Origin: Celeribacter neptunius
GTDB taxonomy: Bacteria > Pseudomonadota > Alphaproteobacteria > Rhodobacterales > Rhodobacteraceae
Reading direction: 5' to 3'
Length of the DNA stretch: 64,000 nt
Assembly (NCBI RefSeq): GCF_900113955.1
Contig: NZ_FORH01000004.1
Location: 248,001-312,000 of the forward strand
Positions within the stretch are counted from its first letter, which is position 1; every line of letters starts with the position of its first letter. The position numbers and the translations under genes were made by a program. The notes under the pieces were generated by a model. The model was not told the origin of the DNA, ran no database searches, and worked only from the letters and a program-made list of their open reading frames with translations. Shown one piece after another: positions 1-64,000 of this stretch.

Positions 1-2171
1 GGCTCGGCATCTCGCCGAGAGAAATTGCGCCATGGGACGAGGTTCAGCCCCCGAATGCGATCCGAAACCGGCTGATCTCCCTGGCTTTGCGCCCAGCACC
101 GGTGACGGATCAATGGATGCGCGAAGGTCCGGCCTTCAAGGATGTCGAGACAGCGACAGAGGCGCTGAGCCTCATCGAAGCTCCGGATATGCGGATCGAA
201 TCCAATGCCGTGGCGCTGATCCTGCGTCACGCGGCCGAGACCGGCAAGAAAGCGGCTTTGATCACCCCCGATCGCGATTTGGCCCGCCGCGTGACGGCGC
301 TTCTGGACCGTTGGGACATTGCTCCCGATGACAGTGCCGGCATCCCGCTCAACCAGACTCCGCCGGGGCGATTGCTCCGGCATCTGGTCGGCTTCATGGG
401 GCAAAGCCTGTCCGCCGAAGACCTTCTGGTGCTGTTGAAACATCCGCTCTCGGCGCGAGGCTCCGAAGGCGATGAGGGCCGGGGGTATCACCTGTTGTGG
501 ACCCGTGAGCTCGAGGTTCATCTGCGCCGCCACGGCCCGGCCTTTCCCGAGCGCGACGACCTGCTGCATTGGGCCATCAAATCGGGCGAGGACAAGGAGG
601 ACAAAGACGCGCGCTATCACTGGGCCGGTTGGGTCGCGGATGTGAAAGAGGTTTTGACCGAGGCACAGGAGCGCCCGCTTGGCCAACATGTCGATCACCT
701 TGTCGAGCTGGGCGCCATTCTGGTCAAGGGCCCGAAAGGCGAAGACGACAGCGAGCTCTGGGCGCAAAATGCCGGGCGAGAGGTGCTGCGGCTGATTCAC
801 GATCTGCGACAAGAGGCGGAGCATGGTGGTACGCTCACCGTGCTGGAATTCGCCGATCTGTTTCGGGCCGTCTTGGGCCGCGGCATCGCGCGCGACCCGG
901 AACCGAAACACCCGGAAATCATGATCTGGGGCACCTTGGAAGCCCGCGCACTCAATGCCGATCTGGTCATTCTCGGCGGGTTGAACGAAACGGTCTGGCC
1001 ACAATCCGTTGGTCAGGACCCCTGGTTCAGCCGCGATATGCGCAAGCAGGCCGGACTTTTGTCGCCGGAACAATCGACGGGGCTCGCGGCACATGATTTT
1101 CAACAGGCGATCGGCGCGCCCGACGTGGTGATAACCCGGGCCAAACGCGATGCCGAGGCGGAGACCGTGGCCTCGCGCTGGCTCATTCGTCTCACCAATC
1201 TCATGGCGGGCATGTCGGACGAGGGGCGTGCCGCACTCGCGGCCATGCGGGAGCGCGGTCAAAAGTGGATCGATCTGGCCGAAGAGATCGACAGACCCGA
1301 TTTTACCCTTCCTGCGGCCAGACGCCCGAGCCCGCGCCCGCCCGTCGAGGCGCGTCCGCGACAGCTTTCAGTGACCCGGATCGAGACCCTGATCCGCGAT
1401 CCTTATGATATCTACGCCAGCCGTATCCTGCGCCTGAGCAAACTCGATCCGTTGAGCCGCGACCCCGACGTGCGCGAACGTGGCACCGCGCTTCATGCGA
1501 TCATGGAAGCCTATCTGTCGCAGATTGCCGATGAGTCCCATGAGGCTGCGGTCGCACGGTTTCTCTCCGTGGCCGAAGATGTGCTCGAACGCGAAGTGGC
1601 CTGGCCTTCGGCAAGACGTGTCTGGCTCGGTCGCATCCGGCGCGTCGCCAGTCAGATCATTCAACGCGAGAGCGCCTTGCTGACCGAAGGCCAGCCTGCC
1701 GGGATCGAGGCCAAGGGCGCGATGCATATCCCCGAGGTGGATTTCTCGCTGACCTGCAAAGCGGATCGGATCGACCGGCTCGAGGACGGAACTTTCGCCA
1801 TTTATGACTATAAATCCGGCTCGCCGCCGAGCGAGAAACAAACCCGCTATTTCAACATTCAGCTGCATCTCGAGGCGGCGATGATGGAGGCCGGCGGCTT
1901 CGACGACGTGCCCAGGGGGCATGTGTCGAAAATTGCCTATCTCGGTCTCGGCACGAAACTCACCGACACCACGCTGCCGTTGGAGCCCGGAGAGGACGTG
2001 AAGATCCGCAAACGCCTCGCCGATTTGATCAAGGCCTACGACACGGTGGAACAGGGCTATTCGGCGCGGCGCATGATGGCCTCTGTGCGGTACACGACCG
2101 ATTTCGAACATCTGTCGCGCTATGGCGAATGGACCGATTCGGATGAGCCGGTGCCGGAGGATCTGGCATGA
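1..2171 (+). CDS. addB: Double-strand break repair protein AddB, 3' part (5' end outside window)
   Basis: Subunit of the AddAB helicase-nuclease, which processes double-strand breaks for RecA loading. The reading frame is open from base 3 with no stop, so the start lies upstream; about 722 residues are visible, roughly three quarters of a usual alphaproteobacterial AddB. The C-terminal RecB-type PD-(D/E)XK nuclease domain is clear: GTALH at 1482-1496, the KADRID segment near 1758, DYKSG at 1806-1820 and the following QLHLEA. The inactivated helicase-like part precedes it. The stop overlaps the addA start by four bases (ATGA), so translation is coupled. Family assignment is firm; the missing N-terminus cannot be judged. 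Confidence 0.93.
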   Translation, partial: LGISPREIAPWDEVQPPNAIRNRLISLALRPAPVTDQWMREGPAFKDVETATEALSLIEAPDMRIESNAVALILRHAAETGKKAALITPDRDLARRVTALLDRWDIAPDDSAGIPLNQTPPGRLLRHLVGFMGQSLSAEDLLVLLKHPLSARGSEGDEGRGYHLLWTRELEVHLRRHGPAFPERDDLLHWAIKSGEDKEDKDARYHWAGWVADVKEVLTEAQERPLGQHVDHLVELGAILVKGPKGEDDSELWAQNAGREVLRLIHDLRQEAEHGGTLTVLEFADLFRAVLGRGIARDPEPKHPEIMIWGTLEARALNADLVILGGLNETVWPQSVGQDPWFSRDMRKQAGLLSPEQSTGLAAHDFQQAIGAPDVVITRAKRDAEAETVASRWLIRLTNLMAGMSDEGRAALAAMRERGQKWIDLAEEIDRPDFTLPAARRPSPRPPVEARPRQLSVTRIETLIRDPYDIYASRILRLSKLDPLSRDPDVRERGTALHAIMEAYLSQIADESHEAAVARFLSVAEDVLEREVAWPSARRVWLGRIRRVASQIIQRESALLTEGQPAGIEAKGAMHIPEVDFSLTCKADRIDRLEDGTFAIYDYKSGSPPSEKQTRYFNIQLHLEAAMMEAGGFDDVPRGHVSKIAYLGLGTKLTDTTLPLEPGEDVKIRKRLADLIKAYDTVEQGYSARRMMASVRYTTDFEHLSRYGEWTDSDEPVPEDLA

Positions 2172-5100
2172 CTGAGATGAACGAAGCCACCCGCCGTCAG
2201 ATCATGGCCGCGCGCCCCGATGTCTCCACCTGGGTCTCGGCAAATGCCGGGTCGGGCAAGACCAAGGTGCTGACGGATCGGGTGGCGCGACTGTTGCTCG
2301 ATGGCACGCCGCCGCAACACATCCTCTGTCTGACCTATACCAAGGCCGCCGCCGCCGAGATGCAGAACCGGCTGTTCAAACGCCTGGGCGATTGGGCCAT
2401 GCTGCCCGATCCGGATCTGATCAAGGAGCTGACCGCTCTGGCGCCGGACAAGGCGCTCGACAGCGATGTGTTGCGTCAGGCCCGGACGCTCTTTGCCCGG
2501 GCGATCGAGACACCGGGCGGGTTGAAAATCCAAACGATCCACTCGTTTTGTAGCGCCTTGTTGCGGCGCTTTCCGCTCGAAGCCGGCGTGTCGCCGCAGT
2601 TCAAGGAAATGGATCCGCGCCAGTCGCGTCAAATGCTCGCGGATATTCTCGAGGAGATCGCGCTTGGCCCGAAACGCGAAGTGATCGATGCTGCGGCCGC
2701 CTATGTCAGCGATCTCGATCTGACCGATCTCGCCGAGAAACTCATCGCCAAGCGCGAGTTGCTCATACCGGCGCGGGGCCGCTCGGAGATCTGGTCCTGG
2801 TTCGATCTGCCGGAGGGATATTCCGAAGAGTTGCTTCTGGGGGACGTCTTCCTCGGCGGCGAGGCAGAGATGTTTCGCGACGCCGCCATCTTGATGGAGG
2901 GATCGAGCAAGGCCGATCAGAAACTGGCACCAATTTTCCGAAATTGGGCTGGATTAGAGCCTGATTTGGCGCTGGTTCACGACTGCTGCAACCGGCTTCT
3001 GGCCGGTGAAAAAAGCAAGACACCGTTTCAATCGAAATTCTACGCGCAATATGCCAGCCTGCCGACCCGCAAGCTGATCGACGCGCATCCGGAGGCGTTT
3101 CATCGGCTCGAGGCCTTCATGAAGCGGATCGAGGCGGTGCGGCCCAGGCTTTCGGGCCTGTTGGACGCGCGCAAAACCGAAACGCTGCATCGCCTGGCAC
3201 AGGAGGTCTTGCCGCCCTATCTCGAACGCAAGGCCCAACTCGGGCTTCTGGATTTCGACGATATGATCCGCCGCGCGCGCGATCTTTTGTCGATCTCCAA
3301 CGTGTCGCAATGGGTGCTCTACCGGTTGGACGGCGGCATCGATCATATTCTGGTTGACGAGGCCCAGGACACCAGCCCGGACCAATGGCGCGTCGTGCAG
3401 CTTCTGGCCGGTGAGTTCACCGCGGGCGAGGGAGCCCGTGCGGATGTCACCCGCACCATCTTTGTCGTCGGCGATCACAAGCAATCGATCTATTCCTTCC
3501 AGGGGGCAGCGCCGGAAGCCTTCGACCTGATGAAAGGTCATTTCGGCGCACAACTCGGTGCCGTGGAGCAACCGCTACAAGACCTCGCGCTGCAATACTC
3601 CTTCCGCTCCTCGCCCGCGATCCTGAGCGCCACCGACGCGGTTTTCGCACAGAGCGACGGGGTCGGGGTCGGGGGGGCGCCGGAACATATCGCGTTTTTC
3701 GAGGACATCCCCGGGCGTGTCGACCTCTGGTCTCTGGAAGAGCCGGAAGCCACGGAAGATGATCCCGAAAACTGGGAAGATCCGGTCGATATCATCCGCC
3801 CGGAACATCACAACGCCCGGCTGGCGCGGCGGGTCACGGAATTCGTCGCCGATCTGCTTGAGAATGGCGCCTTGCCGGGCAAGAATGGTGCGGGCAGGGC
3901 GGTCGAGCCCGGCGATATCCTGATCTTGGTGCGCAGCCGTTCGGAATTGTTCGGGCGCATTCTGCGCAGTCTGAAATCTCATCCCGCCCGCATTCCCGTG
4001 GCCGGCGCCGATCGGATGACGCTTGGCGACGAGATGGCGGTCAAGGATATCTCGTCGCTTCTGGCCTTTCTGTCGCTGCAGGATGACGATCTTGCGCTGG
4101 CCGAAGTGCTGAAATCACCGCTGTTCAACTGGTCGGAACGCGATCTCTATCAGCTCGCACATGGGCGCACCACGATCACGCTCTGGCGGGCGCTTTATGA
4201 GCGGCGCGCGGACTGGCCCGAGACCTTCGAAATCCTTGAGGATCTGCGGCAGGTCTCCGACTTCCTGCGCCCTTACGATCTGATCGAAAGGGTGCTCATC
4301 CGCCATGACGGCCGGCGCAAATTCATCGCGCGATTGGGCAAGGAAGCCGAGGACGGATTGGACGCGCTGCTGCATCAGGCCCGCGCCTATGAAACCGGCG
4401 AGACGCCGAGTCTCACCGGGTTTCTGGCCTGGCTCGAAGCGCAAGAGATCCAGCTCAAACGCGTGCTCGACGAGAATTCCAATCTGGTGCGGGTGATGTC
4501 GGCGCATGGCTCGAAAGGGCTCGAGGCACCGATCGTGATCCTGCCCGACACGTTGAAACCGCTGCGCGAGACGCGCGAGGAATTCATCGAGCCTGCGCCC
4601 GGACAGTTGATCTGGAAAGGCGCGAAGGAACAGCGCTCCGATCTGACAAATTCGACCCTGAACCGGCTGAAACAGGCAGATTTGGAAGAAGATCGGCGAT
4701 TGCTCTATGTGGCGATGACCCGGGCGGAAAAATGGCTCGTGGTCTGTGGTGCGGGCGAGGAGAAACCGGACACATGGTACGATCTGATCCGGAAAGGCTT
4801 GGAAACCTTGCCGACAGAGGCCTGTGAACTTGCCGGCACTTTGGGGCGACGCTATGCGCACGGCACCTGGCCCGACAGCGGCGCAGGAAAAGACAACACA
4901 GAAAAGGCCGCAACCCTCCTGCCGCATTGGTGCCACTCGCCCGCCATTCCGCCGGACACGACAGTGGAGAGGATAAGCCCCTCGGATCTCGGTGGTGCAA
5001 AGGCTTTGCCCGGTGAAGCCGCGCTCCTGGATAAGGACGTGGCCATGCGGCGTGGTCGGCAATTACATCTGCTGATCGAGCTCTTGCCGGAAATTGCAGC

Positions 5101-5548
5101 GAAAGAGCGGGAAGATGTCGCCCGCTTCCTGCTCACGCGTGGAGAAGATCCCGCGCTTGACGATGAGATCCCCGAACTGATCGAAGAGGCTTTGTCGGTG
5201 ATCGGCGGACGATATGACTGGGATATTTTCGGGCCGGGCTCTCTGGCCGAAGTCCCTTATACGTCGCAGCTTTTCGGCAAGTCTCTGAGCGGCATCATCG
5301 ATCGGCTCATCGTGTCGCCGGACCGCGTCCGGATCGTCGATTACAAATCGAATGCCATCGTGCCGGATCGCCCGGAGGACATCCCGGAAGGGCTGCTGCG
5401 TCAGCTCGGTGCCTATGCGACGGCCTGTCGGGAGATTTACCCGGAGCGCGAGATCGAGGTGGCGATCCTGTGGACGAAAACGGCAAAGCTGCAACCGGTG
5501 TCTCTCGACATCGTGATGTCTGCATTGCGTCGTACCGCCACATCTTGA
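2168..5548 (+). CDS. addA: Double-strand break repair helicase-nuclease AddA
   Basis: Motor and nuclease subunit of AddAB, 1126 aa, a normal length. UvrD-like superfamily 1 helicase motifs are visible in order: Walker A ANAGSGKT at residues 25-32, the DEAQDTS box near residue 400, the VVGDHKQSIYSFQGA motif soon after, and the YVAMTRAE motif near residue 850. The C-terminal PD-(D/E)XK nuclease shows RGRQLHLLIE, GIIDRL, VDYKSN and the LRQLGAYA helix. The ATG overlaps the addB stop (ATGA). A 58-base gap and a promoter separate it from trxA. Acts on DNA ends in the cytoplasm together with AddB. Confidence 0.96.
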   Translation: MTEMNEATRRQIMAARPDVSTWVSANAGSGKTKVLTDRVARLLLDGTPPQHILCLTYTKAAAAEMQNRLFKRLGDWAMLPDPDLIKELTALAPDKALDSDVLRQARTLFARAIETPGGLKIQTIHSFCSALLRRFPLEAGVSPQFKEMDPRQSRQMLADILEEIALGPKREVIDAAAAYVSDLDLTDLAEKLIAKRELLIPARGRSEIWSWFDLPEGYSEELLLGDVFLGGEAEMFRDAAILMEGSSKADQKLAPIFRNWAGLEPDLALVHDCCNRLLAGEKSKTPFQSKFYAQYASLPTRKLIDAHPEAFHRLEAFMKRIEAVRPRLSGLLDARKTETLHRLAQEVLPPYLERKAQLGLLDFDDMIRRARDLLSISNVSQWVLYRLDGGIDHILVDEAQDTSPDQWRVVQLLAGEFTAGEGARADVTRTIFVVGDHKQSIYSFQGAAPEAFDLMKGHFGAQLGAVEQPLQDLALQYSFRSSPAILSATDAVFAQSDGVGVGGAPEHIAFFEDIPGRVDLWSLEEPEATEDDPENWEDPVDIIRPEHHNARLARRVTEFVADLLENGALPGKNGAGRAVEPGDILILVRSRSELFGRILRSLKSHPARIPVAGADRMTLGDEMAVKDISSLLAFLSLQDDDLALAEVLKSPLFNWSERDLYQLAHGRTTITLWRALYERRADWPETFEILEDLRQVSDFLRPYDLIERVLIRHDGRRKFIARLGKEAEDGLDALLHQARAYETGETPSLTGFLAWLEAQEIQLKRVLDENSNLVRVMSAHGSKGLEAPIVILPDTLKPLRETREEFIEPAPGQLIWKGAKEQRSDLTNSTLNRLKQADLEEDRRLLYVAMTRAEKWLVVCGAGEEKPDTWYDLIRKGLETLPTEACELAGTLGRRYAHGTWPDSGAGKDNTEKAATLLPHWCHSPAIPPDTTVERISPSDLGGAKALPGEAALLDKDVAMRRGRQLHLLIELLPEIAAKEREDVARFLLTRGEDPALDDEIPELIEEALSVIGGRYDWDIFGPGSLAEVPYTSQLFGKSLSGIIDRLIVSPDRVRIVDYKSNAIVPDRPEDIPEGLLRQLGAYATACREIYPEREIEVAILWTKTAKLQPVSLDIVMSALRRTATS

Positions 5549-5573
5549 CCGCCACGGGCACACGCCCTAGATT
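5545..5573 (+). promoter_or_regulatory. Sigma70-type promoter for trxA
   Basis: TTGACC (5545-5550), a 17-base spacer and TAGATT (5568-5573), ending 33 bases before the trxA ATG. The -35 overlaps the addA stop codon. Read from sequence only; no transcript evidence. Confidence 0.5.
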
Positions 5574-5606
5574 TTCGCTCAAGTTACAGCATTCAGGAGA
5601 AGCCCT

Positions 5607-5927
5607 ATGGCAACCGTCCAAGTCAGCGACGACACGTTCTCGTCCGAAGTCCTCGAATCCGATATCCCCGTTGTGGTCGATTTTTGGGCCGAATGGTGCG
5701 GCCCGTGTAAACAGATCGGCCCGTCGCTCGAAGAACTGGCCAAGGAGCTCGACGGCAAGGTGAAGATCGCCAAGGTGAACGTCGATGAAAACCCGAACGC
5801 GCCGGCACAATTCGGTGTTCGTTCGATCCCGGCCCTGTTCATGTTCAAAGGCGGCGAAGTCGTCTCTGCCAAGATCGGCGCAGCCCCGAAAGCGGCTCTC
5901 GCCAACTGGATCGCCGAAGAATCCTGA
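5607..5927 (+). CDS. trxA: Thioredoxin 1
   Basis: Cytoplasmic dithiol-disulfide oxidoreductase that reduces ribonucleotide reductase and other proteins, recycled by thioredoxin reductase. It has 106 aa, the standard size. The active site is WCGPC with cysteines at residues 31 and 34, preceded by DFWAEW; the cis-proline lies in the SIPALF segment. An AGGAG stands 7 bases before the ATG. It has its own candidate promoter and is followed by a strong terminator, so it is probably a single-gene unit. Placement beside addAB is typical for this clade. Confidence 0.97.
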
Positions 5928-5950
5928 TCCCGATTGGGATGACGTGAATT

Positions 5951-5975
5951 GGGGCGCCTCAGGGCGCCCTTTTTC
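5951..5975 (+). terminator. Rho-independent terminator after trxA
   Basis: Stem GGGCGCC (5952-5958) with GGCGCCC (5963-5969), four-base loop TCAG, followed by a run of five T. It closes the trxA unit and stands upstream of the hslV promoter. Confidence 0.85.
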
Positions 5976-5984
5976 ATGCGCCGG

Positions 5985-6013
5985 TTGCACAGGACCCGCC
6001 ATGGTCACATATA
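5985..6013 (+). promoter_or_regulatory. Candidate (heat-shock type?) promoter of hslVU
   Basis: TTGCAC (5985-5990), 17-base spacer, CATATA (6008-6013), about 25 bases before the hslV ATG. The CACATATA -10 looks more like RpoH-type than standard sigma70 elements, which would suit hslVU, but this is inference from a weak match. Confidence 0.4.
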
Positions 6014-6038
6014 GAGGGCCAAGCGAAAGGAAATCCGA

Positions 6039-6596
6039 ATGTCGAAAGAAGAATTCCCCGGCTGGCATGGCACGACGATCATCGGCGTGCGGCGCGGTGG
6101 TGAGGTTGTGGTTGCCGGCGACGGGCAGGTGAGTCTCGGTCAGACCGTGATCAAGGGCACGGCTCGCAAAGTGCGGCGGTTGAGCCCCGGAGGGCGCGAG
6201 GTGGTCTGTGGATTTGCCGGTTCCACCGCCGATGCCTTCACGCTTCTGGAACGGCTCGAAGCCAAGTTGGAAGCCACGCCGGGTCAACTGGCACGGGCCT
6301 GTGTCGAACTGGCGAAAGACTGGCGCACCGACAAATATCTCTCGAAACTCGAGGCCATGCTGATCGTCACAGATGGCGATGCGCTCTTGGTGGTGACCGG
6401 CGCCGGCGACGTGCTGGAGCCCGAACATGACATTGCGGCCATTGGTTCAGGCGGCAATTTCGCACTCGCAGCCGCGCGCGGCCTCATGGAGACAGAAAAA
6501 TCTGCCGAAGAGATCGCCCGCGCAGCGATGGCCATCGCCTCCGACATTTGCGTTTACACCAATGGCAACCTGACGGTTGAGAAGATTTCGACATGA
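6039..6596 (+). CDS. hslV: ATP-dependent protease proteolytic subunit HslV
   Basis: Threonine peptidase of the HslVU (ClpQY) complex, which degrades misfolded proteins in the cytoplasm. It has 185 aa. The mature N-terminal nucleophile is Thr12, in the sequence [10 protein letters not shown], so an 11-residue propeptide must be removed; this is longer than in E. coli but common in alphaproteobacteria. The GDGQVSLGQ segment and the [14 protein letters not shown] helix are family hallmarks. AAAGGAAA provides the ribosome site. The stop overlaps the hslU start as ATGA. Confidence 0.96.
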
Positions 6597-7897
6597 CTGA
6601 CCTGACTCCCCGTGAAATCGTATCCGAACTGGACCGTTTCATCATCGGCCAGAAAGACGCCAAGCGCGCGGTCGCCGTGGCGCTGCGCAATCGCTGGCGC
6701 CGCAAGCAGCTCTCCGACGAGCTGCGCGATGAGGTTTATCCGAAGAACATCCTGATGATCGGGCCCACCGGCGTCGGTAAGACCGAGATTTCCCGCCGTC
6801 TGGCGAAACTCGCCAAGGCCCCCTTCGTCAAGGTGGAAGCGACGAAATTCACCGAGGTCGGCTATGTCGGTCGCGACGTCGAACAGATCGTGCGAGATCT
6901 CGTCGATGGCGCAATCACCCAGACCCGCGAATACATGCGCGAGGATGTGAAGGCGAAGGCCGAAGCCGCCGCCGAGGAACGCGTGATCGAAGTGATCGCC
7001 GGCTCGGACGCCCGCGAACAGACCCGCGAGATGTTCCGCAAGAAGCTGCGCAGTGGCGAGCTCGACAACACGGTGATCGAATTGGAGCTGCAGGACAGCG
7101 CAACGCCGACGGGCATGTTCGAGATTCCCGGCCAGCCGCAGATGGGTGGCGGAATGATGAACCTGGGCGATCTGCTCAAGGGCTTTGGCGGCCGGACCGT
7201 CAAGAAACGCATGAGCGTCGCGGACAGCTATGAGGTTCTGGTCAATGAAGAGGCCGACAAGCTTCTGGATGACGAGACGGTCACCCGCGCGGCGCTCAAG
7301 GCGGTCGAAGAAAACGGCATCGTGTTCCTCGACGAGATCGACAAGGTCTGTGCCCGCTCGGACGCGCGCGGTGGCGATGTGTCCCGTGAAGGGGTGCAGC
7401 GCGATCTGCTGCCGCTGATCGAGGGCACCACCGTGTCGACCAAATATGGCCCGGTGAAAACCGACCACATCCTGTTCATCGCCTCTGGCGCGTTCCATAT
7501 CGCCAAACCGTCGGATCTGCTGCCGGAGCTTCAGGGCCGCCTGCCGATCCGCGTCGAACTTCGCGCGCTGGAAGAGGGCGATTTCGTCCGCATCCTGACG
7601 GAGACCGACAATGCGCTCACGCTGCAATACACGGCGCTGATGGAGACGGAAGAGGTCAAGGTGACATTCGCCGAAGACGGCATCGCCGCGATCGCCAAGC
7701 TCGCCGCCGAGGTGAACAGCACGGTCGAAAACATTGGTGCACGGCGGCTTTACACGATCATGGAGCGGGTGTTCGAGGAGCTGTCTTTTGAAGCTCCCGA
7801 CAAATCCGGCGCCGAGATTACCGTCGACGCCGCCTATGTCCATGCCCATGTCGACCAGCTGGCCAAGACCACGGATGTCAGCCGTTACATGCTGTAA
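6593..7897 (+). CDS. hslU: ATP-dependent protease ATPase subunit HslU
   Basis: AAA+ unfoldase partner of HslV; 434 aa, the usual length. Walker A GPTGVGKT at residues 57-64, Walker B in VFLDEIDK near residue 243, and a sensor/arginine-finger region around [10 protein letters not shown]. The central I-domain is the acidic, alanine-rich part around residues 110-220. The C-terminus ends in SRYML, close to the usual tail that docks into HslV. Translationally coupled to hslV by a four-base overlap. Converges with smr only 12 bases further on; no terminator hairpin fits in that gap. Confidence 0.97.
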
Positions 7898-7909
7898 TCG
7901 ACGTATTAT

Positions 7910-8527
7910 TCATTTTTGGCGGCGCAGGTAGACGTAATAGGCTCCTGTGCCGCCATGTTTGAGATGGGCCTCGGAGACCTGCAACACCGCCTCGCGCAAA
8001 GGCGAGCTGTGCAGCCAATGCGGCACCTGATGTTTCAACACGCCCTTGCGCACCGGGATCGGTCCGCCTTCGTCGCGATGCTTGCCCTTGCCGGTGATCA
8101 CCAAAACCAGCCGCCGCTCCATCGCCCAGGAATTGAGGATGAACCGCGTCAGCGCCGGATGCGCCTGGGCCAGCGTCATGCCATGCAGGTCGATCCGGGC
8201 CTCGGGCACCAATTGCCCCTTGCGCATCTTGCCGAATTTCTTGCGGTCCATGCGCATTGGCGCCTGCGTCAAATGATCCGAAATCGTCGGGGCGAGATCA
8301 TGGGCGCGGGAGGCTGTCGCTGCATGACGCCCGATTTCGAGATCCAGGTTGAGCGAGGGTTTCCCCGGTGCTTTCCGCTGTACCGGTTTCACCTCCGGTA
8401 TCCCTGGCTTTTCAGGCCGGGCAAGGGGGGCCGCCGGTCGGTTGGGGTGCAGCGGCGTCGTGGTCTTGCGCACGGAGTCCCAAAGATCCTTGTCTTCCCC
8501 GGACAGGGTCTTTTTGCGCCGGCTCAC
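7910..8527 (-). CDS. Smr/MutS-family (Smr domain) endonuclease-like protein
   Basis: Smr-domain proteins are nucleases or nucleic-acid-binding proteins; the bacterial stand-alone forms have been linked to mRNA cleavage or recombination. The 205-aa protein has a basic, proline-rich N-terminal 100 residues without recognisable fold and a C-terminal Smr domain. The DLHGMT motif is at residues 113-118 and the ITGKGKH motif follows about 40 residues later; the protein ends in the conserved GGTGAYYVYLRR pattern. Its ATG overlaps the mltA stop (ATGA), placing it last in the Tim44-mltA-smr operon. The substrate is unknown. Confidence 0.9.
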   Translation of the reverse strand: MSRRKKTLSGEDKDLWDSVRKTTTPLHPNRPAAPLARPEKPGIPEVKPVQRKAPGKPSLNLDLEIGRHAATASRAHDLAPTISDHLTQAPMRMDRKKFGKMRKGQLVPEARIDLHGMTLAQAHPALTRFILNSWAMERRLVLVITGKGKHRDEGGPIPVRKGVLKHQVPHWLHSSPLREAVLQVSEAHLKHGGTGAYYVYLRRQK

Positions 8528-9564
8528 CCTTCCACCCTTTCCTCAAAAGCATAGGCAAGCTGGATCGGCATGAGCACGATCATCCGTCCCGGATCGCGGA
8601 TTTTTCCGGCCTGATCTCCGGCAAAATGGCCCGAACCGAAAAAGATATCGGCGCGTTGCGCGCCCTTGATCGCGGATCCGGTATCCTGTGCGATCATCAA
8701 GCGCTGCAAGGGTTCCGCACCGTCTTTTTCAATCCAAACGGGCGCCCCCAGGGGGGTGAATTTCGGATCGACCGCGATCGTGCGCATCGGCGTGATCGAA
8801 CGATGCATGGCACCAATCGGCCCCTTGTCTGCGGACAGGCTCGGGAGTTCCCGAAAGAACACATAGGAGGGGTTGGTATTCAAAAGCGCATCGCCCTCGA
8901 CCGGGTTGCGCCGCACCCAGTTCTGGATGACTTTTGCGGAGACCTGATGCGCATCGTAAATACCGCGGCGGATCAGCTCCTGTCCGATGGAACGATAGTT
9001 TCGGCCGTTGTGGCCGGCATAGCCGATACGCATCACCGAGCCGTTTTCCAACCTGATCCGGCCTGACCCTTGTACCTGAAGGAAAAACAGCTCGACCGGA
9101 TCATCGACCCAGGCAATCTCAAGGTCTCGACCGGCGAGCGCGCCATCGGAAATATCCTGACGCGACAGGTAAGGTGCGCCGGAAACGACATCGGGAGGCA
9201 GACGATAGAGCGGGTAGCGATAGCGGGCCGTCTGAGACCGCGACCCCCGCAGTTCCGGTTCGAAATAGCCGGTGAAAAGCGGCTCTTGCCCGTCTTCGAT
9301 CAGCACCGGCCGAAAGAACAATTCGAAAAAACTGCGGGCATTGGGGGCCTGTTTGGCAAGCGCACAGAGCTGTGGCCATTCTGCCCCCTCGATCAGATCG
9401 CAGGTCTCGGCAAAAACGGAAAGGGCGGCGGATTGATCATCCGCAGCCCAGCCGTTCAGCTCATCGAAGGAAAGGACGCGCGCCATGAGATCATCCTGAG
9501 ATGATGCCGGCGCGGTCAGGGCCAGCAAACCTGCAACCGCAGTGCCTGCCATTCGTTTCCACAT
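8524..9564 (-). CDS. mltA: Membrane-bound lytic murein transglycosylase A
   Basis: Cleaves the glycan strands of peptidoglycan with formation of 1,6-anhydromuramic ends. The 346-aa protein opens with a Sec-type signal peptide (hydrophobic stretch to about residue 22, cleavage near ASSQ); no lipobox cysteine is seen, unlike E. coli MltA. The MltA domain carries VQGSGRIRL and GYAGHNGRNY near the middle, followed by the C-terminal 3D domain with AQDTGSAIKG and RADIFFG, where the catalytic aspartate lies. Its start shares one base with the stop of the upstream Tim44-like gene, so the three genes are translated together. Confidence 0.94.
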   Translation of the reverse strand: MWKRMAGTAVAGLLALTAPASSQDDLMARVLSFDELNGWAADDQSAALSVFAETCDLIEGAEWPQLCALAKQAPNARSFFELFFRPVLIEDGQEPLFTGYFEPELRGSRSQTARYRYPLYRLPPDVVSGAPYLSRQDISDGALAGRDLEIAWVDDPVELFFLQVQGSGRIRLENGSVMRIGYAGHNGRNYRSIGQELIRRGIYDAHQVSAKVIQNWVRRNPVEGDALLNTNPSYVFFRELPSLSADKGPIGAMHRSITPMRTIAVDPKFTPLGAPVWIEKDGAEPLQRLMIAQDTGSAIKGAQRADIFFGSGHFAGDQAGKIRDPGRMIVLMPIQLAYAFEERVEG

Positions 9565-10229
9565 CAGGCACCGGTGGCGACGAGTTGCCAGTTCGGATCG
9601 TTGGAACCAAGCACGCGGGCAAAGGTCCAGATGTCCTTTTGCCGTTTGATATCCTTGGCGTCACCTTCGACAATATCCCCTTGGGCATTGCGCACGACAG
9701 ACGTCGTTTCGCCAACGAAGCGGATCTTGATTTCCGCCTCATCGCTGGCGCGGTCAAAATCGGCATCTATGATCTGCAGTTCGCGCAGACCAACGAACTG
9801 GCTCTCGATGGTCAGGCCTTTGGCCTGGCGGTCGGCCACCACTGAGGCGAAAGCCTCATGGACATCCTCGGAAAGGAAGTCCTTGATACTGTCGAGATCG
9901 TCATGTTCGAAAGCCATGAGGATCATCTCATAGGCACCGCGGGCACCGGAAAGAAACTCGGCCACGCTGAACGAGGGCTCGACGCGTTTGATCGCGGCTA
10001 GATTCTCGGCGGCACGCGTGCCGGCTTCGACATTGTCGACAATGTCATGGTCCACACCGCCTTCGATCACCTCGAAATCGCGCTTGACCTGCGTGGCCTC
10101 CTCAGGCCCAGGAAATTCCGCACGGGGTTTTTCGAAACCTTCGCGAGTCCCCAAAACACTGCGCAGGCGCAGGATCAGAAAAATGGCTATGCCCGCGAGG
10201 ACAAGAATGGAAAGAAGGGAGTTCCCCAT
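9564..10229 (-). CDS. Tim44/TimA family inner-membrane protein
   Basis: Bacterial relative of mitochondrial Tim44. The alphaproteobacterial form (TimA) is membrane-anchored and its partner is not settled. The 221-aa protein has one N-terminal transmembrane helix (about residues 5-22, LLSILVLAGIAIFLIL), a charged linker, then the Tim44 domain over roughly residues 85-215 with SVAEFLSGARGAYEMI and the closing DIWTFARVLGSNDPNWQLVATGA pattern split over the last 25 residues. First gene of the Tim44-mltA-smr operon, divergent from fxsA and close to secB, which suggests but does not prove a role in export or envelope assembly. Confidence 0.9.
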   Translation of the reverse strand: MGNSLLSILVLAGIAIFLILRLRSVLGTREGFEKPRAEFPGPEEATQVKRDFEVIEGGVDHDIVDNVEAGTRAAENLAAIKRVEPSFSVAEFLSGARGAYEMILMAFEHDDLDSIKDFLSEDVHEAFASVVADRQAKGLTIESQFVGLRELQIIDADFDRASDEAEIKIRFVGETTSVVRNAQGDIVEGDAKDIKRQKDIWTFARVLGSNDPNWQLVATGA

Positions 10230-10335
10230 CGGCGATCAATCTCCGTGCATCATGGCAAAAGTCGTCTACCGACCTTATGTAGGTGACGCATCCCGCCAAG
10301 TCTACCGGTGGGCCGGAGAATAGAAAGAGGTTCCC

Positions 10336-10851
10336 ATGTGGCTTTTTGCGCTTTTTGTCGCTGTTCCGATCATCGAGATTGCCCTGTTCATCCAGGTGGG
10401 CGGGTTGATCGGTCTATGGCCAACGCTCTTGATCGTGATTGTGACAGCCATTCTCGGCACGACGCTGGTGCGGCAGCAGGGAGCTTTGGCCATGTCACAA
10501 TTGCGTCAATCCTTCTCGGAGCTGAACGATCCCTCCGAACCCCTGGCTCACGGGGCGATGATCCTCCTGTCGGGCGCGCTGCTACTGACACCCGGGTTTT
10601 TCACCGATACCGTCGGGTTTCTGCTGTTGATCCCCGGCTTTCGCAGCTTTGTCCTGAAAGAGCTGCGCAAACGCATTCAGGTCCAGAGTTTCGTGATGGG
10701 GCAACAGAGCATGCACCAGACCCGCGATCCCTTTACCGGTGATCCGCGCGGCGGGCGTGGCGATGGTCCGGATGTGATTGACGGTGAATTCGAAGAAATT
10801 GATCCGGAAAGCCGTAAAAATCGCGGGCCTTCGGGCTGGACTCGCCATTGA
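10336..10851 (+). CDS. fxsA: FxsA family membrane protein
   Basis: FxsA was named in E. coli for suppressing phage T7 exclusion by the F plasmid; its biochemical role is unknown. The 171-aa protein has the characteristic start (MWLFALFVAVPIIEI), transmembrane helices at about residues 3-20 and 25-43, the GALLLTPGFFTD motif near residues 78-89 and a third hydrophobic stretch to about residue 105, followed by a polar tail ending in SGWTRH. AGAGG lies upstream of the ATG. It shares a divergent promoter region with the Tim44-like gene and precedes secB, an arrangement conserved in related bacteria. Confidence 0.92.
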   Translation: MWLFALFVAVPIIEIALFIQVGGLIGLWPTLLIVIVTAILGTTLVRQQGALAMSQLRQSFSELNDPSEPLAHGAMILLSGALLLTPGFFTDTVGFLLLIPGFRSFVLKELRKRIQVQSFVMGQQSMHQTRDPFTGDPRGGRGDGPDVIDGEFEEIDPESRKNRGPSGWTRH

Positions 10852-10876
10852 GGCAAGCGCGACAACCTGATACAAA
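10848..10876 (+). promoter_or_regulatory. Sigma70-type promoter for secB
   Basis: TTGAGG (10848-10853), 17-base spacer, TACAAA (10871-10876), 32 bases before the secB ATG. The -35 overlaps the fxsA stop codon. Confidence 0.45.
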
Positions 10877-10908
10877 ACCACGAATTTCATTTTTCGAGGA
10901 CGAAACTC

Positions 10909-11418
10909 ATGGCCGAAAACGGCGCTACCCCCCAGACCGATGAGGCGGCTCAGCCGGCACCCGTCAAAATGCAAACCCTTGGCCAGTACATCCGGGATAT
11001 GTCGTTTGAAAATATCCTCGCCCAGAAGGGTCTGAAGGTTGAAGGCCGCCCGGCGATCTCCGTTCAAGTCGCGCTTGATGCGAAAAAACGCGACGAGGAC
11101 AATCAGTTCGAAGTCGCCACCAAGGTGAAGGTCGAATCCAAGACCGAGAGCGGCGATGCGACCCTGTTCATTCTCGAACTGGACTATGCTGGCGTCTTCC
11201 TGATCGAGAACGTGCCGGACGAACAGATGCACCCGTTCCTGATGATCGAATGCCCGCGCATGCTCTTCCCGTTCCTGCGCCGCGTCGTGCATGACGTGAC
11301 CCGCGACGGTGGCTTCCCGCCGCTGAATCTGGACAATATCGACTTCGTCCAACTCTATCGCCAGGACATGGCGCGCCGCGCCGAAGCGCAACAGGCCGCT
11401 GCTGCTCCGGCAAACTAA
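10909..11418 (+). CDS. secB: Protein-export chaperone SecB
   Basis: Homotetrameric cytoplasmic chaperone that keeps preproteins unfolded and hands them to SecA (secA is at 60474 in this window). The 169-aa protein contains the family core: QYIRDMSFE near residue 27, the VFLIENVPDEQ and CPRMLFPFLRR segments and GGFPPLNLDNIDF. The N-terminal 20 residues are polar and poorly conserved; the tail is alanine-rich. GAGGAC precedes the ATG. It converges with dnaQ, with nine bases between stops. Confidence 0.96.
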   Translation: MAENGATPQTDEAAQPAPVKMQTLGQYIRDMSFENILAQKGLKVEGRPAISVQVALDAKKRDEDNQFEVATKVKVESKTESGDATLFILELDYAGVFLIENVPDEQMHPFLMIECPRMLFPFLRRVVHDVTRDGGFPPLNLDNIDFVQLYRQDMARRAEAQQAAAAPAN

Positions 11419-11427
11419 GTCTCTATC

Positions 11428-12171
11428 TTAGCTGAATTTATTCCAAATCGCGCCGTCGCCCAGACCTTCAACGAATGAAGCATGGGCGGCGGCTTCTTCG
11501 TCTGTGATCCGGGGCGGGAGCGGGGCAGGGCGCCGGGACGGCCGCCAATTGTCCTCGGCCCCCGCCGCAGCGGCGCTGTCCTTTTTCTCGCTGACAGGGG
11601 CCAGCACCAGATCCGGCTGCCGCCCGCCAATGAGCTCGAGATAGACTTCCGCCAGAATTTCCGAGTCGAGCAACGCGCCGTGCAGCGTCCGCGAGGAGTT
11701 GTCGATGCCAAAGCGGCGGCATAGCGCGTCGAGAGTGGCGGGAGAGCCGGGAAATTTCTTGCGCGCCATGGCAAGCGTATCGACAGCTCGGTCATAGGGA
11801 ATTTCCGGCAGGCCGATCCAGCTCAGCTCGGCATTGAGGAATTTCATGTCGAAACTGGCATTGTGGATCACCAGCTTGGAATCCGGTCCGATGAAATCGA
11901 GAAAGGCCTGTCCCACCGCTTTGAAAAATGGTTTGTCGGCGAGGATCACCTCGCCATCTTTCGGTGGGCGTGGCGGTTGCAACAAGTCGGGACCGATGCC
12001 GTGCACCCCGAACGCCCCGTCCGGCATATGTCGATCCGGGTGAATATATTGGTGATAGGTGTTGCCCGAGGGCATGTGGTTGATCAGCTCGATCGCGCCG
12101 ATTTCCACGAGGCGGTCGCCACTAAAGGGGTCAAACCCGGTGGTTTCGGTATCGAGAACGATCTCACGCAT
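11428..12171 (-). CDS. dnaQ: DNA polymerase III epsilon subunit (3'-5' proofreading exonuclease)
   Basis: Proofreading subunit of the replicative polymerase. I start it at the ATG at 12171 ([12 protein letters not shown]), giving 247 aa; an upstream in-frame Met would lie deep in coaE and adds nonconserved residues. ExoI motif DTETTG begins at residue 7, ExoII is [14 protein letters not shown] and ExoIII is [10 protein letters not shown], so the catalytic acidic residues and histidine are present. The C-terminal 60 residues form the proline-rich linker and alpha-binding region. It overlaps the coaE stop by eight bases and ends the maf-aroE-coaE-dnaQ operon. Confidence 0.95.
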
Positions 12172-12778
12172 GTTCAAGCTGGCTCCGTATCTGTGAAAGC
12201 ACATCCTGCACTTGCCGGCGGGCGGCTTCAAGGCTTGTGGTCTCGATCACGTAATCGGCGCGGGCGCGCTTTTCGGCATCGGGCAGCTGTTTCGCCAGAA
12301 TGGTCTGAAAATGCACCTCGGTCATGCCGGGACGGGCAAGCACACGCTCGGCCTGAGTTCTCGGATCGACGGAAACAACGACAACGGTGTCGACCGCCTT
12401 GTCGCCGCCGGTTTCGAACAGCAGCGGGATGTCGACCAGTATGATCGGGGCGGCGGAGGCTTGAATGAACTCCGTGCGGTCTTGTGCCACGAGCGGATGC
12501 ACGATGCTCTCGATCTCTTTCAAAGCACCCGGAGTTTCGGAGATGATCTTTTTCAAAAGTTCCTTGGACACCGCGCCATCTTCGATTGCAGCGGGAAAAA
12601 TCGCAGAGATTGCTGCAACCGCTTTCCCGTCTTTTGCATAAAGTCGCGCCACGGCCTCGTCGGCATCCCAGATCGGCACGCCTTCCTCGGCAAACATGCG
12701 TGCCGTTGTACTTTTTCCCATACCGATAGAGCCCGTGAGACCAATCAGATGCGGCCGTTGTGTTTTGGAGTTCGTCAT
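12164..12778 (-). CDS. coaE: Dephospho-CoA kinase
   Basis: Last step of coenzyme A synthesis: phosphorylation of the ribose 3'-OH of dephospho-CoA. The 204-aa protein has a P-loop [12 protein letters not shown] at about residues 13-24, [10 protein letters not shown] after it, the HPLV segment near residue 93 and [11 protein letters not shown] around residue 115. The ATG overlaps the aroE stop by four bases (ATGA) and its own stop overlaps dnaQ by eight, so the operon is fully coupled. The first eleven residues are a polar extension. Confidence 0.95.
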
Positions 12779-13605
12779 AGGGACAGGATATGCGCTCGGG
12801 TGGCTTCATCGATCTCCGGACGCTGGTCGAACCAGCGCTCGAAGCCAGGAGCCGCCTGATAGAGCAACATCCCGAGGCCATCGACGATCTGACAGCCCTT
12901 ATCCGCCGCGCGCACCAGAAAGTCCGTGTGCAGCGGGGTATAGACGATATCCGTCACGACCGCGTCCGGGCTCAGGTGTTCAAAAGAGATCTTGAGCTCC
13001 GGCTGCCCCTCCATCCCGAGAGAGGTGGTGTTCACCACCGTGGTTGCCCCCTTGAGCATCTCATTGGCATTGACCCATTCAACCACGGAAATCTTGGTTC
13101 CGAATTCGGCCCTGAGCGCATCGGCGCGCGCCCGGGTACGGTTTGCAAGCCGGATTTCCGGCACGCCAACCTCAAGAAGCGAGGCGATGACCGCACGGGC
13201 AGCGCCACCAGCGCCCAAAACCGCGGCCGGGCCGGATTTCGGGTCCCAATCGGCATTGGAACGCAGATTTTCCACAAAACCATAACCATCTGTATTATCG
13301 GCATAAAGCTTGCCATCCGGCCGGAATATCAGCGTATTCGCCGCCCCGATCAGGGCGGCCCGATCGGTCACGATGTCGGCCAGCGCCAGGACGGATTCCT
13401 TATGTGGGATCGTCACATTCGCCCCGACAAAGCCCATTTTCGGCAGGGTTTTCAAAACCTGTTCGAGATCGATTTGTTCGACATGGAGCGGCACATAGTG
13501 CCCTTTGAGACCATAGCGGTTCAGCCAATAGCCATGAAGCGCCGGCGACTTGCTATGCGCAACCGGCGCGCCGATGACACCAGCCAGGGGAATTTTGGCA
13601 CTCAT
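12775..13605 (-). CDS. aroE: Shikimate dehydrogenase (NADP+)
   Basis: Reduces 3-dehydroshikimate in the chorismate pathway. 276 aa, typical length. The N-terminal substrate domain shows [14 protein letters not shown] (residues 12-25) and NVTIPHKE near residue 63, which contains the catalytic lysine. The Rossmann part has [10 protein letters not shown] near residue 130 and the NRTRARA motif that marks NADP preference. Overlaps maf upstream and coaE downstream by four bases each. Confidence 0.95.
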
Positions 13606-14207
13606 GATGCGATGACCTTTCGTTCCGAAAGATATGACAGAAGCGGCAGCAGCGGCAAACCCAGCACGGTAAAATAGTCGCCATCAATCCGCGAAAACAA
13701 GCGCACGCCTTCGGCCTCGAGCATGTAAGACCCGACACAATGTCGAACCTCGTGCCAGTTGCGCGCAAGATAATCGTCGAGATAGTCATCCGAAATCCGG
13801 TTCATCTCAAGGCGCACCTCACCGACATGACGCCATTTCGGCTCGCCATTTTCATAGATGACCGCGGCGGAGAGTAGCTTGTGCCGCTCACCGCGCATCT
13901 CACCGAGGATCTCCCGCGCTTCCTCTATATCGCGAGCTTTGGAAATCAACCGGCCTTTGAAGGACAGGGTCTGGTCACAGCCGATGACCATGGCATCAGG
14001 ATGTTTCATCGAGACCTTGCGGGCTTTGCCCTCGGCCAGCGCATCCGCAATCTCGCGTGGGCTGGCACCTTCGCTTTGAAGCGTATCTCTGATCGCCTCT
14101 TCATCAATGCGACCGACAACAACATCAAAAGAAACACCGGCGTTGCGCAGCAAGGATTGGCGAATGTCGGACCCGGAGGCCAGGATCAGGTTGCGCGGGT
14201 TGTTCAT
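13602..14207 (-). CDS. Maf-like nucleoside triphosphate pyrophosphatase
   Basis: House-cleaning pyrophosphatase of the Maf family that hydrolyses noncanonical or modified nucleotides. The chosen start at 14207 (MNNPRNLILASGSD) gives 201 aa. An AGGAG lies 14 bases upstream, a little far, but there is no better start; a longer frame reaching 14381 has no family similarity and would run into the origin region. The LASGS motif at residues 8-12, the IGCDQTL segment with the catalytic aspartate, and a C-terminal VRLFSRIDGDYF region are visible. First gene of the leftward operon maf-aroE-coaE-dnaQ; it borders the predicted oriC. This locus is next to the origin in many alphaproteobacteria. Confidence 0.92.
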   Translation of the reverse strand: MNNPRNLILASGSDIRQSLLRNAGVSFDVVVGRIDEEAIRDTLQSEGASPREIADALAEGKARKVSMKHPDAMVIGCDQTLSFKGRLISKARDIEEAREILGEMRGERHKLLSAAVIYENGEPKWRHVGEVRLEMNRISDDYLDDYLARNWHEVRHCVGSYMLEAEGVRLFSRIDGDYFTVLGLPLLPLLSYLSERKVIAS

Positions 14208-14410
14208 AGACTTGTTGAAAACTCCTGTGTGAGTTGGTTGGTTTTTCCGTTCATAATCGCTGCGATCGCGATCCTTGGGATAAACCGGCCTTTCCGCGAA
14301 TTCCACACCTCGAGTTATCTGCGTGGGAAAGAGAAAATTCCATTGCAGGGAAAAGTAACATGTTCCCGCAACAGGTGCCATTCATCCTCTCTTCTACCAC
14401 CTGAAATATC

Positions 14411-14423
14411 AATCAATATATTG
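14411..14423 (+). promoter_or_regulatory. IHF binding site in oriC
   Basis: AATCAATATATTG fits the IHF consensus WATCAANNNNTTR at every defined position. It sits inside the AT-rich tract about 35 bases left of the first DnaA box, a usual arrangement in bacterial origins. Confidence 0.6.
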
Positions 14424-14456
14424 TAATTATACACTTTATTTCATTTTATGCGCAGC

Positions 14457-14465
14457 TGTGGATAA
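14457..14465 (-). other. DnaA box 1 (perfect)
   Basis: TGTGGATAA on the plus strand, i.e. TTATCCACA on the minus strand, a perfect match to the strong DnaA box. Confidence 0.8.
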
Positions 14466-14498
14466 GAAGATCAAAAGTTTTCAGAGCGTAGAAAACTC

Positions 14499-14507
14499 TG
14501 TGGAAAA
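14499..14507 (-). other. DnaA box 2
   Basis: TGTGGAAAA, i.e. TTTTCCACA on the minus strand, which satisfies the general TTWTNCACA consensus. Same orientation as box 1 and 42 bases from it, close to four helical turns. Confidence 0.65.
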
Positions 14508-14521
14508 GTAATTAATCCAGA

Positions 14522-14530
14522 CTATCCACA
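14522..14530 (+). other. DnaA box 3 (one mismatch)
   Basis: CTATCCACA, one base from TTATCCACA, in the orientation opposite to boxes 1 and 2 and just left of the second AT-rich tract. Confidence 0.55.
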
Positions 14531-14603
14531 GGCCCTACTAAATCATCATCCTTTTCTTTTTCTTTTATTATTTTATTTAGGAAGGAATTCAGAAAGGGAT
14601 CTC

Positions 14604-15056
14604 ATGGGCGATATACTGGCGACGATTTATCCATGGACGAAATCCATGCATGTGATTTCCGTGATCGCCTGGATGGCGGGACTGTTCTATTTGCCGCGCC
14701 TCTACGTGCGTCACACCGAAAGCGTGACGCAAGGAACGGAAACCGATCTCCTGTTTCAGGACATGGAGAAAAAGCTTCTGAAAATGATCATGAACCCGGC
14801 GATGATCTCGAGCTGGATTTTCGGTCTCTGCCTCGTGTTTACGCCCGGGATCGTCGACTGGAGCGCTGGCTGGTCCTGGATCAAAGCTGGGAGTGTCTTA
14901 GGCATGACATGGTTTCACATGTGGTGTGCCGCACGCAGACATGATTTCATCAATGGCACGAACACTCGAAGCGGGCGTCACTACCGGATGATGAACGAGT
15001 TGCCGACGCTTTTGATGATCTTCATCGTCGTGATGATTATCGCCAAGCCTTTTTGA
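14604..15056 (+). CDS. hemJ: Protoporphyrinogen IX oxidase HemJ
   Basis: Membrane protein that oxidises protoporphyrinogen IX to protoporphyrin IX in most alphaproteobacteria lacking HemG or HemY. The 150-aa protein has about four transmembrane helices. The conserved His16 in YPWTKSMHVISV, the WMAGLFYLPRLYVRH segment and the WFHMW region are family marks; the histidine is a proposed heme ligand. AAAGGGA precedes the ATG. It borders the predicted oriC, and hemH and hemW elsewhere in the window act in the same pathway. A 140-base gap with a promoter separates it from rho. Confidence 0.93.
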   Translation: MGDILATIYPWTKSMHVISVIAWMAGLFYLPRLYVRHTESVTQGTETDLLFQDMEKKLLKMIMNPAMISSWIFGLCLVFTPGIVDWSAGWSWIKAGSVLGMTWFHMWCAARRHDFINGTNTRSGRHYRMMNELPTLLMIFIVVMIIAKPF

Positions 15057-15077
15057 TCCGTGTTCGTCTCAGAAAGA

Positions 15078-15106
15078 TTGACTTAAGCGATCCCTGTTTC
15101 TATCTA
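15078..15106 (+). promoter_or_regulatory. Sigma70-type promoter for rho
   Basis: TTGACT (15078-15083), 17-base spacer, TATCTA (15101-15106). It predicts an untranslated leader of about 84 bases before the rho ATG, long enough for the autogenous control known for rho in other bacteria (inference). Confidence 0.55.
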
Positions 15107-15196
15107 TGCGCAAACCCCTGCCGTCCGGCAAAGGGATTCTCCAGTGATACATGACTGAAAAGACCCGCATGCAATGCCGGTCCGAATGGATTTTCT

Positions 15197-16468
15197 ATGA
15201 GTGATGAAACTCTCAATCTGGCTGACCTGAAAGCCAAGAGCCCAAAAGACCTTCTCGCCATGGCGGAAGAGTTGGAAATCGAAAACGCCTCGACCATGCG
15301 CAAGGGCGAGATGATGTTTTCGATCCTCAAGGAACGCGCCGAAGATGAATGGATCATCTATGGCGACGGTGTTCTCGAGGTTCTGCAAGACGGGTTTGGT
15401 TTTCTGCGCTCTCCCGAGGCCAACTACCTGCCGGGTCCTGACGATATCTATGTTTCGCCCGATGTGATCCGCCAATACGGGTTGCGCACCGGCGATACCG
15501 TCGAAGGTGTGATGCAGGCGCCGAATGACAACGAGCGCTATTTCGCGATCACCAAGGTCACGCAGATCAACTTTGAAGAGCCTGAAAAAGCTCGTCACAA
15601 GATCAACTTCGACAACCTGACGCCGCTTTACCCGGATGAGCGGCTCAAGATGGAAATCGAGGACCCGACGATCAAGGATCGCTCGGCCCGGATCATTGAC
15701 CTGGTGTCTCCGATCGGCAAAGGCCAGCGCGCCCTGATCGTGGCGCCGCCGCGCACCGGTAAAACCGTGCTGCTGCAAAACATTGCCCATTCGATCGAGA
15801 CCAACCATCCCGAGTGCTATCTCATCGTTCTGCTGATCGATGAACGCCCGGAAGAGGTCACCGACATGCAGCGGAGCGTGAAAGGGGAGGTCGTCTCCTC
15901 GACCTTTGACGAGCCGGCGCAGCGTCACGTTGCCGTCTCCGAAATGGTCATCGAGAAAGCCAAGCGTCTGGTCGAGCACAAGCGCGATGTGGTGATCCTT
16001 CTCGACTCGATCACCCGTCTTGGCCGCGCCTTCAACACCGTTGTGCCGTCCTCCGGTAAGGTGCTGACCGGTGGTGTGGATGCGAATGCTCTGCAGCGTC
16101 CGAAACGCTTCTTCGGGGCTGCCCGGAACATTGAAGAGGGTGGCTCTCTGACCATCATCGCCACCGCGCTGATCGACACCGGTTCGCGTATGGACGAGGT
16201 GATTTTCGAAGAATTTAAAGGCACCGGGAACTCCGAGATCGTTCTGGATCGCAAAGTCGCCGACAAGCGCGTCTTCCCGGCGATGGACATCCTCAAATCC
16301 GGCACCCGGAAAGAGGATCTTCTGGTCGATGCCAAAGATCTGCAAAAAACTTACGTGCTGCGCCGTATCCTCAACCCGATGGGGACCACGGATGCGATCG
16401 AATTCCTGATTTCCAAGCTGAAACAGACGAAAACCAACAGCGAGTTCTTCGATTCGATGAACGCATAA
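15197..16468 (+). CDS. rho: Transcription termination factor Rho
   Basis: Hexameric RNA-dependent ATPase that ends transcription of untranslated RNA. 423 aa, standard. The N-terminal helix bundle starts [14 protein letters not shown], followed by the cold-shock-like RNA-binding domain with [15 protein letters not shown], and the RecA-like domain with Walker A APPRTGKT at about 183-190, the catalytic [11 protein letters not shown] segment and the [10 protein letters not shown] motif. The Q-loop and R-loop regions are present. It is followed after 19 bases by mnmE, so mnmE may be in part co-transcribed. Confidence 0.97.
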
Positions 16469-16487
16469 GGGAAACGCGAGGATCGCG

Positions 16488-17774
16488 ATGGATACGATCT
16501 ACGCCTTGGCAAGTGCCCGCGGCAAAGCGGGTGTCGCAGTGGTCCGGATTTCCGGGCCGCTTGCGTTTTCGGCTGTCGAAACCCTCGCCGGCGATGTGCC
16601 CGCGCCGCGACGGACCGCGTTGCGCGCGTTGAGGACCGCGGATGGCGTGATGCTCGATGAAGCTCTGGTGATCTGTTTCGAGAAGGGCGCATCTTTCACT
16701 GGCGAGCAAAGCGCTGAGCTGCAGCTTCATGGCTCTGTCGCCATCGTCAATGCGGTGCTGCATGCGCTGTCCGACATGGATGGGTTGCGACTGGCCGAGG
16801 CAGGGGAGTTCACCCGGCGCGCGCTTGAGAACGAGCGTCTCGATCTGGCGCAGGTCGAAGGGCTTGCCGATCTCATCGAGGCGGAAACTGAAGCTCAGCG
16901 ACGTCAGGCGTTGAAGGTTTTCTCCGGCGCGCTTGGTGAAAAAGCGGAACGCTGGCGGGCTGCGCTTTTGCGCTCTGCGGCATTGATCGAGGCGACGATC
17001 GATTTTGCCGATGAGGAGGTCCCGGTCGATGTTTCTCCTGAGGTGCTCGAACTGATCGCCACAACCATGCTTGAGCTCGAAAGCGAGATTGCCGGCTCGA
17101 AAATGGCTGAACGTATTCGCGACGGGTTTGAAGTCGCTATCGTAGGTCCACCAAATGCAGGAAAATCCACTCTTTTGAATGCCTTGGCAGGACGTGAAGC
17201 GGCGATTACCTCGGAAATCGCCGGTACGACCCGCGATGTGATCGAAGTTCGGATGGAGCTCAAAGGTCTGCCCGTCACCTTGCTTGATACGGCCGGTCTG
17301 CGTGAGACCGAGGATGTCGTGGAAGCCATCGGCATCGATCGGGCGCGCAGCCGGGCAACGCAGGCTGATCTGCGGGTGATCCTTTTGTCGGACGCCGGGA
17401 GCGTGCCAGAGATTGAGGCGCAAGAGGGCGATCTGGTGTTGATCGGCAAGGATGATATCGGGCAATTCGAACATTCTGTCTCTGGCAAGACCGGCCAGGG
17501 CATTGATGCGATGGTCGCCCATATTTCCTCGACCCTGGCGTCGAGAGCTTCCGCCGCCTCGAGCGCGATCCGGGAACGTCATCGCGTTGCAATTCGTGAT
17601 GCGCTTCGCTCTATGGAATCGGCGCGCAATGAGGTATTGCTCGGGGCAGATCGCAGCGAATTGGCGGCCGAAGAGTTGCGGCGCGCCGTATATGCGCTGA
17701 ACTGCCTTGTCGGGCGGATCGATGTGGAAAATATCCTTGGAGAGATCTTCTCCAGTTTCTGTATCGGAAAGTGA
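16488..17774 (+). CDS. mnmE: tRNA uridine-5-carboxymethylaminomethyl(34) synthesis GTPase MnmE
   Basis: With MnmG it installs the cmnm5 group on U34 of several tRNAs. 428 aa. The N-terminal folate-binding domain ([10 protein letters not shown] start), the inserted G domain with GPPNAGKST at about residues 220-228 and DTAGLRET near 266, and the C-terminal FCIGK motif, whose cysteine is required for modification, are all visible. First of the mnmE-mnmG-rsmG-parA-parB series. Fourteen bases and a ribosome site separate its stop from the parS/mnmG start. Confidence 0.96.
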
Positions 17775-17789
17775 ATTAGACGCGAGGAG

Positions 17790-17805
17790 TGTTTCACGTG
17801 AAACA
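17790..17805. other. parS site 1 (ParB binding)
   Basis: TGTTTCACGTGAAACA, a perfect 16-bp match to the universal chromosomal parS palindrome. It lies between the mnmG ribosome site and start codon and covers both candidate start codons, about 3.2 kb from the predicted oriC and 3.3 kb from parB. Confidence 0.93.
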
Positions 17806-19666
17806 TTGCGACTTCGATGTTGTCGTCGTTGGGGGCGGCCATGCGGGATGTGACGCCGCTGCGGCCGCCGTACGGGCCGGGGCGCGAACGGCGCTTGTCA
17901 CGCTGAAACGTGACGGCATTGGTGTGATGTCCTGTAACCCGGCCATCGGTGGGCTCGGGAAAGGCCACCTGGTGCGAGAGATTGATGCGCTTGATGGCGT
18001 GATGGGACGCATCGCGGATAAGGCGGGGATTCAATTCCGCCTGCTCAATCGCCGCAAAGGGCCGGCGGTGCAGGGACCGCGTGCCCAGGCGGATCGTAAA
18101 ATCTACCGGACCGAGATGCTGGCCGAGCTCGAGGCAACCGAAGGACTGAGCATCATCGAGGCGGAGGTCTCTGATCTGTTGCTCTCTGGTGAACAGGTTT
18201 ATGGTGTCATTCTTGGCGATGGTTCCGAGATCAAATCCGGTGCGGTGGTCCTGACCACTGGGACTTTCCTGAACGGGCTCATCCATATCGGCGATGAAAA
18301 GCGCCCAGGCGGACGGATGGGCGATAAGCCCTCTGTTGCTTTGGCGGAGCGCCTGTACGGCTTTGATCTTCCGATCGGGCGTTTGAAAACCGGCACGCCG
18401 CCGCGTTTGAACGGTAAGACGATCAATTGGGATATTCTCGATGAGCAGCCGGGTGATGACGATCCGGTGGTCTTTTCCTTCCTGAATAGCAAGCCGTTTG
18501 CACGTCAGGTTTCCTGTGGCATTACCCATACCAACGAGAAAACCCACGACATCATTCGCGAAAACCTGTCCCGATCCGCCATGTATGGTGGTCATATCGA
18601 AGGCGTCGGGCCGCGCTATTGTCCGTCGATCGAAGACAAGATTGTCCGCTTCTCCGATAAGACCTCGCATCAGATTTTTCTCGAGCCGGAAGGGGTGGAT
18701 GACGACACCGTCTATCCGAATGGTATTTCCACATCTCTGCCCGTTGAAGTTCAGGAGGCCTATGTCCGTTCTATTCAGGGCTTGGAGGGGGTTGAAATCC
18801 TGCAACCAGGCTATGCGATCGAATATGATTATGTCGATCCGCGTGCGCTTCGCCTGACCTTGGAACTGCGCGATGTGCCTGGGCTTTTCCTGGCGGGGCA
18901 GATCAATGGGACAACGGGTTACGAGGAGGCGGCGGCACAAGGTCTTGTGGCTGGAATGAATGCTGCCCGCAAATCTTTGGGTCAGGAGGGGATGAGTTTC
19001 ACTCGCTCCGACAGCTATATCGGGGTGATGATCGACGATCTCACCACCCGGGGGGTGAGCGAACCTTATCGCATGTTCACATCGCGGGCTGAGTTCCGTC
19101 TATCTTTGCGCGCCGACAATGCGGATCAACGTCTGACACCTCTCGGGACAGAACTTCATCTCGTTGGCGAGAAACGGAAACGGGCTTTCTCCGAGAAAAT
19201 GGAAACTTTGAGCAGGGGCAGGGCGCAGCTTGAACGTGAAAGCTATACGCCAAAAGAACTGAGTGCGGCGGGAGTCGCGGTGAGTTCTGATGGCGCGCGT
19301 CGCACGGCCTATGAGATCCTCGCTTTCCCGGATGTGAGTTTCGAGAATGTCCTGCGCCTGAACCCGGATCTCTCAGAGATTCCTGGAAATATCCAGGAAC
19401 AGCTCTCTCGCGATGCGCTCTACGCCAATTACATTGAGCGTCAGAAACGCGACGTTGAAGCGATGAAACGCGATGAGCAGCAGGTGATCCCGGATGATTT
19501 TGACTATTCGGCATTGAATGGGCTCTCGAATGAATTGCGCAGCAAGTTGACGTTGGCACGACCGCAGACGGTATCTCAGGCCAGCCGGGTTGAGGGAATG
19601 ACGCCCGCGGCCACAACCCTGATTTTGGCGCGTCTGCGTCAGGTTCAGAAACAAAAGGCGTCCTGA
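17798..19666 (+). CDS. mnmG: tRNA uridine-5-carboxymethylaminomethyl(34) synthesis enzyme MnmG
   Basis: FAD- and NADH-dependent partner of MnmE (old name GidA). I start it at the GTG at 17798, which is eight bases after AGGAG; the other in-frame GTG at 17789 touches the ribosome site and is less likely, adding three residues. From 17798 the protein has 622 aa. The FAD dinucleotide motif [10 protein letters not shown] starts at residue 12, then [10 protein letters not shown] near residue 45 and the [13 protein letters not shown] segment. The FAD-binding C-terminal part includes [16 protein letters not shown]. The start codon lies inside parS site 1, so ParB binding could affect its transcription or be tuned by it (inference). 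The stop shares one base with the rsmG start. Confidence 0.95.
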
Positions 19667-20283
19667 TGCGATCGGAAGAATTTGGCGGTCTTAATGTTTC
19701 ACGTGAAACATTGGAACGGTTGGAAACCTATCATGAGCTTCTGAAAAAATGGAACCCGGTGATCAACCTCGTCGCGAAATCCACCATAGACAGTGCTTGG
19801 GAGAGGCATTTCCTCGATTCGGCGCAGGTGTTTTCCCTCGCGCCACAAGGGGTTCGAAAATGGTGCGATCTCGGCAGCGGTGGCGGTTTTCCCGGACTTG
19901 TCTGCGCAACGCTGGCGGCAGAGTTTTCACCCGAGACTGAATTCACCCTGGTCGAATCGGATCAACGCAAGGCGACCTTCCTGAGAACTGTTGCCCGCGA
20001 GCTCGGTTTGAAGGTGACTGTTCTTTCCAAGCGGATAGAGCAGGTGGAGCCGCTCGGGGCCGATCTGATTTCCGCGCGGGCGCTGGCGGCGCTGCCGAAG
20101 CTGTTGGAATTCACCGAACGTCACCTCGAACCGGGGGGATATGCGCTGTTTCAAAAAGGGGAATCTTTTCGCAAAGAGCTCTCCGAATCCCTTGAAAGCT
20201 GGCGCTTCAGCCATGAAGAATACCCGAGTATCACGGACGCATCGTCCGTCATCCTGCGCCTTGGAGATATAGAACGTGTCTGA
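19666..20283 (+). CDS. rsmG: 16S rRNA (guanine(527)-N7)-methyltransferase RsmG
   Basis: Methylates G527 of 16S rRNA using S-adenosylmethionine (old name GidB). 205 aa. The binding motif DLGSGGGFPGLV is near residues 67-78, ESDQRKATFLR follows about 32 residues later and SARALAALPKL further on. A perfect parS lies in codons 10-15, encoding NVSRET; this segment is common at this point in RsmG proteins, so coding and segregation use the same bases. Overlaps mnmG by one base and parA by eight. Confidence 0.96.
   Translation: MRSEEFGGLNVSRETLERLETYHELLKKWNPVINLVAKSTIDSAWERHFLDSAQVFSLAPQGVRKWCDLGSGGGFPGLVCATLAAEFSPETEFTLVESDQRKATFLRTVARELGLKVTVLSKRIEQVEPLGADLISARALAALPKLLEFTERHLEPGGYALFQKGESFRKELSESLESWRFSHEEYPSITDASSVILRLGDIERV
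19695..19710. other. parS site 2 (ParB binding)
   Basis: TGTTTCACGTGAAACA inside rsmG, perfect, and extended by two more paired bases on each side (19693-19712), which makes it a 20-bp palindrome. It lies 1.9 kb from site 1 and 1.4 kb before parB. Confidence 0.93.
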
Positions 20284-21076
20284 CCCTTCACGCCCGAATG
20301 GCCCGAAAATCATCGCGGTTGCAAACCAAAAGGGGGGCGTTGGCAAGACCACAACGGCCATAAACCTGGCTGCTGCCCTTGTGAAAGAGGGGCTTCGTGT
20401 GCTGGTAGTCGATCTCGACCCACAGGGGAATGCGTCGACAGGGCTAGGTATTGATCCCGAGGCGCGTGGCTACACAACATACGATCTGATTCTCGGAGAT
20501 ATCGATCTCCATGAGGTGATTCAAACCACGGAATTCGAGGGGCTTTGGATTTCGCCCGCAACGGTCGATCTCAGCTCTGCGGATATCGAAATGGTCGCAA
20601 ATGAAAAGCGCAGCTTCCTTTTGCATGATTCTCTGCGTCAACATGCGATCGATGATTTCAAATTCGACTTTATCCTGATCGACTGCCCGCCTTCGTTGAG
20701 CCTTTTGACGGTGAACGCGATGGTCGCGGCGGAATCGGTGCTTGTGCCACTTCAAAGCGAGTTTTTTGCTCTCGAAGGCCTGTCACAACTGATGTTGACG
20801 GTGCGCGAGGTGCGCCAGACAGCGAATTCGAACCTGAGGATCGAAGGCATCGTGTTGACGATGTACGATCAGCGCAACAACCTCTCGCGACAGGTCGAGC
20901 AGGATGCGCGGGAAAATCTCGGAGATCTGGTATTCAATACCGTGATCCCGCGGAATGTCCGAATCAGTGAGGCGCCGTCTTTTGCCTTGCCGGTTCTGGA
21001 TTATGATCCGCATTCTAAGGGCGCTTTGGCCTATCAGGCGCTGGCCAAGGAAGTCATCGCGAAAAAAGGACGATAA
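20276..21076 (+). CDS. parA: Chromosome partitioning ATPase ParA
   Basis: Walker-type ATPase that moves ParB-parS complexes. 266 aa from a GTG start that overlaps the last codons of rsmG. The deviant Walker A KGGVGKTT is at residues 19-26, DLDPQGNAST follows near residue 46, and the IDCPPSLSLLT Walker B near residue 140. It lacks the N-terminal helix-turn-helix of plasmid ParA, as expected for a chromosomal type Ib-like/Soj protein. parB begins two bases after the stop. Confidence 0.96.
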   Translation: MSDPSRPNGPKIIAVANQKGGVGKTTTAINLAAALVKEGLRVLVVDLDPQGNASTGLGIDPEARGYTTYDLILGDIDLHEVIQTTEFEGLWISPATVDLSSADIEMVANEKRSFLLHDSLRQHAIDDFKFDFILIDCPPSLSLLTVNAMVAAESVLVPLQSEFFALEGLSQLMLTVREVRQTANSNLRIEGIVLTMYDQRNNLSRQVEQDARENLGDLVFNTVIPRNVRISEAPSFALPVLDYDPHSKGALAYQALAKEVIAKKGR

Positions 21077-21078
21077 AA

Positions 21079-21987
21079 ATGGCGACACCGAGCAAACCGA
21101 AGAACAGGGGCCTGGGGAGAGGTCTGTCCGCCTTGATGGCGGATGTGACGCAGGAGACGGAAGAAGTGGGGAGCTCTGCGGAGCCGCGTCGACCGGATAT
21201 GATGGTTCCGATTGAAAAGATTGCGCCGAATCCGGATCAGCCGCGTCGGACCTTTGAGCCGGATGCGCTTGAGGAATTGGCAGAGTCGATCAAGGAAAAG
21301 GGCGTTATCCAGCCCCTGATCGTGCGGGAAAATCCGCGCGCCGAAGGTGAATATGAGATTGTCGCCGGTGAGCGCCGTTGGCGCGCATCGCAAATGGCGC
21401 GTTTGCACGAGTTGCCGGTTTTGATCCGTGACTATACGGATACCGAAGTGCTCGAAGTCGCCATCATCGAGAATATCCAGCGCTCCGATCTGAACGCGAT
21501 CGAGGAGGCGGCCGGTTACAAACAGCTGATGGAGCGTTTCGGTCACACCCAGGAAAAGCTATCCGAAGCCCTGGGCAAGAGCCGGAGCCACATCGCCAAT
21601 CTTATGCGGCTTTTGAACCTGCCCGAGGATGTGCGCGCCCTTGTCATTGATGGTGCACTGTCTGCCGGCCATGCACGCGCGCTGATCACCGCAGAGGAAC
21701 CGTCAGCGCTGGCGAAAAAGATCGTTCAGGGTGGTCTGTCTGTGCGCGATGCAGAGAAGCTGGTGAAGCTGGAAAAGACCCCGATCAAGCCAAAACCCGC
21801 GAAAATGAGCACATCTGTCGAGAAAGATGCCGATACGCGGGCGCTCGAAGGCGATCTCTCGGCGAGCATCGGCATGAAAGTCAGTATTGCGCATAAGGAA
21901 GGCTCTGAGAAAGGCGCTCTGACGATCTCTTATGAGAGCTTGGATGAGCTCGATGCGCTCTGTGGTTTGTTGTCCCGGGGCGTTTAA
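21079..21987 (+). CDS. parB: Chromosome partitioning protein ParB
   Basis: CTPase clamp that loads at parS and spreads. 302 aa. The ParB/Srx domain includes NPDQPRRTFE near residue 50, GVIQPLIVRE and GERRWRAS near residue 98, which contains the arginines that contact CTP; the helix-turn-helix is around SRSHIANLMRLLNLP. The C-terminal 60 residues form the dimer domain. Near-perfect genomic setting, with two parS sites within 3.3 kb upstream. Its stop overlaps that of hemW by two or three bases on the other strand. Confidence 0.97.
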   Translation: MATPSKPKNRGLGRGLSALMADVTQETEEVGSSAEPRRPDMMVPIEKIAPNPDQPRRTFEPDALEELAESIKEKGVIQPLIVRENPRAEGEYEIVAGERRWRASQMARLHELPVLIRDYTDTEVLEVAIIENIQRSDLNAIEEAAGYKQLMERFGHTQEKLSEALGKSRSHIANLMRLLNLPEDVRALVIDGALSAGHARALITAEEPSALAKKIVQGGLSVRDAEKLVKLEKTPIKPKPAKMSTSVEKDADTRALEGDLSASIGMKVSIAHKEGSEKGALTISYESLDELDALCGLLSRGV

Positions 21988-23144
21988 CCCTCGGGGATCA
22001 GCTCACGAATGATGGAATTCAGAAGCGGGCGGCCTTTCGCAGTGACCGAAAGCCGTCCGTTTTCGGTTTTGACGAAACCATCTTCTTCTAAATATTTGTT
22101 TTCAATACTGAACTTTCGGCCTAGGATCGTCGAAATGCGCTCAAGATCGATGCCTTCGCTGATCCGCAGCCCCATCATCAGATATTCGGTCGCCTGATCG
22201 TAACTGGACAGGGCGATGGGGCCGTTTTCACCGGTGCCGTGTTTCGCGACGGATTGCAGCCATTGCACCGGGGAGAGCGGTGTGTCGATCGCATATTTCT
22301 GTCCGCCGAGGGTCAGTCGCGCATGGGCGCCTGGGCCGATCCCGGCGTAATCGCCGTAGCGCCAATAAATCAGGTTGTGGCGGCTCTCGAGGCCGGGTTT
22401 GGCGTGATTGGAGACTTCATAGGCGGGCATTCCGGCCTTTTCGCATTCTTCCTGAGTGACAAAATACATGTCCGCAGCGCTGTCGTCGGAGGGCAGATCC
22501 CGTAGAAGCCCCCGACTGTAGCGATCTCCGAAAGCGGTGCCTTCTTCAATGGTGAGCTGATAGAGCGAGAGGTGATCGATGGTCATGGACAGGGCTTCGC
22601 GCAATTCGGTGCGCCATGCTTCGATTGTTTGACCCTGTCTTGCATAGATCAGATCGAAACTTACCCGGTCAAATGTGTTGCGCGCGATGTCGAAGGCCTT
22701 GCGGGCCTCGGTAACCGAGTGCAAACGCCCGAGTCGTTTCAGATCTTCGTCATGGAGAGACTGAATCCCCATGGAGATACGGTTCACGCCAGCTTCGCGG
22801 TAGCCCTGAAACCGCCCGGCCTCGACCGAGGTCGGATTGGCTTCGAGCGTGATTTCGATATCGTTAGCGAGGGTCCAACAGTCTCGAACCTTGCCCAAAA
22901 TGGCATTTACAAGCTCAGGATCCATCAAGGACGGCGTGCCGCCGCCAAAAAACACAGTGTTGAGAAGCCGGCCTTGGGTCTGTTGCGCGACCCGTTCGAT
23001 TTCGGAGAGATAAGCGCGCTCCCATGCCGCCTGATCGATGGTCGCGGCGACATGAGAGTTGAAATCGCAATAGGGGCATTTTGAGAGGCAAAACGGCCAA
23101 TGAATGTAGAGGCCGAAGCCGCCATTTTGCCAGTCTTCAGCCAT
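21984..23144 (-). CDS. hemW: Heme chaperone HemW (radical SAM, HemN-like)
   Basis: Radical-SAM protein that binds heme and is thought to insert it into respiratory enzymes; it is often misannotated as coproporphyrinogen oxidase. 386 aa. The 4Fe-4S motif is C19-x3-C23-x2-C26 followed by DF, the HemW pattern; the extra cysteine typical of true HemN is absent. GGGTPS follows near residue 67. The C-terminal HemN_C domain extends to the end. Last of the rph-rdgB-ridA-hemW operon, with its ATG sharing one base with the ridA stop. Confidence 0.94.
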   Translation of the reverse strand: MAEDWQNGGFGLYIHWPFCLSKCPYCDFNSHVAATIDQAAWERAYLSEIERVAQQTQGRLLNTVFFGGGTPSLMDPELVNAILGKVRDCWTLANDIEITLEANPTSVEAGRFQGYREAGVNRISMGIQSLHDEDLKRLGRLHSVTEARKAFDIARNTFDRVSFDLIYARQGQTIEAWRTELREALSMTIDHLSLYQLTIEEGTAFGDRYSRGLLRDLPSDDSAADMYFVTQEECEKAGMPAYEVSNHAKPGLESRHNLIYWRYGDYAGIGPGAHARLTLGGQKYAIDTPLSPVQWLQSVAKHGTGENGPIALSSYDQATEYLMMGLRISEGIDLERISTILGRKFSIENKYLEEDGFVKTENGRLSVTAKGRPLLNSIIRELIPEG

Positions 23145-23527
23145 CAGCCTTTGAACGCCGTGATTTCGATTTCGATTTTCATCTCCGGTTTGATGAGATC
23201 GGCGACCACCATGGTGGCGGCGGGGCGGATCTCTGCGAGGAACTGACCCAAGGCCGGAACGACCTCGTCGACCAGAGCCGCGTCGGTGATCGTGTATTGC
23301 ACGCGCACCGCATCCTTGAGCGAGAAGCCTTCGCCCTCGAGGACACCGGAAATGGTTTTGAAGCAGTTCCGGGCCTGATCGGCGATGCTCTCGGGCATGG
23401 TCATGGTGGTATAATCATAGCCGGTGGTGCCGGAGACGAAACACCAATCGCCCTGAACGACGGCACGGGAATATCCCATCACCTTTTCAAAATCAGAGCC
23501 GGAAGAGATCAGTTTGCGGGTACTCAT
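23144..23527 (-). CDS. RidA family enamine/imine deaminase-like protein
   Basis: Small protein of the YjgF/YER057c/UK114 family; members with a conserved arginine hydrolyse reactive enamines such as 2-aminoacrylate made by PLP enzymes. 127 aa. The C-terminal segment [21 protein letters not shown] contains the arginine expected at the active site and the family signature; it is shown here in shortened form by its first and last residues only in meaning. ilvA at 35901 is an enzyme that makes such intermediates, but lies elsewhere. Overlaps rdgB upstream by four bases and hemW by one. Confidence 0.9.
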
Positions 23528-24144
23528 TTTGCGAGATCCTTGAAGGGTCCGGAGACCAGTTTACGAAATGCATCCGCGCGGTGGCTCATCGCCTGTTTGC
23601 GCGCGTGGTCCATCTCTCCGAAGGTTTCGGATTCGCCTTCGGGGAGGAACATCGGGTCATAGCCAAAGCCATGCGGGCCGCGGGCGGGCCAGACAATCCG
23701 GCCTTCAACGATACCCTCGAAGATCTCGTCATGGCCATCGGGCCAGGCAAGGCAGAGCGTGCAGCAAAAACGTGCGGTGCGCGGTTCTGCTGCGTTCACC
23801 TCTTCGAGACGGTCCCAGACCTTTTGCATGGCCATGGGGAAATCGCGTCCATCGGGGGTTTCGGCCCAGTCGGCGGAATAGACACCCGGCGCGCCATCAA
23901 GTCCGTCCACCGACAGGCCGCTGTCGTCGGAGAGGGCAGGGAGGCCACTTTCCTTGGCAGCGAAATGCGCCTTGATCCGTGCGTTTCCGGCAAAAGTATC
24001 TTCGGTCTCTTCCGGTTCTTCGAAACCAAGATCGCCGGCCGAGATCACCTCGATGCCGAACGGGGCGAGAAGCTCCGCGATCTCGCGCAGCTTGCCCTTG
24101 TTATGTGACGCAAGAACCAGCTTTTTTTCAGCAAAGGCGCGCAT
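23524..24144 (-). CDS. rdgB: XTP/dITP pyrophosphatase (non-canonical purine NTP)
   Basis: Removes dITP, ITP and XTP from the nucleotide pool. The ATG at 24144 overlaps the rph stop as TGATG and gives 206 aa; an in-frame GTG one codon earlier is possible. [12 protein letters not shown] near residue 10 binds the triphosphate, LSDDSGL near residue 69 has the catalytic aspartate, and [11 protein letters not shown] and the final [10 protein letters not shown] are family marks. Part of the tightly overlapping rph operon, a common arrangement in alphaproteobacteria. Confidence 0.95.
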
Positions 24145-24857
24145 CACGCCACCGCCGCATTCTGAGACGCGACCAATTCGGCGACGCCTTTTTCAGCGAG
24201 ATCGAGAAGCTCGTTCATCTGGGGGCGGGAATAGGTGGCACCTTCGGCGCTCATCTGGGTTTCGATCATTTGACCATTGGCGAGCATGATGAAATTGCCA
24301 TCGACGCCGGCCTCGGAATCTTCCGGATAATCGAGATCCAGGACCGGTTGTCCGGCGTAGATGCCACAGGACACGGCTGCGACATTGGAAATCAGCGGGT
24401 CAGAGATCAGCGCACCGGATTTGAGCAGTTTGTTGACCGCGAGGCGCAGAGCAACCCAACCACCGGTGATCGAAGCACAGCGGGTGCCGCCATCGGCCTG
24501 AATCACGTCGCAATCCACGGTGATCTGACGTTCTCCCAGAGCGACACGATCGACGCCGGCGCGCAAAGAGCGTCCGATGAGACGCTGAATTTCAACGGTG
24601 CGGCCGCCTTGCTTGCCTTGGGTGGCTTCGCGGCGCATCCGGGACGAGGTCGAACGCGGCAACATACCGTATTCGGCGGTGACCCAGCCCTGACCGGAAT
24701 TGCGCATAAACGGCGGCACACGTTCCTCGATTGTCGCGGTGCAGAGCACATGGGTGTCGCCACAGCGGATCAGACACGAGCCCTCGGCGTGTTTTGTCAC
24801 ACCGGTCTCGATTGAAATCGGCCGCATTTCGTCTAAATTTCTTCCCGAGGGGCGCAT
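24144..24857 (-). CDS. rph: Ribonuclease PH
   Basis: Phosphate-dependent 3'-5' exoribonuclease that trims tRNA 3' ends. I start at 24857 (MRPSGRN), which has AAGGA seven bases upstream and gives 237 aa, the family size; a longer frame to 24932 is not conserved. Motifs: [45 protein letters not shown] and [16 protein letters not shown] in order. First gene of the operon and divergent from hrcA, again a typical pairing in this class. Confidence 0.95.
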
Positions 24858-24921
24858 GATAAATCCTTCCGCATGAGTTGCGGCAGACATAACGAAGAGC
24901 GGCGCAAAGGCGCAAGCCTCA

Positions 24922-24950
24922 TTGACCCTCATGCCCGATGCCTTTTAATT
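24922..24950 (+). promoter_or_regulatory. Candidate promoter of hrcA-grpE
   Basis: TTGACC (24922-24927), 17-base spacer, TTAATT (24945-24950), 40 bases before hrcA. The -10 is weak. No CIRCE inverted repeat was seen between rph and hrcA. Confidence 0.35.
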
Positions 24951-24990
24951 GCACAGGGTCTTGAATTGGGCCTCATAAGACGCAGGTAAC

Positions 24991-26055
24991 ATGTCCGAAC
25001 GAGCAAATCTCATCGCCGAAATGAACGACCGGTCCCGGGAAGTCTTCCGCCGTGTGGTTGAAGGCTATCTGGATAGTGGCGGCCCTGTCGGTTCGCGGAC
25101 GCTCACACGGACGATGAGCGAAAAGGTTTCCGCTGCGACTGTGCGCAATGTGATGCAGGATCTCGAGTATCTCGGGTTGCTGGACAGTCCGCATGTCTCC
25201 GCCGGGCGGGTGCCGACGCAGTTGGGTCTGCGTTTGTTCGTTGATGGCCTACTCGAGGTCGGTACCGTGACCGACGATGTGCGCGAGAAGATGGAATATA
25301 CGGTTCGCAACGAGCATAGCGACGTGGGCGGGATGCTTGATCGCGTCGGGTCTGCGCTTTCCGGTCTGACCCAAGGGGCGAGCCTCGTTTTGGCCCCGAA
25401 ACACGAAGCCCCTGTGAAACATGTGGAATTCGTCAATCTCGCGCCTGATCGTGCTCTGGTCGTGCTGGTCTTTGCCGATGGTCAGGTGGAAAACCGCATT
25501 TTCACCCCACCGGTGGGGCAGACGCCTTCGTCGCTGCGGGAGGCGACAAATTTCCTGAATTCTCTGGTCGAGGGGAAGACACTTGGTGAATTGCGCTCCA
25601 CGGTAGAACGCGAGATCAAGCTGCGGCGTCAGGAGCTCGACACGCTCGCGGCGGATCTGATCGAAAACGGGTCTGCCTTTTGGGAAGGCGAGGGATCGAA
25701 TTACGAGCGCCTGATCGTGCGTGGCCGGTCCAATCTCTTGGGAGAAAGCGCCGAAGCCGAAGAATTGGACCGGATCCGGAGCCTGTTCGATGACCTGGAA
25801 AAGAAACGCGACATCGCCGAATTCCTCGAATTGACCGAGGATGGCGAGGGCGTACGCATTTTCATCGGCTCAGAAAACAAACTTTTCTCGCTTTCGGGTT
25901 CCTCTTTGGTGGTTTCTCCATATATGAACGCTGAACGAAAAATAATCGGTGCCGTGGGTGTCATCGGACCGACTCGTCTGAACTATGGGCGGATCGTTCC
26001 GATTGTCGACTACACGGCCCAGCTTGTCGGGCGCATTCTGTCCGGCAAGGCGTGA
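24991..26055 (+). CDS. hrcA: Heat-inducible transcription repressor HrcA
   Basis: Repressor that binds CIRCE elements, usually upstream of groESL, and needs GroEL for activity. 354 aa. The N-terminal winged helix shows REVFRRVVEGYLDSGGPVGS in shortened outline, then SAATVRNVMQDLEYLG and SAGRVPTQLG near residue 70; the C-terminal inactive GAF-like domain ends in GPTRLNYGRIVPIVDY. Ten bases separate it from grpE. No CIRCE is visible in its own promoter, so autoregulation is not supported here. Confidence 0.95.
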   Translation: MSERANLIAEMNDRSREVFRRVVEGYLDSGGPVGSRTLTRTMSEKVSAATVRNVMQDLEYLGLLDSPHVSAGRVPTQLGLRLFVDGLLEVGTVTDDVREKMEYTVRNEHSDVGGMLDRVGSALSGLTQGASLVLAPKHEAPVKHVEFVNLAPDRALVVLVFADGQVENRIFTPPVGQTPSSLREATNFLNSLVEGKTLGELRSTVEREIKLRRQELDTLAADLIENGSAFWEGEGSNYERLIVRGRSNLLGESAEAEELDRIRSLFDDLEKKRDIAEFLELTEDGEGVRIFIGSENKLFSLSGSSLVVSPYMNAERKIIGAVGVIGPTRLNYGRIVPIVDYTAQLVGRILSGKA

Positions 26056-26065
26056 AAGGTGAAAC

Positions 26066-26644
26066 ATGACGGATTCTAGGAAAGACATGTCGCAAGAGTT
26101 CGAAAAAAAGATCGAAGAAGAGATGATCGACATCACCTCTGAAGAAGCGCTCGAAGACCCGGAGGACAGCAATGTCTCTGCCGAGCTGGATCAGCTTCGC
26201 GCAGAGCGTGATGAATTCCGGGATCGCTTCATGCGGGCCGTGGCCGATGCGGAGAATTCCCGCAAGCGCGCGGATCGTGATCGTCGCGAAGCCGAGAATT
26301 ACGGCGGCTCGAAGCTGGCGCGCGACATGCTGCCGGTATTCGACAATATGAGACGTGCGATCGAGGCGATTGCCGAGGATCAGCGCGAGGCCCAGGCCGC
26401 CCTGATCGAAGGGATCGAGTTGACGATGCGCGAACTTTTGAGCGTGTTCAACAAACATGGGATTGTGATCATTTCCCCCGAGATGGGCGAGAAATTCGAT
26501 CCGCAGATCCACGAAGCCATGTTCGAAGCTCCGGTGCCCGGCACCAAGGCCGGAGACATCATTCAGGTGATGAATGTCGGCTTCATGATCCACGACCGGT
26601 TGTTGCGCCCGGCGCAGGTGGGTGTTTCCTCCACGCCGGCGTAA
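26066..26644 (+). CDS. grpE: Nucleotide exchange factor GrpE
   Basis: Dimeric exchange factor of the DnaK chaperone. 192 aa. An acidic, disordered N-terminus is followed by a long coiled-coil helix (about residues 35-90, DQLRAERDEFRDRFMRA then RKRADRDRREAE) and the beta domain with HEAMFEAPVPGTKAGDI and the final DRLLRPAQVGVS motif. A second Met at codon 8 is possible, but AAAGGTG fits the first. A terminator lies 30-60 bases downstream. dnaK and dnaJ are not in the window. Confidence 0.95.
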   Translation: MTDSRKDMSQEFEKKIEEEMIDITSEEALEDPEDSNVSAELDQLRAERDEFRDRFMRAVADAENSRKRADRDRREAENYGGSKLARDMLPVFDNMRRAIEAIAEDQREAQAALIEGIELTMRELLSVFNKHGIVIISPEMGEKFDPQIHEAMFEAPVPGTKAGDIIQVMNVGFMIHDRLLRPAQVGVSSTPA

Positions 26645-26674
26645 TCCTGCTCTGATTTCTTCGTAAAATCTGTT

Positions 26675-26705
26675 AGAAAGCCCTCGTGATTTGCGGGGGC
26701 TTTTT
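26675..26705 (+). terminator. Rho-independent terminator after grpE
   Basis: Stem AAAGCCC (26677-26683) and GGGCTTT (26697-26703) with a 13-base loop and a run of five T at 26701-26705. It ends directly before the GTG start of the next gene, so part of its G-rich arm may serve as that gene's ribosome site. Confidence 0.75.
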
Positions 26706-26706
26706 C

Positions 26707-27747
26707 GTGCGTGTCTTTCTGTTTCTGTCGATGTTTCTCTGCGCCGTTCCGGCAATGGCACAGGACTACCCCGACTACAGCGAAATCTATGTGAACGATT
26801 TTGCCGATCTGTTGGGAGAGGCGGTCGAGGAGGATATTCGTGAGCGTCTCAAGACGCTGCGCCGCGAGACCGGGGTTGAATTCACCGTCGTCACAATCGG
26901 GGCGATGTCCGATTACGGTCATCACGGCGAGATCGAACCCTTTGCCACCGGTCTGTTCAACAGCTGGGGCGTCGGCGATGCCGAGAAGAACGACGGGCTG
27001 ATGATGCTCGTGTCCCGTTGGGATCGCAAAATACGCCTCGAAGTCGGGTCTGGCTACGGCACATCCATGAACGCGCCGATGCAACAGGTGATCGACGGCG
27101 ATATCCTGCCCTACTTTCGGAAAGACCGATATGAAGAGGGGATTTCAAACGGGGTAGACCGTACGATCCTTGCCGTCACGGGGAGCTGGCCCGGAGAATA
27201 TGATTTTGACGCACCGCAAAGGCTTTTCGGCTCATTTAGCCGCTTCATCACCGGGCTCGGCAATTGGATCTGGGCGATTTTGGCTGGATTTGTGCCATTT
27301 CCGTTGATGATCTATCGCCGCTGGAAACGCAACACACCGCGGATTTGTCCCAATGACGGGATGAAAATGACCCGGCTTGATGAGGTCTGGGATGACAACC
27401 ATCTGCAAAAGGGCCAGATCACCGAGGAAGAGCTCCGTTCCGTCGATTACGATGTCTGGCAATGCCCCAAATGCGAGCACGTGAAAATCGAAGGATACCG
27501 TGCATGGTTCAGCCAATATTCGATCTGCCGAAACTGCGGGTACCGGACCGTTGAAGGCGACACCACCATTCTCGAATCCGCCACCACCACTTCGACCGGG
27601 CGCAAGCGGATCGACTATCATTGCCTCAACTGTGGAGACGAATATTCAGTGACCCGCACCATCCCGAAGGTGAGCAAAAGCTCGTCTTCGGGTGGTTCCT
27701 TTGGCGGTGGGTCGAGCAGCGGCGGCGGCGCCAGCGGCAGCTGGTGA
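26707..27747 (+). CDS. TPM-domain membrane protein with zinc-ribbon motifs (YgcG-like)
   Basis: TPM domains (TLP18.3/Psb32/MOLO-1) occur in secreted or membrane proteins; in plants Psb32 helps photosystem repair, in bacteria the role is unclear. I take the GTG at 26707, giving 346 aa with a compact signal peptide (MRVFLFLSMFLCAVPAMA). The other GTG, at 26686, lies in the terminator loop. The TPM domain covers about residues 20-160, with GVEFTVVTIG and NDGLMMLVSRWDRKIRLEVG. A transmembrane helix follows (near LGNWIWAILAGFVPFPLMIY), then four cysteine pairs: CPND, CPKC, CRNC and CLNC, which look like zinc ribbons. It ends in a Gly/Ser-rich tail. Convergent with mutS without spacing. Confidence 0.85.
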   Translation: MRVFLFLSMFLCAVPAMAQDYPDYSEIYVNDFADLLGEAVEEDIRERLKTLRRETGVEFTVVTIGAMSDYGHHGEIEPFATGLFNSWGVGDAEKNDGLMMLVSRWDRKIRLEVGSGYGTSMNAPMQQVIDGDILPYFRKDRYEEGISNGVDRTILAVTGSWPGEYDFDAPQRLFGSFSRFITGLGNWIWAILAGFVPFPLMIYRRWKRNTPRICPNDGMKMTRLDEVWDDNHLQKGQITEEELRSVDYDVWQCPKCEHVKIEGYRAWFSQYSICRNCGYRTVEGDTTILESATTTSTGRKRIDYHCLNCGDEYSVTRTIPKVSKSSSSGGSFGGGSSSGGGASGSW

Positions 27748-30393
27748 TCAGGAAAGCTTCGCCTTCAGATCGTAGAGCGCCTGGAGCGCTTCACGTGGAG
27801 AGAGATCATCGGGTGTGATCTCGGCGAGTGCTTTCTCGACGTCGCTTTCCTTGGCTTGTGGTTTTGGTGGTTCCGGCGGGATCGCGGCGAAAAGCGGCAG
27901 ATCGTCAATGATCGCCTGCGGATTGGCGGCATTTTCCGCCTGACCTTTTTCCAGCGCTTCCAGAACGGATTTGGCCCGTTCGACCACGGCGTCGGGTAGA
28001 CCGGCAAGGCGGGCGACCTGGACCCCGTAGGAACGGTCGGCCTTGCCCTTGATCACCTCGTGCAAAAAGATCACCTCGCCTTCCCATTCCTTGACCGAAA
28101 CCGTGGCGTTTTCCGCCCCGTCGAGCTTGTCCGACAGGCTGGTCATCTCATGGTAATGCGTTGCGAAGAGCGCGCGGCATTTGTTGACGTCATGCAGATG
28201 TTCGAGTGTCGCCCAGGCAATCGACAGCCCGTCATAGGTTGCCGTGCCGCGACCGATCTCGTCGAGAATGACAAGTGCCCGGTCGTCTGCCTGATTGAGG
28301 ATTGCGGCGGTTTCGACCATCTCGACCATGAAGGTCGAGCGCCCGCGTGCCAGATCGTCGGAGGCACCGACGCGAGAAAACAATTGCGAGACCACGCCAA
28401 TATGTGCGCTCTCGGCCGGCACATAGGAGCCGGCTTGCGCGATCAGCGCGATCAGCGCGTTCTGGCGCAAAAAGGTCGATTTACCCGCCATGTTCGGCCC
28501 GGTCAAAAGCCAGATCGCTGCGCCCTCGCGCCCGTCCGAGAGATCACAGTGGTTGGCGACGAATTTCTCACCGCCCTGTTTGCGCAGCGCCCGTTCCACC
28601 ACCGGGTGACGCCCGCCTTGAACAAGGAATTCGCGACCCAAATCCACCTTGGGACGGGTCCAGCCTTCGCTCTGCGCCAAATCGGCCAGTGCGGTGATCA
28701 GATCCATTTCGGCCAGCGCGCCGGAGGCATCGTTGATGACGGGCGCGCGTTCCAGAATTGCCATGCGCAGGGTCTCGAACAGACGTTTTTCGATCTCGAG
28801 CGCCCGGCCACCGGCATTGTGGATTTTGGTTTCAAGCTCCGAAAGCTCGAGCGTCGTAAACCGCACCTGATTGGCGGTGGTCTGACGATGGATGAAGGTC
28901 TCCGACAGCGACAGCATCTTTTCCGCATGGGTCGCGGTGGTCTCGATGAAATAGCCGAGCACGTTGTTGTGCTTGACCTTCAGAGAGGTGATCCCGGTCG
29001 TCTCAGCATATTTCGACTGCAGCGAGGCGATCACCCCACGTCCTTCGTCGCGCAGCGTGCGGGATTCGTCGAGCTCCTCGTCATAGCCGGGGGCGATGAA
29101 ACCGCCGTCTCGGGCGAGAAGCGGCGGCTCGGCCACAAGGGCCGCGTCCAACAGGTCGATGAGCTCGGCGTGACCGATTAAAAACTCCATATTCCGCTGG
29201 ATCAGGGTCGAAACAGGAGCGTTTTGCAGGCTCTCATGAATGAGTTCGGCCTGCGAGAGACCATTGCGGATGGCGGCGAGATCGCGCGGGCCGCCCCGAT
29301 CCAAACCGATGCGAGAAAGCGCGCGCTCCATATCGGGAACCTTGCGCAGGGCTTCGCGCAGATCGCCGGCGAGATGGGCGTTGGCGATGGCAAAATCGAT
29401 CGCGTCGAGCCGGTCGGTGATGATCTCGACATTGCGCGACGGGCTGGCGAGGCGCCGTTCCAGAAGACGTCCGCCGGCGGCGGTGACAGTGCGATCCATG
29501 GTGGAAATCAATGAGCCTTCGCGCCCACCCGAAAGCGCATGCGAGATTTCGAGATTGCGCCTCGTGGCGGCATCGATCTGCATCGCACCACGCAGGGATT
29601 CCCGTACCGGACGCCGCACCAGCGGCAGTTTGCCTTTCTGGGTGATGTCGAGATAGTCGATGATCGCGCCCATGGCGGAAATCTCCGACAGGGTGAATTG
29701 TCCGAAGGCTTCCATCGAGGAGACTTTAAACAGTTCCGTCAGGCGCGTTTGTGCCGATGTACTGTCGAAAGAGCTGCGCGACAGCGGTGTCATCCGATCA
29801 TGAAAATCAGGCACAAACTCGGCCCAATTCTCTTCATGCGCTTCGGAAACCACGATCTCGGAGGGGTTCAGCCGGGCAAGTTCAGGACCCAGACCGACGA
29901 GCGGGCAGGGCATGACATGAAAGGCACCGGTGGAAATATCGACCCAGGCCAAAGCCCCCTCTTCGCGGATCTCGGCATAAGCTGCGAGATAATTGTGACG
30001 ACGCGCGTCGAGAAGGCTGTCTTCGGTCAGGGTGCCCGGGGTGACGAGACGGACGACATCGCGTTTCACGACGGCTTTCGAGCCGCGCTTTTTCGCCTCA
30101 CTCGGGTCTTCGAGCTGTTCACAGACCGCGACCTTGAAGCCTTTGCGAATGAGATTGAGCAGATAGGTCTCGGCCGCATGCACCGGCACGCCGCACATCG
30201 GGATGTCGTCGCCCGCATGTTTGCCACGTTTGGTCAGTGCGATATCGAGCGCCTCGGAGGCGGCGACGGCATCATCAAAAAACATCTCATAGAAATCGCC
30301 CATGCGATAGAACAGCAGCGCGTCACGATGGCGTGCCTTGATTTCGAGATATTGTGCCATCATCGGCGTTGCGGCGGGCGTTTGCGAGGCCAC
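27748..30393 (-). CDS. mutS: DNA mismatch repair protein MutS
   Basis: Recognises mismatches and signals to MutL. The start is the GTG at 30393, six bases after GGGGAG, giving 881 aa. The mismatch-binding FYEMFFDDA motif (Phe-x-Glu) is near residue 36, and the ATPase Walker [11 protein letters not shown] is near residue 630, followed by GRGTATYDG with the signature region and a helix-turn-helix. The reading frame stays open far upstream into the opposite strand of maeB, but this is not coding. Its stop touches the stop of the TPM gene. mutL is not in the window. Confidence 0.96.
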
Positions 30394-30471
30394 TTTGCTC
30401 TCCCCGGATTTCGTTTCGGGGTAACTTAACCGCAGGGCGTGGGACGTAAAGGTGCGTTCGCACTCTTTTTG

Positions 30472-30500
30472 TTGAGACTGGGGGCGGGGAGGGCTAAGTA
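30472..30500 (+). promoter_or_regulatory. Candidate promoter of maeB
   Basis: TTGAGA (30472-30477), 17-base spacer rich in G, TAAGTA (30495-30500), 31 bases before the maeB ATG and within the 138-base gap to mutS. Confidence 0.35.
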
Positions 30501-30531
30501 GACCCGACAGCCGACGAGGAGGCCCACCCGC

Positions 30532-32796
<2,265 letters not shown>

Positions 32797-32834
32797 GCCA
32801 GACCAAACACGCAAAGAACGCGCGGGAGACATGT

Positions 32835-33710
32835 ATGGCGATTTTCAATCTCGGTTCGGTGAATATCGATCATTTCTACATGCTTCCGCATTTTCCCGAG
32901 CCGGGGGAAACGCTCAGTGCGACCGGTCACAAGCTCGGGCTTGGCGGTAAGGGAACGAACCAATCCGTGGCGGCTGCGAAAGCCGGTGCGGAGGTGTTCC
33001 ATATCGGTGCGATCGGCAAAAAGGACCCTTGGGTGCGTGAGCGCATCGAATCCTACGGGGTGAATTGCAAATTCCTGCGCGAAGTGGACGGAGAGACCGG
33101 CCATGCGGTGATCTATGTCGATCAGCAAGGCGAGAACATGATCGTTCTCGACCCGGCGGCGAATGTGAAACAGGACAGCGAATTTGTCATCGAGGCGATC
33201 GATCAGGCCAAACCGACCGATACGTTGTTGATGCAGAATGAAACCAATCTGCAACCCCAGACCGCGACCTTTGCCCTGGTCAAAGGCATGCGGGTGATCT
33301 ATTCCGCCGCGCCGTTTTCCATTTCGGCGGTGAAGGATCTGATCCCCGATGTGTCGATCCTGGTGATGAACTCGATCGAAGCGGCGCAATTGTGCTCGGC
33401 GATGGGGGTATCGCTCGAACAAATCCCGGTGCCGCAGGTGATGGTGACGCTCGGCAGTAAAGGCGCAATGTGGCGTTCCAATGAGACCGGCGAGACGATC
33501 GAGGTCAGCTCTCCGAAAGTGACGCCGGTCGACACCACGGCGGCAGGCGACACCTATATCGGCTATTTCGCTGCCGGTCTCGATCTCGGCATGCCGGTCA
33601 AGGCCGCAATGGAATGGGCGGTTCAGGCGGCCGCGCTGAAAGTCACACGAGCCGGCACCGCCGATGCCATCCCCTCGGCCAATGAGGTGAAAAGCTTCCG
33701 CGCGGCGTGA
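32835..33710 (+). CDS. PfkB-family carbohydrate kinase, probably ribokinase
   Basis: Phosphorylates a sugar, most likely ribose, at the expense of ATP. 291 aa. Signature 1 is LGLGGKGTNQSVAAAKAGA near residue 35; signature 2 is DTTAAGDTYIGYFAAGL near residue 235, where the aspartate is the catalytic base. The GNxA-type ribokinase motif is replaced by GTNQSVAAAKAG. No sugar transporter or regulator is beside it; it follows maeB and is closed by a bidirectional terminator. Ribokinase is the best guess, substrate unproven. Confidence 0.8.
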   Translation: MAIFNLGSVNIDHFYMLPHFPEPGETLSATGHKLGLGGKGTNQSVAAAKAGAEVFHIGAIGKKDPWVRERIESYGVNCKFLREVDGETGHAVIYVDQQGENMIVLDPAANVKQDSEFVIEAIDQAKPTDTLLMQNETNLQPQTATFALVKGMRVIYSAAPFSISAVKDLIPDVSILVMNSIEAAQLCSAMGVSLEQIPVPQVMVTLGSKGAMWRSNETGETIEVSSPKVTPVDTTAAGDTYIGYFAAGLDLGMPVKAAMEWAVQAAALKVTRAGTADAIPSANEVKSFRAA

Positions 33711-33735
33711 GCGTTTCATGTGAAACTGGAAAAGA

Positions 33736-33763
33736 AAAGGGCGCCCACCGAGGCGCCCTTTCT
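33736..33763. terminator. Bidirectional rho-independent terminator (between rbsK-like gene and argG)
   Basis: Ten-base perfect stem AAAGGGCGCC (33736-33745) and GGCGCCCTTT (33752-33761), loop CACCGA. A-rich left and T-rich right flanks let it work on both strands. Confidence 0.85.
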
Positions 33764-33782
33764 GATTCTGTATCGTTTGCCG

Positions 33783-35006
33783 TTACTTGAGGCGGCGGTT
33801 GCGCGCAGCCAGAAGTTTGAGGCGCAGGGCGTTCAACTGGATGAAGCCTGCCGCATCTTTCTGGTCATAGGCGCCGGCGTCGTCTTCGAAGGTCACATGG
33901 GCCTCGGAATAGAGCGAGGCTTCGGACCAGCGGCCGACCGTATGGGTTGCGCCCTTGTAGAGCTTGAGACGCACGGTGCCGGAAACATGCTCCTGCGACT
34001 TGTCGATTGCGGCCTGGAGCATTTCGCGCTCCGGCGAGAACCAGAACCCGTTGTAAATCAGTTCGGCGTAGCGCGGCATCAGGCTGTCTTTCAGGTGGCC
34101 TGCACCGCTGTCGAGCGTGATCTGCTCGATGCCACGGTGTGCAGCCAGAAGAATCGTGCCGCCCGGGGTCTCGTAGATGCCGCGGGATTTCATGCCGACG
34201 AAGCGGTTTTCCACCAGATCGAGCACGCCGATACCGTGTTTGCCGCCAAGCTCGTTGAGCTTGGTCAGGAGCGTCGCGGGGGACATGGCTTCCCCGTTGA
34301 TCGCGACCGCATCGCCCTTTTCAAAGGTGATCTCGATATACTCGGGTTCGTTCGGCGCCTGTTCGACCGGCACGGTGCGTTGCAGCACGTAATCCGGAGC
34401 TTCCTCGGCCGGGTTTTCGAGCACGCGACCCTCGGACGAGGTGTGCAACAGGTTGGCGTCGACCGAGAAAGGTGCTTCGCCGCGTTTGTTCTTGGCGATC
34501 GGGATCTGGTTCTTCTCGGCGAAGTCCAGGAGTTTGGTGCGCGACGACAGGTCCCATTCACGCCAGGGGGCGATCACCTTGATGTCGGGGTTCAGCGCGT
34601 AAGCGGAGAGCTCGAACCGTACCTGGTCGTTGCCCTTGCCTGTGGCGCCATGGGCGACGGCATCGGCACCGGTGGCTTCGGCGATCTCGACCAGACGCTT
34701 GGAAATCAGCGGCCGGGCAATCGAGGTGCCCAGGAGGTATTCACCTTCGTAAAGCGCATTGGCGCGGAACATCGGGAAAACGAAGTCACGCACGAATTCC
34801 TCGCGCACGTCTTCGATGTAGATGTTGTCCGGTTTGATGCCCAGAAGCTCAGCCTTTTGTCGTGCCGGCTCAAGTTCCTCACCCTGACCGAGATCGGCGG
34901 TGAAGGTCACAACCTCACAACCGTATTCGGTCTGAAGCCATTTCAGAATGATGGAGGTGTCGAGACCACCGGAATAGGCGAGAACCACTTTTTTGGGCGC
35001 AGACAT
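33783..35006 (-). CDS. argG: Argininosuccinate synthase
   Basis: Joins citrulline and aspartate using ATP in arginine synthesis. 407 aa. The pyrophosphatase-type P-loop AYSGGLDTS is at residues 10-18, TADLGQGEE follows near residue 38, the [10 protein letters not shown] and [13 protein letters not shown] segments near 95 and 120. AAAGGAAAG precedes the ATG on the minus strand. Alone on its strand, closed by the shared terminator with the preceding kinase gene. argJ, at 58179, is the other arginine gene in the window. Confidence 0.97.
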
Positions 35007-35155
35007 GAGACTTTCCTTTTTCGGACACGCAGGCGCGATTATCGGGTTTTCGGGCCAAGAGCAAGGTTTGCCACCGAAGATTGCTTTAGCTTGGGCCGGA
35101 AAACCACTAAACCTGCGCAGAGAACAACCAAAATAGTTATGCGAAAAGGCTCATC

Positions 35156-35908
35156 ATGACGGGGTTCATTCTATTTCGAAACGCGGTCTTGCGGGTTATC
35201 CGTCATATTGACGAGGCCTTGGCCGTCTCCGGTCTGATCTGGATCGCGATCCTGATCGTACAAATCCTCGTCTTTGAGGTGCTGAAAACGCAGGATTTCG
35301 CCGCCGGCGAGGGGGGGACCTTGTCGGGGCCGGTGATCCTGTTTCTGATCCTGTCCTATATCGTGATGTTTGTCGGTCCGAGCTGGATCGCGGTGGAATG
35401 GCATCGCTTCACCCTCGAAGGCAAACGTCCGACCTCGGCCTTCCCGCGTTGGAACGGTGGGCGTGTCTGGAGCTATCTGTTCCTCTCCATTGTCATGGGG
35501 GTTTTCATCGGTGTGATGATTGGGGTCGCGATCGCCGTGCTGGGATTGCTTTTCGGGAGCCTGTTCATGCAACCGGTCGGGGTCCTGTTGCTCAGCGCTC
35601 TGGTCGGTTTGCCAGCGGTCTATGTCTTTTTGCGGATGTCACCGGTTCTGCCCGGCGTGGCGCTGGGCGACAAGATTTCCTTCGCGACGGCGTGGAAGGC
35701 GACGCAACCGCATTCCGCCGTGATTTTTCAGGCGGGTATTCTTACGATTGCCGCCTTTCTGCTCATGCAATTTCTATCGCCCCTCTTTGGCAGCGGGTTC
35801 ATCGGCCTGCTCTACGAGCTGGCTGCTGGATGGGTGCTTCTGATGATCAATGTCAGCCTCTTGTCCGCGATCTATGAGCTTGCGATGAAAGGGCATCTCG
35901 ATGACTGA
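35156..35908 (+). CDS. Polytopic membrane protein of unknown function
   Basis: I do not recognise a characterised family. 250 aa, with about five to six hydrophobic segments: near residues 23-40 (SGLIWIAILIVQILVF), 58-75 (PVILFLILSYIVMF), 105-150 (VWSYLFLSIVMGVFIG and following), and 185-240. The loop between helices 2 and 3 has the conserved-looking pair EWHRFTLEGKRP. Its last eight bases overlap the start of ilvA, so they are translated together. The name-giving context (threonine deaminase) gives no obvious role; a transport or regulator function would be a guess. Confidence 0.75.
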   Translation: MTGFILFRNAVLRVIRHIDEALAVSGLIWIAILIVQILVFEVLKTQDFAAGEGGTLSGPVILFLILSYIVMFVGPSWIAVEWHRFTLEGKRPTSAFPRWNGGRVWSYLFLSIVMGVFIGVMIGVAIAVLGLLFGSLFMQPVGVLLLSALVGLPAVYVFLRMSPVLPGVALGDKISFATAWKATQPHSAVIFQAGILTIAAFLLMQFLSPLFGSGFIGLLYELAAGWVLLMINVSLLSAIYELAMKGHLDD

Positions 35909-37157
35909 CACAGATACGGACGGTTTTGCGAAACATGCACGTGAGGCCGAAACGCTGGTGCGGCGGCTGTTCGATCCGACGCCCTGCATGCGCAATGATC
36001 ACCTGTCGAAGATCTACGACTGCGATGTCTGGCTCAAGCGCGAAGACTTGACGCCGGTACGTTCCTACAAGCTGCGCGGGGCCTGGAACGCGATGATCAA
36101 GGCGCGGGAGAAAGATCCGGCGATCTCGCTTTTCGTCTGTGCCTCTGCCGGCAACCATGCCCAGGGCGTGGCCTTTGCCTGTCGGCAATTCGGAGTGCGC
36201 GGTGTGATCTTCATGCCGGTGACGACCCCGCAGCAGAAAATCGACAAGACCAAGACCTTTGGCGGCGAAATGATCGAAATTCGCCTGATTGGGGACTATT
36301 TCGACAATACGCTGGAGGCCGCGCGGGCCTATTGCACCGAAGAGGGTGGGCATTTCCTCGCGCCGTTCGACGATCTCGACGTGATCGAGGGGCAAGCCAC
36401 CGTTGCCGTCGAATTCATGCGCCAGATGGTGCCCGATGTCGTGGTCCTGCCGGTCGGCGGCGGTGGGCTTTCCGCCGGAATCGTCTCTTATCTCAAAGAG
36501 ACAGCGCCCAAGGCCGAGATCTATTTCGTCGAACCGATGGGCGGGCGTTCCCTGAAAGCCGCCGTTGAGGCCGGGGAGCCGGTCACGCTCAGCGATGTCG
36601 ACAGTTTCGTCGACGGCGCCGCCGTGGCCCGGATCGGAGAGATCCCCTTCGGTATTCTGAAAGACATCGCGCCCGACCATATTCTGGCCTGCCCGGAAGA
36701 TCGCATTTGTTCCACGATGATCGACATGCTCAATGTCGAAGGGATCGTGTTGGAACCTGCCGGCGCCCTCTCCGTCGATGCCCTGCAAGACATTCGCGAC
36801 AAGATCCGTGGCAAACATGTGGTCTGTGTGACCTCTGGCGGCAATTTCGATTTCGAACGCCTGCCCGAGGTCAAGGAACGCGCTCAGCGGTTCCGCAATC
36901 TCAAGAAATATTTCATCCTGCGGATGCCGCAACGCCCGGGAGCGCTGCGCGAGTTTCTCGATATGCTGGGGCCGGCGGATGACATTGCCCGGTTCGAATA
37001 TCTGAAGAAATCCGCTCGAAACTTTGGTTCGGTGCTCATCGGTATCGAAACCGATGATCCGGGCAATTTCGCACATCTGTTCGAGAAAATGGATGCCGCC
37101 GGTCTGGTTTATCGCGATATCACCACGGATCAGGCATTGGCGGAATTCGTGCTCTGA
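35901..37157 (+). CDS. ilvA: Threonine ammonia-lyase (threonine deaminase) with ACT-like domain
   Basis: PLP enzyme that makes 2-oxobutanoate from threonine, the first step to isoleucine. 418 aa, a single-ACT form. The PLP lysine is Lys57 in the sequence SYKLRG, with AGNHAQG and the glycine-rich GGGGLSAG loop near residue 190. The C-terminal ACT-like regulatory domain begins near residue 330 (KYFILRMPQRPGALREF). Coupled to the upstream membrane protein by an eight-base overlap. Its aminoacrylate-type by-products are substrates of RidA proteins. Confidence 0.95.
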   Translation: MTDTDTDGFAKHAREAETLVRRLFDPTPCMRNDHLSKIYDCDVWLKREDLTPVRSYKLRGAWNAMIKAREKDPAISLFVCASAGNHAQGVAFACRQFGVRGVIFMPVTTPQQKIDKTKTFGGEMIEIRLIGDYFDNTLEAARAYCTEEGGHFLAPFDDLDVIEGQATVAVEFMRQMVPDVVVLPVGGGGLSAGIVSYLKETAPKAEIYFVEPMGGRSLKAAVEAGEPVTLSDVDSFVDGAAVARIGEIPFGILKDIAPDHILACPEDRICSTMIDMLNVEGIVLEPAGALSVDALQDIRDKIRGKHVVCVTSGGNFDFERLPEVKERAQRFRNLKKYFILRMPQRPGALREFLDMLGPADDIARFEYLKKSARNFGSVLIGIETDDPGNFAHLFEKMDAAGLVYRDITTDQALAEFVL

Positions 37158-37166
37158 GGCACGGGA

Positions 37167-37487
37167 TCAGGCGGTCGCCTTCTCAATAAAGGCTGACCGC
37201 GATTTGGCATAGGCGTCGAAGATCGCCGGCAGATCGATCTCATCGCCGCGCCCGGTCCGTGCGGCGATCTCGCCGGCCTGGCACAGGCTCGAGAACGAGG
37301 CAAAGCCGAGGTTCAGGGAACTGCCTTTCAGGAAGTGCAGATCCTGTTCGAGGCGGGCGGTGTCCGGTTGCGCCTTCAGCCGTTCGATGACTTCATCCAC
37401 CTCTTCGAGAAAGAGATCGACCACTTCGTGGAAATCTTCTGCGCCGACCTCGTCGCGCAATTCATCTACTCGGTTCCAATCAATCAT
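37167..37487 (-). CDS. Hpt (histidine phosphotransfer) domain protein
   Basis: Single-domain phosphotransfer protein, 106 aa from the ATG at 37487, which has AAAGGAG six bases upstream. The phosphorylatable histidine is His51 in DLHFLKGSSLNLGF, the usual HxxKGSSxxxG pattern, within a predicted four-helix bundle. Divergent from a response-regulator/phosphatase gene, with a CtrA-type site between; both are probably one signalling unit. The cognate kinase is not in the window. Confidence 0.88.
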   Translation of the reverse strand: MIDWNRVDELRDEVGAEDFHEVVDLFLEEVDEVIERLKAQPDTARLEQDLHFLKGSSLNLGFASFSSLCQAGEIAARTGRGDEIDLPAIFDAYAKSRSAFIEKATA

Positions 37488-37591
37488 GGTGCGCTCCTTT
37501 TGGTAAATAATAGGCTGCAGATCGTTACCCAAAGGTGAGTAACCAAAGAGAAAGCATGAAAACGGTCGGAAATTTCTAAAAAATTTTAGAT

Positions 37592-37606
37592 TTAAGGGGG
37601 CATTAA
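37592..37606. promoter_or_regulatory. CtrA-type binding site
   Basis: TTAA (37592-37595), seven bases, TTAA (37603-37606): the full-spaced TTAA-N7-TTAA site of the cell-cycle regulator CtrA, in the 168-base divergent region between the Hpt gene and the response-regulator/PP2C gene. About 50 bases before the latter. Confidence 0.55.
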
Positions 37607-37655
37607 ACCGAGTGACGCATGTTCCACCTCATACGTGGTTTGAGAGGACACTGGT

Positions 37656-38936
37656 TTGGCCATCGCTCAGGAAAAACACCCCTATCTCCAGGCTGCACCG
37701 GAACGAGGGGTGGTGAATAATGTATTGATTGTGGACGATTCCCGGGCTCAAAGACGCATTCTGTCCTCCTATCTCGGGCGTTGGGGTTATGAGGTTTTCG
37801 AGGCGGCTTCCGGCGAGGAGGCGATGGAGGTCTGCCAGAGGGAAGCCATCGACCTGGTGGTCTCCGACTGGATGATGCCCGGCATGAGCGGTCTCGAATT
37901 CTGTCAGGCTTTCAGACAGTTGGACCGTGTCCACTATGGCTATTTCATTCTTCTCACCTCGAAATCCGACAAGGCGGAGATCGCCCAGGGGCTCGATATC
38001 GGTGCCGATGATTTTCTCACCAAGCCCGTGGCCGGGGACGAGCTTCTGGCGCGGATCCGGGCCGGGGAGCGGATCTTGCGGATGGAGCGCGAGCTGACGG
38101 AAAAGAACCGCCTGGTGAGTTCGACCCTGTCGGAGATTTCGGCGCTGTATGATTCGCTCGATCGCGACCTGGTCGAGGCGCGGAAATTGCAGCAATCTCT
38201 GGTGCGCGAGCGCTACCGCGATTTCGACACGGCACAGATTTCCCTGCTCTTGCGGCCAAGCGGCCATGTTGGCGGCGATCTTGTCGGGTTCTTTCCGATC
38301 AATGACCGCCAGTTCGGCATTTTTTCCATCGATGTCTCGGGCCATGGCATTGCCTCGGCCCTGATGACCGCGCGATTGGCAGCCTATTTGACGGGGTCGA
38401 CTCCGGAGCAAAACCTGGCAATCAGCACCGACAAGGACGGCAATTACATTCCGACCGATCCCTCTGCGGTGGCGAAGACGCTCAACCGTCTGATGCTGGA
38501 AGAAATGGAGACGGATCTCTATTTCACGATGATCCTCGGGCATTTCGATCGCTTGAGTGGCGAATTCGTGATGACGCAATGCGGCCACCCGAACCCGGCG
38601 GTGCAATCCGTAGATGGCCATGTCACCTTCTTCGGCGACGGTGGTCTGCCGGTGGGGTTGATCCCGGCCGCCGAATACGAGGATGTGCGCATCACCCTGT
38701 CGCCCAAGGATCGCATTCTTGTGTTCTCCGATGGTGTGACGGAATGCCCCGATGGCGGCGATGGGATGTTGGGGGAAGAGGGTCTGGTCGAAATGTGCCA
38801 GCGGATTTCAACAGAGACCGGCAACGCTTTCTTCGATACGTTCCTCTGGGATCTGAACGACTTCAATAAGGATCAGGATTTCCCTGACGACATCTCGGCG
38901 ATCCTGCTGGAATTTCCCGGTCAGAACACGGCGTGA
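37656..38936 (+). CDS. Response regulator fused to a PP2C-type (SpoIIE) serine phosphatase
   Basis: Signal-controlled phosphatase, 426 aa. The receiver domain has acidic residues DD at 27-28, the phosphorylation site Asp71 (SDWMMPG) and Lys123 (LTKP). A coiled-coil linker (about residues 130-175) leads to the PP2C domain with GGDLVGFF, DVSGHGIASA, SDGVTEC and DDISAILLE, whose aspartates bind metal. It begins with TTG at 37656, nine bases after AGAGGA; a later GTG near 37710 is possible. The fold and neighbourhood resemble phosphatases of anti-sigma partner-switch systems (such as RbaY of Rhodobacter), but partner proteins are not seen here. Confidence 0.85.
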   Translation: MAIAQEKHPYLQAAPERGVVNNVLIVDDSRAQRRILSSYLGRWGYEVFEAASGEEAMEVCQREAIDLVVSDWMMPGMSGLEFCQAFRQLDRVHYGYFILLTSKSDKAEIAQGLDIGADDFLTKPVAGDELLARIRAGERILRMERELTEKNRLVSSTLSEISALYDSLDRDLVEARKLQQSLVRERYRDFDTAQISLLLRPSGHVGGDLVGFFPINDRQFGIFSIDVSGHGIASALMTARLAAYLTGSTPEQNLAISTDKDGNYIPTDPSAVAKTLNRLMLEEMETDLYFTMILGHFDRLSGEFVMTQCGHPNPAVQSVDGHVTFFGDGGLPVGLIPAAEYEDVRITLSPKDRILVFSDGVTECPDGGDGMLGEEGLVEMCQRISTETGNAFFDTFLWDLNDFNKDQDFPDDISAILLEFPGQNTA

Positions 38937-39373
38937 AGAAACGCCCGGTCGCCGGGGTTTCCGAGGCTGATCGCGGCCTGTTCCGGGCTGGCCCAATGGG
39001 CGCTGTGATCCTGTTCCGGTGGTTCCGCCAGTTTTCGCACGGGCAGGGCACGATAGATGTGACAGATCTTTTCCGCCCAAAGCTCATACTCCGGCATGAA
39101 AACGAAGCGGCGAAAGGCGCCGAGATAGAGCGGCTTTGAAATCCGCCAGCCGGTTTCCTCATAAACTTCGCGATGCAGCGCCTGCACCGGGCTTTCCCCC
39201 GGATCGATCCCGCCACCGGGCAGCTGGAACTCATGATGAATGCCGGCCTGATAGGTCAGAAGCACGCGGCCGTTTTTCGGCAGAACCGCGTAGGCTCCGG
39301 CCCGCGTGCGATAGGGTTTGCCTGAAATTCTGGGGTCTCCGTAACGCCGCATCCCGCCTCTGCCTTTCATCAC
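38921..39373 (-). CDS. Nudix hydrolase
   Basis: Hydrolyses nucleoside diphosphate-linked compounds. 150 aa. The Nudix box is GGGIDPGESPVQALHREVYEETGW, given in part here as GGGIDPGES and REVYEETGW, near residues 52-75, with all the metal-binding glutamates. Start could be either of two adjacent ATGs (39373 or 39370) or a Met seven codons in. It overlaps the end of the phosphatase gene by 16 bases on the opposite strand. Substrate cannot be inferred from sequence. Confidence 0.85.
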   Translation of the reverse strand: MMKGRGGMRRYGDPRISGKPYRTRAGAYAVLPKNGRVLLTYQAGIHHEFQLPGGGIDPGESPVQALHREVYEETGWRISKPLYLGAFRRFVFMPEYELWAEKICHIYRALPVRKLAEPPEQDHSAHWASPEQAAISLGNPGDRAFLHAVF

Positions 39374-39431
39374 TGGTTGTTCCGCCTATATGAACAGGAT
39401 ATGCCAGCGCCGAACCTCAGGGGAAGCCAAA

Positions 39432-40430
39432 ATGCTCGGATCCAAAATCGCTTGGGATGATACCGTCCTGCCATTTCAACTCGACGCCTCCGACATCCGC
39501 GGACGTGTCGTGCGGCTCGATGGCGTGCTCGACACGATCCTGTCGCAACATGCCTACCCGCCGGAGATCGAAGCTCTGGTGGCCGAGATGGCTTTGCTCA
39601 CGGCGATGATCGGTCAGACCATGAAGCTGCGCTGGAAGCTCTCGCTTCAGGTCCGTGGCGATGGTCCGGCGCGTCTGATCGCGACCGATTACTATGCCCC
39701 CACGGCAGAAGGCGAACCGGCCCGGATCCGCGCCTATGCGTCTTATGACGCCAATCGGCTGTTGCCGCGGGTGGATCCGTTCTCGCAGATCGGCAAGGGA
39801 TATTTCGCCATTCTGATCGATCAGGGTAAGGGTACGACCCCCTATCAGGGGATCACGCCGATCTCCGGCGGTTCGCTGTCGGCCTGTGCCGAAACCTATT
39901 TCGCGCAATCCGAACAACTGCCGAGCCGTTTCGCAACCACATTCGGTCGCTCGCAGCTGGCCGGCGGTCCGGAAAGCTGGCGCGCCGGCGGTGTGATGTT
40001 GCAGAAAATGCCGAAAGCCTCTCCCTTTGCACCCAAGGACGAGGCGGATGACGACGGTCTTCTGCGTGCGAAAGACATTCTCAACGAGGATGATTTCGAA
40101 GATTGGAACCGCGCCAATATCCTGCTCGACTCGGTCGAGGACATGGAGCTGATCGGGCCGCAGATTCACCCGACCGACCTCTTGGTACGGCTGTTCCACG
40201 AGGATCGCCCGAGAGTGTTCGATCCGCAATCGGTCGAGTTCGGCTGTAATTGTTCCGAAGAGCGGGTGCGCAACAGCCTGTCGATCTATTCGGCCAAGGA
40301 TATTGCGCATATGACCACCGATGACGGCGTGGTCACGGCGGATTGCCAGTTCTGTGGCGCGCATTATGTTCTTGATCCGAAGACGGTCGGGTTCGAGGCG
40401 GGGGATGACACGGATGGTGATGCCGATTGA
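39432..40430 (+). CDS. hslO: Hsp33 redox-activated chaperone
   Basis: Holdase that is activated by oxidation of its zinc-binding cysteines. The ATG at 39432 (MLGSKIAWDD) has AGGGGA eight bases upstream and gives 332 aa; a longer frame from 39390 is less likely. The zinc centre is CNC near residue 271 and CQFC near residue 309, the classic CxC...CxxC. The N-terminal domain shows PYQGITPISGGSLSACAETYF in outline. First of a four-gene unit with the Nudix gene, cca and the methyltransferase. Confidence 0.94.
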   Translation: MLGSKIAWDDTVLPFQLDASDIRGRVVRLDGVLDTILSQHAYPPEIEALVAEMALLTAMIGQTMKLRWKLSLQVRGDGPARLIATDYYAPTAEGEPARIRAYASYDANRLLPRVDPFSQIGKGYFAILIDQGKGTTPYQGITPISGGSLSACAETYFAQSEQLPSRFATTFGRSQLAGGPESWRAGGVMLQKMPKASPFAPKDEADDDGLLRAKDILNEDDFEDWNRANILLDSVEDMELIGPQIHPTDLLVRLFHEDRPRVFDPQSVEFGCNCSEERVRNSLSIYSAKDIAHMTTDDGVVTADCQFCGAHYVLDPKTVGFEAGDDTDGDAD

Positions 40431-41019
40431 TCGAGAATCTCTCGTCAACATGCTGAGAAATCCGGGGGTGCCCTCCTCGGATTTCGATTTGAACCGTGCG
40501 TTTCAGCCCAAATCCACAACTCCGCTGCGTCCGGCCGGGGTGTTGATCCCGATCCGGGAAACATCGGAAGGGCTCCGGCTGATCCTCACCAAACGCTCCT
40601 CGGCGCTCAAACATCATCCGGGTCAGATCGCCTTTCCCGGTGGGCGGGTAGATCCGGGAGATCGCAATCACATCGATGCGGCACTGCGCGAAGCCCATGA
40701 GGAAATCGGTTTGCCTGCCGCACAGGTGGAAGTTCTGGGTGAATTGCCGACCCATCAGACGGTCACCCAATTCGAAATGTTCCCGGTGTTGGGCTGGGTG
40801 TCCGGTGATTTCACGGCTGTGGCTGAACTCGGTGAAGTGTCGGAGATCTTCGATGTGCCACTCGCCCATGTGTTGAACCCGGAGAATTTCCGGATTCAGT
40901 CACGGCGTTGGCGCGGGCAGATGCGGTCTTTCTACACCGTGCCCTACGGGCCCTATTACATCTGGGGCGCGACGGCGCGGATCTTGCGCGGTCTCGCGGA
41001 ACGGGCGGTGCAGGCATGA
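40405..41019 (+). CDS. Nudix hydrolase, coenzyme A pyrophosphatase type
   Basis: Likely cleaves CoA and its esters (NudL/YeaB group). 204 aa from the ATG at 40405, preceded by GAGGCGGGGG, and overlapping hslO by 26 bases; the ATG at 40414 is an alternative. The UPF0035-type motif LTKRSSALKHHPGQIAFPGGR (split as TKRSSALKHH and PGQIAFPGGR) runs into the Nudix box with REAHEEIGL. The combination of both motifs is diagnostic for CoA pyrophosphatases. Its stop overlaps cca by four bases. Confidence 0.88.
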   Translation: MTRMVMPIDRESLVNMLRNPGVPSSDFDLNRAFQPKSTTPLRPAGVLIPIRETSEGLRLILTKRSSALKHHPGQIAFPGGRVDPGDRNHIDAALREAHEEIGLPAAQVEVLGELPTHQTVTQFEMFPVLGWVSGDFTAVAELGEVSEIFDVPLAHVLNPENFRIQSRRWRGQMRSFYTVPYGPYYIWGATARILRGLAERAVQA

Positions 41020-42167
41020 AATTGACGGCTCCCTGGCTCGACGCCGATCACGCGCAACGTCTCATGGCGATCTTTGCCGAGGCCGGAGAACAGGCTTATT
41101 TCGTTGGTGGATGCGTGCGCAACAGTCTCCTGGGTGTACCTGTCAGCGATCTCGATGTCTCGAGCTCGGCACGACCGGAGAAGACTATGGAGCTCGCAAG
41201 GGCGGCAGGTCTCAAAGCGGTTCCGACCGGCATCGAACATGGTACGGTGACCGTGGTGGTCGAAGACGAACCCTTTGAAATCACCACCTTTCGTCACGAT
41301 GTCGAAACCGATGGCCGGCGTGCCGTGGTGGCTTTCTCGGAACATGTCGAAGACGATGCGCATCGGCGGGATTTCACCATGAACGCGCTTTATGCCGCCG
41401 CCGATGGCGAGATCATCGACCCGTTGGGTGGGCTGGCGGATCTCGAGGCGCGGCGGGTGCGGTTCATCGACGATGCGGATCAACGCATTCGCGAAGATTA
41501 CCTGCGCATCCTGCGGTTCTTCCGATTTCATGCCTGGTATGGCGATGACACGGCGGGGCTGGACCCGGAAGGCTTGGCCGCCTGTGCCGCGAATTTGGCT
41601 GGATTGGAGACGCTTTCGCGCGAACGCGTCGGGGCGGAGATGGTCAAACTCCTTTCAGCGCCTGAACCGGATCTCGCGCTGGGCGCGATGGATCAATCGG
41701 GCGTTTTGAATGCCCTTCTGCCCGGTGCCTCGACGAAAGCCTTTTTCTTGCTGACTTCGATGGAACAGGCGCCGGATCCGATTGTCCGTTTGGCGGCGCT
41801 GGGGGCATTCGATGTCGCGGATCTCTTGCGCTTGTCAAAGAGCCAGACCCGGCAATATGCGGCGTTGCGTCGATATGCGGAGGAGGCGCAGTCGATTGCC
41901 GAGATCGCTTATCGCGACGGCGCAAAAATGGCCTTTGATGTGGCGATCCTGCGGGCCGCTTTCTTTGAGCAGCTTCTGCCCGGGGGGCTTCAAGACGAAA
42001 TCAAAGATGGGGAAGAAGCGTTGTTTCCCTTGAAAGCCAAGGACCTGATGCCGGATTTCGACGGGCCTGCGCTCGGGTCGATGTTGCGGCAGTTGGAACA
42101 GGATTGGATCGACAGCGGTTTTGCATTGGACCGGTCCGCGCTTTTGGCGCGTGCCAAGGAGGCATGA
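41016..42167 (+). CDS. cca: CCA tRNA nucleotidyltransferase / poly(A) polymerase family
   Basis: Adds or repairs the 3' CCA of tRNA. 383 aa from the ATG that overlaps the Nudix stop (ATGA). The nucleotidyltransferase motif VGGCVRNSLLG is at residues 30-40, and catalytic aspartates lie in DLDVSS at 45-50. The RRDFTMNALY motif and the EDYLRILRFFRF helix of class II CCA enzymes follow. The C-terminal 150 residues are divergent, as usual. The gene is coupled at both ends. Confidence 0.93.
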   Translation: MKLTAPWLDADHAQRLMAIFAEAGEQAYFVGGCVRNSLLGVPVSDLDVSSSARPEKTMELARAAGLKAVPTGIEHGTVTVVVEDEPFEITTFRHDVETDGRRAVVAFSEHVEDDAHRRDFTMNALYAAADGEIIDPLGGLADLEARRVRFIDDADQRIREDYLRILRFFRFHAWYGDDTAGLDPEGLAACAANLAGLETLSRERVGAEMVKLLSAPEPDLALGAMDQSGVLNALLPGASTKAFFLLTSMEQAPDPIVRLAALGAFDVADLLRLSKSQTRQYAALRRYAEEAQSIAEIAYRDGAKMAFDVAILRAAFFEQLLPGGLQDEIKDGEEALFPLKAKDLMPDFDGPALGSMLRQLEQDWIDSGFALDRSALLARAKEA

Positions 42168-43384
42168 TGGAACGGTTTGAAGTTGTGCGTCTCGGCCACA
42201 AGGGCGATGGCATCACGACGGACGGAGTCTTTGTCGAGGGGGCTCTGCCCGGCGAGATTGTCGAAGGTACGGCAGAGAATGGTCGTGTCCGAGGGGCGAA
42301 GATCGTCGCCCCCTCAGCCGATCGGGTGAAGCCGGCCTGTCGCCATGCCAAAGCCTGCGGCGGCTGTGCGCTTCAGCATGTCTCCGACGAATTTGTGGCG
42401 AAATGGAAGTCTGATTTTGTCGCCTCCGCGCTGGAACATCAGGGAATTTCAGCCGAATTGGAGTCAATTTTGGCCTCTCCTCCGCAAAGCCGGCGTCGGG
42501 CCATTTTTCACGGTCGCCGGACCAAGAAGGGGGTGATGCTCGGGCTTCATGCGCGGGCGTCCGACAGTCTGGTGCCGGTGCCGGACTGTATCCTGATGGT
42601 GCCGGAGATCATGGTGGTCTATCCGAAACTGGAACAGTTGGTGCTCCTGGGTGCCTCGCGGCGTGCGGAGATGGATATCACCGTGATCGCGACGGAGACG
42701 GGGCTCGATATTTCGGTCGAGAACGGGAAGGAACTCACGCTCGATATGCGGGTCGATTTGGGGCAGTTTGTGCGGGATCTTGGTCTTGCGCGGCTCTCCT
42801 GGAACGGTGAAGATCTGGCTGGTGAGGCACAGCCCTATCTGCGCTTCGGTCAGGCCCGTGTGGTTCCGCCACCGGGGGCCTTCTTGCAAGCCACCAAGGC
42901 AGGCGAGGCCGCGCTTGTCGCGCTGATGCGGCGGGCCGTTCAGGGATCGGATCGGGTGATCGACCTTTTCGCGGGCTGTGGAACCTTTTCGCTTCCTCTG
43001 GCGGAGGAGACAGAGGTCCATGCGGTGGAGGGCCTGTCCGATATGCTCGACGCGCTGATGGCGGGATGGCGCCGTACCGAGGGGCTCAAGCCAATGACGA
43101 TTGAAACCCGGGATCTGTTTCGACAGCCGGTGCGGCGTGACGAGTTGAACCGCTTTGATGCGGCCATTGTCGACCCGCCACGTCCGGGGGCCTTGGCGCA
43201 ATGCGAAGAGATCGTCGAAAGCAGGCTGAAGACTCTGGGCTATGTCTCTTGCAACCCGATCACCTTTGCGCGTGACGCGAAAACGCTGATCGAGGCGGGG
43301 TTCGAAATCGAATGGATCGTGCCGGTGGATCAGTTTCGTTGGTCGCCGCATGTCGAGCTCGCGGCCTGTTTTCGACGGCGCTGA
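42167..43384 (+). CDS. 23S rRNA (uracil-5-)-methyltransferase, TrmA/RlmD family
   Basis: S-adenosylmethionine-dependent m5U methyltransferase acting on 23S rRNA (RlmC/RlmD group) or tRNA. The ATG at 42167 lies four bases after AAGGAGG; an adjacent ATG at 42164 is possible, both overlapping the cca stop. 405 aa. An iron-sulfur cluster is suggested by CRHAKACGGCALQH near residues 58-71 and a later cysteine (PDC). SAM motif DLFAGCGTFSLPLA, DPPRPGA, and the catalytic CNP sequence (VSCNP) are present. The N-terminal TRAM domain is short. Which rRNA position is modified cannot be told. Confidence 0.88.
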   Translation: MERFEVVRLGHKGDGITTDGVFVEGALPGEIVEGTAENGRVRGAKIVAPSADRVKPACRHAKACGGCALQHVSDEFVAKWKSDFVASALEHQGISAELESILASPPQSRRRAIFHGRRTKKGVMLGLHARASDSLVPVPDCILMVPEIMVVYPKLEQLVLLGASRRAEMDITVIATETGLDISVENGKELTLDMRVDLGQFVRDLGLARLSWNGEDLAGEAQPYLRFGQARVVPPPGAFLQATKAGEAALVALMRRAVQGSDRVIDLFAGCGTFSLPLAEETEVHAVEGLSDMLDALMAGWRRTEGLKPMTIETRDLFRQPVRRDELNRFDAAIVDPPRPGALAQCEEIVESRLKTLGYVSCNPITFARDAKTLIEAGFEIEWIVPVDQFRWSPHVELAACFRRR

Positions 43385-43396
43385 AGCTAGAAAATA

Positions 43397-43426
43397 TTGC
43401 CCTGAATCGCCGTTCGGGTGTATCTA
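43397..43426 (+). promoter_or_regulatory. Candidate promoter of the first L,D-transpeptidase gene
   Basis: TTGCCC (43397-43402), 18-base spacer, TATCTA (43421-43426), 27 bases before the ATG at 43454. Confidence 0.35.
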
Positions 43427-43453
43427 GTCCGAAAAAACAGATCGGGTAGTATT

Positions 43454-43954
43454 ATGAAACGGCGGGCATTCCTGACCTCGGCAATTGCAGCTCTGGCGTC
43501 GCCTCTCGCGGCCTGGGCACGAACACTTAAACCCTATGAAGGGCCGGAGATTACGCGTGTCGTCATCTATAAGGGGCGTCGCAAGCTTTATCTCATTCAC
43601 GGCCAAGAGGTTGTCGAGAGTTTCAAGATCGGCCTCGGCGGCAATCCGGTCGGACCGAAACGGTTCCAGGGCGACGGTAAGACGCCCGAAGGCAGCTATA
43701 TCATCGATCGCAGGAATCCGAATTCTTCCTACCATTTGTCATTGGGGATTTCCTACCCGAATGCCGAGGATGTGGCCTATGCCAAGGCGCATGGGCGCAA
43801 GCCGGGAGGAGATATTTTCATCCATGGCCGGGCGGGCGAAAACCGCGGCAAGGGCAAGGATTGGACCGCGGGCTGTATCGCAGTCCGGGATCGGCATATC
43901 GAGCGGATCTACACGATGGTGGCAAACGGAACCCAGGTCGACATTGTTCCCTGA
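43454..43954 (+). CDS. L,D-transpeptidase (YkuD) family protein, secreted
   Basis: Cell-wall cross-linking or lipoprotein-attachment enzyme outside the cytoplasm. 166 aa from the ATG at 43454. The N-terminus, MKRRAFLTSAIAALASPLAAWA by outline, has the twin-arginine pattern KRRAFLT and a hydrophobic core, so Tat export is likely. The YkuD domain carries FIHGRAG with His124 and the catalytic cysteine Cys141 in TAGCIAVRD. A second transpeptidase lies 740 bases downstream. Confidence 0.88.
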   Translation: MKRRAFLTSAIAALASPLAAWARTLKPYEGPEITRVVIYKGRRKLYLIHGQEVVESFKIGLGGNPVGPKRFQGDGKTPEGSYIIDRRNPNSSYHLSLGISYPNAEDVAYAKAHGRKPGGDIFIHGRAGENRGKGKDWTAGCIAVRDRHIERIYTMVANGTQVDIVP

Positions 43955-43992
43955 CCTCCGTTTTCAACTCATGAGTGCAATGCCTTGGCGCT

Positions 43993-44529
43993 TCATTGCG
44001 GAAGCGTCATCGCACCGTGGCTCGAGCCGATCACAAGGGTCCACCAAAGCTTTCCGGTGCCTTCCTGATACCAGGAAAAGCCGATGTCGGTGGCTTTCGG
44101 ATCGAGAATGATGTCGCGCGTGTCGCTTTCCTCCATCCAGGCGGAAAGAGTTTCGAGTTCGGTCTCATAGGTCTCGGAAATGTTTTCACCGAGCAACAGG
44201 CCCTGATAGCCGGAACGTGCGACGCGATCGAGCGGCGAGGAACCGTCGGAGCCGAAATGCCAGGGCCGGTTCTGCACATGCATATCGCGCGAATGGGTGG
44301 CGGCTGCAGCATTCAGATTGGCATTGAGCGCCACCTGAGGTGCGCCGGACGCCGTGCGCAGAGCATTGATGGAATCAAGCATGCGATATTGGATCTTCGC
44401 TTCGTCCCGGGCATTGATGCGATAAAGATGCGGAAGCGGTTTTCCATCGGGGCCGAGCTTTTCGGTCGGGGTGTCGCAGGCGCTCAATCCGATGAGGGCC
44501 ACCATGAGGATCATGATAATCCGGGGCAT
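43993..44529 (-). CDS. CAP/SCP-domain lipoprotein
   Basis: CAP (SCP, PR-1) family extracytoplasmic protein of unknown function; some bacterial ones are nucleases or bind lipids. The ATG at 44529, with GGAG eight bases upstream, gives 178 aa with a lipoprotein signal: hydrophobic core and lipobox LSAC, the cysteine at residue 18. The CAP motifs are LNAAAATHSRDM and GENISETYETE, followed by WWTLVIGSS near the end. It lies between two L,D-transpeptidase genes and faces the first; a role in the cell envelope is inferred. Confidence 0.85.
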   Translation of the reverse strand: MPRIIMILMVALIGLSACDTPTEKLGPDGKPLPHLYRINARDEAKIQYRMLDSINALRTASGAPQVALNANLNAAAATHSRDMHVQNRPWHFGSDGSSPLDRVARSGYQGLLLGENISETYETELETLSAWMEESDTRDIILDPKATDIGFSWYQEGTGKLWWTLVIGSSHGAMTLPQ

Positions 44530-44625
44530 TCCAGGTACTCCATAACTGTACCCGGATGCAGTAAACGCTTTGACATCCGGGATCAAATCATGTTCGCGAG
44601 ATTTCGCCGGGAATGACGGTTTGAT

Positions 44626-44654
44626 TTGCGACTGCGGCAAACGCGCCATATAAG
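44626..44654 (+). promoter_or_regulatory. Sigma70-type promoter for the second L,D-transpeptidase gene
   Basis: TTGCGA (44626-44631), 17-base spacer, TATAAG (44649-44654), giving a leader of about 32 bases before the ATG at 44693. Confidence 0.5.
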
Positions 44655-44692
44655 ACCTATATCCGCGGACATATCATGAATGGCCTATCCCT

Positions 44693-45286
44693 ATGAGTAA
44701 TACACCTGTTTCCAAGGTTTCCCGACGTGCTTTCGTCGCCGGCGCAACGGCGCTTTTGTCAACGCCCGCGCAGGGGCAGACAGAGGGGACGACAGAGATC
44801 GAGGGGGATATCTCCACGGTTGTCCGCCGGAATATTTCGAGCTTCCGGTCGCTGAGCTGGCAGCCCTATTTCAACTCGCTTCGCAACGGCGCCATTCTTG
44901 TGGATACCACCTCTCGGGCCTTGCATTACTGGAGCGAGGACGAGGCGATCTACAAGCTCTATCCGACCTCTGTACCGCTGACCGAGGACCTGACCCGTCG
45001 CGGTCGTACCGAGGTGATCCGCAAGGTGGAAGGGCCGAGCTGGGCACCAACACCGGCGATGAAAGTCCGTAATCCCGAATGGCCGGATTTTGTCGGTCCG
45101 GGGCCGAACAACCCGCTTGGTACCCATGCGCTCTACCTGTCGTGGAAATATTACCGCATTCATGGCACCCATGACACGCGCAAGATCGGGCGGCGGTCCT
45201 CGAACGGCTGTATCGGCCTCTACAATGAACACATCAAAGAGCTGTTCGGGTTGGCCAAGGTCGGCACGCAAGTGTTGCTAATATGA
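44693..45286 (+). CDS. L,D-transpeptidase (YkuD) family protein, Tat substrate
   Basis: 197 aa. A twin-arginine signal (SRRAFVAGATALL) is at residues 10-22. The YkuD domain has RIHGTH with His157 and the catalytic cysteine Cys173 in SSNGCIGL, the normal SxGC motif. The region from residue 85 to 125 resembles ErfK/YbiS-type enzymes that attach Braun-type lipoprotein or form L,D cross-links. It has its own promoter and is convergent with nothing; a small secreted protein gene follows with a promoter of its own. Confidence 0.9.
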   Translation: MSNTPVSKVSRRAFVAGATALLSTPAQGQTEGTTEIEGDISTVVRRNISSFRSLSWQPYFNSLRNGAILVDTTSRALHYWSEDEAIYKLYPTSVPLTEDLTRRGRTEVIRKVEGPSWAPTPAMKVRNPEWPDFVGPGPNNPLGTHALYLSWKYYRIHGTHDTRKIGRRSSNGCIGLYNEHIKELFGLAKVGTQVLLI

Positions 45287-45326
45287 CGCCTGAGCGGGGA
45301 AATCCGATATGCGTCATTTCGAGGAA

Positions 45327-45356
45327 TTGCCTTTTCCGATTATTGTTCCCTATAAA
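45327..45356 (+). promoter_or_regulatory. Sigma70-type promoter for the 61-aa protein gene
   Basis: TTGCCT (45327-45332), 18-base spacer, TATAAA (45351-45356), about 53 bases before the ATG. The best -10 of the window. Confidence 0.5.
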
Positions 45357-45408
45357 AACTGCGTGAAACTACCTGCCAGTTGTTGCAGGGCTCTTCAGGA
45401 GGACTGAA

Positions 45409-45594
45409 ATGAAAAAAATCGCTGTTGCTGCCGTATTCGCTCTGGCCGGGACCGCTGCCTTTGCTGGTGGCTATTCTGAGCCGGTTATCGAAGCTCCGGT
45501 TGTTGTTGAAGAAACCTCTTCTTCTTCCGCTGGTGGCTATGTTGTTCCGCTTCTGATCGTGGCTCTCGTGGCTGCGGCTGTTGCTGCCGACTAA
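45409..45594 (+). CDS. Small secreted/membrane protein of unknown function (61 aa)
   Basis: 61 residues: a signal peptide MKKIAVAAVFALAGTAAFA, then a short stretch with EPVIEAPVVVEET and a run of four serines, and a hydrophobic C-terminal helix (VVPLLIVALVAAAVAAD). Cleavage is expected after AFA. An AGGAGG stands eight bases before the ATG. With its own promoter and a strong terminator it is a tidy single-gene unit, likely well expressed. No function is known to me; a similar small protein next to hemH is, from memory, found in related Rhodobacteraceae. Confidence 0.8.
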   Translation: MKKIAVAAVFALAGTAAFAGGYSEPVIEAPVVVEETSSSSAGGYVVPLLIVALVAAAVAAD

Positions 45595-45618
45595 GCGCTG
45601 ACAAAGCACAAAAATTGG

Positions 45619-45645
45619 AAGGGCGGTCCATCGGGCCGCCCTTTT
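45619..45645. terminator. Bidirectional rho-independent terminator (61-aa gene and hemH)
   Basis: Stem AAGGGCGGTCC with GGGCCGCCCTT, three-base loop ATC, one G-U pair, followed by four T; A-rich left flank on the other strand. It closes the small gene and lies 29 bases beyond the hemH stop. Confidence 0.88.
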
Positions 45646-45673
45646 CATATCGTTGATCTGCTTCTCGTGGATG

Positions 45674-46759
45674 TCAGACCCAACCGGACAGGTTCTTGCG
45701 AATTTGTCCGACCAATGCCTCGATATGCAGCGGATCGGCATTGAGACAGGGGATGTAGAGAAAGGCTTCGCCACCGGCGTGTTCAAAGCTTTCCTTGATC
45801 TCTTCATTGATTTCTTCAAGCGTTTCGATGCAATCGGCGGAGAAGGCCGGGGCACAGACCGCGATGCTTTTGTTGCCGGCTTCGGCCTGTCGTGCGACCT
45901 CTTCGACGGTATAGGGTTGAAGCCAGTCTTCGGGACCGAATTTCGACTGAAACGTCGTCATGATCTGGGTGTTGTCCCAGCCCAACCGCTCTTTCAGCAG
46001 ACGTGTGGTTTTCTGACATTGGCAATGGTAAGGATCGCCGCCCTCCTTGAGGTAGCGTTCCGGCAACCCGTGATAGGAACAGATCAGGATATCCGGCTTG
46101 CGCTCTGCGGCCACATAGGCACGCTCCACCGATTGTGCCAGCGCCTCGATATAGGCGGGATCGTCGAAATAGGGCGGCACGGTGCGGCTCGCCGGTTGCC
46201 AGTTTTCCTCCATCAGGGCGCGGAAAAACTGATCATTCGCGGTGGCTGTCGTGGCCCCGGCATATTGCGGGTAGAGCGGGAAGAACAGGATCTTGCTACA
46301 ACCTTCCGCGACCAGCTTTTCCACCTTGGATTTGGTCGAAGGATTGCCGTAGCGCATGCAGAAATCGACCATGACGCGATCGCCGTACTCGGCTTTCACG
46401 GCACGCTCGATCGCGGCCACCTGTTCCTTGGTGATCGTCATCAGCGGGCTTTCATCCGCATCATTGTTCCAGATCGATCGATAGGCCGCTCCGGATTTCG
46501 AGGGCCGAAAGGTGAGAACGATGCCTTGCAGGATCGGCTGCCATTTCCAGGACGGGTAATCGATCACCCGCTTGTCCGACAGAAATTCATTGAGATAGCG
46601 CCGCATCGACCAGTAATCGGTATCGTCCGGCGTGCCGAGATTGGCCAGGAGGATGCCGATCTTTTCTTGCGGAACCTTCGGATGGTCTTTCGGCGCATGC
46701 ACCGGACAGGTGGCATCCGCCGCGTTCGAGTTCATCCGCGAAGGTTTCATCAGTCCCAT
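45674..46759 (-). CDS. hemH: Ferrochelatase
   Basis: Inserts Fe2+ into protoporphyrin IX, the last step of heme synthesis. 361 aa from the ATG at 46759, with GGGGAAG upstream. The first 30 residues are a polar, nonconserved extension. ILLANLGTPDD near residue 36, FPLYPQYAGATTA with the conserved region, ICSYHGLPERY with the catalytic histidine and the acidic WDNTQIMTTFQSKFGPEDWL segment mark the family. Several cysteines in the last 75 residues could hold a 2Fe-2S cluster as in some alphaproteobacterial ferrochelatases, but the spacing is not decisive. Confidence 0.94.
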   Translation of the reverse strand: MGLMKPSRMNSNAADATCPVHAPKDHPKVPQEKIGILLANLGTPDDTDYWSMRRYLNEFLSDKRVIDYPSWKWQPILQGIVLTFRPSKSGAAYRSIWNNDADESPLMTITKEQVAAIERAVKAEYGDRVMVDFCMRYGNPSTKSKVEKLVAEGCSKILFFPLYPQYAGATTATANDQFFRALMEENWQPASRTVPPYFDDPAYIEALAQSVERAYVAAERKPDILICSYHGLPERYLKEGGDPYHCQCQKTTRLLKERLGWDNTQIMTTFQSKFGPEDWLQPYTVEEVARQAEAGNKSIAVCAPAFSADCIETLEEINEEIKESFEHAGGEAFLYIPCLNADPLHIEALVGQIRKNLSGWV

Positions 46760-46822
46760 ATGTCTTCCCCAATTTGTGGCGTTTCAGGCATAGGTGATCC
46801 CGAGATCAGGTCAAGGGTATGT

Positions 46823-47647
46823 TTAGCCGTCCGGCAGTTTGAATTCTTCGGTTTTGAGCGCCTCGGAGAGCCGCATTTTGGCGGATCCCGGCATCAGCGG
46901 TTTCGGCTGGCTCGCGTCCGGCGCCCAGCCGGTCAGAAAGACCAGATCGAAGGTCGCGGTGAGGCGGTCACCGTCCGAGAAATGCGTGCGGTAAAGCTTC
47001 TCGGCCTGGTCGAACAGCGCTTTCTTTCCGGCCCTCTTGTGACGTGCGGAGAGGGCATTGCCTTCGCCCATGGCACGCAGATCCGAGGCGAGGCGTTTGA
47101 GCGACGGGTAGGTGACCATGCGCACGCTCTTGTCGGCGACCGGGAGGGCAAAGGAGGCGCGTTGCAACAGCGCGCCGAGATCGCGCAGCTCACCCATTGG
47201 CAAAACCCGGGGCGACAACCCGCCGCTGATCATCGTCTCGGCCTGGCCGAGGCAGGCGCGTAGCTCGTTGAGGCTCTGATCCCCGAAAAACACCGCGATC
47301 ATCAACCCGTCGGGTTTGAGTGCGCGGTTGCACTGGATGAGCTGTCCGACAGGGTCATTGGCCCAATGTAGGCTCATCGCATGGATCACCAGATCATGCG
47401 CATTTTCCTCAAGCGCGAGAAAATCCTCGTCCGAGACCACCTTGGCCTCGGGAAACCACTCTTGCCAAAGAGCCGGGAAACCTGTGACGATGGCGGGAGA
47501 CGAGAAGGACTTGGTCACCATTTCGAGCCGATCCTCGATCTCGAACCGGGCTTCCTCATGCAGGAAAAAATCCCCGGACATGCGAACCGCACGGCGGCGA
47601 TTGCGGGACAATTGATCCCGATCGACCAAAGGGGCGGTGTTTGACAT
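46823..47647 (-). CDS. SAM-dependent methyltransferase-like protein (NDUFAF5/BioC-like) with degenerate SAM motif
   Basis: 274 aa from the ATG at 47647; a TTG 13 codons earlier is weaker. The sequence resembles the methyltransferase 11 group related to NDUFAF5, with FEIEDRLEMVTKSF near residue 34 and ALKPDGLMIAVFFGDQ near residue 108. The expected glycine-rich motif I (usually near residue 50) reads AIVTGFPALW and lacks the G-x-G pattern, so SAM binding is doubtful. Upstream of hemH on the same strand by 63 bases, and divergent from comF. In mitochondria NDUFAF5 modifies a complex I subunit; function here is not assigned. Confidence 0.75.
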   Translation of the reverse strand: MSNTAPLVDRDQLSRNRRRAVRMSGDFFLHEEARFEIEDRLEMVTKSFSSPAIVTGFPALWQEWFPEAKVVSDEDFLALEENAHDLVIHAMSLHWANDPVGQLIQCNRALKPDGLMIAVFFGDQSLNELRACLGQAETMISGGLSPRVLPMGELRDLGALLQRASFALPVADKSVRMVTYPSLKRLASDLRAMGEGNALSARHKRAGKKALFDQAEKLYRTHFSDGDRLTATFDLVFLTGWAPDASQPKPLMPGSAKMRLSEALKTEEFKLPDG

Positions 47648-47706
47648 GGCTGTTTTGTCCCGTGTGAAGTGATGCGTGACGGACAATGTAGAAAGTCGAA
47701 CGGGAA

Positions 47707-48420
47707 ATGCAAAGACTGCTCAAGCTGGTTTACCCGGCGCAATGTCTGACCTGCGACGAAATGATCGAGGTAGAGCGCGGTCTCTGCCCGACATGCTGGG
47801 CCGATACGCCTTTCATCATCGACCCACCCTGTGACGCCTGTGGACGGCCGTTGATCGGGGATGCCGAGGAGGGAGACCTATGCGACGATTGCCGGACCCA
47901 TCCGCGTGTCTGGACCCGCGGGCGGGCGGTGATGCTCTATGCCGGCAACGGGCGCTCCATCGTGTTGCGGTTCAAGCATGGGGATCGCACCGATCTCGCC
48001 TATGCGGCGGGGCAATGGCTCGCCGATGCCGCGGCGCCGCTGATCACGGCGGACATGGTCGTCGCGCCGGTGCCGCTGCATTGGCGCCGGATTTTGTTCC
48101 GACGCTACAATCAGGCTGCGCTCTTGGCGGCACGGCTGGCGAAGCTGCACCATCTCACCTATGTGCCTGATCTACTGCGGCGGGCGAATGCGACGCGCAA
48201 GCTTGATGGTATGACGGCCGCGCAACGAGCAAAGACCGTGACCGGAGCCATTCGACTCAGCGGGCGACGAGCCGGGGACATCGAAGGCCGCCGGGTGTTG
48301 CTCATCGATGACGTGATGACCACCGGCGCCACTTTGACGCAATGCGCGGAAGCCTGTTTGGCCGGCGGCGCCGCAGGAGTTGATGTCGCGGTACTGGCCC
48401 GCGTGGACAGAAAGCCCTAA
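47707..48420 (+). CDS. ComF family protein (phosphoribosyltransferase-like)
   Basis: ComF proteins take part in DNA uptake in competent bacteria; in most others the role is unclear. 237 aa. Four cysteine pairs in the first 65 residues (CLTC, CPTC, CDAC, CDDC) make a zinc-finger region. The phosphoribosyltransferase signature LLIDDVMTTGATLTQC is at about residues 198-213, preceded by PVPLHWRRILFRRYNQA. First of comF-grx-nit-marR, with 34 bases to the glutaredoxin gene. Confidence 0.9.
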   Translation: MQRLLKLVYPAQCLTCDEMIEVERGLCPTCWADTPFIIDPPCDACGRPLIGDAEEGDLCDDCRTHPRVWTRGRAVMLYAGNGRSIVLRFKHGDRTDLAYAAGQWLADAAAPLITADMVVAPVPLHWRRILFRRYNQAALLAARLAKLHHLTYVPDLLRRANATRKLDGMTAAQRAKTVTGAIRLSGRRAGDIEGRRVLLIDDVMTTGATLTQCAEACLAGGAAGVDVAVLARVDRKP

Positions 48421-48454
48421 ATCCGTATAGTCGCCGCAAGACAAAGGATTTCCC

Positions 48455-48712
48455 ATGCAACCAGTCACACTCTACACCACCCCGATCTGCCCCTTTTGTG
48501 TCGCCGCCAAACGGCTGCTGACGTCGAAAGGGGTTGAGTACACCGATATCGACGTGATGGCCGACCCGTCGCGTCGTGCCGAAATGATGCAGAAAGCCCA
48601 TGGCCGCCACACTGTGCCGCAAATTTTCATCGGCGCTACCCATGTGGGGGGCTGCGATGAGCTGCACGCCTTGGAGCGTGCTGGCAAGCTGGACCCGCTT
48701 CTGGCGGGCTGA
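48455..48712 (+). CDS. grxC: Glutaredoxin 3
   Basis: Glutathione-dependent disulfide reductase, 85 aa. Active site CPFC with cysteines 12 and 15; the TVPQIFIG segment carries the cis-proline and GGCDEL near residue 65 the glutathione-binding glycines. A CPYC motif is more usual in E. coli Grx3; CPFC is still a dithiol enzyme. Three bases to the next gene. Confidence 0.93.
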   Translation: MQPVTLYTTPICPFCVAAKRLLTSKGVEYTDIDVMADPSRRAEMMQKAHGRHTVPQIFIGATHVGGCDELHALERAGKLDPLLAG

Positions 48713-48715
48713 ACG

Positions 48716-49552
48716 ATGACAAAAATCGGCCTCATCACCCTCAATTCAAGCGACGATCCGCGCGCCAATCTTGGCGTCACCCGAGAGCTTGTGATCAAGG
48801 CGGCGGATGCGGGGGCAGAATTCGTTCTGACCCCCGAGGTGAGCAATTGCGTCTCCTCGTCGCGGGCGCACCAAAAACAGGTTTTGTTCCGCGAGGAAGA
48901 GGATCCGACCCTCGCCGCGCTGCGCGAAACCGCGCGTTTGCGCGGGATTTGGCTCTTGATCGGCTCTCTGGGTCTCAAGACCGACGATCCGGATGGGCGG
49001 TTTGCCAATCGTTCCTTCCTGATTTCGCCGGAGGGAGAGATCAAGGCGCGGTATGACAAGATCCACATGTTTGACGTGGATGTCAGCGAGACGGAAAAAT
49101 ATCGCGAATCCGATGGCTATCGCCCTGGGACAAAAGCCGTGGTGGCCGAGACGCCCTTTGGCAAGATCGGCATGACGATCTGTTACGACCTGCGATTCCC
49201 GAAGCTGCATCGCGCGCTGGCCAAGGCCGGGGCGCAGATCCTCGTGGCGCCCGCCGCCTTTACTGCAGTCACCGGCGAGGCGCATTGGCACAGCCTGTTG
49301 CGGGCGCGTGCGATCGAGACCGGTTGTTTCGTTTTGGCGCCGGCGCAGACCGGGCATCATGCCGAAAAAGTCGACGTGAACCGGCGGACCTATGGTCACT
49401 CCTTGGTGATTTCGCCTTGGGGCGAGGTTCTGTTCGATGGCGGCGTTGAGCCGGGTTTGGGTCTTGTCGATATCGATCTCGACGAGGTCGCCAGGGCGCG
49501 CAAACGCATCCCCAGCCTCCTGCATGACCGCGATTTCGAGGTTGACGCATGA
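48716..49552 (+). CDS. Carbon-nitrogen hydrolase (Nit1/Nit2 type, putative deaminated-glutathione amidase)
   Basis: Amidase of the nitrilase superfamily, 278 aa. The Glu-Lys-Cys triad is visible: Glu41 in LTPEVSN, Lys in ARYDKIHMFDVD, Cys in TICYDLRFP. The HMFDVD segment and YDLRFP motif place it in the Nit branch, where close members remove deaminated glutathione. The glutaredoxin gene directly upstream fits a thiol-repair theme. Overlaps the marR gene by four bases (ATGA). Confidence 0.87.
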   Translation: MTKIGLITLNSSDDPRANLGVTRELVIKAADAGAEFVLTPEVSNCVSSSRAHQKQVLFREEEDPTLAALRETARLRGIWLLIGSLGLKTDDPDGRFANRSFLISPEGEIKARYDKIHMFDVDVSETEKYRESDGYRPGTKAVVAETPFGKIGMTICYDLRFPKLHRALAKAGAQILVAPAAFTAVTGEAHWHSLLRARAIETGCFVLAPAQTGHHAEKVDVNRRTYGHSLVISPWGEVLFDGGVEPGLGLVDIDLDEVARARKRIPSLLHDRDFEVDA

Positions 49553-49998
49553 GCGATCGCCCGAACACCGATGCCCTCTCGGTTGCTCTGTTTTCCGAGA
49601 TATTCATGGCGGATCAGCTGGCCCGCAACCGGCTGACCAAGGCCCTGCCAAAAGGTATGGAGATCAGCCATTTTTCGGTGTTGAACCATCTGGCGCGGGC
49701 GGGGGAAGAACGCTCTCCGGCACAGCTGGCGCGGGCCTTTCACGTCACGCGCGGGGCGATGACCAACACCTTGAACAAGCTGGAATGGGCCGGACATATT
49801 CATATCCGGCCGGATTGGGACGATGCCCGGCGCAAATTCGTGTCGATCTCGCCCGCCGGGACCCGGGCGAGGGACGCGGCCCTAGCCGCCATCGCGCCGA
49901 TTCTCTCGGATATCGTCGAGGCAATCGGCACGGAACGCGTCAAGGCCGCTCTGCCGGTCCTGCGTGAAATGCGCATCCGTCTTGAAGATGAGAATTAG
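49549..49998 (+). CDS. MarR family transcriptional regulator
   Basis: 149 aa winged-helix regulator. SPAQLARAFHVTRGAMTNTLNKLEWAG (helix-turn-helix, shown in outline) spans residues 56-82, then the wing RPDWDDARRKFVSISPAG. It is translationally coupled to the Nit-type amidase and converges with ubiG, ending 14 bases from its stop. The targets are unknown; the upstream genes are the first candidates. Confidence 0.88.
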   Translation: MSDRPNTDALSVALFSEIFMADQLARNRLTKALPKGMEISHFSVLNHLARAGEERSPAQLARAFHVTRGAMTNTLNKLEWAGHIHIRPDWDDARRKFVSISPAGTRARDAALAAIAPILSDIVEAIGTERVKAALPVLREMRIRLEDEN

Positions 49999-50012
49999 GG
50001 GGGGATTAGACC

Positions 50013-50750
50013 CTATTTCGGCTTGATCGAGGCGGTCACGTAATTGACCGACAGGTCGCGCGCCGAGATTGACCAGCTCCAGAGGATCGGGTTGAAGACG
50101 AAGCCCTTGCGATCAACGACGGAGAGCCCCGCGTTGGTGATCAGATCGACCAGCTCATCGGGGGTGATGAACTTGTTCCATTCATGGGTGCCGCGCGGCA
50201 GCCAGCGCATCACCACCTCGGCGCCGAAAATCGCCATGGCATAGCTTTTGGGATTGCGGTTGATGGTCGAGCAAAGCATCAGCCCGCCGGGTTTCAAAAG
50301 CTGCTGGCAGGCGGTGAGATAGGCCAGCGGGTCGGCCACATGTTCGACCACTTCCATGTTCAACACGACATCGAATTGCTCGCCCGCTTCGACCAGCGCT
50401 TCGGCGGTGATGTGACGATAATCGATCTCAAGACCCGATTGTTCGGCATGGATACGCGCCACCGGTAGGTTTTTCTCAGCCGCATCGGCACCGATCACGG
50501 TGGCACCCAGGCGCGCCATCGGTTCGGACAAAAGTCCGCCACCGCAGCCGATGTCCAAAAGACGAATACCTTCGAATGGCTTGTCGGCGGACAGGTCACG
50601 CCCGAACTCGGCGGCGATCTGCGCGGTGATATAATCGAGCCGCACCGGGTTCATCATGTGCAGCGGTTTGAACTTTCCGGTCGGATCCCACCATTCCGCG
50701 GCCATGGCTTCGAATTTTGCGACCTCTTGCGGGTCAATGGTGGTTTGCAT
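50013..50750 (-). CDS. ubiG: Ubiquinone biosynthesis O-methyltransferase UbiG
   Basis: Performs both O-methylations of ubiquinone synthesis (bifunctional 2-polyprenyl-6-hydroxyphenol methylase / 3-demethylubiquinol 3-O-methyltransferase). The ATG at 50750 ([17 protein letters not shown]) follows AAGGA and gives 245 aa; earlier Mets at 50765 and 50789 are possible. [16 protein letters not shown] is the SAM motif near residue 62, then [11 protein letters not shown] and the FNPILWSWS segment near the C-terminus. On the opposite strand to its neighbours. Confidence 0.93.
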
Positions 50751-50819
50751 GATCGCGTCCTTCATGTTCAAATCCCTCTGCCGGGACATCAGCTCCTGCC
50801 CGCGCTATATAGGATTTCC

Positions 50820-51797
50820 ATGGACAAGGTCACAGGCCAAAAGAGCGCATATTCGTATCTCTACCCCCAAATCGCGGTCTATGACCACAGGATGTTGGAT
50901 GTCGGAGATGGGCATCAGCTTTACGTGGAGCAAAGCGGGAATCCGGCGGGCATTCCGGTCGTGGTTTTGCATGGCGGACCGGGCGGCGGGTGCAGCCCTT
51001 ATATGCGGCGCTATTTCGACCCTTCGCGCTATCGCATTATTCTGTTCGATCAGAGGGGCTGCGGGCGTTCAAAGCCTTTTGCCTCGGTCGAGGCCAATAC
51101 CACCTGGCATCTGGTGGCGGATATCGAGAAAATTCGGCGCGCGCTCGGCATTGATCGCTGGATGGTCTTTGGCGGCAGCTGGGGCGCGACCCTGGGTCTG
51201 GCATATGCACAAAGCCATCCGGACCGGGTGCTGCATCTGGTGTTGCGCGGGGTCTTCACGGCGCGGCAAAGCGAGCTCGATTGGTTCTATGCCGGCGGCG
51301 CCGGGCGGTTCTGGCCGGATCTTTGGGCGGAGTTTCGCGATGCGATCCCGCTGGCGGAACAGGGCGACCTGATCGCCGCCTATCACAAACGCTTGTTCAG
51401 CGGCATCTATCGCGAAGAGGTCACCTATGGCCGGATCTGGTCGCGATGGGAAAATGCGCTGGCGGCGATCGGCTCCGATGGTGCGGTGGGCGATGCCAAC
51501 CCGGATTACGCCCGGACTTTCGCACGGATCGAGAATCACTATTTCCTGAATCGCGCGTTTTTCGAGCAGGACGGGGAATTGCTCTCGAATATCGATCGCA
51601 TGTCGGATGTGTCCGGGACCATCGTTCAGGGCCGGTTCGACATGATCTGTCCGCCACAGACTGCCTATGACCTGCATCGGGCCTGGCCCAGATCGCGGCT
51701 GGTCATGATCGGACAGGCGGGTCATGCCCTGTCCGAGCCGGGCATTACCCGCGCGCTGGTGATGACGACGGACCGGATCGCGGCCGAAATGGGATAG
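50820..51797 (+). CDS. pip: Proline iminopeptidase
   Basis: Alpha/beta hydrolase that removes N-terminal proline from peptides. The ATG at 50820 (MDKVTGQKSAYSYLYPQIA) has AGGA upstream and gives 325 aa. HGGPGGGCSPYMRRYFDP and FDQRGCGRS mark the S33 family; the nucleophile elbow is GGSWGATLGL; the aspartate is near DMICPP and the histidine in QAGHALSEPG. Divergent from ubiG; it ends just before the promoter for rimP. Confidence 0.93.
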   Translation: MDKVTGQKSAYSYLYPQIAVYDHRMLDVGDGHQLYVEQSGNPAGIPVVVLHGGPGGGCSPYMRRYFDPSRYRIILFDQRGCGRSKPFASVEANTTWHLVADIEKIRRALGIDRWMVFGGSWGATLGLAYAQSHPDRVLHLVLRGVFTARQSELDWFYAGGAGRFWPDLWAEFRDAIPLAEQGDLIAAYHKRLFSGIYREEVTYGRIWSRWENALAAIGSDGAVGDANPDYARTFARIENHYFLNRAFFEQDGELLSNIDRMSDVSGTIVQGRFDMICPPQTAYDLHRAWPRSRLVMIGQAGHALSEPGITRALVMTTDRIAAEMG

Positions 51798-51800
51798 GGC

Positions 51801-51829
51801 TTGCAGTTCCGCTGTTTGGCGCGTATAGG
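51801..51829 (+). promoter_or_regulatory. Sigma70-type promoter of the rimP-nusA-infB operon
   Basis: TTGCAG (51801-51806), 17-base spacer, TATAGG (51824-51829). It predicts a leader of about 115 bases before rimP, which holds the structures described in the next entries. Confidence 0.6.
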
Positions 51830-51850
51830 ACATGCCAACAGCGGCGCTGT

Positions 51851-51921
51851 CGGGAGTTCCCGAAGCTCCACCGGGAAAGATCGACGGGCCGCGTGCCCGT
51901 TTTTTTGTGCCCCTGTGGGGC
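51851..51921 (+). promoter_or_regulatory. Structured leader of rimP-nusA-infB (putative attenuator)
   Basis: Four short complementary elements lie in order. CGGGA (51851-51855) can pair with TCCCG (51858-51862), and TTCCCG (51857-51862) with CGGGAA (51872-51877); the two pairs exclude each other. A terminator hairpin at 51884-51906 follows, then a second hairpin GCCCC/GGGGC (51909-51913 and 51917-51921). It looks like an attenuator controlled by NusA or ribosome traffic. Function is inference from sequence alone. Confidence 0.5.
51884..51906 (+). terminator. Intrinsic terminator in the rimP leader
   Basis: ACGGGC (51884-51889), loop CGCGT, GCCCGT (51895-51900), then seven T at 51900-51906. 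It lies 43 bases before the rimP ATG, inside the predicted transcript, so it is most likely a premature terminator rather than the end of pip. Confidence 0.7.
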
Positions 51922-51949
51922 AATGTAATGTCTGAAAGGCAACCCGGAA

Positions 51950-52537
51950 ATGTCCGAACTTATTGCCAAGACCGCGATTGATCGCCGGATGGCGGAGATC
52001 GTCGGCCCCGTCATCGAAGGGATGGGGTTCGAGCTTGTGCGTGTGCGTCTGATGTCCTCGACGAAATCGAAGACCCTGCAAATCATGGCCGAACGTCCGG
52101 AGGGCGGTATCGAAGTGGATGAATGCGCGGAGATTTCCACCGCCGTTTCTGCTATTCTCGATGTCGAAGATCCGATCGAAGATGAATATACGCTCGAAGT
52201 GTCGAGCCCGGGGATCGACCGGCCTCTGACCCGTTTGAAGGATTTCGAGACCTTCGACGGCTATGAGGTCAAGATCGAGACCACCGAAATGATCGACGGT
52301 CGCCGCCGTTTCAAAGGCGTGTTGGCCGGTGTCGAGGGTGACGATGTGCTTCTGACCATTGAGAACAATGGCGAAGATGTCACCATCGGGCTGAATTTTG
52401 ACTGGCTGTCGGATGCCAAGCTCGTGCTGACCGATGAGCTGATCCGTGAAATGCTGCGCCAACGGAAATCCGATGGCGCAATCGACGAAACCCAATTTGA
52501 CGAAATCCAGACCGACGACGGGTCTTCAGAGGATTGA
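51950..52537 (+). CDS. rimP: Ribosome maturation factor RimP
   Basis: Needed for assembly of the 30S subunit. 195 aa. The N-terminal domain (residues 15-85) has [10 protein letters not shown] and [27 protein letters not shown], the best-conserved motif, is near residue 84; the C-terminal Sm-like domain follows. The tail (about residues 170-195) is acidic. First gene of rimP-nusA-ylxR-infB, with 14 bases to nusA. Confidence 0.95.
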
Positions 52538-52551
52538 GAGAGGACTGAGTA

Positions 52552-54171
52552 ATGGCAATCACCTCTGCAAACCAGCTTGAGCTGTTGCAAACCGCCGAGG
52601 CCGTGGCCCGCGAAAAAATGATCGATCCCGAACTGGTGGTCGAAGCGATGGAAGAGAGCCTCGCGCGCGCTGCAAAGTCGCGCTACGGCTCCGAAATGGA
52701 CATTCGCGTTTCCATCGACCGCAAGACCGGTCGGGCGACGTTTACCCGTGTGCGCACCGTCGTCGAAGACGAAGAGCTCGAGAATTACCAGGCCGAGCTG
52801 ACCGTGGAGCAGGCCAAGCAATATATGGCCGACCCGCAAGTGGGGGACGAGATCAAGGACGAAGTGCCGCCGGTCGAGCTGGGCCGGATTGCCGCGCAAT
52901 CCGCGAAACAGGTGATCCTGCAGAAAGTGCGTGAAGCCGAGCGGGATCGTCAGTTCGACGAATTCAAGGACCGCGTTGGCACCATCATCAACGGTGTGGT
53001 GAAACGTGAGGAATACGGCAATGTGATCGTCGATATCGGTCGTGGCGAAGGCATCCTGCGCCGCAACGAGAAAATCGGCCGCGAAGCCTATCGTCCGAAC
53101 GACCGCATCCGCTGCTTCATCAAGGATGTGCGCCGCGAAGTGCGCGGTCCGCAGGTCTTCCTGTCGCGCACCGCGCCGGAATTCATGGCCGAGCTGTTCA
53201 AGATGGAAGTGCCGGAGATCTACGACGGTATCATCGAGATCAAGGCCGTGGCCCGCGATCCGGGCTCTCGCGCGAAAATCGCCGTGATTTCCTATGACGG
53301 CTCGATCGATCCGGTCGGCGCCTGTGTCGGTATGCGCGGCTCGCGCGTGCAGGCCGTGGTGAACGAGCTTCAGGGTGAGAAAATCGACATCATTCCCTGG
53401 AATGACGATCAGCCGACCTTCCTCGTGAACGCGCTGCAGCCGGCCGAAGTGAGCAAAGTGGTGCTCGATGAGGATGCTGGCAAGATCGAGGTTGTGGTGC
53501 CCGACGAACAGCTGTCGCTGGCCATCGGCCGTCGCGGTCAGAACGTGCGTCTGGCGTCGCAGCTCACCGGTCTCGACATCGATATTCTGACCGAGGCCGA
53601 GGAATCCGAGCGCCGTCAGGCCGAGTTTGCGGCCCGCACCAAGCTGTTCATGGAAGCGCTCGATCTCGATGAATTCTTTGCCCAGCTGCTGGTTTCCGAA
53701 GGCTTCACCAATCTCGAAGAGGTCGCCTATGTCGATGTCGACGAGCTTCTGGTGATCGACGGTGTCGATGAAGACACCGCCAACGAGCTTCAGGCCCGGG
53801 CCCGCGACGTACTGGAAGAGGCACAGCGCAAGGCGCTCGAACATGCCCGTGAACTGGGCGTTGAGCAAAGCCTCATTGACTTTGAGGGTCTGACGCCCCA
53901 AATGATTGAAGCGCTGGCCGAAGACGGTGTGAAATCGCTCGAAGATTTCGCGACCTGCGCAGACTGGGAGCTTGCCGGGGGCTGGACCACGGTGAATGGC
54001 GAACGGGTCAAGGACGATGGCGTGCTTGAGAAATTCGACCTCTCCCTTGAAGAAGCACAGAACCTGGTGATGACCGCACGGATTCAGCTGGGCTGGGTCG
54101 ACCCCGCCGATCTTGAAACCGAAGAAGACGTTGCCGAAGGCGATGTGGCGGAAGAGGAAAGCGAGGCCTGA
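52552..54171 (+). CDS. nusA: Transcription termination/antitermination factor NusA
   Basis: Binds RNA polymerase and nascent RNA and modulates pausing, termination and antitermination. 539 aa. N-terminal RNAP-binding domain (about 1-125), S1 domain with [16 protein letters not shown] near residue 150, two KH domains with [16 protein letters not shown] and [15 protein letters not shown], and acidic repeats in the C-terminal part. ATG preceded by GAGAGGACTG. The protein may regulate its own operon through the leader terminator (inference). Confidence 0.97.
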
Positions 54172-54202
54172 TTTCAGGCCTTGCAACACTGAGCACTGAG
54201 CA

Positions 54203-54835
54203 ATGACCCGAGGCGGCATGACGAAGACCAGAGATGAAGCGGAACGGCGCTGTATCGTGACCCGCGAGGCCGAGCCTCGCCGGGGCCTCATCCGTTTTGT
54301 CATTGCCCCCGATGGGCTTGTCGTGCCGGATCTGGCCGAAAAGCTGCCGGGTCGCGGGATCTGGGTCGCGGCCGATCGCGCGGCTCTGGACGAGGCGGTG
54401 AAGAAAAAGCTCTTTGCCAAGGCGGCGCGCGCTCAGGTGACAGTGCCCGATGGGTTCGTCGATATGATCGAGGCGGGGCTCGCGGATCGGGTGGTGCATC
54501 TCGTGTCCCTGGCACGAAAGGCCGGAGACGCGGTCTGCGGATTTGAAAAAGTGAAGAGCTGGTTGTCTGAGGGGCGGGCGAGAGTCCTGCTTCAGGCCTC
54601 CGATGGCTCGGAACGCGGCAAAGGCAAGCTCTGGACACCCGAGGGGGGCCGTTGGTTCGGCCATCTGACGAGTTCCGAATTGGGTTTGGCTTTTGGCCGC
54701 GAAAGTGTGATACATGGCGCGCTCGCAGGTGGCGGACTCAGCAAACGTGTTGTAGAGGAAGCCAACCGCCTTATGGGCGTGCGCGAGACAATCGGTGGAG
54801 AGGGCTCCGCCGGGAAGGGTAAGACGACGAAATGA
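54203..54835 (+). CDS. YlxR (DUF448)-L7Ae-like RNA-binding protein
   Basis: 210 aa. The N-terminal YlxR domain, about residues 8-75, contains [19 protein letters not shown] and [19 protein letters not shown], shown in part; YlxR binds RNA, and in some bacteria RnpA or the RNase P RNA. A second region (about residues 85-180) with [21 protein letters not shown] resembles L7Ae/YlxQ-like ribosomal-protein folds that are separate genes in Firmicutes. The alphaproteobacterial fusion is common in nusA operons. A second start at 54218 is possible. The stop overlaps infB by four bases. Confidence 0.87.
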
Positions 54836-57363
54836 GCGAGAATGACGGCAAAAAAACCCTCGGGGTTCGGGGTGGTCCTGGGTCTGTGAAGCAGAGCTTC
54901 TCCCACGGGCGCACGAAGAACGTCGTGGTGGAAACCAAACGCAAACGTGTCGTGGTACCGAAGCCCGGAGCCGCGAAATCGGGTGCGTCTGGGGCCGGAA
55001 AATCCCATCTTGGGGATCCCTCCAAGCGTCCGGCCGGGATTTCCGATGCGGAAATGGAACGTCGGATGAAAGCGCTCGCTGCTGCGAAAGCGGCGGAAGC
55101 CGAAGAGGCGAAACAGCGCGCGGCCGATGAAAAGGCCCGCGAGGAAGAGCGCGAGCGTCGCCGCCGCGAGGCCGAAGAAAAGGCCCGTGAAGAGGCGGAG
55201 CGCGAAGCCGCGCTGAAAGCCAAGGAAGAAGAGGAAGCCCGTCAGAAGCGTGAGGCCGAAGAGGCCAAGCAACGCGCGGCGGAAGCCAAGAAGAAACCGG
55301 CCGCTGCCGCGAAACCGAAGCAGGACGATGATCCTGCCGCGGCGCAGGCGGCGCTGCAGAAACAGCAGGAACGTGGCGGCCGTGCGGCTCAGCCGACGCC
55401 CCCGCGTGGTCGCGAGCGTGAAGCCGATGATCGCAACAACCGCGGCAAGGGGGGCGACAACCGTCGCTCCGGCAAGCTGACCGTGAACCAGGCGCTGTCT
55501 GGCGGTGAAGGCGGGCGTCAGCGCTCCATGGCCGCGATGAAGCGCAAACAGGAACGCATGCGTCAAAAGGCGATGGGTGGCAATGAATCGCGTGAAAAGG
55601 TTGTGCGCGACGTTCAGGTGCCGGAAACCATCGTTGTTTCCGAACTCGCCAACCGTATGGCGGAACGGGTTGCCGACGTGGTCAAGTCGCTCATGAAAAT
55701 GGGCATGATGGTCACCCAGAACCAGTCGATCGACGCCGATACGGCCGAGCTGATCGTCGAGGAATTTGGTCACCGCATCGTGCGTGTGTCCGATGCCGAC
55801 GTTGAGGACGTGATCCAACAGGTCGAAGACGCACCGGAAACGCTGCAGTCGCGTCCGCCGGTGATCACCATCATGGGCCATGTGGACCATGGTAAAACCT
55901 CGCTGCTCGATGCGATCCGCCATGCCAATGTGACCTCCGGCGAGGCCGGCGGCATTACCCAGCATATCGGTGCCTATCAGGTGAAAACCGAATCCGGGGC
56001 CGTGTTGAGCTTCCTTGATACGCCGGGCCACGCCGCCTTTACCTCGATGCGGGCACGTGGTGCTCAGGTGACGGATATCGTGGTTCTGGTGGTGGCGGCC
56101 GATGACTCGGTCATGCCGCAGACGATCGAGGCGATCAGCCACGCGAAAGCCGCAGGTGTGCCGATGATCGTGGCGATCAACAAATGTGACAAGCCGGAGG
56201 CCGATGCGATGAAGGTGCGCACCGAGCTCTTGCAACATGAGGTGATCGTCGAAGAGATGTCCGGTGATGTGCAGGACGTCGAAGTCTCCGCCAAGACCGG
56301 CAAGGGGCTCGACGAGCTGTTGGAAGCCATCGCACTTCAGGCCGAAATCCTCGAGCTCAAGGCCAATCCGGATCGCGCCGCCGAAGGTGCCGTGATCGAA
56401 GCCCAGCTCGACGTGGGCCGCGGCCCGGTTGCCACCGTTCTGGTGCAAAAAGGGACGCTCAAGCGCGGCGATATCTTCGTCGTCGGTGAGCAATGGGGCA
56501 AGGTCCGTGCGCTGGTCAATGACAAGGGCGATCGCGTCGATGAGGCCGGTCCGTCGGTTCCGGTCGAGGTCCTGGGTCTCAACGGTACGCCGGAAGCCGG
56601 TGACGTGCTGAACGTGGTCGACACCGAGGCGCAAGCCCGTGAGATCGCCGAGTATCGCGAACAGGCCGCCAAGGACAAACGCGCCGCAGCCGGTGCCGCA
56701 ACCACGCTCGATCAGCTTCTGGCGAAAGCCAAGGCGGATGAGAATGTCTCCGAGCTTCCGATCCTGGTGAAAGCCGATGTGCAGGGTTCTGCCGAGGCGA
56801 TCGTCCAGGCGATGGAAAAAATCGGCAACGACGAGGTGCGCGTGCGCGTGCTGCACTACGGTGTGGGTGCGATCACCGAGAGCGATATCGGTCTGGCGGA
56901 GGCCTCCGGCGCGCCGGTGATCGGCTTCAACGTCCGTGCCAACGCGCCGGCCCGGAACTCTGCCAACCAGAAAGGCGTCGAAATTCGCTACTATTCCGTG
57001 ATCTACGACCTCGTGGATGACGTGAAAGCGGCGGCTTCCGGCCTCCTGTCTGCGGAAATTCGCGAGAACTTCATCGGTTATGCCGAGATCAAGGAAGTCT
57101 TCAAGGTCTCCGGCGTCGGCAAGGTGGCGGGCTGTCTCGTCACCGAAGGTGTGGCGCGGCGTTCCGCCGGTGTGCGCCTGCTGCGCGACGATGTGGTGAT
57201 CCACGAGGGCACGCTGAAGACGCTCAAGCGCTTCAAGGACGAGGTCAAGGAAGTGCTGTCCGGCCAGGAATGCGGTATGGCATTCGAGAATTACGACGAT
57301 ATCCGCCCGGGCGATGTCATTGAGATTTTCGAACGCGAAGAGGTCGAGCGCAAGCTCGACTGA
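54832..57363 (+). CDS. infB: Translation initiation factor IF-2
   Basis: GTPase that brings initiator tRNA to the 30S subunit. 843 aa. The N-terminal 230 residues are a charged, alanine/glutamate/arginine/lysine-rich coiled-coil-like region, followed by the IF2N-type helix. The G domain begins with [12 protein letters not shown] near residue 348, with DTPGHAAF and NKCDKPEAD after it. Domains II-IV follow, ending with the tRNA-binding C-terminal domain. Overlaps the preceding gene by four bases, so the operon is fully coupled from ylxR on. Confidence 0.97.
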
Positions 57364-57440
57364 TCCCGGATCGGGTCATCCCGGTCGCGACCTTCGGGGG
57401 GCGGCCGGGCTGGCCAAAAACCGGAGAAAACAGACATAGA

Positions 57441-57469
57441 AAAAGGCGCGCCGGGTGGCGCGCCTTTTT
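57441..57469. terminator. Bidirectional rho-independent terminator after infB
   Basis: Perfect eight-base stem GGCGCGCC (57445-57452) and GGCGCGCC (57457-57464), loop GGGT, flanked by AAAA and TTTTT, so it serves both infB and the small gene on the minus strand. Confidence 0.9.
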
Positions 57470-57487
57470 AGCTGTATAACGTGGAAC

Positions 57488-57628
57488 TCAGGCCGCTTTG
57501 GAGTGGGAAACGGGTTTGCCGACAAAGGTTTTGTCGCCAACGCGGACCTGAATCTTGCCATTCTCGGTTTCGCCGATGTACTGGCCCTGAACGGAAATGT
57601 ACTTTCCGAGCGTGATAGAACGCATCAT
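57488..57628 (-). CDS. Small basic protein of unknown function (46 aa)
   Basis: 46 codons from the first of two adjacent ATGs (57628), with GGAG eight bases upstream; the second, at 57625, gives 45 aa. Sequence features: MRSITLGKYISVQGQYIG, a second strand-like part NGKIQVRVGDKTFVGKPV, and a short tail HSKAA. The pattern of alternating hydrophobic residues suggests a small beta protein. It has an upstream AT-rich region and a terminator directly downstream, both features of a real gene. No function is known; it is too short for most automatic gene calling. Confidence 0.7.
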   Translation of the reverse strand: MMRSITLGKYISVQGQYIGETENGKIQVRVGDKTFVGKPVSHSKAA

Positions 57629-57783
57629 GTGGCTTGCTCCGGTTTGAACCTTATTAGGGTTAATTTAACCGAAAATTCGTTAAAAAACATTTACGAAATT
57701 GAGACAAACCCGTTTTTTCTGCGCAAATGTTGAGCAATTAGGGGTTAATCCTACAGCATATGCTGTTTCTGCTTTGCGGCATT

Positions 57784-58182
57784 TCACAAGAGATCGCGCA
57801 GGATGGGAATCAGCGGAATATCCGCGGGCGGCATCGGGTAGTCGCGCAGCTCGGAGGCTTTCGCCCATTTCAGCACCTGTCCTTCGCGTGGGCTCGGGAT
57901 GCCGTTCCATTTGCGACAGGCAAACAGCGGCATCATCAGATGGAAGTCGTCATAGCTGTGCGAGGCGAAGGTCAGCGGCGCGAGACAGGAATTCCAGGTC
58001 TCGATCCCGAGCTCTTCGTGAAGCTCTCGGACCAGTGCCGCCTCAGGCGTCTCTCCGGGCTCGACCTTGCCACCCGGGAATTCCCAGAGACCGGCCATGC
58101 TCTTGCCCTCGGGGCGCTGCGCCAAAAGCACACGCCCCTCGACATCGATCAGCGCGACGGCGGAAACCAGAACGATCTTCAC
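57784..58182 (-). CDS. mutT: 8-oxo-dGTP diphosphatase MutT-like
   Basis: Removes oxidised dGTP from the nucleotide pool. 132 aa. Nudix box GGKVEPGETPEAALVRELHEELGI, given as GGKVEPGE and RELHEELGI, near residues 38-60; the WEFPGGKVE lead-in is typical of MutT. The family assignment is clear; specificity for 8-oxo-dGTP is inferred. Overlaps the argJ stop by four bases, an odd pairing of functions but common in related genomes. Confidence 0.87.
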   Translation of the reverse strand: MKIVLVSAVALIDVEGRVLLAQRPEGKSMAGLWEFPGGKVEPGETPEAALVRELHEELGIETWNSCLAPLTFASHSYDDFHLMMPLFACRKWNGIPSPREGQVLKWAKASELRDYPMPPADIPLIPILRDLL

Positions 58183-59423
58183 GAGCGGTAATCCGCGTTG
58201 ATCGAGATATAACCATGAGTCAGGTCGCAGGACCAGACGGTGGCGGTGCCATTGTCGAGGCCGAGATCGACGCGAATGGTGATTTCGGAATTCTTCATGT
58301 AGGCGGCGCCGGCCTCCTCGGTATAGGAGGGCGCGACCCAGCCGTTCTCGGCCACGAGGATGTCGCCGAACCAGATGGTCAAACGGTCGCGCTCGGCGCG
58401 CTCGCCGGCCTTGCCGACGGCCATGACGACACGGCCCCAGTTCGGGTCCTCGCCGGCCACGGCGGTCTTGACCAGCGGCGAATTGGCGATGGCCATGGCG
58501 ACGCGATGGGCGGGGCCGTTGGCATTGGCGCCGGTGACCTGCACCTCGATGAGCTTGCTGGCGCCTTCGCCGTCACGGGCAATCTGGATTGCCAGATCCT
58601 TCATTACCGCATGCAGCGCGTCGCGGAACACCCGCACCCGAGGATCGGCGAAATCGGTGATCGGCGCCATATCGGCCTTGCCGGTGGCGGCGACCAGAAC
58701 CGTGTCCGAGGTCGAGGTGTCGCCATCGACGGTGACGCAGTTGAAGGTCGAGGCATTGTCGAGCCAGAGGCACTGTTGCAGCACTTCACGCGAAATTGCG
58801 GTGTCGGTGAAGATATAGCAGAGCATGGTTGCCATATCGGGCGCAATCATGCCGGAGCCTTTGGCGAAACCGGCGATCTTGACCTCGACCCCGTCGAGCG
58901 TCGCGGTCTGCGTGGCGCCTTTCGGGAAGGTGTCCGTGGTCATGATGGCGCGGGCCGCCTGTTCCATGGCGCCTTCTTCGAGGCTCGCGCTCAGCTCGCC
59001 GATCTTGGCGGTGATCCGCTCCCATTTGAGCGGCTCGCCGATCACGCCGGTGGAGGCGGTGAAGACGCGGTTTTGCTCGATGCCCATTTCCTCGGCCACG
59101 GCGGCGGTGATCTTGGCCACCGAATCGAAACCCGATTGACCGGTGAAAGCGTTGGAATTACCGGAGTTCACCAGGATTGCGGCTTTGCCTTCGAGATCCT
59201 CAGTGATCTTCTCCTGACAATCGAGCACAGCGGCCGAGCGTGTGGACGAGCGGGTGAAGACGCCGGCAACCGCCGTGCCCTCACAAAGCTCGGCCAACAT
59301 GAGATCCGTTCGTCCAGAGTAACGTACCCCGGCCTCAAGTGCGGCAAAACGCACGCCGCCGATCACGGGAAGCTCGGGGAATTTTTCCGGCGCGAGCGGG
59401 GAAACATGTTCAATCTTGGCCAT
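58179..59423 (-). CDS. argJ: Bifunctional glutamate N-acetyltransferase / amino-acid N-acetyltransferase ArgJ
   Basis: Transfers acetyl groups between ornithine and glutamate in the cyclic arginine pathway. 414 aa. The autocleavage site is in KGSGMIAPDMATML, before the threonine of the ATM sequence, which becomes the nucleophile of the beta chain. The NSGNSNAFTG segment near residue 87 and the DNASTFNCVTVDGDTSTSDT region are conserved. AAGGA is eight bases upstream of the ATG. Operon of parvulin-argJ-mutT on the minus strand; argG is in the same window. Confidence 0.95.
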   Translation of the reverse strand: MAKIEHVSPLAPEKFPELPVIGGVRFAALEAGVRYSGRTDLMLAELCEGTAVAGVFTRSSTRSAAVLDCQEKITEDLEGKAAILVNSGNSNAFTGQSGFDSVAKITAAVAEEMGIEQNRVFTASTGVIGEPLKWERITAKIGELSASLEEGAMEQAARAIMTTDTFPKGATQTATLDGVEVKIAGFAKGSGMIAPDMATMLCYIFTDTAISREVLQQCLWLDNASTFNCVTVDGDTSTSDTVLVAATGKADMAPITDFADPRVRVFRDALHAVMKDLAIQIARDGEGASKLIEVQVTGANANGPAHRVAMAIANSPLVKTAVAGEDPNWGRVVMAVGKAGERAERDRLTIWFGDILVAENGWVAPSYTEEAGAAYMKNSEITIRVDLGLDNGTATVWSCDLTHGYISINADYRS

Positions 59424-59450
59424 CTGTGTCGTCCTTGCCTGAACCCGGGG

Positions 59451-60293
59451 TTACTGGGCCAACAGATCGTCTTGCCGCAGTGCGGCCGGGTCAATCCCTT
59501 CGACCATCTCGATCGTGGCTGCATCGGTCAGCTCTTCGATCTTGCTGCGAATGGCTTTTTCCTGAATATCGGCGGTCAGCTCGTCTTGCACTTCCTCAAG
59601 CGGCGGCACAGAGGCCAGGCGTGTTTCCATCAATTTGATGACATGCCAGCCGAATTGGGTCTGAACCGGGGCCGAAACATCGCCCTCTTTCATCTCGACC
59701 ACGGCTTTTTCAAACGGTTCGACCATCATGCCGAGACCGAACCAGCCGAGATCGCCACCATTCGGACCCGAGGGGCCGGTGGATTTTTCGCGCGCCAGAC
59801 CGGCGAAATCGGCCCCGTCATTCAGTTCGGCTTCGATCGCTTTCGCCTCTTCCTCGGTTTCGACGAGAATATGCGCGGCGTGGTATTCGCGGCCCGGCTC
59901 GAATTCGGCGAATTTTGCATCATAAGCGGCTTTCAGAGCTTCCTCGCTCACCGCCGCCTTGGACATGGTCTCGAGCATATTGCCGGCGATCAACACGCGT
60001 TTCTCATTGTCGATCTGGTATTTCAGCGCCTCTTCCACATCGCCTGCGGCCTGGGACAGCAGCTCCTGCTGGACAATCTGGTTCACGATGCCGTCAAAAA
60101 GCTGTGCATCGGTCAGGCTCTGGTACTGCGGCGGCAGCGATTGCCGGGCCGCGATCATGTGACCGAGGGTGATTTCCGTGTCGTTGACCCGGGCGACCAC
60201 GGTTTCTGCACTCAAATCCTCTGCCATGACGGGCGCGGAGGCCATGAGAGCCACGGAAAGCAGGGCTGCGGCGGTGGGAAAACGGTATTTCAT
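59451..60293 (-). CDS. Periplasmic parvulin-type peptidyl-prolyl isomerase
   Basis: 280 aa from the ATG at 60293, with AAGGA upstream. The N-terminal signal peptide (MKYRFPTAAALLSVALMASAPVMA in outline) ends near residue 24. A SurA/PrsA-like chaperone helix region follows, and then the parvulin domain, about residues 130-225, with HILVETEEEAKAIEAEL, GGDLGWFGLGMMVEPFEKAV and QFGWHVIKL. It assists folding of exported proteins. A 27-base gap leads to argJ; on the other side it is divergent from secA, which fits a secretion theme. Confidence 0.88.
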   Translation of the reverse strand: MKYRFPTAAALLSVALMASAPVMAEDLSAETVVARVNDTEITLGHMIAARQSLPPQYQSLTDAQLFDGIVNQIVQQELLSQAAGDVEEALKYQIDNEKRVLIAGNMLETMSKAAVSEEALKAAYDAKFAEFEPGREYHAAHILVETEEEAKAIEAELNDGADFAGLAREKSTGPSGPNGGDLGWFGLGMMVEPFEKAVVEMKEGDVSAPVQTQFGWHVIKLMETRLASVPPLEEVQDELTADIQEKAIRSKIEELTDAATIEMVEGIDPAALRQDDLLAQ

Positions 60294-60334
60294 CGAGAAA
60301 ATCCTTCCTGTCGGCGCCATTCCGGGACCCGACG

Positions 60335-60363
60335 TTGACACTGATGATGTGGCCCCTTACATC
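60335..60363 (+). promoter_or_regulatory. Candidate promoter of secA
   Basis: TTGACA (60335-60340, perfect), 17-base spacer, TACATC (60358-60363). It leaves a leader of about 105 bases before the secA ATG, in the 180-base divergent gap. The -10 is weak. Confidence 0.45.
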
Positions 60364-60473
60364 CCGATAGGTCGTTGCAGAGGAGCCTTTACGCCTGTTT
60401 CTATGGGCAGAGTGGCAGCGGGGCAATCCCTCCTCTCACACGATCCTGTCAGGACGCATCGAGCGGAGAGAAT

Positions 60474-63176
60474 ATGCTGGGCATCGGTACACTCGCGAAG
60501 AAGGTTTTCGGAACACCCAATGATCGCAAGATCAAGGCGACCCGACCGATCGTGGCAAAGATCAACGCGCTGGAGCCGGAGTTCGAAAAACTCGATGACG
60601 CCGGACTGATCGCCAAGACCGAAGAATTCAAGAAACGCGTGGAAGGTGGCGAGAGCTTGGACGCCATCCTGCCCGAGGCTTTCGCCAATTGTCGCGAAGC
60701 GGCCCGCCGGGCGCTGGGTCTCAGAGCGTTCGACACGCAGCTGATGGGGGGCATCTTCCTGCATCAGGGCAATATCGCCGAGATGAAGACCGGTGAGGGC
60801 AAGACGCTGGTCGCGACCTTCCCGTCCTATCTCAATGCGCTGACCGGCAAGGGCGTGCATGTGGTGACGGTGAACGAATACCTCGCCAAACGCGACGCCG
60901 ACTGGATGGCCAATGTGTTCGAGGCGCTGGGCATGAGCTGTTCCTCGATCTACAGCCAGCAGCCCGAGGACGAGAAACGCGCGGCCTATGCCTGTGACGT
61001 GACCTATGCCACGAACAACGAGCTGGGCTTCGATTATCTGCGCGACAATATGAAATCCGAGCTCAAGGACATGGTCCAGCGTGGGCATCATTTCGCCATC
61101 GTCGACGAGGTGGACAGCATCCTGATCGACGAGGCGCGGACGCCGCTGATCATTTCCGGTCCTTCGGATGACCGGTCCGAGCTCTATCTCACGATCGACA
61201 AGCTGATCCCTTCTCTCACCGAAGAGCATTTCGAGATCGACGAAAAGGCCCGTCAGGTGACCTTCACCGAGGCCGGCAACGAATATCTCGAAGAGATCCT
61301 GCATCAGGCCGGTTTGCTGTCCGAAGGTCAGACGCTCTACGATCCGGAAAGCACCACCATCGTGCACCATGTGAACCAGGGTCTGCGGGCGCATACCCTG
61401 TTCCAGAACGGTGTGCATTACATTGTGCGCAACGGCGAAGTGGCCCTGATCGACGAGTTCACCGGCCGGATGATGTCCGGACGTCGTCTTTCCGAAGGTC
61501 TGCATCAGGCGATCGAGGCGAAAGAGGGCGTCGAGATCAAGCCCGAGAACATCACCATGGCCTCGGTGACGTTCCAGAACTATTTCCGCCTCTACGAGAC
61601 GCTCTCGGGCATGACCGGGACCGCGGCCACCGAGGCCGAGGAATTCATGGAAATCTACAAGCTCGGCGTGGTCGAAGTGCCGACCAACCGGCCGATCGCC
61701 CGGATTGACGAGCATGACCGGGTTTACCGCACCGAGGCGGAAAAGCTCACTGCCGTGGTCGAGTCGATCCGGAGTGCCAATGCCAAGGGCCAGCCGGTTC
61801 TGGTTGGCACCACTTCGATCGACAAATCCGAACAGCTCTCGCAACTGCTGACCAAGGAAGGCATCAAGCACAATGTGCTCAACGCCAAGCAGCACGAGAT
61901 GGAAGCCCAGATCGTCGCCGATGCCGGCAAATTCGGTGCGGTGACCATCGCCACCAACATGGCCGGTCGCGGCACCGACATCAAACTTGGCGGCAATGTC
62001 GAAATGTCGGTGATGGAGGCCCTGGCCGCCAATCCCGAGGCCAACCCGGACGAGATCCGCAAACAGATCGAGGCGCAGCACGCCGAGGAAGAGAAAAAGG
62101 TTCTCGAGGCCGGCGGTCTCTATGTGCTCGCCACCGAGCGCCATGAATCGCGCCGGATCGACAACCAGCTGCGCGGCCGCTCGGGCCGTCAGGGCGACCC
62201 GGGGCGCTCGTTGTTCTTCCTGTCGCTCGAAGACGATCTGATGCGCATTTTCGGCTCCGAGCGTCTCGACAACATGCTCTCGAAAATGGGCATGAAAGAG
62301 GGCGAGGCGATCGTGCACCCCTGGGTCAACAAATCCCTGGAGAAAGCGCAAGCCAAAGTCGAAGGTCGCAACTTCGACATCCGCAAACAGCTTCTGAAAT
62401 TCGATGACGTGATGAATGATCAGCGCAAGGTGGTCTTCTCCCAGCGGCGCGAGATCATGGAATCCGAAGATGTGAACGAGATCGTTGCCGATATGCGCCA
62501 CGAGGTGATCGACGATCTCGTCGGCGAGACGATTCCGCCGAAATCCTACCCGGATCAATGGGATGTGGATCGGCTTCATGACAGTGTCGTTGAAGCGCTC
62601 AACATGGATCTGCCGGTCAAGGACTGGGCCGAGGAAGAGGGGGTCGATGATGAGGCGATCATCGAACGGATTTCCGATGCCTCGGATGCGATGATGGCTG
62701 AAAAGGAAGAGGCTTTCGGTGCGGAGCAAATGCGCCAGATCGAAAAGCAATTCCTCCTGAGCACCATCGATTCCAAGTGGCGCGAGCATCTTTTGACGCT
62801 TGAACATCTGCGCTCCGTCGTGGGGTTCCGGGGCTATGCCCAGCGGGATCCGCTCAATGAATACAAGAACGAAAGCTTCCAGCTGTTCGAGACCATGCTC
62901 GACAGCCTGCGCAGTGAAGTGAGCCAGAAACTTTCCCGTGTGCGCCCGATGACCGAAGAAGAGCGTAACAGCATGCTGGCGCAGCTCGCGGCTCAGCAGG
63001 CTGCGGCGGTCGCAGGGGCGCAACCCAACCCGGTTGGCGAACCGGAAGAGGGGCATCCGAATGCTGTGCCGGGCTTCGATGAAAACGATCCCTCGACCTG
63101 GGGCAATCCGGGACGCAACGATCTTTGCCCCTGTGGCTCCGGCAAGAAATTCAAACATTGCCACGGCGCTGTTTGA
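60474..63176 (+). CDS. secA: Preprotein translocase ATPase SecA
   Basis: Motor of the Sec export pathway, partner of SecB (10909) and SecYEG. 900 aa from the ATG at 60474, preceded by GGAGAG. Walker A MKTGEGKT is at about 104-111, with [16 protein letters not shown] near residue 220 and [13 protein letters not shown]-type motif VI ([16 protein letters not shown]). The C-terminal zinc tail has [14 protein letters not shown], the SecB- and phospholipid-binding motif. A terminator follows 15 bases beyond the stop. Confidence 0.97.
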
Positions 63177-63191
63177 TCCGCTTGTGAAAAT

Positions 63192-63229
63192 GGCCCGCAT
63201 CGTCTGAGCGCTGCGGGCCTTTTCTTTCT
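63192..63229 (+). terminator. Rho-independent terminator after secA
   Basis: GGCCCGCA (63192-63199) and TGCGGGCC (63212-63219), twelve-base loop, followed by a T-rich run TTTTCTTTCT. Confidence 0.8.
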
Positions 63230-63303
63230 GATTTCAGGTTGAAAAATTTGCGCCCAGGACGGAAAGTCCCGGAAAGCCAATCTGTCACAAAGGCGTGGAG
63301 CCC

Positions 63304-64000
63304 ATGTTGAAAGCCGCTGCGGCCCGTTTCACCGCCTTTGTCCTGTTGATCCTGTTCCCCGCCTCAGTTCTGGCACAGGACGTCAATCTCCTGTCGCGCG
63401 ATGGTTCGATCTCGATCACCGGCAATTTCCTGAGCTTCGACGGTGAATTCTATCGGGTCGAGACCGATCTCGGCGTGTTGACGGTGGATGGTTCGGGGGT
63501 GCGGTGCGAGGGGCCGGGTTGTCCCGATCTCGAGGGCTATTACGCCCAGATCCGCATGTCTGGCGAGGCCAAGGGCATGCGGACGCTGATGCCGGCGCTG
63601 ATCACCGCCTTTGCCATGCGTAATGGCTATGCCGTGGCCACCAATTCGCTGAGCGAAACCATGCGCTCGATGGTTTTGACCGATACGGTCAACGATCTGA
63701 CGGTGGGCGAATTTCTCCTGACCGAGAGCACCAGTGCCGAAGGTTTCGCCGATATGATGGCCGAGGCCACAGATGTCGTGTTGTCCCTGCGCAAGGTGGC
63801 GCCGCGCGAGCTGGCGCTGGCCTTCGAGTCCGGTGTGGGCGATCTTTCCGATCCGCTCAGGGCGCGGGTGGTGGCGCTCGATGCGCTGGTGCCGATGGCG
63901 TCCCGCTCGAACCTGGTGGAGGCCCTGTCGCTCTCCGATCTTGCCGGGATTTACACGGGACAGTTCAGCAATTGGACGGAGCTCGGCGGCGGAGACGCCC
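63304..64000 (+). CDS. Substrate-binding (PBP-like) protein, probably OmpA-fused; 3' end outside window
   Basis: Reads from the ATG at 63304, after GTGGAG, to the window edge with no stop: at least 232 codons. A signal peptide (MLKAAAARFTAFVLLILFPASVLA by outline) ends after residue 24. The mature part holds two close cysteines (RCEGPGC) and, near the right edge, a phosphate-binding-protein-like segment SLSDLAGIYTGQFSNWTELGG, similar to PstS proteins. In related genomes such proteins carry a C-terminal OmpA domain, which would lie beyond the window; that is inference. Confidence 0.75.
   Translation, partial: MLKAAAARFTAFVLLILFPASVLAQDVNLLSRDGSISITGNFLSFDGEFYRVETDLGVLTVDGSGVRCEGPGCPDLEGYYAQIRMSGEAKGMRTLMPALITAFAMRNGYAVATNSLSETMRSMVLTDTVNDLTVGEFLLTESTSAEGFADMMAEATDVVLSLRKVAPRELALAFESGVGDLSDPLRARVVALDALVPMASRSNLVEALSLSDLAGIYTGQFSNWTELGGGDA

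Follow-up and report, generated by a model that had tools for sequence, protein, structure and literature searches.

A putative Rhodobacteraceae form of the rimP-leader attenuator ahead of rimP-nusA-ylxR-infB

The leader and its operon

The genes rimP (51950–52537), nusA (52552–54171), ylxR (54203–54835) and infB (54832–57363) are located in this order on the forward strand of the 64-kb stretch of Celeribacter neptunius DNA analysed here (the window). According to the Pfam matches, the products carry RimP_N and RimP C-terminal SH3, NusA_N and KH_5, YlxR, and IF-2 and IF2_N domains, respectively. The initial annotation placed a promoter, a leader, an intrinsic terminator and a second hairpin ahead of rimP, and a check of the sequence found all four elements where they had been placed. 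The promoter-like site (51801–51829) consists of TTGCAG (51801–51806) and TATAGG (51824–51829) separated by 17 nt. Transcription is predicted to start at 51836–51838, 7–9 nt past the −10 element. The 5' end of the predicted RNA, a product of about 70 nt with its 3' end in the T run, would lie near the AAC of AACAGCGG.

All of the leader elements are on the forward strand. The 5' element AGCGGC (51840–51845), which is complementary to the terminator apex, is defined by conservation, pairing counts and duplex energies. It is followed by the hairpin P1, GCTGTCGGGAGTTCCCGAAGC (51846–51866), which is defined by covariation and which in the window includes the pairing of CGGGA (51851–51855) with TCCCG (51858–51862). 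The linker TCCACCGGGAA (51867–51877) is recognized by its conservation, and its CCACCG portion (51868–51873) is near-invariant in 102 leaders. The intrinsic terminator ACGGGC-CGCGT-GCCCGT with its T run (51884–51906, with seven T at 51900–51906) is indicated by a terminator scan, conservation and covariation. Its apex GCCGC (51888–51892) is able to pair with the 5' element, as judged from the sequence and the pairing counts. The second hairpin, GCCCC-TGT-GGGGC (51909–51921), is matched by similar hairpins at several loci of Celeribacter and Pacificibacter, whereas a comparison by eye finds none in most other genera.

In a simple scan of 9 kb, terminator-like sites were not in excess (9 were found and 8.6 were expected from shuffles), and the promoter rule of the same scan does not list the leader promoter. 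Thus, chance is excluded solely through conservation. As for attenuation by a leader peptide, no ATG is present within 51836–51906 or in the consensus leader, and the single GTG of the window leader is inside the terminator (51893–51895).

A rimP-leader is recognized by an intrinsic terminator that lies in the 5' region of the rimP-nusA-infB operon; the window has one, and so do 110 of 110 related loci. The gene nusA lies downstream of rimP in 78 of the 80 named loci, and the remaining two records stop just after rimP. The upstream ORFs vary: among the 80 named loci, 62 can be placed in 8 groups by a shared upstream ORF, and the remaining 18 share none (the grouping is based on ORFs without gene names). 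As the upstream ORFs change while the leader persists, the leader is not the terminator of an upstream gene.

Conservation and covariation among relatives

The window belongs to a family that we take to be Rhodobacteraceae in the GTDB usage; NCBI names divide it into Roseobacteraceae and Paracoccaceae. The same layout is found ahead of rimP in all 110 related loci (95, and 15 on the other strand; 102 distinct leaders). It consists of TATA, AACAGCGGC or a near variant, P1, CUCCACCGG, the linker, ACGGGC..GCCCGU and the T run. Of the 110 loci, 80 are named and form a non-random set, the best 80 of 295 relatives, and the other 30 come from 198 genomes drawn from the family, 191 of which have a rimP match. 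Some genomes are present twice, and the set includes the window (L001). Among the named loci, those of Celeribacter have the nearest rimP. One leader-bearing locus (L085) is titled Maritalea mobilis, Devosiaceae by name; its RimP groups with Rhodobacteraceae, and the name looks wrong.

An order-wide draw yielded 196 genomes, all from the window's family, and a covariance model of the leader matches every one of them (196 of 196); rimP is downstream in 30 of 30 matches inspected, the weakest ones included. In a class-wide draw, the model matches 17 of 385 genomes. Five of these are in the window's family (its own genome included) and score 70–87 bits, and 12 are from other families and score 24–32 bits; among the latter, rimP is downstream only in L117. 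The L117 locus bears a partial form (AUAGCGG, GGGCCUCUGGCCC) before rimP, around 1501–1566, which is perhaps an intermediate. Further copies of the leader were also considered and rejected: the second matches in six inspected genomes score 25–30 bits and are located away from rimP. Five additional second matches score 25–30 bits.

A TTG is located 17 nt from the TATA in 80 of 80 named loci, a count whose −10 half is partly by construction because the −10 element was placed by its TATA; several divergent leaders have no TATA. Every position of the 5' element AGCGGC is at least 90% conserved in the 102 leaders.

Covariation was analysed on an alignment of 100 leaders (the window, 70 of the 80 named loci and 29 of the 30 divergent loci) fitted to the P1 and terminator stems. 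On this alignment, changes on both sides were detected in 8 of 8 pairs of P1, and double changes in 3 of 5 pairs of the terminator. The column pairs of P1 also top the covariation list on an unfitted MAFFT alignment. For the possible pairing between the linker CC and the 5' GG, no covariation signal was detected. The initial annotation had proposed a switch in which TTCCCG (51857–51862) pairs with CGGGAA (51872–51877) to the exclusion of the CGGGA/TCCCG pairing, and had named covariation in aligned leaders as a check. Covariation is present in P1 and the terminator, whereas TTCCCG/CGGGAA is paired in 53.8% of 502 cells, compared with 53.5% in the shuffles, 213 of 500 of which reach the observed value. 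As its pairing equals that of the shuffles, this antiterminator is ruled out as a conserved feature. The minimum-energy fold of the terminated window RNA does contain TTCCCG/CGGGAA as a nested pairing.

The 5' AGCGGC is complementary to the terminator GCCGC(U). On the 100-leader alignment, which is not fitted to this helix, 97.3% of 488 cells are paired; the shuffled value is 96.0%, and 0 of 500 shuffles reach the observed one. Slid controls are paired at 38–85%. Double changes occur in 4 cells (0 of 500 shuffles) and in 2 of 5 pairs (6 of 500 shuffles). The covariation score of the helix is unexceptional, with 30 of 500 shuffles reaching it, and so is the number of pair types (127 of 500). 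The mean energy of the cognate duplexes is −9.83, compared with −8.77 (s.d. 0.16) for re-paired ones, with 0 of 5000 reaching the cognate value; this was calculated with 50 distinct 5'/apex combinations and with kinship ignored.

Compensatory changes in the pairing are observed in three lineages, with some exceptions. According to the RimP tree, AACGG/CCGUU in two Rhodovulum represents one clade, nested among relatives with a G–U intermediate, and AGAGG/CCUCU arose separately in L108 and L097, which are kept apart by well-supported branches. The complement is retained in a shifted register in L204 (−7.2), and the helix is broken in L049 and L197. The leaders with AGCUG (L110, L199–L202 and L207) keep a partial helix of −3.7 to −8.0 kcal/mol, and L202 is the weakest (−3.7). 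The pattern is absent from 22 leaders of other families (cognate −3.0, re-paired −3.32); with no signal there, a class-wide 5'-end/apex pairing was rejected. Of the 10 leaders of the genus g24 (L189, L205, L206, L208, L210 and L212–L216, upstream of rimP), 8 carry by eye CGCTG, which is complementary to the 5' CAGCG, in the terminator loop, and this loop is often enlarged. With this arrangement, less of the stem might have to open for the pairing to form.

The terminator and the 5'-end/apex helix would compete. In the common apex sequence, the helix has five pairs, two of which involve the top of the terminator stem and three its loop. Both structures could be forced in 92 of 100 leaders, and the mean advantage of the terminator in the forced folds is 3.9 kcal/mol; it has the more stable fold in 74 of the 92 leaders, and the helix has it in 18. 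The window is among these 18 (helix −31.3, terminator −25.8). Without forcing, 65 of 100 leaders have the terminator in their minimum-energy fold, 15 have the helix and 20 have neither. As the energies mostly favour the terminator, termination is likely the default in most species.

Relation to known leaders

Naville and Gautheret (2010) named the rimP-leader, a GGGc...gCCC terminator before rimP-nusA-infB; rimP is first in their list of attenuated genes, and NusA is the regulator they favoured (PMC2965389). The window sequence ACGGGC...GCCCGT with its seven T conforms to the GGGc...gCCC pattern with a U run, and the distance of 43 nt from terminator to gene is inside the 4–130 reported there. 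As described in PMC2965389, the general rimP-leader has no larger conserved element and no antiterminator, and a Gammaproteobacterial subset has an antiterminator. The leader analysed here differs from the general form in its conserved 5' domain and the covarying 5'-end/apex pairing, and because of these features it is filed as a variant form; the absence of a larger element is a remark of the 2010 authors on their own set rather than a condition of membership.

The leader had also been described as outside the recognised standard riboswitch classes. This holds for riboswitches and for Rfam, no family of which, riboswitch and ribosomal-protein leaders included, matches the window at the gathering score; it does not hold for the literature, where the rimP-leader has been named since 2010. 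The Rfam family RF01770 (rimP) has the same genomic position as the leader here. Its 11 matches in the window's genome (E up to 10) are all below the 47-bit cut-off and none is at the leader; in the control, 1 of 14 genomes passes this cut-off, and E. coli is among those that give a signal. The best sub-cut-off Rfam match of the leader is the small RNA isrK (51838–51905, 32.3 bits, cut-off 50). In a relative the score drops to 13.8 bits, which makes the resemblance look fortuitous, and isrK was rejected.

NusA of B. subtilis is autoregulated through NusA-stimulated termination in its leader, according to a review (PMC12288461). As in that system, the operon here encodes NusA and the leader has a terminator; B. 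subtilis belongs to another phylum, and the likeness is to the description in the review. In PMC6511841, terminators before rimP and control by NusA are reported for the E. coli metY-rimP-nusA-infB operon, whose transcripts rise when NusA termination is reduced. Terminators ahead of rimP are common to both loci. The E. coli operon includes a tRNA gene, metY, and is served by several promoters (PMC6511841), whereas no tRNA gene was found in the 64-kb window. Among loci of other families of the Alphaproteobacteria, 53 of 69 have a GGG...CCC terminator and T run before rimP (24 of 29 and 29 of 40). These are the best-scoring loci of 124 rimP-bearing genomes, one of them (L247) in a stretch shortened by a contig end, and the count rests on a single pattern prone to chance matches and misses.

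In the literature searched, no description of the family-specific 5' domain and its pairing with the terminator was found. By term search, rimP, nusA and infB are absent from the main text of PMC8632094, a motif paper covering Rhodobacterales, rimP and nusA from the main texts of PMC9549626 and PMC12218461, and ylxS and rimP from PMC8060035.

Alternative explanations and proposed mechanism

The initial proposal of an attenuator ahead of rimP-nusA-ylxR-infB is supported by conservation, covariation and precedent. By comparison of sequences, the attenuator is real, conserved and published in kind, and the new part is the family-specific 5' domain. We consider that the leader is probably the Rhodobacteraceae form of the rimP-leader attenuator, in which the pairing of the 5' end would be antiterminating and NusA would be the most likely input. 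A feedback by NusA in this lineage is plausible by precedent. The leader could instead terminate a constant fraction of transcripts without feedback, the 5' pairing being a tuning element or a by-product of conserved sequence. The terminators found before rimP in other families without a 5' domain, and the greater stability of the terminator fold in 74 of 92 leaders, agree with such fixed attenuation. However, the near-invariant 5' element and linker and the compensatory changes exceed the needs of a fixed terminator, and NusA control has been published in two other bacteria (PMC12288461, PMC6511841), so that we regard it as unlikely.

The choice between the terminator and the 5' pairing might also be made by a protein such as RimP, IF2 or a ribosomal protein bound to P1 and the CCACCG linker. 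P1 covaries as a structural stem, and the linker is near-invariant while its possible pairing with the 5' GG lacks covariation, both in favour of such a reading; the Rfam matches, however, include no ribosomal-protein leader family, and we think it quite improbable. It is very improbable that the element is a stable small RNA of about 70 nt that acts in trans and whose 5' end is shielded by pairing to the terminator. Such an RNA would account for the conserved promoter and terminator of its own and for the isrK match, but that likeness fades in a relative, the element accompanies rimP at all 110 loci, and in the six inspected genomes the second matches are weak and away from rimP.

For a putative NusA-responsive rimP-leader attenuator, the following steps are proposed. 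Transcription would start near 51836, and the first 70 nt or so would either end at the terminator (51884–51906) or continue into rimP-nusA-ylxR-infB. The terminator would be the default fold in most relatives. When AGCGGC pairs instead with the top of the terminator 5' arm and the loop (GCCGC), the hairpin would be hindered and read-through favoured. Plentiful NusA would then increase termination and lower the output of the operon. Because the loop supplies three of the five pairs of the helix, the 5' end might form a partial pseudoknot with the terminator; our inference is that the pairing acts as an antiterminator and does not coexist with the terminator as a pseudoknot. In Rhodobacteraceae, the 5' end of the transcript might itself be the antiterminator that captures the apex as long as the 5' domain is not bound by NusA or another operon product, which would make a compact self-measuring switch of about 70 nt conserved across the family; we offer this only tentatively.

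The Rhodobacteraceae leader matters because rimP stands at the top of the 2010 list of attenuated genes and no antiterminator was seen there in the general form of its leader (PMC2965389). With a competing pairing that covariation reveals, this family would provide a concrete, mutable design for testing self-control by NusA or its operon partners.
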